This document shows positions 1 to 64,000 of a stretch of DNA of 64,000 nt, one piece after another. A program made the translations under genes and the position numbers. The stretch is from Serratia marcescens. Its GTDB lineage: Bacteria > Pseudomonadota > Gammaproteobacteria > Enterobacterales > Enterobacteriaceae. Every line of letters starts with the position of its first letter. Position 1 is the first letter of the stretch. The notes beneath the pieces were generated by a model. The model was not told the DNA's origin and did no database searches. It worked only from the letters and a program-made list of their open reading frames with translations. Where the stretch lies: NCBI RefSeq assembly GCF_029846115.1, contig NZ_JARVZZ010000001.1:1612001-1676000 (forward strand). Direction: 5' to 3'.

Positions 1-251
1 AGCAGGGGAGAGCGCGATTCGACAACTTCGGCCAGCGCGGTCGCGGCCATGATGTCTCCCACCTGCAATCCGGAACGATAGGTGACGCCCTGCATCCAGG
101 CTCTGCTGGCCGCATCCAGTGGTACGTACAGCGTGCGCAACAGAACCTCTTCAGGGCCGGGGATCGGCATGGGCGCCTCACGAGTCTGAAAACAATCGAC
201 GGTCAGTTTTCCTTGAGGGAGTTTGACGAGGATGATTTGGCGATTCTGCAT
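1..251 (-). CDS. NADP-dependent MDR oxidoreductase, N-terminal part (partial)
   Basis: The ATG at 251 opens a frame that runs off the left edge, giving 83 codons of N-terminus. The residues MQNRQIILVKLPQGKLT and the later PGPEEVLLRTLYVPLDAASR resemble the N-terminal domain of zinc-independent medium-chain dehydrogenases of the CurA/YncB (leukotriene B4 12-hydroxydehydrogenase-like) group, which reduce enones or related substrates with NADPH. The NADPH-binding Rossmann half lies outside the window. It lies 14 bases downstream of the SDR gene on the same strand, so the two are probably co-transcribed. The substrate cannot be deduced. Confidence 0.7.
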   Translation of the reverse strand, partial: MQNRQIILVKLPQGKLTVDCFQTREAPMPIPGPEEVLLRTLYVPLDAASRAWMQGVTYRSGLQVGDIMAATALAEVVESRSPL

Positions 252-265
252 TGGTGGGCTCCTGT

Positions 266-1234
266 TTAAATCTTGCCGAAGGCATCGACACCGGTGAGTT
301 GTGCCGACAGTTTCCACAGGCGTTGGGCCTGTTCAGGATCGACGGCGTAGCTTTTTACGCCGCTGAATGAAAAGCCCTCGTTATCGTTACGCCGGGCGAC
401 ATCGCAATCTTCGCAATACAATCCGCCAAGGCCATTGAGTTGAGGTGATGTCGCCGCCCAAACCTGGGTTGCCGCTCCTTGTTGCGGGGTCTTCAGCATT
501 TCCGGGTGGGCGGGTTTGCCGTTGGCGTCGATCCAGTCCAATGCGAACATCTCTTCCTGCGAGAGATAGCGCTGCAGTGGCGTTGGGATCATGCCGGGAT
601 GCAGCGAGAAGGCGCGCACGCCTGCGTTTTTCCCCTGCTTGTCAAGCTGCAGGGCGAAGAGCGCGTTAGCGGTTTTCGATTGGCCATAGGCGAGCCACTT
701 GTCATAGCCGCTGTGAAACTGGACGTCATTCCAGCGTATGGCGCTGGCATGGTGACCGGAAGATGAGATGACGACAACGCGGGCACCGCCCGCCAATGCC
801 GGCCAGAGGTGGTTCACCAGCGCGTAATGCCCCAGGTGGTTGATCGCGAATTGTGCCTCCCAGCCTGGGCCGATACGGGTTTCAGGGCAGGCCATGATGC
901 CGGCGCCGCAGATCAACATATCGAGGTGGACGCCGGTCGCCAGAAGTTGTTGCGTGAACTTTCTGATGTTGCTCTGATCGGCCAAATCAAGCTCATAAAT
1001 GTCGACGTTGCTGATACCGGCGATGGCCAGACGAGTGCGGGCGATGACGGGATCGCGGGCGGCGACGATCACCTGTGCTCCCGCCTGCATCAATGCGCGA
1101 GTCGTTTCCAATCCCAGGCCGGAATGACCGCCGGTTACCAGCGCCGTCATGCCGGCCAGTTGACGATCTTTGAGTACGTCGGCGGCGGTGGTGGTGGCGT
1201 TAAAGCTGGAATTGAGGGGCACTTGTCGGTTCAT
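266..1234 (-). CDS. Short-chain dehydrogenase/reductase (SDR) family oxidoreductase
   Basis: A cytosolic NAD(P)-dependent oxidoreductase of 322 residues. The cofactor motif TGGHSGLG is at 34-41, the NAG-like turn CGAG near 109-112, the ISSS catalytic serine region at 156-159, and the YxxxK pair Y183/K187 in YGQSK. This layout is that of the retinol-dehydrogenase-like/WW-oxidoreductase-like SDRs. I chose the ATG at 1234 because a GAGG ribosome site sits just upstream; the open frame extends 40 codons further without family similarity. It is divergent from an AraC-type regulator, which probably controls it, and it precedes a second oxidoreductase. The substrate is unknown. Confidence 0.85.
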   Translation of the reverse strand: MNRQVPLNSSFNATTTAADVLKDRQLAGMTALVTGGHSGLGLETTRALMQAGAQVIVAARDPVIARTRLAIAGISNVDIYELDLADQSNIRKFTQQLLATGVHLDMLICGAGIMACPETRIGPGWEAQFAINHLGHYALVNHLWPALAGGARVVVISSSGHHASAIRWNDVQFHSGYDKWLAYGQSKTANALFALQLDKQGKNAGVRAFSLHPGMIPTPLQRYLSQEEMFALDWIDANGKPAHPEMLKTPQQGAATQVWAATSPQLNGLGGLYCEDCDVARRNDNEGFSFSGVKSYAVDPEQAQRLWKLSAQLTGVDAFGKI

Positions 1235-1396
1235 TGGACGTTCCTCGCTGCGGTTGGCTGTGACACTGGGAGTGTAAGTCGGTGCTATCAGCGGCTGAAT
1301 GCAACAAAAACCTAATTTCTGTCGCCATCGTCCTAAAGCCTTTGGCTGGAGCATCGCACGGGCTATGCTCTTGAAAGGACCTTAGGGGGAGAGGGT
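1235..1396. promoter_or_regulatory. Divergent promoter region of SDR gene and AraC-type regulator
   Basis: This 162-base gap separates the divergent SDR and regulator genes, an arrangement typical of a regulator acting on its neighbour. A strong ribosome site, GGGGGAGAGGGT, stands before the regulator ATG at 1397. I could not place a convincing -35/-10 pair or operator. Confidence 0.4.
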
Positions 1397-2302
1397 ATGG
1401 ATCCTTTATCGGAAGTGCTGGCACCATTGAACAGCCAAAATGCATTTTTCGGCGGCCTGAAGGCCGGCGGCGACTGGGCCGTTCATTTTCCCGCTCCGCA
1501 AGGCGGGAAGTTCAACGCGGTGGTGCGTGGCGGCTGTTGGCTGGCGGCGGAAGGGCTGGCTGAACCGCTGTGGCTGGCGGCCGGCGACTGTTTACTGCTG
1601 ACTCGCAGCCTGCCGCTGACCGTCGGCAGTGACTTGTCACTGCCGGCGCTCGACGCAGACGCGCTTTATCTGCAGGCGAAAAACGGCATGGCGAGCTGCG
1701 GCGAGGGGGAAACGTGCCTGTTTATCGGCGGTCGTTTTAGCTTTGGCCAGGAAGTGGAGCGGTTGTTTGGCAGCCTGCCCGCGCTGATGGTGATCCGCGG
1801 GGGTACGGAAGAGGCGGCCGTGCTGCAATGGGCGCTGCAACGGCTGGCGGATGAGCTGGTTAGGCCTTCACCGGGCAGTACGTTGATGACGCATCATCTG
1901 GGGCAAATCATGTTGACCCAGGCGCTGCGGATATACCTGATGGGGGAGGAGAGCGCGGCGTCGGGTTGGCTGCCCGCCTTGTTCGATCCGCGCATCGGCG
2001 CCGCGATGCAGGCAGTGCACGCCGATCCCGCCCGGCGCTGGACGGTGGCGTCGCTGGCCGCCGCTGCTAGCGTTTCTCGCTCGACGCTGGCGTTGCGCTT
2101 CAAGCAGAAGGCCGGTATGGCCCCGCTGGAGTATGTGTCGCGATGGCGCATGCTGCTGGCGACGCGGGCTTTGCGTACCGGCAGCGAACCGGTGTCCACC
2201 ATCGCGCAGCGTTTGGGATACGATTCAGACAGCGCGTTCAGCCACGCCTTTAAGCGCATGATGGCATGCTCGCCGCGCGACTATCGCCGGACACGGGAAT
2301 AA
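1397..2302 (+). CDS. AraC family transcriptional regulator with N-terminal cupin domain
   Basis: The product has 301 residues. The N-terminal half (about 10-180) fits the cupin-like ligand domain of the AraC regulators annotated as cupin_6: GGLKAGGDWAVHFP early, then LWLAAGDCLLL. The C-terminal hundred residues carry two helix-turn-helix units, seen in WTVASLAAAASVSRSTLALR and in VSTIAQRLGYDSDSAFSHAF, the latter being the family signature. It is divergent from the SDR gene, so it probably regulates the SDR/MDR pair. The inducer is not predictable. Its stop codon overlaps the terminator of the convergent ettA. Confidence 0.88.
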   Translation: MDPLSEVLAPLNSQNAFFGGLKAGGDWAVHFPAPQGGKFNAVVRGGCWLAAEGLAEPLWLAAGDCLLLTRSLPLTVGSDLSLPALDADALYLQAKNGMASCGEGETCLFIGGRFSFGQEVERLFGSLPALMVIRGGTEEAAVLQWALQRLADELVRPSPGSTLMTHHLGQIMLTQALRIYLMGEESAASGWLPALFDPRIGAAMQAVHADPARRWTVASLAAAASVSRSTLALRFKQKAGMAPLEYVSRWRMLLATRALRTGSEPVSTIAQRLGYDSDSAFSHAFKRMMACSPRDYRRTRE

Positions 2303-2327
2303 AAAAAGGCGCCGCATGCGGCGCCTT
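2300..2327 (-). terminator. Intrinsic terminator of ettA
   Basis: GGCGCCGCATGCGGCGCC forms a perfect GC-rich palindrome at 2308-2325. The A-run at 2301-2307 becomes the U-tract on the minus strand, so it serves ettA. It overlaps the stop codon of the convergent AraC-type gene. Confidence 0.85.
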
Positions 2328-2332
2328 GGGTA

Positions 2333-4000
2333 TTACTTGGCGATCTTCTTGTACTTGATGCGGTGCGGCTCGAGCGCGTCGGCGCCCAGCGTACGCTTCT
2401 TGTACTCTTCGTACTCGGTGAAGTTGCCTTCGAAGAATTCCACCTTGCCCTCGTCCTGGTAGTCCAGGATGTGGGTGGCGATACGGTCGAGGAACCAACG
2501 GTCGTGCGAGATCACCATGGCGCAGCCAGGGAATTCCAGCAGGGCGTTTTCCAGCGCGCGCAGGGTTTCGATATCCAGGTCGTTGGTCGGTTCATCGAGC
2601 AGCAGTACGTTGCCGCCAACCTGCAGCAGCTTGGCCAGGTGCAGACGGCCACGCTCACCGCCGGACAGCTCGCCCACGCGTTTGCCCTGATCGACGCCCT
2701 TGAAGTTGAAGCGGCCGACATAGGCGCGGCTCGGCATCTCGGTGTTGCCGATGCGCATGATGTCCTGCCCGCCGGAGACTTCTTCCCACACGGTTTTCGA
2801 GCCGTCCATGCTGTCGCGGAACTGATCGACGGACGCCAGCTTGACGGTATCGCCCAGCACGATGCTGCCGGAATCAGGCTGCTCCTGACCGGACATCATG
2901 CGGAACAGCGTGGATTTACCCGCGCCGTTCGGGCCGATGATGCCGACGATTGCCCCTTTCGGCACCGAGAACGACAGGTCGTCGATCAGCAGGCGGTCGC
3001 CGTAGGACTTGCGTAGGTTGCTGACTTCGACCACTTTATCGCCCAGACGTGCGCCAGGCGGAATGAACAGTTCGTTGGTTTCGTTACGTTTCTGATATTC
3101 GGTGTTGTTCAGCTCTTCGAAGCGGGCCAAGCGGGCCTTGCCTTTGGACTGACGGCCTTTGGCACCCTGACGCACCCACTCCAGCTCTTTCTCGATCGAC
3201 TTGCGACGAGCGGCTTCGGCGGACGCTTCCTGTGCCAGACGCGCGTCTTTCTGCTCCAGCCAGGAGGAGTAGTTGCCTTCCCACGGAATGCCTTCGCCGC
3301 GGTCCAGTTCGAGGATCCAGCCGGCTACGTTATCCAGGAAGTAACGGTCGTGGGTGATCGCCACCACGGTGCCTTCGAAGTCGTGCAGGAAGCGTTCCAG
3401 CCAGGCCACGGACTCGGCGTCCAGGTGGTTGGTCGGTTCGTCCAGCAGCAGCATGTCCGGCTTTTCGAGCAGCAGGCGGCACAGCGCTACGCGGCGGCGC
3501 TCACCCCCGGACAGATGGGCGATTTTGGCGTCCCAGTCCGGCAGGCGCAGCGCATCGGCGGCGCGTTCCAGCTGCGTATTGAGGTTGTGACCGTCGTGTG
3601 CCTGAATGATCTCTTCCAGGCGGCCCTGTTCGGCGGCCAGCTTGTCGAAGTCTGCGCCTTCTTCCGCGTACAGCGCGTACACTTCGTCCAGGCGTTTCAG
3701 CGCGCCGACCACTTCCGCCAGCGCTTCTTCCACCGACTCACGCACGGTGTGTTCAAGGTTAAGCTGCGGCTCCTGCGGCAGGTAACCGATCTTGATGCCC
3801 GGCTGCGGGCGTGCTTCCCCTTCGATATCGGTATCGATGCCGGCCATGATGCGCAGCAGGGTAGACTTACCGGCGCCGTTCAGGCCCAGTACGCCAATTT
3901 TGGCCCCAGGGAAGAAGCTCAGGGAGATGTTTTTCAAAATATGACGCTTCGGCGGTACTACCTTGCCGACGCGGTGCATGGTATAGACGTATTGAGCCAC
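2333..4000 (-). CDS. ettA: Energy-dependent translational throttle protein EttA (ABC-F ATPase)
   Basis: An ABC-F protein of 555 residues, the same length as E. coli EttA. EttA binds the ribosomal E site and, according to the ATP/ADP ratio, gates entry of 70S initiation complexes into elongation. The first ATPase has Walker A GLNGAGKST (39-47), LSGGE (163-167) and LLLDEP (184-189); the second Walker A GPNGAGKST is at 356-364. Between them (about 240-325) is the charged P-site tRNA interaction linker, with GKARLARFEEL. There are no membrane segments. The start codon is GTG, as I recall for the E. coli gene. Transcribed alone, away from slt, because a c-di-GMP module intervenes. Confidence 0.97.
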   Translation of the reverse strand: MAQYVYTMHRVGKVVPPKRHILKNISLSFFPGAKIGVLGLNGAGKSTLLRIMAGIDTDIEGEARPQPGIKIGYLPQEPQLNLEHTVRESVEEALAEVVGALKRLDEVYALYAEEGADFDKLAAEQGRLEEIIQAHDGHNLNTQLERAADALRLPDWDAKIAHLSGGERRRVALCRLLLEKPDMLLLDEPTNHLDAESVAWLERFLHDFEGTVVAITHDRYFLDNVAGWILELDRGEGIPWEGNYSSWLEQKDARLAQEASAEAARRKSIEKELEWVRQGAKGRQSKGKARLARFEELNNTEYQKRNETNELFIPPGARLGDKVVEVSNLRKSYGDRLLIDDLSFSVPKGAIVGIIGPNGAGKSTLFRMMSGQEQPDSGSIVLGDTVKLASVDQFRDSMDGSKTVWEEVSGGQDIMRIGNTEMPSRAYVGRFNFKGVDQGKRVGELSGGERGRLHLAKLLQVGGNVLLLDEPTNDLDIETLRALENALLEFPGCAMVISHDRWFLDRIATHILDYQDEGKVEFFEGNFTEYEEYKKRTLGADALEPHRIKYKKIAK

Positions 4001-4142
4001 GTTGCTCTAAGCCTCTTTATATCAGTATTTATAGGATGTCTGGCGGCATGAGTGTAGCCCGTTTCGATCTCGGATCCCAGACATCGCTCAGCGATCGCTA
4101 AGTATAACCGTTTATGCGCCGATAAAGGCGCATATTGGTGGC

Positions 4143-4640
4143 TTATGGCGTGACGACGATCGCGACGCGGCGGTTTTCCGCGCGGCCGCTGGAGGTGCGG
4201 TTGTCGGCAACGGGATCGCGCTTGCCCATGCCGCGGGTTTCGATATTGGCGCGCGGAATGCCGACGCTGGCCAGCAGATCGGCCACCGCATCGGCGCGGC
4301 GCAGGGAGAGCTGATCGTTATAGCTGTCTTCACCGTAGTTGTCGGTATGGCCGTCCAGGCGGAACTTGGTGATGCCGACGCTCAGCAGCGCACGGCCCAT
4401 CTTCTGCACCGTCTCGGTGCTTTCCGGGTTCAGCTTGCCGATGTTGTTGCCGAACAGCACTTTATCCGACAGGCCGAACTCCCAGCCGTTGTCGGTCAGT
4501 TTGAAGCCCTGCGATTGCAGCAGCGCGACCTGTTCGGGCGTCAGGCCCTGCGGTTTGCTCTGGCAGCCGGCGAGCGCCAGCAGGGCGACGAACGCCATCG
4601 CCAGCAGTGAAAAACGACCTTTAAACAGTTGCTGTATCAT
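4143..4640 (-). CDS. yfiB: OmpA-family outer-membrane lipoprotein YfiB
   Basis: The 165-residue product has an N-terminal signal with the lipobox LALAGC (lipidated Cys26) and an OmpA-like peptidoglycan-binding domain (about 55-165) marked by FRLDGHTDNYG and LSLRRADAVADLL. In the YfiBNR system of Pseudomonas and enterobacteria the lipoprotein sequesters the periplasmic repressor YfiR and so releases the cyclase YfiN. It lies 38 bases downstream of dgcN and is the last gene of the yfiR-dgcN-yfiB operon. The ATG at 4640 has AGGGA upstream; a TTG two codons earlier is less likely. Confidence 0.92.
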   Translation of the reverse strand: MIQQLFKGRFSLLAMAFVALLALAGCQSKPQGLTPEQVALLQSQGFKLTDNGWEFGLSDKVLFGNNIGKLNPESTETVQKMGRALLSVGITKFRLDGHTDNYGEDSYNDQLSLRRADAVADLLASVGIPRANIETRGMGKRDPVADNRTSSGRAENRRVAIVVTP

Positions 4641-4678
4641 AGTCAAAATCCCTAGTTCAAGTGTTATAGCCGGGGCTC

Positions 4679-5926
4679 TTATTTATGTATAGCCAGCCGC
4701 CAGCCTCCATTATAACGATGCTTTGCCTGATACATCGCATCGTCAGCTTCGTGCAAAAGACCCTGAGGCGTCGACGCGTGATCAGGGTACAGCGCAATGC
4801 CGATACTCAGAGAGGTAATGACCGCCTCGTCGTTCGGTAAAATGACCGGTTGCGTCATGCAGTCGATGATGTTGTCAGCGATCTGCAAGACATCTTCCGT
4901 GCCGTGTACCGGCGCCAGCAGCACGGCGAATTCATCCCCGCCCAGACGCGCGACCAGATCGGTCTCGCGCAGCTGCGCGCGAATGCGTCCGGCAATGGTG
5001 GTCAGCACCGCATCGCCTGCGGCGTGGCCGTAACTGTCGTTCACTTCCTTGAAGCGATCGCCGTCGATAAACAGCACCGCCAATTTCGCCGGCGGTTCGA
5101 TATCGCCCAGCGCCCGGCTCAGTCGTCCTTCGAAGAAGGCGCGGTTCGGCAAGCCGGTCAGGCTGTCGTGCGTCGCCCGGTGAGCCAGCGAATCGTTCTC
5201 CTGCTTCAGATGTGCCTGCCAGGCCTCCAGCTCGTCGAGCAAGCCGTTGAAATCGTTGCTGAGCTCATGCAGCTCGGCGATTGGCGCCGACGGCACCCGC
5301 AGGCCGAAGGTGCGATCGCGGCGCACCGCGTGCGCCACGTTGGCGATATCGTCCAACGAACGGACGATGCCGGCCAGCATGCGGCGCGACAACACCAGGG
5401 CGCACAGGGTACTGAGCACCATGCAGGCGATCATGCCGACCAGGCCGCGCAACAGGAAACGCAGCAGGCTGCCGCCGTTGCCGCTCAACCAGACCTGGCC
5501 GACCTGTTTGCCCTCGTGAGAGATAGGCAAAATGACCGGCTCGGGCAGCGCCCAGTGCGCAACGATTTGTTCCAGACCGTGCAGCGGGCCGTCGGTGGGA
5601 TGACGCCAACTGGCCAACATCTTGCCTTTATTATCCAGAATGCGCGCCTCCAGGATCTCTTCGTTGGAGGAGATCAACATCAGCGCCTCGCGCGCGGCGG
5701 TGCGGTCTTCAAACACCACGGCGGCCTCGACGGTATAGCTGATGGAGCGCGCGATCAGGTGCAGGTTGTGGTTGGCGTAAGCGCGCAGCGCAAACAGCGC
5801 CACCAGCGTCAGAAAGATGCCGGCGGTGCCGACGGCGATCAGCGCCAGCCCAAGATGCACCCGCTGCAGCACCCGGCCCAATGTCGGGCGCGCATTGCCG
5901 GAACGGTTTCTACGCAACAGCCTCAT
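4679..5926 (-). CDS. dgcN: Diguanylate cyclase DgcN (YfiN)
   Basis: An inner-membrane cyclase of 415 residues that makes cyclic-di-GMP from two GTP. Visible parts are a first transmembrane helix (about 24-49), a periplasmic CHASE8-like sensor (about 50-155), a second helix (about 157-180), a HAMP linker, and a GGDEF domain with the intact GGDEF motif at 329-333. An inhibitory-site RETD is at 320-323, five residues ahead of GGDEF, so product inhibition is expected. The ATG overlaps the yfiR stop (ATGA), indicating translational coupling; an upstream extension of the frame has no similarity. Periplasmic YfiR should repress it and YfiB should relieve it. Confidence 0.95.
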   Translation of the reverse strand: MRLLRRNRSGNARPTLGRVLQRVHLGLALIAVGTAGIFLTLVALFALRAYANHNLHLIARSISYTVEAAVVFEDRTAAREALMLISSNEEILEARILDNKGKMLASWRHPTDGPLHGLEQIVAHWALPEPVILPISHEGKQVGQVWLSGNGGSLLRFLLRGLVGMIACMVLSTLCALVLSRRMLAGIVRSLDDIANVAHAVRRDRTFGLRVPSAPIAELHELSNDFNGLLDELEAWQAHLKQENDSLAHRATHDSLTGLPNRAFFEGRLSRALGDIEPPAKLAVLFIDGDRFKEVNDSYGHAAGDAVLTTIAGRIRAQLRETDLVARLGGDEFAVLLAPVHGTEDVLQIADNIIDCMTQPVILPNDEAVITSLSIGIALYPDHASTPQGLLHEADDAMYQAKHRYNGGWRLAIHK

Positions 5927-6528
5927 AGCGGCGGCGCCTGTTTGCGTGCCAGCTGCAGCACGTTGGGGTGGACGCGCACGCCGCTGCGTGCCAGGGCGTC
6001 CAGGTTGACCTTGAAACTGGCCTGATCCCCATCGATAAGCAGGCAAAATGCGCTGCCGGCGGAGCATTCGCTATCGTTCTCGCTGATGCTGAGAATGGAG
6101 TTGCCGGAAATGCGCTGCATGAAATTTTGTCTCTGCGCGGCGTTGATGTTCCCTAAATAGATGACATCACAGCCGGTACTCAACGTTGGGCTGTCAAACG
6201 GTACGCGTTCGGTTTTAATCGGACGCGGCGCGCTCAGCAGGATCGGATCGAACAGCCCTTCGGCATACTGGGTGGGTGCGGTCACGCACAAGCGGATCGG
6301 ATTGGGCTCACGCGACCAGCGGGCGTAGCTGATGATGCCGACCACCACGGTCGTCACGGCGTGCGTACGCTTTTGATAGGGATCATCGGCGGCGTGCGCA
6401 GGCCCGGGCAACGTCAGCAGCACCAACAACACGATCAGTAGCAGGCGGCCGATATTCAGGCGTGCGTCAAGGAAGCCCGGCACGGGGCTTTTTGCGCAAC
6501 GCATCGCTATCGCGGTTTTATTCGCCAT
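5923..6528 (-). CDS. yfiR: Periplasmic repressor YfiR of diguanylate cyclase DgcN
   Basis: A 201-residue exported protein. The hydrophobic segment LLLIVLLVLLTLPGPAHA is a signal peptide ending near AHA. The mature domain has four cysteines (in LCVTAP, TGCDV, SECSAG, AFCLL), consistent with the two disulfides known in Pseudomonas YfiR. It binds the periplasmic part of DgcN and blocks cyclase activity; the redox state of the envelope and YfiB modulate it. First gene of the operon, with a 4-base overlap with dgcN. The ATG at 6528 (preceded by GGGTGAAG) is preferred; an ATG at 6504 is possible. Confidence 0.9.
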   Translation of the reverse strand: MANKTAIAMRCAKSPVPGFLDARLNIGRLLLIVLLVLLTLPGPAHAADDPYQKRTHAVTTVVVGIISYARWSREPNPIRLCVTAPTQYAEGLFDPILLSAPRPIKTERVPFDSPTLSTGCDVIYLGNINAAQRQNFMQRISGNSILSISENDSECSAGSAFCLLIDGDQASFKVNLDALARSGVRVHPNVLQLARKQAPPL

Positions 6529-7167
6529 CTTCACCCGCCATTCCGGCCTGATCCACCGCCCGCAGGCCGTGGCCTGACAAGGAAAAATCCGGCCCGCTTG
6601 AAGGGACAATCGTTTTGCTGAAAGCTGTCAGTCGCACTGCCTAATGAACACTATCTAACCCATAATTGGCGCGGATTGTATTATAAGATGCCTTCGTTGG
6701 GCGCTTTATGTGCTGTTTTCTCGGAATTATCCTACTTATTTTTGATAGTATAAAAATGCCTACCCGGGTTTGCCACCGCTTTTCTGCAAAGTTGGCGCGT
6801 TTGGCCAGCTGTCAGGCGATTTGCGCAACGGCGCTGCCATCTTATAAATGCAATAATGTGATAGCTAATAATTAAAAAATATTTTACTTCCCCAATAAAC
6901 GCCGAAGCAGCTAATAAAAATCCGGTAGCCAGAAATATTCCGCCGGCCTGATTTGTCAGCCAAAGTAAACGTTTTTTACCTGGCTCCCGTCATGACGATA
7001 CACTTCTTCTTCTACAGTATTGAATGGATAAGCGATTGCGCTGTCTATGGTAGATATCTGCGACCGGGCCGTGCGCCCGGCATTATTTTGTCCCGCGGCG
7101 CTGTGGCGCGGCGGTCACCGGGGAGCTGGGCGGCTCCCGCGGTACAACCAGTGAGGAAAGAGCGAGG
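6529..7167. other. Long intergenic region between yfiR and slt
   Basis: These 639 bases separate divergent yfiR and slt. The stretch is AT-rich in its middle (about 6690-6930), unlike the flanking genes. Open frames here are short and lack ribosome sites or family resemblance. It must hold the yfiR and slt promoters, but I could not place a convincing pair; GAGGAAAGAGCGAGG just before 7168 is the slt ribosome site. Confidence 0.4.
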
Positions 7168-9096
7168 ATGGTCAAGGTGGACAAGCGACGGCTGTTGGCA
7201 ATGGGCCTGTGCCTGACGGCGTTTTCAGGCGCGGCACTGGCGGATTCTCTGGATGCGCAACGTCAGCGCTACCAGCAGATCAAGCAGGCGTGGGACGGCA
7301 ATCAGATGGATGTGGTGGCGCAGCTGATGCCGACGCTGCGCGATTACCCGCTTTATCCTTACCTGGAATACCGCAAGCTGACACAGGATCTGAGCCAGGC
7401 GGGGTTCTCCGAGGTGAACGACTTTATCAAGCGCAACCCGACGCTGCCGCCGGCGAAATCACTGGCGCCACGCTTCGTCAATGAGCTGGCGCGGCGCGAA
7501 GACTGGCGCACCCTATTGGCCTTCAGCCCGCAGCCGCCCAAACCGGTGGCGGCGCGCTGCAACTATTACTACGCCAAGTGGGCCACCGGCGACCAGCAGG
7601 CGGCCTGGAGCGGCGCCGACGAACTGTGGCTGAACGGCAAAACGCTGCCGGGCGCCTGCGATCGGCTGTTCAGCGTCTGGCGCGGCGCAGGTAAGCAGAC
7701 GCCGCTGGATATTCTGGCGCGCATGAAGCTGGCGTTGAAAGAGGGCAACAGTTCGCTGGTCAGCAACCTTTACAGCCAGCTGCCGGCCGACTATCAAACC
7801 ATGGGTAACGCCCTGGTGCGCTTGCAAAACGATCCGACCACCGTGGAAGCCTTTGCCCGCAGCGTGGGGCCGACCGATTTCACCCGCGCTGCCACCGGCA
7901 TCGCCTTTGAACGCCTGGCGCGGCAGGATGTGGAAAACGCGCGGGCGATGATCCCGACGCTCGCGCGGCTGCAGAAAATGAGCGATGACGAGCGGCTGGG
8001 GCTGGAAGAGGCGGTGGCCTGGCGCCTGATGGGCAGTGACGCTACCTATGAACAGGCGCAGTGGCGCGATCAGGTGATTCTGCGCAGCCGTTCGCCTTCG
8101 CTGCTGGAGCGCCGGGTGCGTATGGCGCTGGGCAACGGCGATCGGCAAGGTGTCGCGACCTGGCTGGCCCGTCTGCCGGAAGCGTCGCGCAACAAGGATG
8201 AGTGGCGCTACTGGCGCGCCAGTCAGCTGATGGACGAAGGGAAACGCGCCGAAGGCGAGGAGATATTGCGTAACCTGATGACCGAACGCGGCTTCTATCC
8301 GATGGTGGCGGCGCAGAAGCTGAAGGCCACTTATCCGGTGATGGTGGCGGTGGCAGCCAAGCCGCGCGCGTCGCTGACCGACGGGCCGGAAGTCGCCCGG
8401 GTGCGCGAGCTGATGTACTGGAATATGGACAACCTGGCTCGCAGCGAGTGGGGCTCTTACGTCGCCAGCCGCAGCCGGCCGGAACAAGAGGCGCTGGCGC
8501 GCTACGCCTTTGAGCAAAAATGGGCCGATCTGAGCGTGCAGGCGACCATCGTCGGCAAGCTGTGGGATCATCTGGAGGAGCGCTTCCCGGTAGCCTGGCC
8601 GCAGGAGTTCCGCCGTGCCACCGATGACAAGGGGATCACCACCAGCTACGCGATGGCGATAGCGCGTCAGGAAAGCGCCTGGAATCCGAAGGCGCAGTCG
8701 CCGGTTGGCGCTACCGGCCTGATGCAGGTGATGCCGCGCACCGCGCAGCATACGGTGCAGATGTTCAATATTCCCGGTTACGTCGGCCCGAGCCAGCTGT
8801 TCGATCCGCAGACCAACATCACCATCGGCACCAGCTATCTGGAGTCGGTCTATCAGCAGTTCGGCCGCAACCGCATCCTGTCGAGCGCCGCCTATAACGC
8901 TGGCCCGTCGCGTGTGAACACCTGGCTGGGCAACAGCGCGGGGCGTATCGATCCGGTGGCGTTCATCGAAAGTATTCCGTTCTCGGAAACCCGCGGCTAC
9001 GTCAAGAATGTACTGGCCTACGATGCGTTTTACCGCTATCTGACGCACCGGCCGGCCAAGATGCTGACCGACGCCGAGTGGCAGAGACGTTATTGA
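7168..9096 (+). CDS. slt: Soluble lytic murein transglycosylase Slt70
   Basis: A periplasmic enzyme of 642 residues that cleaves the MurNAc-GlcNAc bond of peptidoglycan to 1,6-anhydro products. A signal peptide ends near AALA (about 25). A long alpha-helical superhelix follows, then a C-terminal lysozyme-like domain (about 485-620) with the catalytic Glu502 in ARQESAWNPK and the family motifs GATGLMQVMP and SAAYNAGPSRV. The length matches E. coli Slt70 (645). In E. coli it follows ettA directly; here the yfi module lies between. Alone in its transcript, with trpR 54 bases after it under its own promoter. Confidence 0.97.
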   Translation: MVKVDKRRLLAMGLCLTAFSGAALADSLDAQRQRYQQIKQAWDGNQMDVVAQLMPTLRDYPLYPYLEYRKLTQDLSQAGFSEVNDFIKRNPTLPPAKSLAPRFVNELARREDWRTLLAFSPQPPKPVAARCNYYYAKWATGDQQAAWSGADELWLNGKTLPGACDRLFSVWRGAGKQTPLDILARMKLALKEGNSSLVSNLYSQLPADYQTMGNALVRLQNDPTTVEAFARSVGPTDFTRAATGIAFERLARQDVENARAMIPTLARLQKMSDDERLGLEEAVAWRLMGSDATYEQAQWRDQVILRSRSPSLLERRVRMALGNGDRQGVATWLARLPEASRNKDEWRYWRASQLMDEGKRAEGEEILRNLMTERGFYPMVAAQKLKATYPVMVAVAAKPRASLTDGPEVARVRELMYWNMDNLARSEWGSYVASRSRPEQEALARYAFEQKWADLSVQATIVGKLWDHLEERFPVAWPQEFRRATDDKGITTSYAMAIARQESAWNPKAQSPVGATGLMQVMPRTAQHTVQMFNIPGYVGPSQLFDPQTNITIGTSYLESVYQQFGRNRILSSAAYNAGPSRVNTWLGNSAGRIDPVAFIESIPFSETRGYVKNVLAYDAFYRYLTHRPAKMLTDAEWQRRY

Positions 9097-9098
9097 TT

Positions 9099-9127
9099 TT
9101 GACGGCCCTATGGTATGCTGCTGTACT
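9099..9127 (+). promoter_or_regulatory. trpR promoter
   Basis: TTGACG at 9099-9104 and TGTACT at 9122-9127 are separated by 17 bases. The -10 hexamer falls inside the TrpR operator, as expected for autorepression. The pair was read by eye. Confidence 0.55.
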
Positions 9128-9140
9128 AGTTAAATAGTAT
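9123..9140 (+). promoter_or_regulatory. TrpR operator (autoregulatory)
   Basis: GTACTAGTTAAATAGTAT is an imperfect palindrome that closely matches the trp operator core (CTAGTTAACTAG). It overlaps the -10 region and start of the trpR transcript, so tryptophan-loaded TrpR should repress its own gene. Confidence 0.85.
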
Positions 9141-9150
9141 GGTGGCTGCC

Positions 9151-9480
9151 ATGACGCAATTATCGTTAAACGACCCCGCTCTTTCAGAACAAGGCAATGA
9201 GGATTGGCTGCGCTTCGTCGCGCTGCTGCAGAATTCGTTTGCGCAAGAACTGCATCAGCCGCTGCTGCAACTGATGCTGACGCCGGACGAGCGCACCGCG
9301 CTGGGCACCCGGGTGCGGATCATTCAGGAACTGATGCGCGGCGAGATGAGCCAGCGCGAGCTGAAAAATGAACTGGGCGCGGGGATCGCCACCATCACCC
9401 GCGGCTCGAACAGCCTGAAAGCGGCTTCACCCGAGCTGAAACAGTGGCTCGAGCAGCAGCTGTTGCATGACGCGCCCTAG
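9151..9480 (+). CDS. trpR: Trp operon repressor TrpR
   Basis: A 109-residue all-helical dimeric repressor that binds DNA when loaded with L-tryptophan. The family core [20 protein letters not shown] is followed by the helix-turn-helix [20 protein letters not shown]. The ATG at 9151 is chosen because the distance to DWLRF then equals that in E. coli TrpR (Trp19); an ATG at 9139 lies inside the operator. It should repress itself through the overlapping operator and act on trp, aroH-type and related promoters elsewhere. Confidence 0.96.
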
Positions 9481-9498
9481 CTGGCTCGGTGCTATGTG

Positions 9499-10017
9499 CT
9501 ATTGCTGATAGATGGCGTTGTGAAACGGCACCAGCGCCAGCAGCAGCGCCTGGTGGTAAACGCTGGTGCGGCTCAGCTGGCCGTCGGTGAAGACGCCGAT
9601 GGCGCCGCCCTGGCGCTTCACCTCGGCATTGCCGGTGATCGCCGCCATTTCGCTGCCCAATTCGCGACCGGCGCGAATACCTTGTAAGATGACTTCCGGC
9701 AGCATCAGGCTCGCCGAGCGGGATTCGCCGCGGATGTGTGGGTTCTCGATGGTCATCCAGGCGAAGGTCATATTCTCTTCAATCCCGGCTTCCACGCCGA
9801 CCCAAAAATCGGCCTCGGGCCTGACCTGGCGCGCTTCCATGACGCGTTGACGCGAGCCGGTGCGGGTTTCGTGATTGCCTATCGGCTGCAGCGAGACGCC
9901 GCTGGCGACGTCAACGGATTCAATGCGGTATTGGCCTGCGCCAAAGACGTCATCGAAGGCCAGTTGAATAGCCTTGATCTTTGCCGGGTTGGTAGTTGCA
10001 GCGACAACATGGTACAT
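9499..10017 (-). CDS. yjjX: Inosine/xanthosine triphosphatase YjjX
   Basis: The 172-residue enzyme hydrolyses ITP and XTP (and perhaps other non-canonical nucleotides) to limit misincorporation. [20 protein letters not shown] at the N-terminus and the later [10 protein letters not shown] are family motifs. The ATG at 10017 is chosen because similarity starts there; the frame extends 33 codons upstream into the gpmB promoter region. Convergent with trpR and divergent from gpmB, in the E. coli order. Confidence 0.94.
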
Positions 10018-10118
10018 AACGGGTTTGATATCCTTCTGGCCGATACGCCGGGCAGCGGCAAAAGCGCCGCCGGGCCGGGGATAAACGCAAATTTCACGCA
10101 GTATAACGGAAAACAAAA

Positions 10119-10766
10119 ATGTTACAGGTATACCTCGTTCGCCATGGCGAAACGGAATGGAACGCGGCTCGCCGCATCCAGGGTCAGTCCGACAGCCCGT
10201 TAACCGCCATGGGTGAACACCAGGCCCGTCTGGTCGCCAGGCGTGTCAGCAAAGAAGGCATTACGCACATCATTACCAGCGATCTGGGGCGCACGCGCCG
10301 CACCGCGCAGATCATCGCCGAAGCCTGTGGCTGCGAAGTGATTGGCGATCCGCGTTTGCGTGAGCTGCACATGGGGGTTCTGGAAGAACGCCTGATCGAC
10401 AGTTTGACGCCGCAGGAAGAGCAGTGGCGCAAACAGATGGTCGATGGTACTCCTGACGGCCGTATCCCTCAAGGCGAATCCATGGAGGAGCTGGGCGAGC
10501 GCATGCGCGCCGCGCTGGAGAGCTGCCTGATGCTGCCGGAAGGCAGCAAGCCGCTGCTCGTCAGTCATGGCATCGCGCTGGGGTGTTTGATCAGTACGGT
10601 GCTGGGGCTGCCGGCCTATGCGGAACGCCGCCTGCGTTTGCGCAACTGCTCACTGTCGCGCGTCGATCACCAGCAGAGCCCGTGGCTGGCTTCCGGCTGG
10701 ATCGTGGAAACGGCGGGCGATGTCACGCATCTGGACATGCCCGCGTTGGATGAACTGCAGCGTTAA
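10119..10766 (+). CDS. gpmB: Histidine phosphatase GpmB (phosphoglycerate mutase-like)
   Basis: A 215-residue member of the histidine phosphatase superfamily. [10 protein letters not shown] holds the catalytic His9, and the second catalytic histidine is in [10 protein letters not shown]. Although named phosphoglycerate mutase 2, the E. coli protein is better regarded as a phosphatase of unsettled substrate. The length equals E. coli GpmB. A TATAAC hexamer lies shortly upstream. Its stop overlaps the stop of the convergent rob by a few bases. Confidence 0.93.
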
Positions 10767-11632
10767 CGCCGAATCGGGATCAGGTAATCGCACTTGATCT
10801 CGATAGGTGCCTGATGCGGACGGCGCTCGCCTTTCGGGTAGAAGCGCTCGATGTCGTGCCCTTTGCGACGTGTCAGCTGGAGCGCCGGCAGGCAGGTGCC
10901 GTAGACCGTCAGAATAAAGTCTTGCAGTCCCTCGGTGGGCCCTTCGTAGCTGAACATCGCAAACTCACCGCCCGGCAACACCAGCGGCTGGCCTTCCTGT
11001 ACCTTGTCAGGCACCTGATCCGGTTCCAGCGCCGTGGTGTACAGCACTTCCTGTTCGTCGTCCTTCTCCTGGCTTGGTCGCGAGTGGTGCAGCCCGTACA
11101 GCACCGGCGGCAGGGTTTCGACGTCACCGAGGAACTGACGCCAGAACTGCGAGCGTAGTTCGGTGCGCACCGTGGTGATCTGTTCCAGCGTACAGGAGTA
11201 GCTTTGGGTCAGGCCGACCAGATGCTTGTCCGGCAGCGAGACGAATTCCGGTTGCGGCAGGGTGAAGGCCCCCAGACGGATCGGCGGACAGATGCCGAAT
11301 GCGTTCCAGTCTTCGGCGCGGCGGTACAGCGCCGGCGTTTGCGCAAACTGTTTTTTGAAGGCGCGGGTGAAGGTCTGCTGCGAGTCGAAGCGATATTGCA
11401 GGGCAATATCCAAAATCGGCCGGCTGGTCAAACGCAGCGCGACGGCGGCTTTGGACAGCCTTCTTGCCCGGATGTAAGCACCGATGGCATTACCGGTAAT
11501 ATCTTTGAACATCCGTTGCAGATGCCATTTGGAGTAGCCGGCCTTGGCCGCCACGTTATCCAGCGACAAGGGTTGGTCCAAATGGCTTTCCAGCCAGCTA
11601 AGCAGATCACGAATGATACCGGCTTGATCCAT
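10763..11632 (-). CDS. rob: Rob, right origin-binding transcriptional activator (AraC family)
   Basis: A 289-residue regulator of the SoxS/MarA/Rob regulon (efflux, redox and organic-solvent defence). The N-terminal AraC DNA-binding domain (about 5-110) contains AGYSKWHLQRMFKDITG and the signature FDSQQTFTRAFKKQF. The C-terminal GyrI-like domain, ending LIPIRR as in E. coli, binds bile acids and fatty acids that activate Rob. Length equals the E. coli protein. Tail-to-tail with gpmB. Confidence 0.97.
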   Translation of the reverse strand: MDQAGIIRDLLSWLESHLDQPLSLDNVAAKAGYSKWHLQRMFKDITGNAIGAYIRARRLSKAAVALRLTSRPILDIALQYRFDSQQTFTRAFKKQFAQTPALYRRAEDWNAFGICPPIRLGAFTLPQPEFVSLPDKHLVGLTQSYSCTLEQITTVRTELRSQFWRQFLGDVETLPPVLYGLHHSRPSQEKDDEQEVLYTTALEPDQVPDKVQEGQPLVLPGGEFAMFSYEGPTEGLQDFILTVYGTCLPALQLTRRKGHDIERFYPKGERRPHQAPIEIKCDYLIPIRR

Positions 11633-11974
11633 AGATCTTCCTCGTAAAGCTTGGGGGTAGGAACCCGAACTGTTGATTCGTCACGCTGGTGCTGCGCTAT
11701 CAGACCGATCCATGAGCCATTATGCGTTGCACTCTTTGCCTCTGCTGCGCATGCCGCGCCAGAGTTGGATTGGGGTACACCGTAGTGGGCGCAAAGAAAT
11801 AACGACGCCGCATCATAGCAATTTTTTTACTCCGCGACTCTCAAAGATTTTTGTCACGCTCTGTGCTAAAACGGACGGTGCGGACCCGTAAAAAACCGAT
11901 TCCGTGAGCTTAGACATAAATGATGGCGATCGCCGAACCTATTTTTGCGGCAAAGTTATATCGGAGTTAAGTAA
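11633..11974. other. Intergenic region between rob and creA
   Basis: 342 bases between divergent rob and creA. The only open frame (about 72 codons) has no ribosome site or recognisable product. The creA-proximal end is AT-rich and has the ribosome site CGGAGTTAAGTAA before 11975. No operator was recognised. Confidence 0.4.
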
Positions 11975-12454
11975 ATGAAAAAAGGCTGGATATTTTTATT
12001 CGGTTTGGTTTGCGCAACCGTTGGTAGCGCGCAGGCGGAGCAGGTGGGCTCCGTTGATACGGTGTTTAAATTGTTGGGGCCGGACCACAAAATCGTGGTG
12101 GAAGCGTTCGACGATCCGGATGTTAAAAATGTAACTTGTTATATCAGCCGCGCCAAAACCGGCGGCATCAAAGGCGGCCTGGGGCTGGCGGAAGACACCG
12201 CCGACGCGGCCATTTCCTGCCAGCAGGTGGGGCCTATCGAGCTGAGCGACAAGATCAAAAACGGCAAGGCGGAAGGCGAGGTGGTGTTCCAGAAACGCAC
12301 CTCGCTGGTGTTCAAGAAGCTGCAGGTGGTACGCTTCTACGACGCCAAGCGCAATTCGCTGATTTACCTGAGCTACTCCGACAAGGTGATCGACGGCTCG
12401 CCGAAGAACGCACTGAGCGCGGTGCCGATCATGCCGTGGGCCGAGACGAAATAA
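11975..12454 (+). CDS. creA: CreA family periplasmic protein
   Basis: The 159-residue product has a signal peptide ([20 protein letters not shown], cleavage about 22) and a single CreA domain with the family motifs [21 protein letters not shown] and [14 protein letters not shown]. Its biochemical role is not established. In E. coli it heads creABCD, but here a terminator and then convergent arcA follow at once, so creB, creC and creD are missing from this place. The CreBC two-component system may be absent or elsewhere. Confidence 0.93.
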
Positions 12455-12488
12455 AAAAACGGGGTTCAGCATGCTGAACCCCGTTTTC
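12453..12488. terminator. Bidirectional terminator between creA and arcA
   Basis: A 26-base perfect palindrome at 12459-12484 (arm ACGGGGTTCAGCA) has A-runs before it and T-runs after it. It can therefore end both the creA and the arcA transcripts. Confidence 0.9.
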
Positions 12489-12505
12489 ATGACGGCAGGC
12501 CGGAA

Positions 12506-13222
12506 TTACTCTTCCAGATCGCCGCAGAAGCGGTAGCCTTCGCCGTGAATGGTGGCGATGATTTCCGGCGTGTCCGGCGTCGATTCGAAGTGTTTGCGAA
12601 TGCGACGGATGGTGACGTCCACGGTGCGGTCATGCGGCTTCAGCTCGCGGCCGGTCATTTTCTTCAGCAGTTCGCCGCGGGACTGGATCTTGCCCGGGTT
12701 TTCGCAGAAGTGCAGCATGGCGCGGAATTCGCTGCGCGGGAGCTTATACTGTTCGCCGGCCGGGCTGATCAGCGAGCGGCTGTTGATGTCCAGCTCCCAA
12801 CCGTTGAACTTGTAGCTCTCGACCAGGCGGCGTTCTTCGCCGAGGCTGCCCAGGTTCATGGTGCGCGACAGCAGGTTGCGTGCGCGGATGGTCAATTCAC
12901 GCGGGTTGAACGGCTTGGTGATGTAATCGTCGGCGCCGATTTCCAGGCCGAGGATTTTGTCCACTTCGTTATCGCGACCGGTCAGGAACATCAAGGCGAC
13001 GCTGGCCTGTTCACGCAGTTCGCGCGCCAACAGCAGGCCGTTTTTGCCTGGCAGGTTGATGTCCATGATGACCAGATTGATATCATTTTCAGACAGGATA
13101 TTGTGCATCTCAGCACCATCATTGGCTTCATGAACAATGTAGCCTTCCGCCTCGAAAATGCTCTTCAGGGTGTTACGAGTGACTAACTCGTCTTCGACAA
13201 TCAGAATGTGCGGGGTCTGCAT
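12506..13222 (-). CDS. arcA: Two-component response regulator ArcA
   Basis: A 238-residue OmpR-family regulator, the same length as E. coli ArcA. The receiver domain (1-120) has the phospho-acceptor Asp54 in [10 protein letters not shown]; the winged-helix domain (about 135-232) contains the motif [17 protein letters not shown]. With the quinone-sensing kinase ArcB it represses aerobic respiration genes under low oxygen. It has a very long upstream region with an FNR box (13506-13519), consistent with anaerobic induction. Tail-to-tail with creA. Confidence 0.98.
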
Positions 13223-13323
13223 ATTTGCTACCTAAAATTGCCAACAAAATAGAAAATAGGAAGTACAGAAGTCTTTGTTTTCTTAGAGGAGGGCAGAGAT
13301 AGCGCCACGTTCCCTCTCAGCAA

Positions 13324-13386
13324 ATGACTAAAGTACGTAAACTCGTTCTTGATGCACTTTCCATCTCATGTCAACAAGATCGCTAG
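13324..13386 (+). pseudogene. yjjY: Disrupted yjjY-like reading frame upstream of arcA
   Basis: From ATG 13324 the frame reads MTKVRKLVLDALSIS and then stops at a TAG after 20 codons. The first 14 residues nearly equal those I recall for E. coli YjjY (46 residues), which occupies the same place. Downstream, bases resembling the rest of yjjY continue to about 13465 but out of frame (for example CCATTAACAGCAATATAA). Either the small gene has decayed here, or the conserved element is DNA or RNA and YjjY was never a protein. The comparison is from memory. Confidence 0.5.
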
Positions 13387-13505
13387 CCTGGTGGGGATGC
13401 TGTTCCCTACAACCCCTGGGGTGCCAAATTGGCGCATATCCTAACCCCATTAACAGCAATATAACAGCGCGTGCCGAATTCATCACCCAACAAAACTACG
13501 CTTTG

Positions 13506-13519
13506 TTGACATATATCAA
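13506..13519. promoter_or_regulatory. FNR box upstream of arcA
   Basis: TTGACATATATCAA matches the FNR consensus TTGAT-N4-ATCAA in 9 of 10 specified bases. It lies about 285 bases upstream of the arcA start, in keeping with the FNR-dependent anaerobic activation known for E. coli arcA. Confidence 0.75.
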
Positions 13520-13850
13520 ATTCAATTGTAGCACGTTAACAGATTTGTGAAAAACACTTACAGAAATGCCAGTTTAAGTCACAGAACCTCAAATTCTGTG
13601 AACGATTCAGCATTATCCGGCCCGATAGGATACAATTATTCGCTTATTGATCATCGCTTTGTTTTAACTCATTGATAAATAAATGCAGTAAAACATAAGA
13701 ACGAATAATGACTATTACGACGGGTTTATTAGCTCAACGAGCCGTTTAATCTTGTTTGTTGCTATTAACGCGTTTATTGTTACGCAATTGTAAATATAAG
13801 CGGGCGCTGCGCCACCGTCAAAACGCAGGCCCGCCTTCGGTGGAAAAGTG

Positions 13851-14537
13851 ATGCAGCTTCATATTGTTTTAGTGGCTCCGGCGCGGCCGGAAAATGTCGG
13901 CGCGGCGGCGCGTGCGATGAAAACCATGGGCTTCACGTCGCTGCGCATCGTCGACAGCGAGGCGCACCTACAGCCGGCGGCACGCTGGGTGGCACACGGT
14001 GCCGGCGAGATCCTCGATGGCGTGCAAACGTTCGCCACGCTGGAGCAGGCGCTGGCGGACGTGGATTTCACCGTCGCCACCACCGCTCGCAGCCGCGCGC
14101 GTTTTCACTACTACTGCACGCCGCCCGAGCTGCTGGAACAGTTGAGTGAGCGTAAGCAGTGGGTCGGCCAGGCCGCGCTGGTGTTCGGCCGTGAAGATTC
14201 CGGCCTGACCAACGAAGAACTGGCGCTGGCGGATTTGCTGACCGGCGTGCCGATGCAGGCAGACTATCCGTCGCTTAACCTGGGCCAGGCGGTGATGGTG
14301 TACTGCTACCAACTGGCGAGCTTGATGGGCGTCAGCACGCCGCAGGAAACGGCGGCGTCGGAAGGGCCGCTCAAGGCGCTGCGCCACCGCGCCGATGCCT
14401 TGTTGAACGCATTGGATGTCGGCGATGACCAAAAATTGCGCGACTGGCTGCACCAGCGACTCGGCGCACTGCAACAGCGAGATACGGCGATGTTGCATAC
14501 GCTGCTGCACGACATCGAAAAAAAACTCGCCAAGTGA
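13851..14537 (+). CDS. yjtD: SpoU-type tRNA/rRNA methyltransferase YjtD (LasT)
   Basis: A 228-residue SAM-dependent RNA methyltransferase of the SPOUT class, related to TrmJ. Family motifs seen: LVAPARPENVGAAARAMKTM, then LVFGREDSGLTNEEL and PSLNLGQAVMVYCYQL, which form the knotted SAM site. The exact RNA target of YjtD/LasT is not settled; the TrmJ paralogue 2'-O-methylates tRNA position 32. ATG 13851 is taken as the start; a GTG one codon earlier is equally open. It lies between arcA and thrL as in E. coli. Confidence 0.9.
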   Translation: MQLHIVLVAPARPENVGAAARAMKTMGFTSLRIVDSEAHLQPAARWVAHGAGEILDGVQTFATLEQALADVDFTVATTARSRARFHYYCTPPELLEQLSERKQWVGQAALVFGREDSGLTNEELALADLLTGVPMQADYPSLNLGQAVMVYCYQLASLMGVSTPQETAASEGPLKALRHRADALLNALDVGDDQKLRDWLHQRLGALQQRDTAMLHTLLHDIEKKLAK

Positions 14538-14681
14538 TAGCGGCTCCATCGGACGGTTACCCAGCGTGATCCACTAGTAAATCGGCTTTAAGTTGTTTTT
14601 TTGTTCTGTCGTTTTGCTTTTCACCTCCGATATCGCGCAATGTCGCCGCTGAGCGGAAAATAAGCAAAAAAAAGAAATCGT

Positions 14682-14710
14682 TTGACTTGGGATAGCGATT
14701 GCTTTAACCA
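14682..14710 (+). promoter_or_regulatory. thr operon promoter
   Basis: TTGACT (14682-14687) and TAACCA (14705-14710) are spaced by 17 bases. The stretch CTTTAACCAATA is shared with the E. coli thr promoter as I recall it. The predicted start is near 14717. Confidence 0.65.
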
Positions 14711-14749
14711 ATAGAGGGGACAGAGTATTTCATGAGACAGACAGACAAC

Positions 14750-14818
14750 ATGCGCAATATCAGCCTGAAAACCACAATTATTACCACCACCGATACCACA
14801 GGTAACGGGGCGGGCTGA
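14750..14818 (+). CDS. thrL: thr operon leader peptide ThrL
   Basis: A 22-residue attenuation peptide beginning MRNISLKTT and ending TTGNGAG, the latter identical to the end of E. coli ThrL. It has eight Thr and three Ile codons, so stalling senses charged tRNA-Thr and tRNA-Ile. The ATG at 14750 aligns with E. coli ThrL; an in-frame ATG at 14732 would add six residues. It is followed within 25 bases by the attenuator. Confidence 0.92.
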
Positions 14819-14840
14819 CGCGCACAGGAAACACAGAAAA

Positions 14841-14873
14841 AAGCCCGCACCTAATCAGTGCGGGCTTTTTTTT
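14841..14873 (+). terminator. thr operon attenuator
   Basis: AAGCCCGCAC pairs perfectly with GTGCGGGCTT across a seven-base loop (14841-14867), followed by a run of T to 14873. Its place between thrL and thrA identifies it as the attenuator: ribosome stalling at Thr/Ile codons should prevent it forming. Confidence 0.93.
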
Positions 14874-14898
14874 CGGCTTAAATTCGGAGAGATCACAC

Positions 14899-17358
14899 AT
14901 GCGAGTGCTGAAATTTGGCGGAACCTCGGTGGCGAATGCAGAACGTTTTCTGCGCGTTGCCGACATCATGGAGAGTAATGCGCGTCAGGGACAGGTAGCC
15001 ACGGTCTTGTCCGCCCCCGCAAAGATCACCAACCATCTGGTGGCGATGATCGACAAAACGGTGGCGGGTCAGGACATTCTGCCGAATATCAGCGACGCCG
15101 AGCGGATCTTTGCCGATCTGCTGAGCGGCCTGGCGCAGGCGCTGCCGGGCTTTGAATACGACAGGCTGAAAGGCGTGGTCGATCAGGAGTTCGCGCAGCT
15201 CAAACAGGTGCTGCACGGCGTTTCGCTGCTGGGGCAGTGCCCGGACAGCGTGAACGCGGCGATCATCTGCCGCGGCGAAAAGCTCTCCATCGCCATCATG
15301 GAAGGGGTGTTCCGCGCCAAGGGCTATCCGGTCACGGTGATCAACCCGGTAGAGAAGTTGCTGGCGCAGGGACACTACCTGGAGTCTACCGTGGACATCG
15401 CCGAGTCCACGCTGCGCATCGCCGCGGCGGCGATCCCGGCCGACCACATCGTGCTGATGGCTGGTTTCACCGCCGGCAACGACAAGGGCGAGCTGGTGGT
15501 GCTGGGCCGCAACGGCTCCGACTATTCCGCTGCGGTGCTGGCCGCCTGCCTGCGCGCCGACTGTTGCGAGATCTGGACCGACGTCGACGGCGTGTATACC
15601 TGCGATCCGCGCACCGTGCCGGACGCCAGGCTGCTGAAATCGATGTCGTACCAGGAGGCGATGGAGCTCTCCTATTTCGGCGCCAAAGTGCTGCATCCTC
15701 GCACCATCACGCCGATTGCCCAGTTCCAAATCCCTTGCCTGATTAAAAACACCTCCAACCCGCAGGCCCCCGGCACGCTGATCGGCAAAGACAGCACCGA
15801 TGACGCGATGCCGGTGAAAGGCATCACCAACCTGAACAACATGGCGATGATCAACGTCTCCGGCCCGGGCATGAAAGGCATGGTCGGCATGGCCGCGCGG
15901 GTGTTCGCCGTGATGTCGCGCGCCGGCATTTCGGTGGTGCTGATCACCCAATCCTCTTCCGAATACAGCATCAGCTTCTGCGTGCCGCAGGGCGAACTGC
16001 AGCGCGCCCGCCGCGCGCTGGAGGAGGAGTTCTATCTGGAGTTGAAAGACGGCGTGCTGGATCCGCTGGACGTCATGGAACGCCTGGCGATCATCTCGGT
16101 GGTCGGCGACGGCATGCGCACCCTGCGTGGCATCTCCGCGCGCTTCTTCTCCGCGCTGGCGCGCGCCAACATCAATATCGTCGCCATCGCCCAGGGCTCT
16201 TCCGAGCGTTCAATTTCGGTGGTGGTCAGCAATGATTCCGCCACCACTGGCGTGCGCGTCAGCCACCAGATGCTGTTCAACACCGATCAGGTGATCGAAG
16301 TGTTCGTCATCGGCGTCGGCGGCGTCGGCGGGGCGCTGATCGAGCAAGTCTACCGCCAGCAGCCGTGGCTGAAGCAAAAACATATCGACCTGCGGGTGTG
16401 CGGAATCGCCAACTCGCGCGTGATGCTGACCAACGTGCACGGCATCGCGCTGGACAGCTGGCGCGACGAGCTGGCCGGCGCGCAGGAGCCGTTCAATCTC
16501 GGCCGCCTGATCCGGCTGGTGAAGGAGTATCACCTGCTGAACCCGGTGATCGTCGACTGTACCTCCAGCCAGGCGGTGGCCGATCAGTATGTGGATTTCC
16601 TGGCGGACGGTTTCCATGTGGTGACGCCGAACAAAAAGGCCAACACCTCGTCGATGAACTATTATCAGCAACTGCGCGCGGCGGCCGCCGGTTCGCACCG
16701 CAAGTTCCTTTACGACACCAACGTCGGTGCCGGTTTGCCGGTGATTGAGAACCTGCAAAACCTGCTGAACGCCGGCGATGAGCTGGTGCGCTTCTCCGGC
16801 ATCCTGTCCGGGTCGCTGTCCTTTATCTTCGGCAAGCTGGACGAAGGGCTGTCGCTGTCGGCGGCGACCCTGCAGGCCCGGGCCAACGGCTACACCGAGC
16901 CGGATCCGCGCGACGATCTGTCCGGTATGGACGTGGCGCGCAAGCTGCTGATCCTAGCGCGCGAGGCCGGTTACAAGCTGGAGCTGAGCGATATCGAGGT
17001 TGAGTCGGTGCTGCCGCCGTCCTTCGACGCGTCGGGCGATGTGGATCAGTTCCTGGCGCGGCTGCCGGAGCTGGATAAAGAGTTCGCGCGCAACGTGGCC
17101 AACGCCGCCGAACAAGGCAAGGTGCTGCGCTATGTCGGCCTGATCGACGAAGGGCGCTGCAAGGTGCGCATCGAGGCGGTGGACGGCAACGATCCGTTGT
17201 ATAAAGTGAAGAACGGCGAGAACGCGCTGGCCTTCTATAGCCGCTATTATCAGCCGCTGCCGCTGGTGCTGCGCGGCTACGGCGCCGGTAACGATGTGAC
17301 CGCAGCGGGCGTGTTTGCCGATCTGCTGCGCACACTGTCATGGAAGTTGGGAGTTTAA
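14899..17358 (+). CDS. thrA: Bifunctional aspartokinase I / homoserine dehydrogenase I
   Basis: The 819-residue fusion catalyses the first and third steps of threonine synthesis from aspartate. The aspartokinase domain (about 1-290) begins [18 protein letters not shown]. Two ACT regulatory repeats (about 310-460) bind threonine for feedback inhibition. The homoserine dehydrogenase part (about 465-819) has the NAD(P) site [15 protein letters not shown]. The length is one residue short of E. coli ThrA. First structural gene of thrABC, one base from thrB, under thrL attenuation. Confidence 0.98.
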
Positions 17359-17359
17359 T

Positions 17360-18289
17360 ATGGTTAAGGTGTATGCACCGGCCTCGATCGGTAACGTCAG
17401 CGTCGGTTTCGATGTGCTGGGCGCGGCGGTTTCGCCGATCGACGGCACGCTGCTGGGCGACTGCGTCAGCGTAGAGGCTGCCGAGACGTTCAGTTTGCAG
17501 AATGCCGGGCGCTTCGTCAGCAAGCTGCCGGCCGAGCCGAAAGAGAACATCGTTTATCAATGCTGGGAGCGTTTCTGCCAGGAGATCGGCCGCGAAGTGC
17601 CGGTGGCGATGCGGTTGGAAAAGAACATGCCGATCGGATCGGGGCTGGGTTCCAGCGCCTGTTCGGTGGTCGCCGGGCTGATGGCGATGAACGAATTCTG
17701 CGATCGGCCGCTGGATAAGACGACGCTGCTCGGCCTGATGGGTGAGCTGGAAGGCCGCATTTCCGGCAGCGTGCATTACGACAACGTGGCGCCATGCTAC
17801 CTGGGCGGCCTGCAGCTGATGCTGGAAGAAGAAGGCATCATCAGCCAGGAGGTGCCGTGCTTCGACGATTGGTTATGGGTCATGGCCTATCCGGGCATCA
17901 AGGTCTCCACCGCCGAAGCGCGCGCCATTTTACCCGCGCAATACCGTCGTCAGGATTGCATCAGCCACGGCCGCTATCTGGCCGGCTTTATCCATGCCTG
18001 CCACACCCGGCAGCCGCAGCTGGCCGCCATATTGATGCAGGACGTGATCGCCGAACCGTACCGCACCCGGCTGCTGCCGGGCTTCGCCGAAGCGCGCAAG
18101 GCCGCTCAGGACATCGGTGCGCTGGCCTGCGGCATCTCCGGCTCCGGCCCGACGCTGTTCGCCGTCTGTAACGACGGCGCCACCGCGCAACGCATGGCCA
18201 CCTGGCTGCAACAACACTATCTGCAAAACGACGAAGGTTTTGTTCATATTTGCCGTCTGGATACCGCAGGCGCTCGACTACTGGGATAA
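17360..18289 (+). CDS. thrB: Homoserine kinase
   Basis: A 309-residue GHMP-family kinase that phosphorylates L-homoserine. [20 protein letters not shown] at the N-terminus and the phosphate-binding loop [13 protein letters not shown] (about 93-105) are family motifs. ATG 17360 follows the thrA stop after one base, so translation is coupled; the frame is open 15 codons upstream inside thrA. Confidence 0.97.
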
Positions 18290-18292
18290 CGC

Positions 18293-19582
18293 ATGAAACT
18301 GTACAACCTTAAGGATCACAACGAGCAGGTGAGCTTCGCGCAGGCGATCAAACAAGGCCTGGGCAAGCAGCAGGGGCTGTTCTTCCCGCTGGAGCTGCCG
18401 GAGTTCGAACTGACCGAGATCGACCACCTGCTGGAGCAGGACTTTGTCACCCGCAGCAGCCGCATTCTGTCGGCCTTTATCGGCGAAGAGGTGCCGGAAG
18501 CGGCGCTGAAGAAACGCGTGCAGGCCGCCTTTGAGTTCCCGGCGCCGGTGGCGAAGGTGACCGAAGACGTTTCCTGTCTGGAGCTGTTCCACGGCCCGAC
18601 GCTGGCGTTCAAAGACTTCGGCGGCCGCTTTATGGCGCAGATGCTGGCGGAAGTGGCCGGCGATCAGCCGGTGACCATTTTGACCGCCACCTCCGGCGAC
18701 ACCGGCGCCGCCGTGGCGCACGCCTTCTACGGCCTGAAGAACGTCCGGGTGGTGATCCTCTACCCGCAGGGCAAAATCAGTCCGCTGCAGGAGAAGCTGT
18801 TCTGCACCCTGGGCGGCAACATTCACACCGTCGCGATCGACGGCGACTTCGACGCTTGTCAGGCGCTGGTGAAGCAGGCGTTCGACGATCAGGAATTGAA
18901 AGACGCGCTGCACCTGAACTCGGCCAACTCGATCAACATCAGCCGTTTGCTGGCGCAGATCTGCTACTACTTCGAAGCGGTGGCGCAGCTGCCGCAGGAA
19001 GCGCGCAATCAGCTGGTGATTTCAGTGCCGAGCGGCAACTTCGGCGATCTGACTGCCGGGCTGCTGGCCAAGTCGCTGGGTCTGCCGGTGAAGCGTTTTA
19101 TCGCCGCCACCAACGCCAACGACACCGTGCCGCGCTTCCTGACCAGCGGCCAGTGGCAGCCGCACGCCACGGTCGCGACGCTGTCCAACGCCATGGACGT
19201 CAGCCAGCCAAACAACTGGCCGCGCGTGGAAGAGCTGTTCCGTCGTAAGGTCTGGCAGCTGAAAGAGCTGGGCCACGCGGCCGTCAGCGATGAGACCACC
19301 AAGGAAACGATGCGTGAACTGGCCGAACTGGGCTATATCTCCGAACCGCACGCGGCTATTGCCTATCGCGCGCTGCGCGATCAGCTGCAGGAAGGGGAGT
19401 TCGGTCTGTTCCTTGGCACCGCGCATCCGGCCAAGTTCAAAGAGAGCGTAGAAGCGATCCTCGGCCAGGCACTGCCGTTGCCGAAAGCGCTGGCGCTGCG
19501 GGCCGATCTGCCGCTGCTGTCGCACACGCTGCCGGCCGGCTTCGGTGAGCTGCGCAAGTTCCTGATGGGGCTGCCAGCCTGA
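18293..19582 (+). CDS. thrC: Threonine synthase
   Basis: The 429-residue PLP enzyme converts O-phosphohomoserine to threonine, the last step of the operon's pathway. The PLP-lysine motif FHGPTLAFKDFGGRFMAQ (about 96-113) and the phosphate-cup segment TATSGDTGAA are intact. It starts three bases after thrB and is followed by a strong hairpin terminator. Confidence 0.98.
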   Translation: MKLYNLKDHNEQVSFAQAIKQGLGKQQGLFFPLELPEFELTEIDHLLEQDFVTRSSRILSAFIGEEVPEAALKKRVQAAFEFPAPVAKVTEDVSCLELFHGPTLAFKDFGGRFMAQMLAEVAGDQPVTILTATSGDTGAAVAHAFYGLKNVRVVILYPQGKISPLQEKLFCTLGGNIHTVAIDGDFDACQALVKQAFDDQELKDALHLNSANSINISRLLAQICYYFEAVAQLPQEARNQLVISVPSGNFGDLTAGLLAKSLGLPVKRFIAATNANDTVPRFLTSGQWQPHATVATLSNAMDVSQPNNWPRVEELFRRKVWQLKELGHAAVSDETTKETMRELAELGYISEPHAAIAYRALRDQLQEGEFGLFLGTAHPAKFKESVEAILGQALPLPKALALRADLPLLSHTLPAGFGELRKFLMGLPA

Positions 19583-19603
19583 GGTTCGGCAGGCTAGAAT
19601 GCG

Positions 19604-19632
19604 AAAAGCCGTCTTGCGACGGCTTTTTTTTA
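19604..19632. terminator. Terminator between thrC and yaaA
   Basis: GCCGTC pairs with GACGGC across a TTGC loop (19608-19623), flanked by AAAA before and a long T-run after. It ends the thr operon and may also act on convergent yaaA. Confidence 0.88.
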
Positions 19633-20406
19633 TGCCTGCTCCGGGCGTTTGAACACCAGTTCATTGCCCTGCGAGGCGGCTTCGTCGAAGACGTAGCCTT
19701 CCAGGTTGAAGTCCACCAGCTGCTCGCTGCGCGTCAGGCGGTTCTTGATGATAAAGCGGCTCATCAACCCGCGCGCTTTCTTGGCGTAGAAGCTGATGAC
19801 CTTGTACTTGCCGTTCTTCTCGTCGAGGAAGATCGGTTTGATCAGCGCGCCGTGCAGTTTGGCCGGTTTCACCGCCTTGAAATACTCGTCGGACGCCAGG
19901 TTGACCACCACGTCGTCGCCCTGTTGCTCCAGCGCTTCGTTGAGTTTTTGGGTGACTTTATCCCCCCAGAAGCTGTACAGGTCTTTGCCTTTCGGGTTTT
20001 CCAGCTTGATGCCCATCTCCAGCCGGTACGGCATCATCAGATCGAGCGGGCGCAGCACGCCATACAGGCCGGACAGCATGCGCAGATGCTGCTGGGCAAA
20101 ATCGAAGTCAGCCTCGTTGAAATCCTGCGCCTGCAGGCCGGTGTAAACGTCGCCCTTGAACGCCAGCAGCGCCTGACGGGCATTGTCCGGGGTAAATTTC
20201 GGCTGCCACTCGCTAAAGCGCGCGGCGTTCAGCCCGGCCAGCTTGTCACTGATGCTCATCAGGCTGGCGATTTGCGCCGGCGTCAGCTCGCGGCAAATTT
20301 TGATCAGCTGTTTCGACTTGTCCAGCAGTTCGGGCTGCGTGAAGCGTTCTGTCGCCAGCGGGCTGTCGTAATCGAGAGTTTTTGCAGGGGAAATAATAAC
20401 GAGCAT
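19630..20406 (-). CDS. yaaA: Peroxide stress protein YaaA
   Basis: A 258-residue cytosolic protein of the UPF0246 family, beginning [19 protein letters not shown]. In E. coli it is OxyR-induced, lowers free intracellular iron during H2O2 stress and binds DNA. ATG 20406 matches the family start; the frame extends 13 codons upstream. Convergent with thrC. No OxyR site was recognised. Confidence 0.96.
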
Positions 20407-20512
20407 GGCCAGATCCTGTTTATCCAAGTGCGGATACTGTAGCAAAAAGCGCGGGAAAAAGGGGCAATCGGTCCAATAGGCAGGGGCGCGTATTGCACGC
20501 GCCCCGGAAAAC

Positions 20513-21949
20513 TCAGCGCGGCGGCTTTTGGTCGTCCCACACGCCCGGCTCCAGCTGCGACTTCAGCTCCGGATAACGGTTGGCGTCGAAGGTCGGCAGC
20601 TTGCCCAGGCGGCGTTGGCGATGGTAATCGTCGGCCAGCTTCAGCGCCACCCGCGACAGCAGCAGGATCGCCGTCAGGTTGGTGATTGCCATCAGCGCCA
20701 TGGAGGTATCCGCCATTTTCCACACCAGCGGCAGCTCCGCCAGCGCGCCGAACATCACCATGCCCAACGCCACGCAGCGGAAAATCAGCAGGCCACCCGG
20801 ATGGTTGTGCTCGAGGAACACCAGGTTGCTCTCGGCATAGGCATAGTTGGCGATGATCGAGGTGAAGGCGAAGAAGAAAATGGCGATGGCGACGAACGGC
20901 GCTCCCCAGCTGCCGACGGCGGTCGACAGCGCGCGCTGGGTCAGATCGATGCCGCTGATGCTGTCGGTCGGCTGATCGAGTATGCCGGAAGAGAGGATGA
21001 TCGCCGCAGTGGCGCTGCAGATAACGATGGTATCGATAAACACCCCGAGCATTTGCACGTAGCCTTGCGAAGCCGGATGCGGCGGATAAGGCGAGGCGGA
21101 CGCCGCCGCGTTGGGCGCCGAGCCCATGCCGGCTTCGTTGGAGAACAGGCCGCGCTGCACGCCCTGGGTCATCGCCTGGGAGATGCCGTAACCGACGGCG
21201 CCGGCCGCGGCTTCCTGCAGGCCGAAGGCGCTTTTGAAGATCAGCGCCAGGATCGCCGGCATGTGTTCGATGTTATGGCCAATCACCCAGAGGGCCAACA
21301 ACAGGTAGGCGCCGGCCATCAGCGGCACCACCAGCTCGGCCACTTTGGCGATGGAACGGATGCCGCCAAAGATCACCACGCCGCTCAGCAGCACCAGGCC
21401 GATGCCGACGTGCAGCGGCTGCAAATGGAAGGCGACGGCGGAGGCCTGGGCGATGGAGTTGGCCTGCACGGCGTTGAACACCAGACCGAACGCGATGATC
21501 AGAAAGATCGAGAACAGCACGCCCATCCAGCGCATGCCGAGGCCTTTTTCCATGTAGTAGGCCGGGCCGCCGCGGTAGTTGCCGTTATCGTCTTTGGTTT
21601 TGTAGAGCTGCGCCAGCGAGCTTTCGACAAATGAAGTGGCCATACCGATAAACGCCACCGCCCACATCCAGAAGATGGCGCCGGGGCCGCCGGCGGTCAG
21701 GGCGATGGCGACGCCGGTCAGGTTGCCGGTGCCGACGCGCGCCGCCAACGTGGTGCACAGCGCCTGGAAAGAGGAGATGCCGGCGCTGTCGCTTTTATTG
21801 CTGTTTTTCAACACCGAGAACATGTGGCTGAAGTGGCGGAGCTGGATAAAGCGGGTGCGCAACGTGAAGTAGATGCCGGTGCCGAGCAGCAGATAAATCA
21901 GCACCGACCCCCACAAAATATTGTTTATAAAGTTCATCAGGTCCGTCAA
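20513..21949 (-). CDS. yaaJ: Sodium:amino acid (alanine/glycine) symporter YaaJ
   Basis: An inner-membrane carrier of 478 residues with about eleven hydrophobic helices, of the alanine/glycine:cation symporter family. Motifs include [14 protein letters not shown] and [15 protein letters not shown]. The start is probably TTG at 21949: AGGAGG lies at optimal distance, and the resulting [16 protein letters not shown] aligns with MPDFFSFINSVLWGSV of E. coli YaaJ. ATG 21937 would lack a good ribosome site. Likely substrates are alanine or glycine with sodium, inferred from the family. Confidence 0.9.
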
Positions 21950-22332
21950 GGGATCCCTCCTCTTATCGAAATTTAATGCGCACCTTGCAGCATCCACCGC
22001 AGGTGAAAAACATTGGCCTATTTTTTACAAGAGCTTAGCTGGAATTGGTCCGGCGTCAGTCGATTAAGATTTTTCGCAGATTAGCGGCCGAATTGCATCA
22101 ATTTTTTCGAATTTAACATAATTTATTCGGACAATAGCACGTTATTGCCTTTCCATCCGCTCGGTTATGGCGAAAGATATCGGCGTAAACGGTTGCTCGC
22201 CCAAGGATAAAACAGATGCTTGCGCGCCGCGGTTTTCCAGCCTTGCACCGGGCTTGGCGCATGTTATTATCAAGGGAGGGCATGGTTGAACAATGCCAAA
22301 AGTTCATGCACAAACGATGAGATAATGCCAAC
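21950..22332. other. Divergent intergenic region yaaJ/talB
   Basis: 383 AT-rich bases between divergent yaaJ and talB. The only open frame (minus strand) lacks similarity. It contains the talB promoter at 22243-22270; the yaaJ promoter was not resolved. Confidence 0.45.
22243..22270 (+). promoter_or_regulatory. talB promoter
   Basis: TTGCAC (22243-22248) and TATTAT (22265-22270) lie 16 bases apart, about 60 bases upstream of the talB ATG. Read by eye. Confidence 0.5.
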
Positions 22333-23286
22333 ATGACCGACAAATTAACTTCCCTGCGCCAGTTGACCACTGTGGTTGCAGATACGGGTGATATCGCGGC
22401 AATGAAGCTGTATCAACCGCAGGACGCCACAACCAACCCTTCGCTGATCCTCAATGCAGCCCAAATTCCTGAATACCGCAAACTGATTGACGAAGCCATC
22501 GCCTGGGCGCGCGGCCAGAGCAGCGATCGCGAGCAGCAGATCGCCGACGCCGCCGACAAGCTGGCGGTCAACATCGGTCTGGAAATCCTCAAACTGGTTC
22601 CGGGCCGCATCTCCACCGAAGTGGATGCACGCCTGTCTTACGACACCGTCGCCAGCGTGGCCAAAGCCAAGCGCCTGATCAAACTGTACAACGAAGCCGG
22701 CATCAGCAACGATCGCATTCTGATCAAACTGGCCTCGACCTGGCAGGGCATCCGCGCGGCGGAGCAGCTGGAGAAAGAAGGCATCAACTGTAATCTGACG
22801 CTGCTGTTCTCCTTCGCTCAGGCTCGCGCCTGTGCCGAAGCCGGCGTTTACCTGATCTCGCCGTTCGTCGGCCGTATCCTCGACTGGTACAAAGCCAACG
22901 GCGACAAGAAAGAGTTCGCCCCGCACGAAGATCCGGGCGTGATCTCCGTGACCGAAATTTACCAGTACTACAAACAGCACGGTTACAACACCGTGGTGAT
23001 GGGCGCCAGCTTCCGTAACGTCGGCGAAATCATCGAACTGGCCGGCTGTGACCGCCTGACCATCGCCCCTGCGCTGCTGAAAGAGCTGGCGGAGAGTGAA
23101 GGCGCGCTGGAGCGCAAACTGTCTTACACCGGTGAAGTGAAGGCGCGTCCTGCCGCACTGACTGAACCTGAGTTCTACTGGCAGCACAACCAGGATCCGA
23201 TGGCGGTTGAGAAACTGACCGACGGCATCCGCAAGTTCGCCGTAGACCAGGGCAAACTGGAAAAAATGATCGCCGACCTGCTGTAA
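22333..23286 (+). CDS. talB: Transaldolase B
   Basis: A 317-residue enzyme of the non-oxidative pentose phosphate pathway that moves a dihydroxyacetone unit between sedoheptulose 7-phosphate and glyceraldehyde 3-phosphate. The Schiff-base Lys132 lies in RILIKLAST and TTNPSLIL is at about 33-40. Length equals E. coli TalB. Followed by its own terminator, so mog is transcribed separately or by read-through. Confidence 0.98.
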
Positions 23287-23305
23287 TTCCCGCAGATCGC
23301 GCAGT

Positions 23306-23333
23306 AAAAAGGTGGCTTAGGCCACCTTTTTTT
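23306..23333 (+). terminator. talB terminator
   Basis: AAAAGGTGGC pairs with GCCACCTTTT around a short loop, followed by further T. Confidence 0.88.
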
Positions 23334-23437
23334 ATGCCTGACGCACCCGCCGGCGGGGGAAGCCCTTATACTCTCGGCAATGACAACAGAACGGGAGATG
23401 AACCCGTTCGGACCCCATCAGGCTGTAGAGGTTACGC

Positions 23438-24025
23438 ATGGATATTTTACGTATTGGTTTGGTTTCCGTTTCCGACCGCGCTTCCGGCGGCGTTTATCAG
23501 GATAAAGGCATCCCGGCGCTGGAAGAGTGGCTGAGCGGCGCGCTGGCGACGCCGTTCAAGCTGGAAACCCGGTTGATCCCCGATGAGCAGACGCAAATTG
23601 AACAGACGCTGTGCGAACTGGTGGACGAAATGGGCTGCCATTTGGTGCTGACCACCGGCGGCACCGGGCCGGCGCGCCGCGATGTCACCCCCGATGCCAC
23701 GCTGGCGATCGCCGATCGCGTGATGCCCGGCTTCGGCGAGCAAATGCGTCAGATCAGCCTACACTATGTGCCAACGGCAATTCTTTCTCGCCAGGTGGGG
23801 GCGATCCGCAAACAGGCGTTGATCATCAACCTGCCCGGCCAGCCGAAGTCGATCAGGGAAACGCTGGAAGGGGTAAAGGATGAGCAGGGCAATGCGGTGG
23901 TGCACGGCATCTTCGCCAGCGTGCCTTATTGCATTCAACTGCTCGATGGGCCTTACGTCGAAACGCACGCCGCGGTGGTAGCAGCATTTCGGCCAAAGAG
24001 CGCGCGTCGCGAGATAAACCTCTAA
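23438..24025 (+). CDS. mog: Molybdopterin adenylyltransferase Mog
   Basis: A 195-residue enzyme that adenylylates molybdopterin before molybdate insertion in molybdenum cofactor synthesis. The motif TTGGTGPARRDVTPDAT (about 71-87) is the MoaB/Mog active-site loop. The start MDILRIGLVSVSDRAS matches the family. Located after talB as in E. coli. Confidence 0.97.
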   Translation: MDILRIGLVSVSDRASGGVYQDKGIPALEEWLSGALATPFKLETRLIPDEQTQIEQTLCELVDEMGCHLVLTTGGTGPARRDVTPDATLAIADRVMPGFGEQMRQISLHYVPTAILSRQVGAIRKQALIINLPGQPKSIRETLEGVKDEQGNAVVHGIFASVPYCIQLLDGPYVETHAAVVAAFRPKSARREINL

Positions 24026-24102
24026 ATTTCAGCGTTCTGCGAGATCGGCTTCAGCCCGTCTGGTGTGAAAATAATTTGCCGCTATAGTAAGGATTCTTTT
24101 AC

Positions 24103-24126
24103 AGAAAGCCTGCGGCTTTTATTTTA
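24103..24126 (+). terminator. Weak terminator-like hairpin before the MHS transporter
   Basis: AAAGCC pairs with GGCTTT around a TGC loop, followed by TTATTTT. It may end mog transcripts or act as an attenuator, since the transporter ATG is only 23 bases downstream. Confidence 0.45.
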
Positions 24127-24148
24127 CAGCCTTTACCGACGGTGCCCT

Positions 24149-25456
24149 ATGCCTCACGACAATAATCGCCGGCTGAACCGGCAAGACTACAAAACGCTGA
24201 CGTTGGCCGCGTTGGGCGGTGCGCTGGAGTTTTACGACTTCATCATCTTCGTGTTCTTCGCCGCCGTGGTCGGCGATCTGTTCTTCCCGGCGGACATGCC
24301 GGAGTGGCTGCGGCTGGTGCAAACCTTCGGCATCTTTGCCGCCGGCTATCTGGCCCGCCCGCTGGGTGGCATCGTGATGGCACACTTCGGCGATCTGGTT
24401 GGCCGCAAGAAGATGTTTACCCTGAGTATTCTGCTGATGGCGTTGCCGACGCTGGCGATGGGCCTGCTGCCGACCTACGCCAGCATCGGCATCGCTGCGC
24501 CGCTGTTGCTGCTGCTGATGCGCGTACTGCAGGGCGCGGCGATCGGCGGTGAGGTGCCGGGCGCCTGGGTCTTCGTCGCTGAACACGTGCCGCGCCGGCG
24601 CATCGGCTTCGCCTGCGGCACGCTGACCGCCGGGCTGACGGTGGGCATCCTGTTGGGGTCGGTGGTGGCGACGGTGATCAATACTACGCTCAGCCCGCAG
24701 AGCATCGCCGGCGGCGGCTGGCGCATTCCTTTCCTGTTGGGCGGCATGTTCGGCCTGGTGGCGATGTACCTGCGCCGCTGGCTGCAGGAAACGCCGATCT
24801 TCATCGAAATGCAGGCGCGTAAAGCGCTGGCCGAGGAGCTGCCGCTGAAATCGGTGGTGCTCAACCACAAACGGGAAGTGGCGGTGTCGATGCTGCTGAC
24901 CTGGCTGCTCTCCGCCGGTATCGTGGTGGTGATCCTGATGACCCCGACCTATCTGCAAAAACAGTTCGGCATTGCGCCGGCCTTGACGCTGCAGGCCAAC
25001 AGCATCGCCACCATCATGCTGATCGCCGGCTGCATCGTCGCCGGTTTGTCGGCCGATCGCTTCGGCGCCAGCAAAACGCTGGTGGTCGGCAGTGTGCTGC
25101 TGGCCGGCTGCAGCTGGCTGTTCTATCAGACGGTGGGCGTACACCCGGAAATGCTGTTCGCCTGCTATGCCCTGGTGGGGTTCAGCGTTGGCGTGGTGGG
25201 GGCCGTGCCGTACGTGATGGTGCGGGCGTTCCCGGCGGAAGTGCGGTTTACCGGCATCTCGTTCTCATATAACGTCTCGTACGCTATTTTTGGCGGTTTA
25301 ACCCCTATTTTTGTGACGCTGATCATGAAATTGACCCCGTTAGCACCCGCTTACTACGTGTTGGCGCTGTCGCTCATCGGGCTGTTGCTCGGTGTCTACC
25401 TGCATCGCGATCTGAACAGCGAAGCCGGGGAGCGGCGAGCCGATTCCTACAGCTAA
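24149..25456 (+). CDS. MFS transporter, metabolite:H+ symporter (MHS) type
   Basis: A 435-residue inner-membrane carrier with twelve likely helices. ALEFYDFIIFVFFAAVVGDL in the first helix is the MHS signature (ProP, KgtP and ShiA group), and GDLVGRKKMFTLSILLMALP in loop 2-3 is the MFS motif. Expected to import a carboxylate or zwitterion with protons; the substrate is not predictable. ATG 24149 is preferred to the start of the longer frame because similarity begins there. Not present between mog and satP in E. coli. Ends at a shared terminator with convergent satP. Confidence 0.9.
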   Translation: MPHDNNRRLNRQDYKTLTLAALGGALEFYDFIIFVFFAAVVGDLFFPADMPEWLRLVQTFGIFAAGYLARPLGGIVMAHFGDLVGRKKMFTLSILLMALPTLAMGLLPTYASIGIAAPLLLLLMRVLQGAAIGGEVPGAWVFVAEHVPRRRIGFACGTLTAGLTVGILLGSVVATVINTTLSPQSIAGGGWRIPFLLGGMFGLVAMYLRRWLQETPIFIEMQARKALAEELPLKSVVLNHKREVAVSMLLTWLLSAGIVVVILMTPTYLQKQFGIAPALTLQANSIATIMLIAGCIVAGLSADRFGASKTLVVGSVLLAGCSWLFYQTVGVHPEMLFACYALVGFSVGVVGAVPYVMVRAFPAEVRFTGISFSYNVSYAIFGGLTPIFVTLIMKLTPLAPAYYVLALSLIGLLLGVYLHRDLNSEAGERRADSYS

Positions 25457-25485
25457 AAAAAAGCCCTGCACTGCAGGGCTTTTCG
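25455..25485. terminator. Bidirectional terminator between MHS transporter and satP
   Basis: AAGCCCTGCA and TGCAGGGCTT form a near-perfect palindrome with A-rich and T-rich flanks on opposite sides, suited to both convergent genes. Confidence 0.88.
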
Positions 25486-25499
25486 TCAGGGAAGGGCGA

Positions 25500-26099
25500 T
25501 TACGCCGTGACCGGTGAGGCCGCGACGCGGGCCGGGGCCGGCTCGCCAATCGGCAGCACGGTGCGACCGTATTGCTCGTTGAGCACTTCGGCCATCGCCA
25601 GGTAGATGGCGCTGGCGCCGCAGATGATGCCCTCATAACCGGCGAAGGTCAGCAGCGCGTGGTTGCCGGTGATGTTGCCGACGGCCAGCAGGGCGAACAG
25701 CAGCGTCAGGCTGGCGAACACGAACTGCAGCACGCGGTTGGCGCCCAGGGTGCCGAAGAACATGAACAGGGTGAAGATGCCCCACAGCGCCAGGTAGATG
25801 CCCAGCACGTGCGCCTCGGTGGCTTCAGCCAGGCCCAGACGTGGCAGCAGCAGCAGGCCGACCAGGCTCAGCCAGAAGCTGCCGTAGGCGGTGAATGCGG
25901 TCATGCCGAAGGTGTTGCCTTTCTTGTATTCCAGCAGACCGGCCAGGATCTGGGCCAGGCCACCGAAGAAAATCCCCATGCTGATGATGGCGGAGTTCAG
26001 TGGGAAAAAGCCCGCGTTGTGCAGGTTCAGCAAGACGGTGGTCATCCCGAAGCCCATCAGGCCGAGAGGGCCGGGATTCGCCAACTTGTTGGTGTGCAT
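25500..26099 (-). CDS. satP: Acetate/succinate transporter SatP (YaaH)
   Basis: A 199-residue protein of the acetate uptake (Gpr1/FUN34/YaaH) family with six hydrophobic helices. The signature NPGPLGLMGFGMTTVLLN is at about 8-25. It takes up acetate and succinate by proton symport. ATG 26099 (MHTNKLANPGPLG) is the family start; the same frame stays open far upstream through the dnaK antisense, which is not coding. Confidence 0.96.
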   Translation of the reverse strand: MHTNKLANPGPLGLMGFGMTTVLLNLHNAGFFPLNSAIISMGIFFGGLAQILAGLLEYKKGNTFGMTAFTAYGSFWLSLVGLLLLPRLGLAEATEAHVLGIYLALWGIFTLFMFFGTLGANRVLQFVFASLTLLFALLAVGNITGNHALLTFAGYEGIICGASAIYLAMAEVLNEQYGRTVLPIGEPAPARVAASPVTA

Positions 26100-26423
26100 A
26101 AGTCCTCTGCGATAACAGAAAATTAACGGAAACAGCGAAGTAATATAATAAATGGTCTGAATGGCCAAAAAATCGAAGTTTTCCACCAGAGCGCGCGCAT
26201 CATAATGATCCCCGCAGCCGGAAACAATGATCTGAATGACGATAAAAAAAGAAATTTTTTTCGCCTTGCCCCTTGATGCCGGATTGGATGGCCCCATCTT
26301 ATTTGCAACCGCAGTTGCTAACCGCGGGTCGCACTGAGATATCGGGCAGTTGAAAAGCAAAAAATCGCCCGCATATAGGTTAGCAACCTGACTGATTATG
26401 AATTTTTTAGTGGAGACGTTTAG
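26100..26423. other. Divergent intergenic region satP/dnaK
   Basis: 324 bases, AT-rich, holding the heat-shock promoter of dnaK at 26270-26301. The satP promoter was not resolved. GTGGAGACGTTTAG before 26424 includes the dnaK ribosome site. Confidence 0.5.
26270..26301 (+). promoter_or_regulatory. Sigma-32 heat-shock promoter of dnaKJ
   Basis: CCCTTGATG (-35, 26270-26278) and CCCCATCTT (-10, 26292-26300) with 13 bases between match the RpoH consensus CTTGAAA-N(13-15)-CCCCATNT and resemble E. coli dnaK P1. The start site would be near 26308. Confidence 0.88.
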
Positions 26424-28337
<1,914 letters not shown>

Positions 28338-28386
28338 TCGCCCTTAAGCGGGCACGGGGCGGCCGAGGTGCCGCTCCCGGAAACCA

Positions 28387-28418
28387 GCACGGGCGTCGAG
28401 GCAACTCTGCGCCCGTGC
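28387..28418 (+). other. Conserved hairpin in the dnaK-dnaJ intercistronic region
   Basis: GCACGGGCG (28387-28395) pairs with CGCCCGTGC (28410-28418); inside it GAG/CTC closes a GCAA tetraloop (28398-28407). There is no T-tract, so it is not a terminator. The E. coli dnaK-dnaJ gap has a similar CGGGCG/CGCCCG hairpin as I recall, so it may stabilise dnaK mRNA or set the DnaK:DnaJ ratio. Confidence 0.65.
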
Positions 28419-28443
28419 ACGCATGTTAAGGGTAAGCGAAAGA

Positions 28444-29568
28444 ATGGCGAAGAAAGACTATTACGAGATTCTCGGCGTCAGCAAGACGGCGGATGAACGT
28501 GAGATCAAAAAGGCGTACAAACGCCTGGCGATGAAATACCATCCTGACCGCAACCAGGAGCAAGACGCCGAAACCAAGTTTAAAGAAGTTAAAGAAGCTT
28601 ACGAAGTCCTGACCGACGACCAGAAACGCGCAGCCTACGATCAGTACGGGCACGCGGCCTTTGAACAGGGCGGCATGGGCGGCGGCGGCTTTGGCGGCGG
28701 CGCCGACTTCAGCGATATCTTTGGCGACGTGTTTGGCGACATCTTCGGCGGAGGCCGCCGTCAGCGTGCCAGCCGCGGTTCCGATCTGCGCTATAACATG
28801 GAGCTGACCCTCGAGGAAGCGGTACGTGGCGTCACCAAAGAGATCCGCATCCCGACGCTGGAAGAGTGCGACGTCTGCCACGGCAGCGGCGCCAAGCCGG
28901 GCAGCTCGCCGGTCACCTGCCCAACCTGTCACGGTCAGGGACAGGTGCAGATGCGTCAGGGCTTCTTCACCGTGCAGCAGGCGTGTCCGCACTGCCATGG
29001 CCGCGGTCAGATCATCAAAGATCCGTGCAACAAGTGCCATGGCCACGGCCGGGTAGAAAAATCCAAAACGCTGTCGGTGAAAATTCCGGCCGGCGTCGAT
29101 ACCGGCGACCGCATCCGCCTGGCGGGTGAAGGCGAAGCCGGCGAGCACGGCGCACCGGCGGGCGATCTGTACGTTCAGGTGCAGGTGAAGGCGCACCCGA
29201 TCTTCGAGCGCGAAGGCAACAACCTGTACTGTGAAGTGCCGATCAACTTCGCCATGGCGGCGCTGGGCGGCGAGATCGAAGTGCCGACGCTGGACGGCCG
29301 GGTAAAACTGAAGGTGCCTTCGGAGACCCAAACCGGCAAGCTGTTCCGCATGCGCGGCAAGGGTGTGAAATCGGTGCGTGGCGGCAGTCAGGGCGACCTG
29401 CTGTGCCGCGTAGTGGTGGAAACCCCGGTCAATCTGAACGACAAGCAGAAGCAGCTGCTGCGTGAGTTGGAAGAGAGCTTGGGCGGCCCATCCGGCGACA
29501 AGAACAGCCCGCGTTCGAAGAGCTTCTTCGACGGAGTGAAAAAGTTCTTTGACGACCTGACTCGCTAA
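28444..29568 (+). CDS. dnaJ: Co-chaperone DnaJ (Hsp40)
   Basis: A 374-residue type-I Hsp40. The J domain (1-70) includes KDYYEILGV and the HPD motif in YHPDRN; a Gly/Phe-rich stretch follows ([14 protein letters not shown]), then four CxxCxGxG zinc motifs ([32 protein letters not shown]) and the substrate-binding C-terminus. It stimulates DnaK ATPase. Start at ATG 28444, seven codons into the open frame, matches the family. Second gene of the heat-shock operon. Confidence 0.98.
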
Positions 29569-29595
29569 CCTGCTGTTTCTGTTGGTTTATGTTGG

Positions 29596-29626
29596 AACCC
29601 CGGGCGCCTGTCCCGGGGTTTTTATT
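29596..29626 (+). terminator. dnaKJ operon terminator
   Basis: AACCCCGGG and CCCGGGGTT form a stem with a seven-base loop, followed by a T-rich tail. Confidence 0.9.
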
Positions 29627-29804
29627 TACTCGCCACAACGCTAATTCCCTAATAATAATGTGATTTACTCGTGCTTTTGATCGGTTTTTTCGAGTTATTT
29701 AGCATTTATAAACTTATTTTTTCGAACTAAAACGCCCTCTATACTCACTTCATGACTGTGGTTCGCAGGGCGCTACGTCCTGCACAGATTTGGAGAGACG
29801 TACT

Positions 29805-30971
29805 GTGACCAACATCATTCGTCAATTTTTACGTCAGGAAGCCGCGGGCGGCATCATTCTGATCGCGGCGGCGATCGTCGCCCTGATCATGGCCAACACC
29901 CCGGCGCAGGGGATCTATCAGGCATTCCTTAACCTGCCGGTGATGGTGAAGATTGCTTCGCTGGAGATCGCCAAGCCGCTGCTGCTGTGGATCAACGACG
30001 GCCTGATGGCCATCTTCTTCCTGGTGGTGGGGCTCGAGGTCAAGCGCGAGCTGATGCAAGGCTCGCTGTCCGGGCGCGACAAAGCGGTATTTCCGGCGAT
30101 CGCCGCGCTGGGCGGCATGCTGGCACCGGCGCTGATTTACCTGTTGTTCAACGGCGCGGATGAAGTCACCCGCCAGGGCTGGGCGATCCCGGCCGCGACC
30201 GATATCGCCTTCGCGCTGGGCGTAATGGCGCTGCTGGGCAACCGCGTGCCGACCAGCCTGAAAGTGTTCCTGCTGGCGTTGGCGATTATCGATGACCTGG
30301 GCGTGATTATCATCATCGCGCTGTTCTACACCCACGAAGTGTCGATGGTGGCGCTGGGCGTGGCGGCGGCGGCGACGGTGCTGCTGGCGGTGATGAACTG
30401 GCGTGGCGTGGGTAAAACTTCGCTGTATATGATGGTCGGCCTGGTGTTGTGGGTCGCGATACTCAAGTCCGGGGTGCACGCGACGCTGGCCGGGGTGATC
30501 GTCGGCTTTATGATCCCGCTGAACGTCAAGAAGGGGCCGTCGCCATCGGAAACGCTGGAGCATGAGCTGCACCCTTGGGTCGCGTTTATGATCCTGCCGC
30601 TGTTTGCATTCGCCAACGCCGGGGTTTCTTTGCAGGGCGTATCGCTGGAAGGATTGACGTCGCTGCTGCCGGTAGGGATTGCGGCCGGCTTGTTTATCGG
30701 TAAGCCGCTGGGGATTTTCCTCTTCAGCTTGCTGGCGGTGAAAATGGGCATCGCTCGCTTGCCTGAGGGGATCGGTTTCAAACAGGTGTTTGCCGTTTCG
30801 GTGCTGTGTGGTATTGGTTTCACCATGTCGATTTTCATCGCCTCGCTGGCGTTCGGCGATGCGGATGCGGCGCTCAGCACCTATTCCCGTTTGGGGATCC
30901 TGTTGGGCTCCACCGCGGCGGCGGTGGTAGGGTATGGATTGCTGCGTCTGGCGTTGCCGCGCGTGCGTTAA
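29805..30971 (+). CDS. nhaA: Na+/H+ antiporter NhaA
   Basis: The 388-residue inner-membrane antiporter exports one Na+ (or Li+) for two H+, and is central to salt and alkaline pH tolerance. The ion-binding pair Asp163/Asp164 lies in [10 protein letters not shown] and Asp133 in ATDIAFALG, at the same numbers as in E. coli. The start is GTG 29805 with GGAGAG upstream; E. coli nhaA also uses GTG. A TATACT hexamer lies about 55 bases upstream. Precedes its activator gene nhaR. The hokC region found here in E. coli is missing. Confidence 0.97.
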
Positions 30972-31163
30972 TCCTGAATGTGCCCGGTAAGGGCACATAA
31001 TAAAATGGCTGGTCGGAGCTGCGCGGTATAAAATATGTGCAGCTTCGGCCGTTCTTCGTTGGGACTAATGGGGCTATACGTTGTCTGAAGCAGGGAAAGG
31101 AAGTTTGTCGCTCGTCACGGCACACCGTTTGCCGCTGCGAAACGTTGTTAAGGAGAGACGCTC

Positions 31164-32063
31164 GTGAGGATGTCGCATATCAACTTTAATCACCTTTACT
31201 ATTTCTGGCAGGTCTGCAAGGCCGGTTCCGTGGTCGGTGCCGCCGAAGCGTTGTTTTTGACGCCGCAAACCATTACCGGCCAGATCAAAGCGCTGGAAGA
31301 GCGGTTGGACGGCAAGCTGTTCAAACGCCAGGGGCGCGGGTTGGTGCCTTCGGAGTTGGGGCAGTTGGTGTTCCGCTATGCCGACAAGATGTTTATGCTC
31401 AGCCAGGAAATGCTGGATATCGTCAACTACCGTAAAGAGTCGAACCTGCTGTTCGACGTCGGCGTGGCGGACGCGCTGTCGAAGCGTCTGGTCAGCCAGG
31501 TGTTGGAAACGGCGGTGGTGGTGGACAACGAACAGATCCACCTGCGCTGTTTTGAATCGACGCACGAGATGCTGTTGGAGCAGCTCAGCCAGCACAAGCT
31601 GGATATGATCCTGTCGGATTGCCCGGTGGACTCCAGCCAGCAGGAAGGGTTGTTCTCGCTGAAGCTGGGCGAGTGCGGCATCAGCTTCTTCTGTCGCCAG
31701 CCGGCGCCGGAGCTGCCGTTCCCGGCTTGTCTGGAGCAGCGCAAACTGCTGATCCCCGGCCGCCGCTCGATGCTGGGGCGCAAGCTGCTCAACTGGTTCA
31801 ATACGCAGGGCATTCAGGTGGAGATTTTGGGCGAGTTCGACGATGCGGCGCTGATGAAGGCCTTCGGCATGTACCACAATGCGATCTTCGTGGCGCCGAC
31901 GCTGTATGCGCAGGATACCTACAACGATGACAACGTGGTGGAGATTGGGCGCATTGACAGCGTGCAGGAGGAGTATTACATCATCTTTGCCGAGCGCATG
32001 ATCCAGCATCCGGCGGTGCAGCGCGTATGCAACAAAGACTTCTCGGCGCTGTTTTCCTGCTAG
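31164..32063 (+). CDS. nhaR: Transcriptional activator NhaR (LysR family)
   Basis: A 299-residue LysR-type regulator that activates nhaA in response to Na+ (and, in E. coli, pgaABCD and osmC). The N-terminal HTH (about 8-65) contains [35 protein letters not shown] is highly typical. GTG 31164 with AAGGAGA seven bases upstream gives MRMSHIN, which aligns with MSMSHIN of E. coli; ATG 31170 is the alternative. Confidence 0.96.
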
Positions 32064-32085
32064 CGGTTCACTGAACGCAGGGCGT

Positions 32086-32114
32086 AAAAAAACCGGCCTG
32101 AGCCGGTTTTTTTA
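32086..32114. terminator. Bidirectional terminator between nhaR and rpsT
   Basis: AAAACCGGC pairs with GCCGGTTTT around CTGA, with A-run upstream and T-run downstream, serving both convergent genes. Confidence 0.9.
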
Positions 32115-32134
32115 TCAAGCAGATAACGAAATGC

Positions 32135-32398
32135 TTATTGCATTGCGTTGATGCGTGCAGTCAGGTTTGACTTATGACGCGCTGCTTTGTTTTTGTGGAT
32201 CAGGCCTTTAGCTGCCTGACGGTCCACCAGTGGCTGCATTACCAGGAATGCAGTTTGTGCTGCTTCTTTGTCGCCAGCTGCGATAGCTGCGTCTACCTTC
32301 TTGATGAAGGTACGCACCATTGAGCGACGGCTAGCGTTATGCTTGCGGCGTTTCTCAGACTGTACGGCGCGTTTCTTAGCTGATTTGATATTAGCCAA
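32135..32398 (-). CDS. rpsT: 30S ribosomal protein S20
   Basis: An 87-residue basic protein that binds the 5' domain of 16S rRNA early in 30S assembly. [20 protein letters not shown] at the N-terminus is invariant in enterobacteria. The start codon is TTG (UUG), as in E. coli, where the weak start allows S20 to repress its own translation. Codon use is highly biased. Transcribed alone, divergent from ribF. Confidence 0.98.
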
Positions 32399-32788
32399 GG
32401 TCCAACTCCCAAATATATTCTATTGAGGACAATTCAAAGGCCGAGGAATATGCCCTTTTAGCCTTCGTTTGTCAATGGATTTGTGCAAATAAGCGCCGTT
32501 TGTACAGGCGGCACTCGCTACGTTGTGATGGCGCAGGATTTTACCAGCTTCGCTCTTGGGAATACAGTGTTTCGCGAGAAAATTCGCCAATGTTTTGCCG
32601 CGGCGGATGCAAGCCGTTGGCCACGGTCGAGAATCGGCCCGGCGGCGCCGGATAAACTGCGGCGAAGCCGTTTCACGCACAGATTATCTCCGGTATGGTA
32701 TGTCTATTACATAAAGGCACCAATCGCGGGTTAACCTTACCGGCTGTACAAGGTATAATCCGCCGATTTCCACTGTTTTGAGCCAGCT
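32399..32788. other. Divergent intergenic region rpsT/ribF
   Basis: 390 bases between divergent rpsT and ribF. Two open frames here (83 and 86 codons) are antisense to each other and resemble nothing I know. It contains the ribF promoter at 32731-32759; the rpsT promoters should lie on the other strand but were not resolved. Confidence 0.45.
32731..32759 (+). promoter_or_regulatory. ribF-ileS operon promoter
   Basis: A perfect TATAAT (32754-32759) with TTAACC (32731-32736) 17 bases upstream. The transcript would start about 23 bases ahead of the ribF ATG. Confidence 0.65.
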
Positions 32789-33727
32789 ATGGAGCTAATT
32801 CGCGGCATTCACAATATCCGGGCGCGCCACCATGGTTGCGTGCTCACCATCGGCAACTTCGACGGCGTGCATCGCGGTCATCAGGCGTTGCTGGAGCAGT
32901 TGAAGCAAGAAGGGCAACGCCTCGGGCTGCCGGTGATGGTCATGATCTTTGAGCCGCAGCCGCTGGAGATGTTCGCCGCAGACAAGGCGCCGGCCCGCTT
33001 GACGCGCTTGCGCGACAAGGCCAACTATCTGGCGCAGGCGGGCGTCGATTACCTGCTGTGCGTCAAGTTCGATCCGCGTTTTGCCGCCAACACCGCACAG
33101 GCGTTCGTCGCCGAGCTGCTGGTGGAAAAACTGGGCGTCAAATTCCTGATGGTTGGGGATGATTTTCGCTTTGGCGCCGGGCGCCAGGGCGATTTCCCGC
33201 TATTGCAGCAGGCCGGAAAAGAGTACGGCTTCGAAGTGGTCAGCACCCCGACCTTCCGCGAAGGCGATCGGCGCATCAGCAGCACCGCGATCCGCACCGC
33301 GCTGAGCGAGGACGATCTGCCGTTGGCGGAGACCTTGCTGGGCCACCGGTACAGCATTTCCGGGCGCGTGGTGCACGGCGATGAACTGGGCCGCACCATC
33401 GGCTTTCCGACCGCCAACCTGCCGCTCAAGCGCCTGGTGGCGCCGGTGAAAGGGGTGTATGCGGTGGAGGTGTACGGCCTGGGGCCGCAGCCGCTGCCGG
33501 GCGTGGCCAATATCGGTACGCGCCCGACCGTCGCCGGCGTGCGCCAGCAGCTGGAAGTGCATCTGCTGGATGTCACAATGGATCTTTATGGGCGCCATAT
33601 TGAGGTGGTGCTTCGCGCAAAATTGCGCAATGAACAACGGTTTGCTTCGCTCGATGCCCTGAAGCAGCAAATCGCCAATGATGTGGTGACGGCCCGGAAG
33701 TTCTTCGGGTTAAAAACACTGGTTTAA
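32789..33727 (+). CDS. ribF: Bifunctional riboflavin kinase / FAD synthetase
   Basis: A 312-residue enzyme that phosphorylates riboflavin to FMN and adenylylates FMN to FAD. The N-terminal nucleotidyltransferase domain (about 15-165) has TIGNFDGVHRGH (20-31). The C-terminal kinase domain (about 185-305) has HGDELGRTIGFPTANL. First gene of ribF-ileS-lspA-fkpB-ispH, but a repeat of about 127 bases separates it from ileS. Confidence 0.97.
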   Translation: MELIRGIHNIRARHHGCVLTIGNFDGVHRGHQALLEQLKQEGQRLGLPVMVMIFEPQPLEMFAADKAPARLTRLRDKANYLAQAGVDYLLCVKFDPRFAANTAQAFVAELLVEKLGVKFLMVGDDFRFGAGRQGDFPLLQQAGKEYGFEVVSTPTFREGDRRISSTAIRTALSEDDLPLAETLLGHRYSISGRVVHGDELGRTIGFPTANLPLKRLVAPVKGVYAVEVYGLGPQPLPGVANIGTRPTVAGVRQQLEVHLLDVTMDLYGRHIEVVLRAKLRNEQRFASLDALKQQIANDVVTARKFFGLKTLV

Positions 33728-33730
33728 TCG

Positions 33731-33857
33731 TTTACCCTAAACAATTCGAGTTGCATCGCGGCGGCAACCGCGCGAACCCCGATGAGCTTGCACTGGCAAG
33801 TGATTCGGGTAAGAAAGGGCGGCCGACAAAGATGCAGCTTGAAGTGTGACGGGTAAA
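33731..33857. repeat. Imperfect palindromic intergenic repeat (MITE-like) between ribF and ileS
   Basis: The ends are inverted copies: TTTACCC...ATTCGAGTTGCATC on the left and GATGCAGCTTGAAGTGTGACGGGTAAA on the right, in part. The middle holds a small hairpin CTTGCACTGGCAAG followed by TGATTCGGGT. I recognise the pattern from intergenic repeats common in Serratia, Yersinia and relatives, but cannot name the family with certainty. It accounts for nearly all of the 156-base ribF-ileS gap. Confidence 0.75.
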
Positions 33858-33883
33858 TAGCCGAAAACGGAAACGAGAATCTC

Positions 33884-36700
<2,817 letters not shown>

Positions 36701-36713
36701 GAATTCGCGCCTG

Positions 36714-37223
36714 ATGAGTAAATCAATTTGTTCGACCGGCCTGCGTTGGCTGTGGGTTGTGGTGGCGGTGCTGGCGCTGGATTTCGGCAGCAAGCAGTGG
36801 ATCCTCGCTAACTTTACGCTGGGCCAGTCCCAGCCGTTGATCCCGTCGTTCAACCTGTTTTACGCGCGCAACTACGGCGCTGCGTTTAGCTTCCTCGCCG
36901 ACCATGGCGGCTGGCAGCGCTGGTTCTTCGCCGGCATCGCCATCGCCATCGTTGCGGTGCTGCTGGTGATGATGTACCGCAGCGCGGCGCAGCAGAAGCT
37001 GAACAACATCGCCTATGCCTTTATTATCGGCGGGGCGCTGGGCAATCTGTTCGATCGCCTGTGGCACGGTTTCGTAGTCGATTTCATCGACTTCTACGTC
37101 GGTGACTGGCACTACCCGACCTTCAATCTGGCGGACAGCTTTATCTGCGTGGGCGCGGCGATGATCGTGCTGGAAGGTTTCCTGTCGCCGGCGAACAAAG
37201 GCGCAAAGAGTAAAGGTGAGTAA
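36714..37223 (+). CDS. lspA: Prolipoprotein signal peptidase (signal peptidase II)
   Basis: A 169-residue inner-membrane aspartyl protease with four helices that cleaves the signal peptide of lipid-modified prolipoproteins. The motifs [11 protein letters not shown] and [19 protein letters not shown], the latter with an active-site Asp, are intact. ATG 36714 is preferred; the open frame starts 14 codons earlier inside ileS. Its substrates include YfiB of this window. Confidence 0.97.
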
Positions 37224-37224
37224 T

Positions 37225-37695
37225 ATGACGGCTCAGGTTATCAGTGACAGCGCGGTGCTGGTTCACTTTACGCTGAAACTGGAAGACGGTTCGACCGCCG
37301 AATCCACCCGCAACAGCGGCAAGCCGGCGCTGTTCCGCCTGGGTGACGGCAGCCTGTCGGCGCCGCTGGAAGCGCAACTGCTCGGCCTGCGCGCGGGCGA
37401 CAAGTGCGCCTTTACCCTGCAGCCGGAAGCGGCGTTCGGCGCGGAGAACCCGGATTTGGTCCAGTTCTTCTCGCGCCGCGACTTCGCGGAAACCGGCGTG
37501 CCGGACGTGGGCACCATCATGCTGTTTACCGCCATCGACGGCAGTGAAATGCCCGGCGTGGTGCGCGCGGTGGCGGAGGATTCAATCACCGTTGATTTCA
37601 ACCATCCGCTGGCGGGCCATCCGGTGACCTTCGATATTGAAGTGCTGGAGATCGATCCGCAGCAGGAGGAGACGCATGCAAATATTGCTGGCTAA
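37225..37695 (+). CDS. fkpB: FKBP-type peptidyl-prolyl isomerase FkpB (SlpA)
   Basis: A 156-residue SlyD-like FKBP with an inserted chaperone flap. [20 protein letters not shown] and [20 protein letters not shown] are family motifs. The start at ATG 37225 gives an N-terminus of the same length as in E. coli FkpB (SAVLVHF at 9-15). It lies one base after lspA, and its end overlaps ispH by 20 bases. The C-terminus is a few residues longer than in E. coli. Confidence 0.95.
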
Positions 37696-38629
37696 CCCGC
37701 GCGGCTTCTGCGCCGGGGTTGATCGTGCGATCAGCATCGTGGAACGCGCGCTGGAATTGTATGGCGCGCCGATCTACGTGCGGCATGAAGTGGTGCACAA
37801 CCGCTACGTGGTCGACAGCCTGCGTGAGCGCGGCGCCGTGTTTATCGAAGAGATCGCCGAGGTGCCGGACGGCTCTATCCTGATCTTCTCGGCGCACGGC
37901 GTTTCTCAGGCGGTGCGCGCCGAAGCCAAGGCGCGCGATCTGACCATGCTGTTCGACGCCACTTGCCCGCTGGTGACCAAGGTGCATATGGAAGTAGCGC
38001 GCGCCAGCCGCCGCGGTACCGAAGCGATCCTGATCGGCCACGCCGGGCATCCGGAAGTGGAAGGCACCATGGGCCAGTACAGCAACCCGAAGGGCGGCAT
38101 GTATCTGGTCGAATCGCCGGAAGACGTGTGGAAGCTGCAGGTGAAAGACGAAAACAACCTGTGCTTCATGACGCAGACCACGCTGTCGGTTGATGATACC
38201 TCGGACGTGATCGACGCGCTGCGTCAGCGCTTCCCGAGCATTATCGGCCCGCGCAAGGATGATATTTGTTACGCCACCACCAACCGTCAGGAAGCGGTGC
38301 GTAACCTGGCCGGCGATGCGGACGTGGTGCTGGTGGTGGGGTCGAAGAACTCCTCCAACTCCAACCGTCTGGCGGAACTGGCGCAGCGCGTCGGCAAACC
38401 GGCTTATCTGATCGATTCGGCGGCGGATATTCAGGAAGGCTGGCTGAGCGAAGCGCGCAATATCGGCGTTACCGCCGGCGCCTCTGCGCCGGACGTGCTG
38501 GTGCAGGAGGTGATCTCTCGCCTGAAAGCGCTGGGGGGCCTGGACGTGCATGAAATCAGCGGGCGTGAAGAGAACATCGTGTTTGAAGTGCCTAAAGAGC
38601 TGCGCGTGGATGTTCGGCAGATAGACTGA
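37676..38629 (+). CDS. ispH: 4-hydroxy-3-methylbut-2-enyl diphosphate reductase IspH
   Basis: A 317-residue iron-sulfur enzyme, the last step of the MEP isoprenoid pathway, giving IPP and DMAPP. Cluster ligands include Cys12 in [12 protein letters not shown], the Cys in [11 protein letters not shown] and the Cys in [16 protein letters not shown] 37676 follows GGAGGAGACGC inside the end of fkpB. Last gene of the operon, followed by a terminator. Essential. Confidence 0.98.
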
Positions 38630-38650
38630 CATATGCCGGTGGATGACAAC

Positions 38651-38677
38651 GGGGAGCTTAGGCTTCCCTTTTTTTTG
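38651..38677 (+). terminator. ispH operon terminator
   Basis: GGGGAGC pairs with GCTTCCC (one G-U pair) around TTAG, followed by eight T. Confidence 0.82.
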
Positions 38678-38902
38678 GAAAACGTGCCGCATAAAAAAAT
38701 AACACTTCATGCATATTCAAATTTTCTGCTAACTAAAGTCAAATTTATTCTGAGTATTTGAAGTAACATCGGTGTGATTAATTATATAGGCTGGCGAAAA
38801 GTCATTAATAAGAATATCATTAGGCTGCAATCTAAATAGGGCCCGGTGTTGGCAAGGTGATTACAATAATTACAATAATAGATGTTGCAGATGTTTCTTA
38901 TT

Positions 38903-39829
38903 TTATTCCTGCCGAATATGTTCTACGGCGGTTAATCCCTTCTCCTGCAAATAGAGTTTCATATGTTCCAGCAACCGTCTGACTTTTAATGGCTGGATCT
39001 CCCTGCGCGGCATAATGGCATAGCAATTAATTTCCGGTAACCGCCAATCGGGTAATATTTCAATCAATTCACCGCTGCGCAATTCACGTTCAACGTTGGC
39101 GAAGAAATTGCGAATGATACCCTTGCCGGTCAGCGCCAACTCCTTCATCGCCATACCGCTGTTGGTGAACAAACGCCCGGTCATGCGCATGCGGTGTTCA
39201 CCGCCGTTGCGATGGATAAGACGGACAAACTGCGGGTTGCCGAGCGGCGTAAAGGTCACCCAGTGGTGATGGCTCAGCGCCTGCGGCGAATCCGGCACGC
39301 CGTGGTGTGCCAGGTAGGCCGGCGAGGCGCACAACACTTCGCGGCAGCGCGCCAGCCGCGTGGAAACGTAGCTGGAGTCGGCCAGCACGCCGCCGCGTAT
39401 CGCCAGATCGATGCGTTGCGCGATCAGGTCTATCTTCTCATCGTGGATCTCCAGCCGCAGCGTGAGCCGAGGATGCTCGTCGAGAAAGCTTTGCAGCGCC
39501 GGCACCAGATAGTGAGTGGCGAATTCGGTGGAGGTGGCGACGCGCAGTTCGCCGACCAGCTCGCCGCGCAATGCGGCGATCCGTTGTTGGCCACGTTCGG
39601 CGGCGTGGATCATCAGCAGGCAATCCTCATAAAAACACAATCCTGCTTCGGTCAGACTCAATGAACGCGTCGATCGCAGCAGTAATTGAATGCCCAGATG
39701 CTCCTCCAGCTGGCGAATATGTTGGCTGACGGCGGAGGTCGTCATGCCCAATTCTTTTGCCGCCATGCTGAATGCGCCGCAATCGACCACTTTTGAGAAA
39801 ATGGCCATGCGTTTTAAAATATTGCTCAT
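38903..39829 (-). CDS. LysR family regulator divergent from the isonitrile cluster
   Basis: A 308-residue LysR-type regulator. The winged HTH (about 4-62) contains FSMAAKELGMTTSAVSQHIR and the usual LRSTRSLSLTEAG wing. The effector domain (about 90-300) belongs to the CrgA/DsdC-like group often annotated as regulators of aromatic or secondary metabolism. It is divergent from isnA with 191 bases between, so it is the probable local regulator of isnA-isnB-GT. The ligand is unknown. No such gene lies between ispH and dapB in E. coli. Confidence 0.9.
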   Translation of the reverse strand: MSNILKRMAIFSKVVDCGAFSMAAKELGMTTSAVSQHIRQLEEHLGIQLLLRSTRSLSLTEAGLCFYEDCLLMIHAAERGQQRIAALRGELVGELRVATSTEFATHYLVPALQSFLDEHPRLTLRLEIHDEKIDLIAQRIDLAIRGGVLADSSYVSTRLARCREVLCASPAYLAHHGVPDSPQALSHHHWVTFTPLGNPQFVRLIHRNGGEHRMRMTGRLFTNSGMAMKELALTGKGIIRNFFANVERELRSGELIEILPDWRLPEINCYAIMPRREIQPLKVRRLLEHMKLYLQEKGLTAVEHIRQE

Positions 39830-39958
39830 AGTTTGTTAAGCACAACTTAACCAAGATTGTGAATTATACGGGCTAATAATATAGCACCATCTCTTCTATA
39901 TTGCCTGAAGCATATAAACGCCGGGCTGATTATTATTTTGCAGGGATTTTTTCTCTTT

Positions 39959-39988
39959 TTGATAAATCTTATTGCGCTTATCAATAAT
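39959..39988 (+). promoter_or_regulatory. Putative promoter/operator of the isonitrile cluster
   Basis: TTGATAA (39959-39965) and TTATCAA (39978-39984) form a perfect 7-base inverted repeat with 12 bases between. TTGATA and AATAAT (39983-39988) also make a -35/-10 pair at 18 bases, so a bound regulator would cover the promoter. This AT-rich gap contrasts with the GC-rich genes. Confidence 0.45.
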
Positions 39989-40020
39989 ACACCCGCGCCA
40001 CATCGCAACAGGAGCTCATT

Positions 40021-40986
40021 GTGGACAGCGCTCAGAAAGAAGAAATATCGTTAAAGATCCTACGTGAATTATTGCAATACCGCCGCCGTTTCCCCGGCGA
40101 CGACACCTCGATCGCCGAAGAAGAGCGGCGGGTCACTCAGGTGCAATTGCCGCGCATTCGGGCATTCATCGAAAACGAGCAACGTATCGAATTCGTGCTG
40201 CCGGCCTTTCCCACCAAGTCGCCCAACACCAACAAGGTGATCGGTGCGGTGCCGGACATGGCGGAGCGGCTGTCGCTGATCTTCCTCAACTCGCTGTGCC
40301 AGCGCATTCAGCTCTATTACCCGCCGGGGGCGCATATCGTTATCTGCTCCGATGGCCACGTGTTCGGCGATCTGATCCGCGTCAGCGACGACGCGATCAA
40401 CCACTATCAGCGTGAGATTGAAAGCCTGCTGCATGAAGTGGGCGCGACGCACCTGAGCGTGTTTAACCTCGGCGACGTCAAAGGCCTGGCGGAGCATACC
40501 GATGATTACGATCTGCTGCGCCGGCTGTTGGTGGAGGGCTACGCCGAATCGGAAGAGGCGATCAAGCAACAGCTGATGCAGGACGAACAGGGCCTCTTGC
40601 TGTACCGCGCCATCACGCGTTTCCTGTATGAAGACAGCCAACTGCCGGGCTACAGTGGTTCCAACGCCGCGCTGCAGAAAGACGCCAAGCAGCGCGCCTG
40701 CGGGGTGATCCAACGCAGCTGGGCCTGGGGCAACCTGCTGGCGCAGCATTTTCCGGCGGCGATCCGCCTGTCGATTCACCCGCAGCCGGTCGACAGCCTG
40801 AAAATGGGCATCCACATGATGCCGACCAAAGACGACTGGCTGACGCCGTGGCACGGTGTGGCGGCCAACGTGAACGGCCAGTTCGTGTTGATGAAGCGTA
40901 AAGACGCGCAGAGCCTGGACGGCGAACTGGTGGAAATCCGCGGCACGCCGAGCCATTACCTGATCGAACAACCGCAGGTGGCCTGA
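40021..40986 (+). CDS. isnA: Isonitrile (isocyanide) synthase, PvcA/IsnA family
   Basis: A 321-residue member of the DIT1/PvcA family. These enzymes convert the amino group of an aromatic amino acid (tyrosine or tryptophan) to an isonitrile, with the carbon coming from ribulose 5-phosphate. Family segments seen are PAFPTKSPNT (61-70), HIVICSDGHVFGDLIR (105-120), AIRLSIHPQP (247-256) and TPWHGVAA (275-282). The start is GTG 40021 with AGGAG eight bases before it. It is first of three co-directional genes and followed by a terminator-like hairpin before isnB. Tyrosine as substrate is inferred from rhabduscin-type neighbours, not shown. Confidence 0.92.
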   Translation: MDSAQKEEISLKILRELLQYRRRFPGDDTSIAEEERRVTQVQLPRIRAFIENEQRIEFVLPAFPTKSPNTNKVIGAVPDMAERLSLIFLNSLCQRIQLYYPPGAHIVICSDGHVFGDLIRVSDDAINHYQREIESLLHEVGATHLSVFNLGDVKGLAEHTDDYDLLRRLLVEGYAESEEAIKQQLMQDEQGLLLYRAITRFLYEDSQLPGYSGSNAALQKDAKQRACGVIQRSWAWGNLLAQHFPAAIRLSIHPQPVDSLKMGIHMMPTKDDWLTPWHGVAANVNGQFVLMKRKDAQSLDGELVEIRGTPSHYLIEQPQVA

Positions 40987-41003
40987 GGCCGCTGCGGGCT
41001 TTT

Positions 41004-41031
41004 GCCCCCGATATCCTGCGGGGGCTTTTTT
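41004..41031 (+). terminator. Intrinsic terminator between isnA and isnB
   Basis: GCCCCC (41004-41009) pairs with GGGGGC (41020-41025) over a ten-base loop, followed by six T. It lies inside an otherwise contiguous gene cluster, so it probably lowers, rather than stops, isnB and GT expression. Confidence 0.75.
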
Positions 41032-41081
41032 GACGGCACGTTGCCGTGTGAGCAGCACATTCGATGCAAGGAGAATCACCG

Positions 41082-41945
41082 ATGAACAACCAACCGCTTA
41101 ATTGCCATATTCAACCGAATACCCCGTTTGGCGCGATCCTGACGCCGCAGCATCCGGGGCAAAAGATCGGCGAACTGCCGGTGGCGGCGCTGCGGGCGCT
41201 GGCGCAGGAACATCACTTGCTGGTGCTGCGTGGATTCGACTCCGGTTTCAGCGAGGCGGAAGTCCTGACTCGCTACGCCGAGCAGTGGGGCGAGATCATG
41301 ATGTGGCCGTTCGGTGCGGTGCTGGACGTGAAGGAGCATCCGGACGCCAAAGATCATATTTTCGACAGCAGCTACGTCCCGCTGCATTGGGATGGCATGT
41401 ATAAGCCGACCATCCCCGAGTTCCAGCTGTTCCACTGCGTGGCGGCGCCGTCGCAGGACGAAGGCGGGTGCACTACTTTCGTCGATACCACGCGGCTGTT
41501 GGCCAATGCGGATGAAGCGCTGCTGGATCAGTGGCTGTCGGTGTCGATCACCTACCGCATCAAGCAGGTGGTGCATTACGGCGGCGAAGTCTGTTCGCCA
41601 CTGGTGGTGCAGCACCCGAACGGCAGGGGGTTGATCATGCGCTACAATGAACCGCCGACGGAGGGGAAAAAATTCCTCAATCAGCATGCGCTGGAATATC
41701 ACGGCGTGCCGGAACAACAGCAGGAACAGTTCCATCACACTCTGCAGCAGCACCTGTACGATCCGCATCACTATTATGCCCATCAGTGGCAGCAGGGCGA
41801 CGTGGTGGTGGCGGACAACTTCTCGCTGCTGCACGGCCGTGAGGGTTTTACCGCCCGTTCCGCGCGTCATTTGCAGCGCGTGCATATTCAGAGCAACCCG
41901 GTGTGCGCCAATCTGGCGCTGAAGCCGGCCAACGCAGAAGCGTAA
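41082..41945 (+). CDS. isnB: Fe(II)/2-oxoglutarate oxygenase, PvcB/IsnB family
   Basis: A 287-residue TauD-like oxygenase. The iron ligands are His102 and Asp104 in PLHWDGMY and His251 in LLHGREGF, with Arg262 or Arg266 placed to bind 2-oxoglutarate. PvcB/IsnB enzymes oxidatively decarboxylate or desaturate the isonitrile amino acid to a vinyl isonitrile or a related product. ATG 41082 follows AAGGAGAATCACCG; the frame opens six codons earlier. It lies 95 bases after isnA, with a hairpin between, and 9 bases before the glycosyltransferase. Confidence 0.92.
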   Translation: MNNQPLNCHIQPNTPFGAILTPQHPGQKIGELPVAALRALAQEHHLLVLRGFDSGFSEAEVLTRYAEQWGEIMMWPFGAVLDVKEHPDAKDHIFDSSYVPLHWDGMYKPTIPEFQLFHCVAAPSQDEGGCTTFVDTTRLLANADEALLDQWLSVSITYRIKQVVHYGGEVCSPLVVQHPNGRGLIMRYNEPPTEGKKFLNQHALEYHGVPEQQQEQFHHTLQQHLYDPHHYYAHQWQQGDVVVADNFSLLHGREGFTARSARHLQRVHIQSNPVCANLALKPANAEA

Positions 41946-41954
41946 AGGAGCATT

Positions 41955-43229
41955 ATGGCAAGGATACTGATGGCGGCGGTCGCCACTCCTGGGCACGTCT
42001 ACCCGATGTTGGCTATCGCTCGCCACCTGATTGCCCAAGGGCATCAGGTGCGGGTGATGACCGGCGCGCTGTTTCGCGAACGCGCTGAGGCGGCTGGGGC
42101 AAACTTCGTGCCATTCGACGCGCAGGTGGATTTCGATTATCGCCACCTGGAAGAGCACTTTCCGGCGCGCGCCGCGCTGCCGCCGGGCAATGCGCAGATG
42201 GCGCTGGCGCTGAAGGATTTCTTCGCCGCACCGATCCCGTTGCTGGATCGGCAACTGCGTGCGGCCATCGCTGCCGAAAAGACCGATCTGCTGATGGTGG
42301 AGAACTGCTTCTACGGCGTGCTGCCGCTGCTGCAGTCCGCCGAGCGGCCGCCGGTCTTCGGTATCGGCGTCACGCCGCTGTCGTATTCTTCGCGCGATGC
42401 TATTTTTTATGGCCCGCGTATCCCGCCGGCGTTGCTGCCGCAGGCGTTGACCCGTGAGCAGCTGGTGGATGAAGAAACGCGCGTGCTGCTCGATGAAGTA
42501 CAGCAGAGCTTCGATGCGGCGCTGGTGCAGGCGGGCGGGCGGGCGCTGGATCGCCCGTTCACCGACGCGCTGATCGGCGACTGCGAGCGTTTCCTGCAGC
42601 TGGCTACCACGGCGCTGGAATATGAGCGTGACGATCTGCCGAGCGGCGTGCGCTTCGTCGGTCCGCTGCGCAGCGGCGGCCAGCCGGCGGCGGAAGAGAC
42701 GCTGTGGGAGGCGGACGATCGTCGGCCGCTGGTGATCGTGTCTCAGGGCACGCTGGCCAATGTCGATCTGCATCAGCTGATCGTGCCGACGCTGCAAGCG
42801 CTGGCGCATCTGCCGGTGCGGGTGCTGGCCACCACCGGCGGGCGGGCGACGGAAGGGCTGATGGACGCGCTGCCGGGCAATGCCAGAGTGCGGGAATTTA
42901 TCTCCTTCGAACGCTGGCTGCCGGAGGCGGCGCTGCTGATCACCAACGGCGGTTACGGCTCGATCAACGCTGCGCTGGACAGCGGCGTGCCGCTGATCGT
43001 CGCCGGTACCGGTGAGGACAAGCTTGAGGCGGCCGCGCGCGTGGTGGCCGCCGGCTGCGGCATCAGTCTGCATACCAGCACACCGACCGCCGAACAGATC
43101 CTGGCGGCGGCGACGCGCATTCTGCAACAGCCGATCTATTGGCAACGCGCGGCGCTGGTGCGTGAGGATTATGCCCGCCACGACGCGCTGACGGCGATCG
43201 CCAACGAAGTGGCGGCCATTACCGCCTGA
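41955..43229 (+). CDS. GT-B glycosyltransferase of the isonitrile cluster (UGT/MGT type)
   Basis: A 424-residue nucleotide-sugar-dependent glycosyltransferase (COG1819-like). The N-terminal acceptor domain begins ARILMAAVATPGHVYPMLAI; the C-terminal donor domain has SQGTLAN (263-269) and TNGGYGSINAALDSGVPLI (330-348), with Asn where many relatives have His in HGG. In Xenorhabdus a neighbouring glycosyltransferase adds an amidosugar to the tyrosine-derived vinyl isonitrile to give rhabduscin. No sugar-biosynthesis gene lies nearby, so the donor must come from elsewhere (for example the ECA/LPS pathways). AAGGAG precedes the ATG. Confidence 0.88.
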   Translation: MARILMAAVATPGHVYPMLAIARHLIAQGHQVRVMTGALFRERAEAAGANFVPFDAQVDFDYRHLEEHFPARAALPPGNAQMALALKDFFAAPIPLLDRQLRAAIAAEKTDLLMVENCFYGVLPLLQSAERPPVFGIGVTPLSYSSRDAIFYGPRIPPALLPQALTREQLVDEETRVLLDEVQQSFDAALVQAGGRALDRPFTDALIGDCERFLQLATTALEYERDDLPSGVRFVGPLRSGGQPAAEETLWEADDRRPLVIVSQGTLANVDLHQLIVPTLQALAHLPVRVLATTGGRATEGLMDALPGNARVREFISFERWLPEAALLITNGGYGSINAALDSGVPLIVAGTGEDKLEAAARVVAAGCGISLHTSTPTAEQILAAATRILQQPIYWQRAALVREDYARHDALTAIANEVAAITA

Positions 43230-43251
43230 CCTCGCCGTTCTCCTTTCCCCT

Positions 43252-43276
43252 GGCGCCGTTTTCGGCGCCTTTTTTA
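43252..43276 (+). terminator. Terminator of the isonitrile cluster
   Basis: GGCGCCG pairs with CGGCGCC around a T-rich loop, followed by six T. Confidence 0.88.
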
Positions 43277-43459
43277 TGCATTTTTTTGCCATGGAAACTG
43301 CATGATTATGTACAATCGTCGCAGGCCGCCAAATCGGTTGAATGTTAATCTCACGACAGCGCCGCTGATGAGAACGGAGGAATATCATAATTTTCTAATT
43401 ATGAAATGAATCCTCTGGCGACGCTGAAGCGGGGCGGTTACCCTGAATCGATAGCCTAA

Positions 43460-44314
<855 letters not shown>

Positions 44315-44368
44315 TTGATTTGCATACCATCGTGATGTGGTTGTATTGATCATAATTCTATGATAATC

Positions 44369-44397
44369 GGACAATAATTTTATTGTCCTTTTTTTTA
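44369..44397 (+). terminator. dapB terminator
   Basis: GGACAATAA and TTATTGTCC form a stem followed by eight or nine T. Confidence 0.85.
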
Positions 44398-44737
44398 ACA
44401 TGAAAAATGAGGCTTTGGTAAGAATTTGTTGTTTTGATTGTTATTTGTTGGTGTTTATCTTGCTGATCGTCCCGTTTTTATCCGCTGAGTCTCATTTTAG
44501 CGTCTTTTTGAGCCCATTCTGGCACCGTTTCCCGTCATTCTTTCCCGCAACCGTTTTCCAGCCCCGGTTTTCTGTGTTTTTATCGCCGCTCAAGCCGCAT
44601 GAGCGCCGAGAACTGCAAAAATAAAACAAAAAACGGCAGTTTGGGTAGACAAGCCGAGCACTCATCATTAAAATGCGCCCAATTTGCCAAAAATTGGCCT
44701 CGCGGACGGTTTTTGCATTGATTTAGATCGCGATGTC

Positions 44738-44772
44738 TGAATTAATATGCAAATATTGTGATTGATTATTCC
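44738..44772 (+). promoter_or_regulatory. Two ArgR boxes at the carAB promoter
   Basis: TGAATTAATATGCA (44738-44751) and TGATTGATTATTCC (44759-44772) fit the ARG box (TGAATwwwwATTCA) as an adjacent pair, the usual ArgR hexamer arrangement. The first is identical to the one I recall at E. coli carAB P2. Arginine-loaded ArgR should repress carAB. Confidence 0.82.
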
Positions 44773-44784
44773 TCGGAGGATGTT

Positions 44785-45933
44785 TTGATAAAGTCAGCGC
44801 TATTGGTTCTGGAAGACGGAACCCAATTCCACGGTCGGGCCATCGGGGCAGAGGGAACGGCAGTGGGGGAAGTGGTCTTCAATACGTCGATGACCGGTTA
44901 TCAAGAAATCCTCACTGATCCTTCCTATTCCCGCCAGATCGTTACTCTTACTTATCCTCATATCGGCAATGTCGGCACCAATGCTTCCGACGAAGAATCC
45001 TCCGCAGTACACGCCCAAGGCCTCGTCATTCGTGACCTCCCGCTGATCGCCAGCAACTACCGCAACGAAGAAAGCCTGTCCGACTACCTCAAGCGTCACA
45101 ACATCGTGGCGATCGCCGATATCGATACCCGTAAATTAACCCGCCTGCTGCGCGAGAAGGGCGCCCAGAACGGCTGCATCATCGCCGCCGACTCGCCGGA
45201 CGCCGCGCTGGCCCTGGCCAAAGCGCAAGGTTTCCCGGGGTTGAAAGGCATGGATCTGGCGAAAGAGGTCACCACCCAAGAAGCCTACAGCTGGCAGCAA
45301 GGCAGCTGGACGCTTGAAGGCGACCTGCCTGAAGCCAAAACCGCCGCGGAACTGCCGTTCCACGTGGTGGCTTACGACTACGGCGCCAAGCGCAACATCC
45401 TGCGCATGCTGGTGGATCGCGGCTGCCGCCTGACCGTGGTGCCGGCGCAGACCCCGGCCGACGAGGTGTTGAAAATGAATCCGGACGGCATCTTCCTGTC
45501 CAACGGCCCGGGCGACCCGGAGCCGTGCGACTACGCCATCGCCGCCATCAAACAGTTCCTGGAAACCGACATTCCGGTGTTCGGCATCTGCCTGGGCCAC
45601 CAGCTGCTGGCGCTGGCCAGCGGGGCGAAAACCATGAAGATGAAACTCGGCCACCACGGCGGCAACCACCCGGTGAAGGATCTGGACAACAACACCGTGA
45701 TGATCACCGCGCAGAACCACGGCTTCGCCGTCGATGAAAACAACCTGCCGGCGAACCTGCGCGTCACGCACAAATCGCTGTTCGACCACACGGTGCAGGG
45801 CATTCACCGCACCGACAAAGCAGCGTTCAGCTTCCAGGGTCACCCGGAAGCCAGCCCAGGCCCGCACGATGCCGCGCCGCTGTTCGATCACTTCATCGAA
45901 CTGATTGAGACTTACCGTTCTAACGCCAAATAA
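44785..45933 (+). CDS. carA: Carbamoyl-phosphate synthase small subunit
   Basis: A 382-residue glutamine amidotransferase subunit that supplies ammonia to CarB for carbamoyl phosphate, the precursor of arginine and pyrimidines. The catalytic Cys269 lies in [13 protein letters not shown] and the His/Glu pair in [12 protein letters not shown]. The start is TTG 44785 with GGAGG upstream: this gives [16 protein letters not shown] at the E. coli position and the E. coli length. An ATT/ATG-type upstream extension would overlap the ArgR boxes. Confidence 0.97.
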
Positions 45934-45949
45934 TCAGGAGCAGTAAAAA

Positions 45950-49174
<3,225 letters not shown>

Positions 49175-49196
49175 CCGTGCGATAACGCTAGGCCAG

Positions 49197-49225
49197 GGGC
49201 GCTGCAGATGCAGCGCCCTTTTTTA
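49197..49225 (+). terminator. carAB terminator
   Basis: GGGCGCTGC pairs with GCAGCGCCC around AGAT, followed by six T. Confidence 0.9.
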
Positions 49226-49345
49226 TTCAGCGAATTTGTCGGCAGGCGTTAAAAATTTCCGCTATCAATCAGTGGGCAAACTGTCACCCTGTGTGATTGG
49301 TATATGCTTGGTGTATTGGCAAGGAACGAAGGAACGACGATAACA

Positions 49346-49903
49346 ATGATTCTGATAATTTATGCTCACCCGTATCCCCGGCATTCGCATGCCAATCAGC
49401 GCCTGCTGCAGGCGGTGAGGGATCTTCCCGAGGTAGAGGTGCGCTCGCTGTATGAGCTGTACCCCGATTTCAATATCGACATCAACGCCGAGCAGCGGGC
49501 GCTGGCGCGCGCCGACATGGTGGTGCTGCAGCATCCGATGCAGTGGTACAGCTTCCCGCCGCTGTTGAAGCTATGGATCGACAAAGTGCTGGAGCACGGC
49601 TGGGCCTATGGCCACGACGGCAATGCGCTGGTGGGTAAAGATTGCCTGTGGGCGGTGACAAGCGGCGGCGACGAGCACCACTTCGAGCTGGGCGACTTTC
49701 CCAACTTCGCCGCGCTGGCGCAGCCGCTGCAGGCCACGGCGATTTACTGCGGCATGAACTGGCAGCCTTATTTCGCCCTGCATAACACCTTTACCTGCAA
49801 CGAACCGGCGCTGCTTGCCGCCGGCGAAGCCTACCGGCAGCGGTTGGTCGACTACCTGATGGAACATGCCGAAGCTGAAACTCGGGAGGCCAGCCATGGA
49901 TAA
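49346..49903 (+). CDS. kefF: KefC ancillary quinone oxidoreductase KefF
   Basis: A 185-residue flavodoxin-fold NAD(P)H:quinone oxidoreductase that binds and fully activates Kef[21 protein letters not shown] and [20 protein letters not shown] are family motifs. ATG 49346 with AAGGAACGACG upstream is the family start; the frame opens 14 codons earlier. Its end overlaps kefC by 8 bases. Confidence 0.95.
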
Positions 49904-51749
49904 CCACCACATGATGATCGAGGGGCTGATCTACCTCGGCTCCGCGGCGCTGTTCGTGCCGATCGCGGTGCGATTGGGGCTGGGCTCGGTGCTCGGCTAC
50001 CTGATCGCCGGCTGCATTATCGGCCCCTGGGGGCTGAAGCTGGTGTCGGACGCCGAGTCGATCCTGACCTTCGCCGAGATCGGCGTGGTGTTGATGCTGT
50101 TTATCATCGGCCTGGAGTTGGATCCCAAGCGGCTGTGGACGCTGCGCGCCTCGGTGTTCGGCGGCGGCAGCATTCAGATGGTGGGCTGCGGCCTGGCGCT
50201 GAGCGCCTTCTGTTATTTCCTTGGCCTTAACTGGAAGGTGGCGCTGCTGATAGGCCTGACGCTGGCGCTCTCATCCACCGCCATCGCCATGCAGGCGATG
50301 AGCGAACGCAACCTGACGCCGTCGCCGATCGGCCGCAGCGCGTTTGCGGTGCTGCTGTTCCAGGATATTGCGGCGATCCCGCTGGTGGCGATGATCCCGC
50401 TGCTGGCCAGCAGCGGCGCCACCACCACGCTGGGCGCTTTCGTGCTGTCGGCGGCCAAAGTGGTGGGCGCGTTGACGATAGTGGTACTGCTCGGCCGCTA
50501 CGTCACCCGCCCGCTGCTGCACTTCGTCGCCCGTTCGGGCATGCGCGAAGTGTTCAGCGCCGTGGCGCTGTTCCTGGTGTTCGGTTTCGGCATCCTGCTG
50601 GAGATGGCCGGGCTGTCGATGGCGATGGGGGCGTTCCTGGCCGGGGTGCTACTGGCGAGCTCGGAATACCGCCACGCGCTGGAGAGCGATATTCAGCCGT
50701 TCAAGGGGCTGCTGCTGGGGCTGTTCTTTATCGGCGTTGGCATGTCGATCGACTTCGGCACGCTGTTCCATCATCCGCTGCTGATCGCCTCGCTGCTGCT
50801 GGGCTTTATGTTGATCAAGGCGGCGCTGCTGTGGCTGATAGGGCCGCTGCTCGGCGTGCCGAAGCGCCAGCGCGGCCTGTTCGCCATTCTGCTGGGGCAG
50901 GGCAGTGAATTCGCCTTCGTGATTTTCAGCGCCGCGCAGCTGGCCGGCGTACTGCCGCCTGAATGGGCCAAGTCGCTGACGCTGGCGGTGGCGCTGTCAA
51001 TGGCGGCTACCCCGCTGCTGCTGGTGATCGCCGCGCAGCTGGAGAAAAATGCGCCGAAAGAGGAGCGCCCGGCTGACGTTATCGACGACGAGAATGCCAG
51101 CGTGATCATCGCCGGCTTCGGCCGTTTCGGCCAGATCGCCGGCCGTTTGCTGTTGGCCAACGGCGTACACACCGTGGTACTGGATCACGATCCGGACCAT
51201 ATCGAGACGCTGCGCAAATTCGACACCAAGGTGTTCTACGGCGACGCCACGCGCGCCGATTTGCTGGAGGCCGCCGGCGCCGCCCACGCCAAGGTGCTGA
51301 TCAACGCCATCGACGACGTGGAAGACAGCCTGGCGTTAACCGAGCTGGCCAGGCAGCACTTCCCGCATCTGAAGGTGGTGGCGCGAGCGCGCGACGTCGA
51401 TCACTGGTATCAGCTGCGGCAGCTGGGGGTGGAAAAACCGGAGCGCGAAACCTTTGAAAGCTCGCTGCGCATCGGCCGTGAAACGCTGGAACTGCTGGGG
51501 CTGGACGCCTATGAGGCGCGCGAGAAGGCGGACACGTTCCGCCGCTATAACCTGAAGATGCTGGAAGATACGCTGGAGAATTATCAGGACACCGAGTTCC
51601 GCATCGCCAGCCTGCAGCGGGCCAAGGAGATGCTCAGCGCGGCCATCGAGCAGGATCAGAATCGGCTGGCACGGGTGCAGCAGACCGGCTGGCGCGGCAG
51701 TATCGACGGCAAGGCGCCGGAGGACGACGTGGTGGAAGCCAAAGGATAA
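49896..51749 (+). CDS. kefC: Glutathione-regulated K+/H+ antiporter KefC
   Basis: A 617-residue CPA2 antiporter. The membrane domain (about 5-385, twelve helices) contains [20 protein letters not shown] and the [19 protein letters not shown] segment; the cytosolic RCK/KTN domain (about 400-520) has the nucleotide motif [17 protein letters not shown]. It is held shut by glutathione and opened by electrophile adducts, acidifying the cytoplasm for protection. Translationally coupled to kefF. In E. coli folA follows directly; here three export genes intervene. Confidence 0.96.
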
Positions 51750-51754
51750 GAGTA

Positions 51755-51784
51755 GGGGCGCCGTGATGGCGCCCCTTTTTTTGC
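51755..51784 (+). terminator. kefFC terminator
   Basis: GGGGCGCC pairs with GGCGCCCC around GTGAT, followed by seven T. Confidence 0.9.
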
Positions 51785-52399
51785 TTAGCTCAGCGCGACC
51801 TTGATGCCCAAGGCGATCAGCATACCGCCCAGCAGCTTGTCGACGATCTTCTGGGTCTTTTCCAGCCCGCGGCGCACCGGCCTGCTCTGGATCAGGAACA
51901 CCAGCAGTGGCCACCAGATGACCGACAGGCCGAGAATAATCCCCGCGTACCACAGCTTGTCGCCCAGGCCGGAATCGATCTGCAACACCTGGGTAAATAC
52001 CGCCAGGAAGAACAGGGTGGCTTTCGGGTTCAGCAGGTTGCACAGGTAGCCTTGCGCAAAGGCGCTCTTCAGGCTGACCTGCTGCTGCGGCAGATTGCTG
52101 ACGTTCATCTTGCCGCCGCCGCGCGACAGCAGCGCCTGGATGCCGATCCACATCAGATAGACCGCCCCGGCGTATTTCAGCAGGTTAAACAACCACGGCG
52201 TGGTGGTAATCACCACCGCCAGCCCGGCGACGCAGTAGGACATGTGGGTGGCGACGCCGCAGATCACGCCGAAGGCGGTCATCATGGCGGCCAGCCGCGG
52301 ATAGCGGGCGGCGTTTTTGATCACCAGGAAAAAATCCGGGCCGGGGGAGAGCATGCCGAGGGCGGCAATGCCGGCGACGAACAGCGAAGTTTCAAGCAT
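51785..52399 (-). CDS. LysE/RhtB family amino-acid exporter
   Basis: A 204-residue inner-membrane protein with six hydrophobic segments. LGMLSPGPDFFLVIKNAARY near the N-terminus is the LysE/RhtB signature, and NLLNPKATLFFLAVFTQ is the second conserved block. It probably exports a neutral or basic amino acid or a homoserine-like compound; the substrate cannot be told. ATG 52399 is chosen because the signature sits at its usual distance. Convergent with kefC and divergent from the YjjP/YjjB pair. Confidence 0.9.
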   Translation of the reverse strand: MLETSLFVAGIAALGMLSPGPDFFLVIKNAARYPRLAAMMTAFGVICGVATHMSYCVAGLAVVITTTPWLFNLLKYAGAVYLMWIGIQALLSRGGGKMNVSNLPQQQVSLKSAFAQGYLCNLLNPKATLFFLAVFTQVLQIDSGLGDKLWYAGIILGLSVIWWPLLVFLIQSRPVRRGLEKTQKIVDKLLGGMLIALGIKVALS

Positions 52400-52526
52400 G
52401 GGAGCGTCTCGCGCAAAAGACAGAGTTCTGGCGATAATAACGCCGCTTCCTCTGATGCGCATCAACCCAATGAGGTATTGTTAGGCTCTATGATAATTAT
52501 TCATCTACAGCCAGCGACGGAGCACC

Positions 52527-53327
52527 ATGCAGCAGACTACCGCCACAGAGAGGCCGGAGCCACATCGGCAACAGCGTGAGATTACCCGCCTGTGCATTCA
52601 ATGCGCGCTGCTGCTGTTGCAGCATGGCGCCGAGAGCACGGTGGTGGAACAGTTGTCGACCCGCCTGGGGCTGGCGCTGGGGATGGACAGCGTGGAAAGC
52701 TCGATCTCCGCCAATGCGGTGGTGTTGACCACCCTCAGCCACGGCGCCTGCCTGACCACCACCCGAAAGAACGTCGATCGCGGCATCAATATGCAGGTGG
52801 TGACCGAAGTGCAGCATATCGTGATCCTCGCCGAGCACCACCTGGCGGATGCGCACGACGTGGCGCGCCGCTTTGACAGGATCCGACCGTTACGCTACCC
52901 GCGCTGGCTGGTGGTGCTGATGGTGGGGTTGTCCTGCGGGTGCTTCAGCATGCTCAACGGCGGCGGCGGCGATGCTTTCCTGGTGACCTTTATCGCCAGC
53001 GGCGCGGCGATGCTGGTGCGCCAAATTCTCACCGCCCGCCAGATGAATCCGCTGATCAATTTTTGCCTGACGGCGTTTGTCGCTACGTCGATCTCCGGGC
53101 TGCTGCTGCGCCTGCCGGCGTTTAAAGACACCTCGAGCGTGGCGATGGCCGCCAGCGTGCTGTTGCTGGTGCCGGGCTTCCCGCTGATCAACGCGGTGGC
53201 CGACATGTTCAAGGGGCACGTCAATACCGGGCTGGCGCGCTGGGCGATGGCCAGCCTGCTGACGCTGGCGACCTGCATCGGGGTGGTGATGGCGATGTCG
53301 TTGTGGGATCTGCGGGGGTGGTCATGA
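52527..53327 (+). CDS. yjjP: ThrE-type exporter subunit YjjP
   Basis: A 266-residue protein: a soluble N-terminal part with [20 protein letters not shown] and NADP-like [16 protein letters not shown], followed by five hydrophobic segments (about 125-262). With YjjB it corresponds to the two halves of corynebacterial ThrE (threonine/serine efflux); in E. coli the pair is linked to succinate export. Its stop overlaps the yjjB start (ATGA). In E. coli the pair lies elsewhere, near dnaT. Confidence 0.88.
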
Positions 53328-53788
53328 GTCTGCTGTGGGCCTTGTTGCAGGAAATGCTGTTGGCGGCGGTGCCGGCGCTGGGCTTCGCCATGGTGTTCAA
53401 CGTGCCGCTGCGCGCGCTGCGTTATTGCGCGCTGCTTGGGGCCATCGGGCGCGGTTCGCGCATGCTGATGATGCACGGCGGTATGAACATCGAGTGGGCC
53501 TCGCTGCTGGCGGCGATCCTGATCGGCATCATCGGCATCTACTGGTCGCGCTGGCTGTTGGCGCACCCGAAGGTGTTCACCGTGGCGGCGGTGATCCCGA
53601 TGTTCCCCGGCATTTCCGCCTATACCGCGATGATAACTGTGGTAGAGATCTCGCATCTGGGCTACAGCGAAGCCCTGATGGAGACCATGATCACCAACTT
53701 TCTCAAGGCCAGTTTCATCGTCGGCGCGTTGTCGATCGGCCTGTCGTTACCGGGCCTGTGGCTGTACCGCAAACGCCCCGGCGTGTGA
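53324..53788 (+). CDS. yjjB: ThrE-type exporter subunit YjjB
   Basis: A 154-residue membrane protein with about five helices; [16 protein letters not shown] is the ThrE_2 motif. It is the partner half of YjjP, coupled by a 4-base ATGA overlap. The open frame begins seven codons earlier inside yjjP without a ribosome site. Confidence 0.88.
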
Positions 53789-53931
53789 AATTTCTCGGCC
53801 GGAGATCGTTGGTTATTAGATATACTGATAAGAGCTATCTTATATATTCATCTTGCTTGATTAGCCTATCGACGGCACTCAGGCCTTTACGTATAGTGTC
53901 ACCAATTTTGCTGCCTACACAGGGTTAAACA

Positions 53932-54414
53932 ATGATTATCAGCCTGATCGCTGCCTTGGCGGCGGATCGCGTTATTGGCATGGAAAACGCCATGCCGTGG
54001 CACCTGCCGGCGGACCTTGCGTGGTTTAAACGCAACACGTTGAATAAGCCGGTTATTATGGGCCGCAAGACTTTCGAGTCCATCGGCCGCCCGCTGCCGG
54101 GCCGCCACAATATCGTTTTGAGCAGCCGTCCGGGCAGCGAAGCCGGGGTGACCTGGGTGACCTCGATGGATGAAGCGCTGGCCGCCGCCGGCGACGTGGA
54201 AGAAGTGATGGTGATCGGCGGTGGGCGCATCTATACCCAGCTGCTGCCGCGCGCCGATCGCCTGTACCTGACGCACATCGACGCCGAGGTCGGCGGCGAT
54301 ACCCACTTCCCGGATTACGAGCCGGACGAATGGGAAACCACGTTCAGCGAGTTCCACGACGCCGACGATCTGAACTCGCACAGTTACTGCTTCGAGATCC
54401 TGCAGCGCCGCTGA
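53932..54414 (+). CDS. folA: Dihydrofolate reductase
   Basis: A 160-residue NADPH enzyme that reduces dihydrofolate to tetrahydrofolate; the trimethoprim target. [31 protein letters not shown] carries the Met20 loop and the catalytic Asp (in PADLAWF), in two short stretches; [15 protein letters not shown] is the NADPH site. Ends with QRR as is common. Promoter elements in the preceding 143 bases were not assigned. Confidence 0.98.
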
Positions 54415-54439
54415 TTTCAGCGCGTTAGCCAACTCTCCC

Positions 54440-54475
54440 CGGGGGCGCAAGCAATTGCGCCCCCGGCCTTTTTGC
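54440..54475 (+). terminator. folA terminator
   Basis: GGGGGCGCAA pairs with TTGCGCCCCC around GCAA, followed after a few bases by five T. Confidence 0.85.
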
Positions 54476-54495
54476 GCCCGTCGTTCGTAACCTTT

Positions 54496-54513
54496 CCGTC
54501 ACATTACCTGATT
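54496..54513 (+). promoter_or_regulatory. Possible Pho box upstream of the PhoX-type phosphatase
   Basis: CCGTCAC-ATTA-CCTGATT resembles the PhoB repeat CTGTCAT-N4-CTGTCAY: the first half has one clear mismatch, the second is poor. Its place about 85 bases before a phosphatase gene is suggestive only. Confidence 0.3.
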
Positions 54514-54594
54514 AGTATGAAGCCCAACTCCGAGCGCCTCGGCAACTCTGGTGAATCTTGACCGCGGCGCCATAACTAAAAAGGTAACCACGCT

Positions 54595-56484
54595 ATGACC
54601 AAGCAAATTGAGCAATTAGACGCCGACCGCCTGATCGATCCCACTCGCCGCAAACTGCTGCTCGGCAGCGCCGGTGCCGTCGGCCTGGCCGGCTTTCTCG
54701 GCGGCGGCATCTGGTCGGTCTCCGCCGAGGCGTTGGCCGAGGATCTGCCGCCGAACAAACTGCTGGGCTTTCAGGGCATCGCCGCCTCTACCGCCGACGA
54801 GGTGACCATTGCACCGGGCTACCGCGCGGAGGTGCTGATCTCCTGGGGGGAACCGCTGGTGGACGGCGCGCCGGCCTTTGATCCGCAGGGCAACAACAGC
54901 GCCGCCGATCAGGAAAAACAGTTCGGCGACAATAACGACGGCATGAGCTTCTTCCCGATCGACGATCGCCACGGTGTGATGGCCATCAATAACGAATACG
55001 TCAACGAGCAGTACCTGTTCGCTCACGGCGGCGCCAAGGCCACCAGCCTGGAAGAGGTGCGTAAATCGCAGGCGGCGCACGGCGTTTCCATCGTGGCGGT
55101 AAAGCGCGTCGGCGACGGCCAGCGGTGGGAAGTGGAGCGCCCGTCGCGCTATAACCGCCGCATCACCGCCAACACCGACATGCAGTTCAGCGGCCCGGCC
55201 GCCGGGCATCCGCTGTTGCAGACCGCCGCCGATCCGAGCGGCCGCAAGGTGCTGGGCACCTTCGGCAACTGCGCCAACGGCAAGACGCCGTGGGGCACCT
55301 ATCTGACCTGCGAAGAAAACTTCGATACCTACTTCGGCACCCGCCAGGCCGATTACCCAACCACGCCGGAACAGAAGCGCTACACGCTGAAGGTCAGCGA
55401 GCCGGAGCGTAACTGGCCGGACTATGACGAGCGCTTCGACGTGGCGAAGAACCCCAACGAATTCAACCGCCATGGCTGGATCGTGGAAATCGATCCGCTG
55501 AATCCGACCTCGACGCCCATCAAGCACACCGCGCTGGGCCGCTTCAAGCATGAAAATGCGGCGGTGACCGTGGCCAAAGATGGCCGCCTGGTGGTGTACA
55601 TGGGGGACGACGAGCGCGGCGAGCATATCTACAAGTACGTTTCCAAAGGCGTGGTCGACGCTGCCAATCCGGCCAACAATCGCACGCTGCTGGACGAGGG
55701 AACGCTGTACGTGGCGCAGTTCGACGGCGACGAAGCCGGCACGCCGCTGAAGGGCAAAGGACGCTGGATTGCGCTCGAGTTCGGCAAGAACGGCCTGACG
55801 CCGGAGAACGGCTTCCGCGATGAGGCCGAAGTGCTGATCTTCGCCCGCAAGGCGGCGCAGCAGGTCGGCGCCACCAAAATGGATCGCCCGGAGTGGATCG
55901 CGGTGAACCCGCATGACGGCCGCGCTTACTGCACGCTGACCAACAACAGCAAGCGCGGTGAGGAAGGGATGCCGCTGAACGCCGCCAACCCGCGGCCGAA
56001 CAACATCTATGGCCAGATCATTCGCTGGGACGAAGGCGGCGACGCCACCGCCGGCACCTTTGCCTGGGACATGTATGCGCTGTGTGGCAACCCGATTGCC
56101 CACCCGGAAGGCGTCAACCGCGGCACGCCGAACATCACGGCGGACAACACGTTCAACAGCCCGGACGGGTTGGGCTTCGATCGCGCCGGCCGCCTGTGGA
56201 TCCTCACCGACGGCAAGTACAGCAACAAGGGGGATTACGCCGGGCAGGGCAACAACCAGATGCTGGTGGGCGATCCGGTCAGCGGCGAAATTCGCCGTTT
56301 CATGGTGGGGCCGAAGTCCTGCGAACTGACCGGTATCACTTTCACTCCGGACTACAAGACGATGTTCGTCAACGTACAGCATCCGGGAGAAGAGGGCGAT
56401 TCGCACTTCCCGAACAACAGCCCGCGCCCACGTTCATCGGTATTGATGATCACGCGCGAAGATGGCGGGGTGATTGGGGCGTAA
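54595..56484 (+). CDS. PhoX family alkaline phosphatase, Tat-exported
   Basis: A 629-residue protein of the DUF839/PhoX family, Ca/Fe-dependent periplasmic phosphatases. The twin-arginine signal is seen as PTRRKLLLGSAGAVGLAGFL (about 16-35). Conserved blocks include GNCANGKTPWGTYLTCEENF (about 222-241), FKHENAAV, VYMGDDERGEHIYKYVS and SPDGLGFDRAGRLWILTDG. It is not part of the E. coli folA-apaH interval. Monocistronic, ended by a hairpin shared with apaH. Expected to release phosphate from organic esters; regulation by PhoB is a guess from a weak box. Confidence 0.9.
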   Translation: MTKQIEQLDADRLIDPTRRKLLLGSAGAVGLAGFLGGGIWSVSAEALAEDLPPNKLLGFQGIAASTADEVTIAPGYRAEVLISWGEPLVDGAPAFDPQGNNSAADQEKQFGDNNDGMSFFPIDDRHGVMAINNEYVNEQYLFAHGGAKATSLEEVRKSQAAHGVSIVAVKRVGDGQRWEVERPSRYNRRITANTDMQFSGPAAGHPLLQTAADPSGRKVLGTFGNCANGKTPWGTYLTCEENFDTYFGTRQADYPTTPEQKRYTLKVSEPERNWPDYDERFDVAKNPNEFNRHGWIVEIDPLNPTSTPIKHTALGRFKHENAAVTVAKDGRLVVYMGDDERGEHIYKYVSKGVVDAANPANNRTLLDEGTLYVAQFDGDEAGTPLKGKGRWIALEFGKNGLTPENGFRDEAEVLIFARKAAQQVGATKMDRPEWIAVNPHDGRAYCTLTNNSKRGEEGMPLNAANPRPNNIYGQIIRWDEGGDATAGTFAWDMYALCGNPIAHPEGVNRGTPNITADNTFNSPDGLGFDRAGRLWILTDGKYSNKGDYAGQGNNQMLVGDPVSGEIRRFMVGPKSCELTGITFTPDYKTMFVNVQHPGEEGDSHFPNNSPRPRSSVLMITREDGGVIGA

Positions 56485-56498
56485 AGCGGTAAAGGGAA

Positions 56499-56523
56499 CA
56501 AAGGCGGCCTGGGGCCGCCTTTA
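56499..56523. terminator. Terminator between phoX-type gene and apaH
   Basis: AAAGGCGGCC and GGCCGCCTTT form a stem around TG or TGGG. Short A and T flanks on both sides suit the convergent genes; the T-tract is short. Confidence 0.7.
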
Positions 56524-56528
56524 TGATT

Positions 56529-57380
56529 TCAGGATGCGGCCAGTCTGCCGGCGTGATCAGGCGCCTCGCCGCGATTGGCGGGCTGCGTGAAGTAACGGCG
56601 GTCTTCCCAGCGCAGCATCGTCAAGTCGCCGCCCCAGCAGCAGCCGGTATCCAGCCCGATCACGCCTTCCGGCGTGCCCTTGCCTTCCAGCGAGGCCCAG
56701 TGGCCGAAGACGATGGTGTATTCCGGATCCACCAGGCGCGGCAGCTCGAACCACGGTTTCAGCGGCGCGGGCGCTGTGCCCGGCGCATCTTTGCAGATCA
56801 TGTCGAGCTGGCCGTTGGGGAAGCAGTAGCGCATGCGCGTGAACGCATTGGTGCTGAAACGCAGGCGCGCCAGGCCGCTCAGTTCCGGTGCCCAGTTGTT
56901 CGGCATGTCGCCGTACATGGCGTCGAGAAACAGCGGGTAGCTGTCGCTGCTCAATACCGCTTCCACTTCGCGCGCGCACATTTTCGCGGTGTCGATATCC
57001 CACTGCGGGGTAATGCCGGCGTGCGCCATCACCAGCTTTTGCTCATCGTCCACCTGCAGCACCGGTTGGCGACGCAGCCAGTTGATCAGCTCGTCGGCGT
57101 CCGGCGCCTCCAGCAGCGGGGTGATGCGATCTTTGGGCTTGTTGCGGCTAATGCCGGCGTAGACCGCCAGCAGGTGCAGATCGTGGTTGCCCAGCACCAT
57201 GCGCACCGCCGGGCCGAGTGAGCGCACGAAGCGCAGCACGTCCAGCGAGGCGGGGCCGCGCGCCACCAGATCGCCGGTCAGCCACAGCCGATCGCGCTCG
57301 GGATCGAAAGCAGCCTGAGCCAGCAGCGACTTCAGTTCATCGTAACAACCGTGAACGTCGCCGATAAGGTATGTCGACAT
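56529..57380 (-). CDS. apaH: Diadenosine tetraphosphatase ApaH
   Basis: A 283-residue calcineurin-type phosphoesterase that cleaves Ap4A symmetrically to two ADP and removes Np4 caps from RNA. Metal motifs: GDVHG (7-11), [10 protein letters not shown] and GNHDLH, with VMAHAGI later. A little longer than E. coli ApaH (280). Last gene of lptD-surA-pdxA-rsmA-apaG-apaH, two bases after apaG. Confidence 0.97.
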
Positions 57381-57382
57381 AA

Positions 57383-57760
57383 TTAATGGATCAGCGTTGG
57401 AATGGCTAAGCGAAACACGGGAATAGCGGTGCGGAATGGTTGACCCTGATGGTCCACCATTTCGTAATGGCCTTCCATGGTGCCCAGCGGCGTTTCCAGA
57501 ATGGCGCCGCTGGTGTACTGAAACTCTCCGCCGGGCGGAATGACGGGCTGTTCGCCGATCACGCCTTCGCCCTGAACTTCGGTTTGGCGGCCGTTGCTGT
57601 TGGTGATCAGCCAGTAACGGCCCAGCAGTTGCACGTCGCTCCGCCCCAGATTGCGGATGGTGATGGTATAGGCGAAGACGTAACGCTCTTCTTCAGGGAT
57701 CGACTGTGATTCCACATAGATGCTCTGAACCTGAATACACACGCGGGGCGAATCAATCAT
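57383..57760 (-). CDS. apaG: ApaG (CorD) protein
   Basis: A 125-residue beta-sandwich protein of unsettled function, linked to Co2+ resistance and Ap4A metabolism in enterobacteria. [20 protein letters not shown], the glycine-rich [15 protein letters not shown] and GTMEGHYEM are family motifs. Located between rsmA and apaH in the usual order. Confidence 0.96.
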
Positions 57761-57772
57761 GACAACAACTCC

Positions 57773-58591
57773 TTATTGCTGCGGCGTCGGATTGGCTGAC
57801 AGCCAGTTCGCCAGCTTGCAGTATTGCGCCACAGAAATATTTTCTGCTCTGAGCGAAGGATCGACGCCCAGCTCCGTCAGCTGCTCCGGCGTGAACAGGT
57901 CGCCCAGGCTGTTGCGGATGGTTTTCCGCCGCTGGTTGAACGCCTGCGTGGTGATGCGGCTCAGCATGCGCACGTCGCCCACCGGGTTCGGCAGCACGCT
58001 GTGCGGCACCAGACGCACCACGGCGGAATCGACCTTCGGCGGCGGCGCGAACGCGGTCGGCGGCACTTCCAGCACCGGAATGACGTTGCAGTAGTACTGC
58101 GCCATTACGGTCAAACGCCCATAGGCCTTGCTGTTCGGGCCGGCCACCAGACGGTTGACCACCTCTTTTTGCAACATAAAGTGCATGTCGCGGATTGCCT
58201 GAGTATAGCTGAAAAGGTGGAACATCAGCGGCGTCGAAATATTGTACGGCAGGTTACCAAATACGCGCAGCGGTTGGCCAGCTTCCTCGGCCAGTTCGGC
58301 GAAATTCACCGTCATGGCGTCCTGCTGGTGGATGGTCAGTTTGTCTTTCAGCCGCGGGTGGTTCTCCAGCCGGGTGGCCAGATCGCGGTCCAGTTCGATC
58401 ACCGTCATGCGGTCCATGCGCGCGCCGACCGGCTCGGTCAGTGCGCCGAGGCCGGGGCCGATCTCGACCACCGCTTCGCCCGGCTGCGGGTGAATGGCGG
58501 AGACAATGCTATCGATGACAAACTGATCGGTTAAAAAGTTTTGTCCAAAGCGTTTGCGGGCAAAGTGCCCTTGGTGGACTCTGTTATTCAT
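57773..58591 (-). CDS. rsmA: 16S rRNA dimethyladenosine transferase RsmA (KsgA)
   Basis: A 272-residue SAM-dependent enzyme that dimethylates A1518 and A1519 of 16S rRNA late in 30S assembly. [14 protein letters not shown] near the N-terminus, the SAM motif [12 protein letters not shown] and the catalytic NLPYNIS are intact. Its start overlaps the pdxA end by 8 bases. Loss gives kasugamycin resistance. Confidence 0.98.
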
Positions 58592-59576
58592 TACAATTAA
58601 TTATCATTTTAATGGCGAGATTCAGGGCCGTTTGGAAACTGCCGACATCGGCGGTGCCGGTGCCGGCCAGTTCCAGAGCGGTACCGTGGTCGACCGAGGT
58701 GCGTATGAAAGGCAAACCGAGGGTGATATTCACCGCGCGGCCGAACCCTTGGTATTTTAACACCGGCAGCCCCTGATCGTGATACATCGCCAGCACCGCA
58801 TCGGCATCTTGCAGATATTTGGGCTGGAACAGGGTGTCCGCCGGCAGCGGGCCGACAAGATGGATGCCGTCAGCGCGCAGCGCGTCGAGCGCCGGGATGA
58901 TGGTGTCTATCTCTTCGTGCCCCATATGGCCGCCTTCCCCGGCGTGGGGGTTCAGACCGCAAACGTAAATGTGCGGCTGGGCGATGCCAAATTTGGTTTT
59001 CAGATCGTGATCGAGGATGCGGATGACTTCGAACAGGCTCTGTTGCGTGATGGCGCCCGGCACCGCCAGCAGCGGTAGGTGGGTGGTCGCCAGCGCCACG
59101 CGCAGCTCTTCGGTCGCGAGCATCATCACCACGCGATCGCAGCGGCTGCGATCGGCAAAGAATTCGGTATGGCCGATAAACGGCACGCCGGCGTCGTTGA
59201 TCACGCCCTTGTTCACCGGGCCGGTGATCAGCGCCGCGAATTCGCCGTTCAGGCAGCCGTCGCAGGCGCGCGCCAGGGTTTCCACCACGTAGGCGCTGTT
59301 GCCGACGTTCAGCTCCCCGGCGGTGACCGGGTGAGCGAGCGGGACCGGCAGCACGGTCAGCGTGCCGGCGCGTTGCGCCTTGGCCGGTTGCTGCGGCTGG
59401 TAGTCGCGCAGCGTCAGCGGCAGGCCCAAACGTTGGGCGCGTTCAAGCAGCAGGGCCGGATCGGCGCACACCACCAGCTCAACAGGCCAATCCTGTTGCG
59501 CCAGCGCTGCCACCAAATCCGGCCCTACCCCGGCGGGTTCGCCGGGGGTAATGACGACGCGTTTATTGCTGTGCAT
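58584..59576 (-). CDS. pdxA: 4-hydroxythreonine-4-phosphate dehydrogenase
   Basis: A 330-residue NAD-dependent, metal-requiring enzyme of pyridoxal 5'-phosphate synthesis. [17 protein letters not shown] (6-22), [10 protein letters not shown] and [17 protein letters not shown] are family blocks. ATG 59576 aligns with the E. coli start and overlaps the surA end by 14 bases; an ATG three codons upstream is possible. Confidence 0.97.
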
Positions 59577-60864
59577 CGCTGCCATCGAGGATCTTCACGT
59601 AAGCCTGGGCGCGCTGTTCCTGCATCCAGGTCTGCGCCTCTTCGGCGAACTTACGGTTGAACAGCATGCGGTAAGCGCGATCTTTCTGCGCGGCGTCGGT
59701 CTTATCCACCTGACGGGTATCCAGCAGCTGAATCAGGTGCCAACCGAAGGAAGAGTGGACCGGCGCGCTGATTTCACCCTTGCTCAGCTTCAGCAACGCA
59801 TCGCGGAAGGCCGGATCGTAGATGTCCGGGGAAGCCCAGCCCAGATCGCCGCCCTGCATGGCGGAACCCGGATCCTGCGACAACTGTTTGGCTTCGTCGG
59901 CAAACTTGGCGCGGCCGCTCTTGATCGCTTCCGCAACGGATTGCAGCTTGGCGCGCGCCTGATCGTCGGTCAGCACCACCGAAGGTTTCAGCAGGATGTG
60001 ACGGGCGTGCACTTCGGTGACCGACACCGACTGGCTGGCGCCGCGAATGTCGTTCACCTTCAGGATGTGGAAGCCGACGCCGGAACGGATTGGGCCGACG
60101 ACGTCACCTTTCTTGGCGCTCACCAGACGTTCCGCGAACAGGGTCGGGATCTCTTGCAGTTTGCCCCAGCCCATATTGCCGCCTTTCAGCGCCTGAGAAT
60201 CGGCGGAGTAGGTGATCGCCAGCTTGCCGAAGTCGGCGCCGCTGTTGATTTCGCCCACCAGGCGTTTGGCCAGCTCTTCGGCTTTGTCGACCTGCTGCTG
60301 CGACGGGTTCTCCGGCAGCGGGATCAGGATGTGGCTGATGTTCATTTCGGTGTCGCTGCCGTTCTGCGCGCCCACCTGTTTGGCCAGCGCGTCCACTTCC
60401 TGCGGCAGGATGGTGACGCGGCGGCGCACTTCGTTGTTACGCACTTCGGAGATCAGCATCTCTTTGCGGATCTGCGAACGGTAGGTGTTGTAGTTCAACC
60501 CTTCGTACGACAGACGGCTGCGCAGCTGATCGACGCTCATCTTGTTTTGTGCGGCGATATTGGCGATCGCCTTGTCCAGATCGGCGTCGGACACGGTGAT
60601 GCCCATTTTCTTGGCCATCTGCAGCTGGATGTTATCCATGATCAGGCGTTCGATGATCTGATGGCGCAGCGTCTTGTCGTCCGGCAGCTGTTGGCCGGCC
60701 TGCTGGGCGTTGAGCTTCACTGACTGCAACAGACCGTTGACGTCGCTTTCGAGTACCACGCCGTTATCCACGACGGCGGCGACTTTATCCACTTCTTGGG
60801 GTGCTGCGAACGCGGCATTGGCGCAAACCACCAATCCGAGAATAAGCGTTCTCCAGTTCTTCAT
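59563..60864 (-). CDS. surA: Periplasmic chaperone/prolyl isomerase SurA
   Basis: A 433-residue outer-membrane-protein chaperone. A signal peptide ([20 protein letters not shown]) is followed by the N-terminal chaperone domain, two parvulin domains (about 175-275 and 285-385; [10 protein letters not shown] and [10 protein letters not shown] mark their starts) and a C-terminal helix. It delivers porins and LptD to the Bam complex. ATG 60864 is chosen because it begins the signal peptide; the frame is open 17 codons further. It follows its client gene lptD. Confidence 0.97.
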
Positions 60865-60929
60865 ACATTTCCCATTATGTAATCCGCAAATGCGGGTGAA
60901 AGTTCTCGTTTTCAAAGTGTTGCAAAGCG

Positions 60930-63305
60930 TCAGAATGCACGCTGATACGGCAGAATGCCGGAGCGCAGCATTTCTGCGGAACCGAGACTATGATCGCTGC
61001 TCAGGCCGCGCAGTTCGACGTTGAACGAAACTCTGTTGTCGTAAACGCTGGTATTGTTGCTGTTGTTCCAGTCGGTAACCTTGCGCTCATAGCCCAGGGT
61101 CACCGCCCAGCAGCAGGTGTTGTACTTCAGCCCCACCAGCTGATCGGCGGATTGTTTGGCGCGGGTGTCGTAATAATACGCCCCGACCACCGCCCAACGA
61201 TCGGCGATCGGCCAGCTGCCGGTGATGCCCACCTGCGAGATGCCGTCTTGGTAGGCCGGAATCTCATTGGTGTTCAGCGCCGTTTTGATGTATTCCGGCG
61301 TGGCGTAACGGTAGTTCAGCTGCACCACGCGCTCGGCATCCTGGCGGTATTCCACCACGCCGTTGCCCAGCGAGACGCTGTTCAGGCGGGTGTCGTACTG
61401 CAGGCCACCGCGCAGGCCCCAACGATCGTCGATTTTCCAATAGGTATCGCCGGCCCAGGCCACGCTGCCGGTGTCGTCGTTGTTGTCGTAACCGGTCATC
61501 CGGTCACCGGTGCGCGAACGGCTGAAGTAGTAGATTTGACCCACGGAAGCGTTAAAACGTTCAACCAGCGCGTCATCATAAATACGGGTGGTCACACCGG
61601 TAGACACGCGGTTCTGCGAAGCGATGCGATCCAGGCCGCTGTAAGTGCGGTCACGGAACAGGCCGGAGTAGTCGGTCTGCAGCAGGGTGGTGTCGTAGGT
61701 GTAGATGTTGCTTTGGTCGCGGTACGGCACGTACAGGTACTGCACGCGTGGCTCCAGCGTCTGGGTGGCGCCTTCGGCCCAGATCATCGGCCGTTCGAAC
61801 ACCAGCTTGCCGTCGACCTTGAACTGCGGCAGCACACGGTTGACCGAGTTGTCGAGGTTTGGCGCAGTAACCGGATTGTTCTGCGTACTCTTACGACTTT
61901 CATAGTTGGCGGCGAAACCGTCAGGAATATCCTGCTGGTAGTGGGTCGCCATCAGCTTGGCTTCGGTGTTCAGGCTGGCCCAGCCGTTGGTGAGCGGCAG
62001 GTTGAGCGTCGGTTCCATATGCAGACGGGTGGCGTCCGGGCTGTACGGGTTGACGCTGGTGAACTTGGCCGCCTGGCCGTAAATATGGAAATCGAACGGG
62101 CCGAGGTCGTTTTTGTAGTAGTTCAGATCCAGCTGCGGCTGCACCTTATAGGTGTCAGACCGGGTACGGTCGGTGGTGTCGAAGATCTGGAACTGCTTGG
62201 AACTCAGCGTGGCGTTCCAGTTCTCGTTGGCGTAGCCGAGGCTGAATTTCTGCGTGGCGTAGCCGTCGGTGGTGGAGCCGTATTTGGAGTCCAGATCGGT
62301 GAAGTATTTGTAGTCGCTGACCTTGGTGTAGTCGACGTTGAAGCGCCACACCTGATCCATGACGCCGTTGTGGTTCCAGTAGAACAGCCAGCGTTTGCTG
62401 TCGTCATTGTCTTTGCCGTATTCCTTGTCGTCCGGCAGCCAGTCGAACTCCATCAGGCCGAGGCCCGGCTGCACCAGATAACGGAACTCGGTCTGCCACT
62501 GCAGGCCGCGCTTGGACATATAGTGCGGCGTGATGGTGGCGTCGTAGTTCGGCGCGATGTTCCAGTAGTACGGCAACATGAACTCGAAGCCGTTGTTGCT
62601 GCCGTACTTGGCGTTCGGGATCAGGAAGCCGGAACGGCGCTTGTCGCCGACCGGCAGCTGCAGGTACGGGCTGTAGAACACCGGCACGCCGCCGATGCGG
62701 AAGCGGGCGTTCCATACTTCCGCCACCTGCTCTTCGCGATCGTGGATCACTTCTGAACCGACCACGCTCCAGCTGTCATCACCTGGCAGACAGGAGGTAA
62801 AGGTGCCGTTTTCCAGAATGGTGTAACGGTTGGCGCCGCGCATTTTCATCTTGTCGGCGTCGCCGCGCCCCTGACGGCCTACCATCTGGTAGTCGCCTTC
62901 ATAGACATCGGTATCTTTGGTGTTCAGGTTCGACCAGGCCTTCGGGCCTTTCAGTTTGATCTGATTGTCGCTGTAGTGCACGTCGCCGGTGGCGGTGACG
63001 GTGCGCACCGGCTCCGCCTGGCCCGGGTTTTGCGTCTGGTTCAGCTCAACTTCTTTGGCGGTCAGGGTGCTGTTGCCCTGCTCGACATGCACGTTGCCGC
63101 TGAACAGCGCGCTTTTCGGGTAGTCGGCGCGCGAGTCATCGGCATTGATGGTCACCGGTTGGCTGTTCGGATCGCCGCTGACCAAAGGCTTGTCGTAAAC
63201 GGGAACGCCAAGCATGCATTGCTCGGCCAGATCAGCCAGCGCATGCTGACTGTAGAGTGCCGTCCAAATCATCGTGGCCAGCAGTGTTGGGAAACTTTTT
63301 TTCAT
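60930..63305 (-). CDS. lptD: LPS-assembly outer-membrane protein LptD
   Basis: A 791-residue protein with a signal peptide (about 1-24, ending HALA), an OstA/LptA-like beta-jellyroll (about 50-200; [20 protein letters not shown]) and a large C-terminal beta-barrel. Cysteines near 31, 173 and the pair NTCCWAV near the end fit the disulfides needed for function. With LptE it inserts LPS in the outer leaflet. Essential. First gene of the operon and divergent from djlA. Confidence 0.97.
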
Positions 63306-63532
63306 ACGCGGTTTTGGTGTTCCGTCATCAGAGGCGTCATGTCCGGCAAACGGTCAGAGACTATATTACTCATCTGCGTTGCGCTAGTGCTAAATCCAGC
63401 CGTTTACTTGCGTCGTCGTTAGGCGCAAAGATAAATGACAGGTATGATAATCCAAATTCTAGGAAAAATCGCCTGCACCCTTTCCTGAAGCGAAGGGGGA
63501 CGGCGGCTTTCGGCATGATAATTGAGGAGTAT

Positions 63533-64000
63533 ATGCAGTATTGGGGAAAACTGCTCGGCGTCATCGTCGCCATCTGGTCTGGCGCGGGATTCTGGGGTGT
63601 AGTTCTGGGGCTGATTATCGGTCACATGATCGATACGGCGCGCAGCAACAAGCGCAGCCGGGGGTTCTTCACCGACCAGCAAACGCGGCAAACGCTATTT
63701 TTCCGCACCACTTTTCAGGTGATGGGCCACCTGACCAAATCCAAAGGACGCGTTACCGAGGCGGATATCCAGATCGCCAGCCTGTTCATGGATCGCCTGC
63801 AACTGCACGGCGAAGCGCGCACCGCGGCGCAGCAGGCGTTTCGCGAGGGCAAACAGAGCCAGTTCCCGCTGCGTGAGACGCTGCAGCAGTTCCGCAGCAT
63901 CTGTTTTGGCCGCTTCGATCTGATTCGGATGTTTCTGGAAATTCAGATTCAGGCGGCGTTCGCCGACGGCTCGTTGCACCCGAACGAACGTCAGGTGCTG
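63533..64000 (+). CDS. djlA: DnaJ-like membrane co-chaperone DjlA (partial, 5' end)
   Basis: The ATG at 63533 opens 156 codons that run off the right edge. [20 protein letters not shown] begins the single N-terminal transmembrane segment (about 6-30) with its glycine pattern, followed by the TerB-like region [20 protein letters not shown] and [20 protein letters not shown]. The C-terminal J domain lies outside the window. In E. coli it stimulates DnaK and affects capsule synthesis through Rcs. GAGGAG eight bases upstream is the ribosome site. Divergent from lptD, as in E. coli. Confidence 0.96.

Follow-up and report, generated by a model that had tools for sequence, protein, structure and literature searches.

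Gene content and distribution of the isnA locus

The window, a 64,000-nucleotide stretch of a Serratia marcescens genome, carries a four-gene locus between ispH and dapB. The isnA gene (pvcA in print; 40021..40986, plus strand) starts with GTG, belongs to the DIT1_PvcA family and encodes an L-tyrosine isonitrile synthase. It is followed on the same strand by isnB (pvcB in print; 41082..41945), a TauD-family gene with an ATG start whose product is a predicted Fe/2-oxoglutarate tyrosine-isonitrile desaturase/decarboxylase of the PIsnB type. For isnB, the start at 41082 was preferred because the one given by the ORF finder (41064) comes before the probable ribosome-binding site. Third on the plus strand is a GT-B glycosyltransferase gene (41955..43229; EryCIII-like_C and Glyco_transf_28), whose product is related to the rhabduscin glycosyltransferase and has the donor loop E354-D355-K356. 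A lysR gene (38903..39829, minus strand; Pfam LysR_substrate and HTH_1) is divergent from isnA. All four reading frames are open over these coordinates. The flanking genes, ispH upstream (37676..38629) and dapB downstream (43493..44314), each scored above their own NCBIfam cut-off. Families and coordinates therefore bear out the layout given in the earlier note, which was made from the letters alone.

This four-gene locus is common to most of the Serratia genomes examined. isnA was found in 26 of 30 genomes from the genus, and lysR, isnB and the glycosyltransferase gene adjoin it in all 26; these loci stop within the glycosyltransferase, of which the first 169 to 173 residues are seen. The order lysR-isnA-isnB-glycosyltransferase also occurs in every one of the 13 Serratia loci with a species name; L022 and L069, from two named strains of S. 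marcescens, bear all four genes. Since the same order is repeated in 13/13 named loci and 26/26 isnA-bearing genomes, the locus is not a chance arrangement.

Of the 13 named loci, 12 have ispH on the upstream side and 11 have dapB on the downstream side. In the exceptions, the contig of a S. liquefaciens metagenome-assembled genome (L025) begins near lysR, and both this genome and S. quinivorans (L028) have different genes 3' of the glycosyltransferase. These genes were considered as extra pathway genes and set aside, since inspection by eye points to sugar-acid catabolism and transport. A megablast search against 72,556 plasmid records returned no match, and a plasmid-borne form of the locus was rejected.

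The LysR gene and intergenic elements

The earlier note proposed that LysR linkage reflects regulation specific to this host. The linkage part of this proposal stands. An ortholog of the LysR gene adjoins isnA in 13/13 named Serratia loci and in 0/44 non-Serratia loci, a count made at the ortholog level in which Rouxiella is not among the 44 and four loci (L035, L037, L042 and L075) have less than 1.3 kb present upstream of isnA. Regulation of isnA by this LysR protein is what the linkage suggests. Rouxiella has a related IsnB and glycosyltransferase. The best NCBIfam models for the LysR protein were YafC/AaeR, far under cut-off; among the 120 relatives listed, the named ones above 80% identity are from Serratia, and the protein shares 33% identity with a LysR encoded close to the cluster of Pectobacterium. 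An orthology with PtxR found no support: identity to the LysR of the Pseudomonas mangiferae pvc operon, used here as the comparator rather than PtxR of P. aeruginosa, is 30%, and that gene is on the opposite side of the operon.

A palindrome, GTTAAG-N5-CTTAAC (39835..39851), precedes the start of lysR by 5 bases. LysR-type regulators follow a T-N11-A rule for their sites, and the palindrome contains T-N11-A. It is the sole match in the window at no more than one mismatch, none being seen in 100 shuffles, and the sole exact copy genome-wide; at no more than one mismatch, the genome equals the control (4 and 4 per strand). Of the 20 Serratia rows aligned here, 19 retain both arms. The palindrome is probably a LysR site. 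A candidate isnA promoter, TTGATA-18-AATAAT (39959..39988, plus strand), was called by a consensus match alone (10/12). Five promoter-like sites occur in the region vs 1.9 (sd 1.3) in shuffles, and TTGATAA is retained in 18 of 20 Serratia rows.

The gap between isnA and isnB contains a terminator-like hairpin (41004..41025, plus strand) with seven G-C pairs, followed in the window by TTTTTT. Over a chosen set of 18 distinct rows from Serratia, 99.2% of the cells pair and two of the seven pairs change on both sides. The observed value was reached by 3 of 500 shuffles for paired cells and for covariation, and by 26 of 500 for both-side changes. The folding z-score of the whole gap is just -0.79, and the region as a whole has eight terminator-like sites vs 5.3 (sd 2.2) in shuffles, which is no clear enrichment. 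The hairpin may reduce transcription of isnB and the glycosyltransferase gene relative to isnA. A second inverted repeat, ACGGCA-CGT-TGCCGT (41033..41047, plus strand), lies in the isnB leader and is followed by GTGAGCAGC; of the 18 Serratia rows aligned, 14 match both arms exactly. It was rejected as a repeated regulatory element, with a single genome copy at up to three mismatches. Also, no Rfam family matched the isnA-isnB gap at E ≤ 1. Another terminator-like hairpin, with seven G-C pairs and then TTTTTT, lies 3' of the glycosyltransferase (43252..43269, plus strand), and a weak Rfam match to asX2 (21.7 bits; gathering threshold 70) was found on the opposite strand at 43251-43315.

Predicted product of the locus

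IsnA passed the NCBIfam equivalog for L-tyrosine isonitrile synthase, NF045653, with 649.3 bits against a cut-off of 600, and is the single DIT1_PvcA match in the whole genome. It has relatives with solved structures (9dhm, 9dh4 and 3e59). Both vinyl-isonitrile and paerucumarin types make the same isonitrile, and IsnA is therefore uninformative on type. In agreement, the IsnA tree does not part the two types, with the Pseudomonas row sitting among long branches, and the NF045653 score does not follow type: the Pseudomonas protein of L067 (478.2 bits) and a K/N-type protein of G326 (478.1) are both below 600.

In IsnB, as the earlier note had read it, the HxD...H iron site is intact (H102, D104 and H251), together with the arginine R262. 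According to a published rule, vinyl-isonitrile formers have Lys or Arg and Asn or His at two selectivity positions (PMC9467999). The window IsnB has K108 and N189 there. By direct alignment, PIsnB of Photorhabdus luminescens (7tcl) has K and N, whereas PvcB of P. aeruginosa (3eat) has L and C; the PvcB-type pair, also found in P. mangiferae (L067), is absent from the window IsnB. Over 73 IsnB rows, 50 have K/N, 19 have R/N, one has L/C and three have other pairs. The closest solved chain is 7tcl (394 bits vs 281 for 3eat), and identity to Photorhabdus IsnB is 58-61%. PIsnB and its A. hydrophila orthologue, PIsnB-Ah, both made the vinyl isonitrile in vitro. The K/N rule is correlative: single mutations in PIsnB-Ah did not change which product it makes (PMC9467999).

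The earlier note had named grouping with paerucumarin-type PvcAB as the outcome that would tell against it. IsnB stands apart from that type and IsnA does not discriminate. An IsnB tree built from 31 chosen rows places the PvcB-type row from Pseudomonas outside a 27-row group with Serratia (SH-aLRT 99). Three actinobacterial rows that are R/N by the rule share a side of the tree with the Pseudomonas L/C row, so the tree and the rule agree incompletely.

The glycosyltransferase is 57% identical to a X. nematophila protein annotated 'rhabduscin glycosyltransferase' (P0055), and it directly follows isnB, the same place as in Xenorhabdus, as expected of a rhabduscin-type cluster. Taken with the IsnA equivalog and the PIsnB-type IsnB, this gives good support from sequence to the product class proposed in the earlier note, a glycosylated tyrosine-derived vinyl isonitrile. 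We think it probable that the locus encodes a pathway to an isocyanovinylphenyl glycoside of the rhabduscin/byelyankacin class, whatever the sugar. IsnA would convert L-tyrosine to tyrosine isonitrile, and IsnB, acting as a decarboxylating Fe/2-oxoglutarate desaturase, would convert this to 4-(2-isocyanovinyl)phenol. The glycosyltransferase would then add a nucleotide-activated sugar to the phenol to give the glycoside, which would be expected to bind to tyrosinase, phenoloxidase and other copper enzymes.

The donor loop bears on which sugar is added. In solved relatives such as 10zg and YjiC, the position of D355 is taken by the Asp/Glu of the D/E-Q motif; this motif makes contact with the sugar. 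Among 156 aligned rows, the loop reads EDK in 109, DGK in 41, EGK in five and ESK in one, and 35 further matches were alike. Every Serratia row examined has EDK; the loop is DGK throughout the Xenorhabdus rows and either EGK or ESK in those of Photorhabdus. The Gly or Ser at the acidic position by which we would recognize a rhabduscin glycosyltransferase is thus not seen in Serratia. The change from Asp to Gly or Ser maps to one clade in the tree and therefore counts as one event, not as repeated evidence. Since the window enzyme retains the usual acidic residue, we lean towards a sugar other than rhabduscin's amido-sugar within the glycoside class. A rhamnoside (byelyankacin-like) or a hexoside is more likely than that amido-sugar. 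Computed neutral masses are 291.1107 for the rhamnoside, 307.1056 for the hexoside and 332.1372 for a Fuc4NAc glycoside, against 203.0219 for paerucumarin; computed [M-H]- values are 144.0455 for the vinyl isonitrile and 188.0353 for the isocyanoacrylate.

Rhabduscin itself, which the earlier note had brought up, is a sub-case of the same class: the amido-sugar of Xenorhabdus and Photorhabdus would be added, and the product would protect against insect phenoloxidase as it does there. Rhabduscin's sugar is Fuc4NAc. Of the marker enzymes for donor pathways, RmlD (dTDP-rhamnose) and WecD/RffC (dTDP-Fuc4NAc) are both above cut-off in the genome, so a presumed donor enzyme is present, and gene order and glycosyltransferase kinship with Xenorhabdus also fit. 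Rhabduscin is formed in E. coli when the cluster of X. nematophila is overexpressed there, so the host supplies the donor; the same paper describes rhabduscin only as 'amidoglycosyl' (PMC6386379). However, the acidic residue retained in every Serratia row is absent from all Xenorhabdus and Photorhabdus rows examined, which leaves rhabduscin doubtful as the Serratia product. Supernatant of S. entomophila MOR4.1 without the Xenorhabdus cluster did not inhibit S. frugiperda phenoloxidase, in a strain that may or may not carry the isnA cluster (PMC6386379).

A different product has been published. The S. marcescens CH-1 pvc cluster (sma0021/pvcABC, KC291199; Sci Rep 2016) was assigned paerucumarin (ICDH-coumarin) by LC-MS/NMR; the study also reports phenotypes on deletion and complementation, their rescue when the compound was supplied, binding of RssB~P and repression by RssAB and iron (PMC5109203). 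The main text of that paper has no occurrence of a glycosyltransferase or LysR; isnAB in S. marcescens is mentioned elsewhere (PMC6386379). The window locus is very probably this pvc cluster, since the genome has one PvcA-family gene and two named S. marcescens strains have the same four genes. As published, IsnA and IsnB would make an isocyanoacrylate, HpaBC from elsewhere would hydroxylate the ring, and lactonisation would give 2-isocyano-6,7-dihydroxycoumarin. This compound would chelate iron and affect RssAB and swarming, and the glycosyltransferase would have some other role. A hpaBC pair does lie 83 kb from the locus in the same genome, and of the 30 genus genomes it is the 26 with isnA that also have one HpaB each, away from the locus. 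Ring hydroxylation in trans could therefore make the published product possible.

The sequence of the locus speaks against paerucumarin. IsnB has the vinyl-type K108/N189 and not L/C, and the four genes hold no hpaB-type pvcC homologue, the third of the isnA-isnB-glycosyltransferase run being the glycosyltransferase and the next gene dapB, unlike the Pseudomonas control (L067), which has HpaB_N/HpaB. The mass also fits poorly. The negative-mode m/z printed in the main text, 204.03023, corresponds to [M-H]- of C10H7NO4 (0.0 ppm, computed), whereas paerucumarin, C10H5NO4, has a computed [M-H]- of 202.0146; its [M+H]+ of 204.0291 is 5.4 ppm off the printed value. We regard paerucumarin as improbable, a little more so than rhabduscin. 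Least probable is a reading in which the activity lies with free isocyanovinylphenol and the glycosyltransferase serves only to detoxify or store it: a X. nematophila glycosyltransferase mutant still inhibits phenoloxidase in part, and the aglycone of P. asymbiotica has been cited as inhibiting complement (PMC6386379), but the glycosyltransferase sits beside isnAB in all 26 isnA-bearing Serratia genomes, which fits a glycoside role without proving it.

An isocyanovinylphenyl glycoside thus remains the preferred product, and it has consequences for the published circuit. The isnA promoter would be repressed by RssB~P and iron, as published for CH-1, with a presumed contribution from LysR. In the iron-sensing model of S. 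marcescens swarming and biofilm formation, the cluster product is a chelator that switches RssAB off; if the product is an isonitrile glycoside, the RssAB-off step needs another explanation. It is tentatively suggested, at slightly less than even chances, that a byelyankacin-like glycoside with a non-rhabduscin sugar replaces the iron-chelating coumarin, that the RssAB swarming circuit controls an inhibitor of copper enzymes and that the published compound was misassigned. If the glycoside is real, a trait of most Serratia genomes examined is a candidate tyrosinase/phenoloxidase blocker.

Comparison with known systems

The rhabduscin cluster of Xenorhabdus nematophila has isnA, isnB and the glycosyltransferase gene in the same order, as do all 19 Xenorhabdus loci, over which IsnA is 69-72% identical and the IsnB signature is vinyl-type (R/N or K/N). 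Unlike Serratia, the Xenorhabdus loci examined are without such a LysR gene and have DGK instead of EDK in the glycosyltransferase loop. Their isnA-isnB gap is shorter, and no similar hairpin was seen there by eye.

Pseudomonas pvcABCD shares PvcA and PvcB homologues and a nearby LysR gene, PtxR being the activator of the pvc operon in P. aeruginosa (PMC3639982). It differs from the Serratia locus in the L/C signature of PvcB. In P. mangiferae, these genes are followed by an hpaB-type pvcC and a frame with a cytochrome-c domain; the LysR gene is at the operon's far end, and its product is 30% identical to that of Serratia.

Byelyankacin of Enterobacter sp. B20 shares the predicted aglycone, and an alpha-L-rhamnoside would suit the canonical donor loop; the link is one of chemistry alone. 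No byelyankacin gene cluster is described in the parts consulted of PMC9467999, PMC10420840, PMC6271004 and PMC8638586. The compound, an alpha-L-rhamnoside that carries an isocyanovinyl group, inhibits tyrosinase with an IC50 of 2.1 nM (PMC10420840). Aeromonas hydrophila resembles Serratia in both enzymes: an IsnB from this species, not necessarily the assayed protein, is 64-65% identical and has K and N, and a related glycosyltransferase is 56-57% identical with the same EDK loop.

Gene content and desaturase type

Four genes lie between ispH and dapB: lysR on the minus strand (38903-39829) and, on the plus strand, isnA (40021-40986), isnB (41082-41945) and a GT-B glycosyltransferase gene, GT (41955-43229). 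Pfam and NCBIfam agree on the family of each, which bears out the arrangement described in the earlier note. IsnA scored 649.3 bits against the NCBIfam model for L-tyrosine isonitrile synthase (cut-off 600). The iron site of IsnB was rightly called intact, with H102, D104 and H251 of the HxD...H motif kept, plus the arginine R262.

At two selectivity positions, desaturases that form vinyl isonitriles carry Lys/Arg and Asn/His, whereas isocyanoacrylate formers carry Leu and Cys; this rule (PMC9467999, Nat Commun 2022) is a correlation, with the product unchanged in single mutants. The best solved chain for the window IsnB was 7TCL, the P. luminescens PIsnB of that study (PMC9467999), and the alignment places K and N at these positions; in P. 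aeruginosa PvcB (3eat) they are occupied by L and C. Among 73 IsnB rows, 50 are K/N (window included), 19 are R/N and one, from P. mangiferae, is L/C; the three others are L017, L019 and the broken locus L070. The earlier note had set a paerucumarin-type grouping against its own reading. For IsnB, the Pseudomonas row instead fell outside a 27-row group holding Serratia (SH-aLRT 99) in a quick-method tree of 31 chosen rows with long branches flagged, and three actinobacterial R/N rows fell outside alongside it. In the IsnA tree, built from 24 chosen rows, vinyl and isocyanoacrylate types were not separated. We consider it quite probable that the locus is a real Serratia cluster of the isonitrile-glycoside class, a judgment on the class as a whole, with rhabduscin proper counted within it.

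The published product

A S. marcescens pvc cluster has been reported to be repressed by phosphorylated RssB and required for timely swarming (PMC5109203, Sci Rep 2016). The window locus is very probably this cluster, since the source genome has one DIT1_PvcA gene, which is the window's isnA. Its product was assigned as 2-isocyano-6,7-dihydroxycoumarin by LC-MS and NMR (PMC5109203), and real spectra are behind this assignment. The source genome also has an hpaBC pair 83 kb from the locus, and one HpaB occurs in the same 26 of 30 genus genomes as isnA. However, the IsnB type in the window speaks against the coumarin, and the third gene encodes a glycosyltransferase in contrast to the HpaB-type pvcC of the Pseudomonas control (L067). 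The printed negative-mode m/z 204.03023 (PMC5109203) is [M-H]- of C10H7NO4, whereas C10H5NO4, the coumarin, would give 202.0146; the [M+H]+ of C10H5NO4 is 5.4 ppm off the printed value. An open-chain dihydroxyphenyl isocyanoacrylate would match C10H7NO4 as well, and such a compound would speak for the isocyanoacrylate route; the mass by itself is therefore not decisive. As far as the sequence goes, the published product is not supported for this cluster.

The glycosyltransferase and its sugar

We prefer the isonitrile-glycoside class, and the X. nematophila protein annotated as the rhabduscin GT shares 57% identity with the window GT, among 120 of 294 matches listed from a search of the 8000 candidates with the most shared words. 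The window, 38 loci and 117 of the 120 listed matches were aligned (156 rows of at least 380 aa; three shorter matches were left out, and some proteins appear twice). At the loop E354-D355-K356, 109 rows have EDK, including Serratia, Pectobacterium, Dickeya, Rouxiella, Aeromonas and Pseudomonas. The 41 DGK rows are Xenorhabdus plus three others, one MAG and one Providencia among them, and the EGK (five) and ESK (one) rows are Photorhabdus. A further 35 matches gave 14 EDK, 16 EGK and 5 DGK, all the EGK coming from overlapping loci of group g235. D355 corresponds in alignment to the acidic position of the D/E-Q motif of solved enzymes; in this fold, that residue touches the donor sugar. In a tree of 27 chosen GT rows, a single clade (SH-aLRT 95) unites the rows of Xenorhabdus, Photorhabdus and Providencia, which makes the donor-loop change one event. 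The Serratia GT probably uses a sugar other than rhabduscin's. Given the donor-loop pattern and the presence of both RmlD and WecD/RffC in the source genome, a byelyankacin-like rhamnoside fits at least as well as rhabduscin; byelyankacin is described as a rhamnoside (PMC10420840).

Distribution and regulation

IsnA (NF045653) was found in 26 of 30 genus genomes, and each of these has divergent lysR, isnB and the first part of GT next to isnA. Genomes without IsnA are 1.5-3.6 Mb, compared with 4.9-5.9 Mb for those with it. Eight genomes in an order-wide sample of 394 had an IsnA match, five above the cut-off, and GT at E <= 1e-60 occurred in 23/392 sampled family genomes (5/154 genera). A megablast of the locus against 72,556 plasmid records gave no match. 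Rouxiella relatives of IsnB (P0124, 82% identity) and GT (P0033, 67%), among the matches listed, appear to show a wider reach of the cluster.

The named-genome scan gave 57 loci: 19 Xenorhabdus, 13 Serratia, 13 Photorhabdus, 10 Pectobacterium (L073 and L075 being contigs from one genome), one Pseudomonas and one Phaseolibacter. GT lies 3' of isnB in 13/13 Serratia, 19/19 Xenorhabdus, 7/10 Pectobacterium (one of the seven broken) and 0/13 Photorhabdus loci. Four g235 genomes, G542 among them, have two GT copies apart from isnA, and the P. luminescens GT is reported as separate and duplicated (PMC6386379).

Pectobacterium sp. CFBP8739 (L035) and P. brasiliense (L076) keep isnA with no isnB or GT match in about 6 kb downstream, which suggests that later pathway steps were lost. 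In Pectobacterium sp. PL152 (L070, 6001-9200), only broken pieces match isnA, isnB and GT. Distant PvcA-like genes (37-38%; L019 25%) were seen at L018 and L019 in G282 and at L017 in G321; two in G282 lie about 2 kb apart, one within an 879-aa open frame. Five loci of genus g196 (L098, L099, L100, L108 and L119, from G503, G604, G673 and G732) have a GT 69-70% identical to the window's; no match to either isnA or isnB was seen within 1.5 kb nor, for L119, among its 8 scanned frames, GT included. The same genomes have distant IsnA-like genes elsewhere (37-40% and 29-30%). Genus g196 is probably Dickeya because P0032, 70% identical to the window GT among the matches listed, is named Dickeya dadantii. 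After GT in S. quinivorans (L028, 9239-12956) and a S. liquefaciens MAG (L025, 4594-8304) come opposite-strand genes, by eye for sugar-acid catabolism/transport, with no dapB before them.

The isnA-isnB gap holds a terminator-like hairpin of 7 pairs. It is preserved across 18 chosen Serratia rows, in which 99.2% of cells pair. Two of the 7 pairs are changed on both sides; shuffles did as well in 3/500 cases for the covariation score and 26/500 for the count of such pairs, statistics that relatedness can inflate, and for one of the two pairs the covariation is confined to the window. Folding of the whole gap was hardly stronger than in shuffles (z -0.79; 36/200 as good), and terminator-like sites in the region showed no clear enrichment (8 against 5.3, sd 2.2, in shuffles). 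Gaps in other genera are shorter, the broken L070 excepted, and have no like hairpin as judged by eye. The hairpin may lower isnB-GT expression. A conserved Serratia leader lies ahead of isnB at 41033-41056 and reads ACGGCA...TGCCGT followed by GTGAGCAGC.

The palindrome GTTAAG-N5-CTTAAC precedes the start of lysR by 5 bases and is intact in 19/20 aligned rows. It is the sole exact copy in the genome, and near-copies are as frequent as those of a control. The palindrome would fall within the RssB region reported for pvcA (-349 to +38; PMC5109203). A LysR ortholog is linked to isnA in 13/13 Serratia loci compared with 0/44 others, at the level of orthologs and with less than 1.3 kb upstream of isnA covered in four of the 44. 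The isonitrile-glycoside cluster class is already known and is in most of the genus genomes examined; this cluster is set apart by its linked LysR, which was not seen in the other loci examined.
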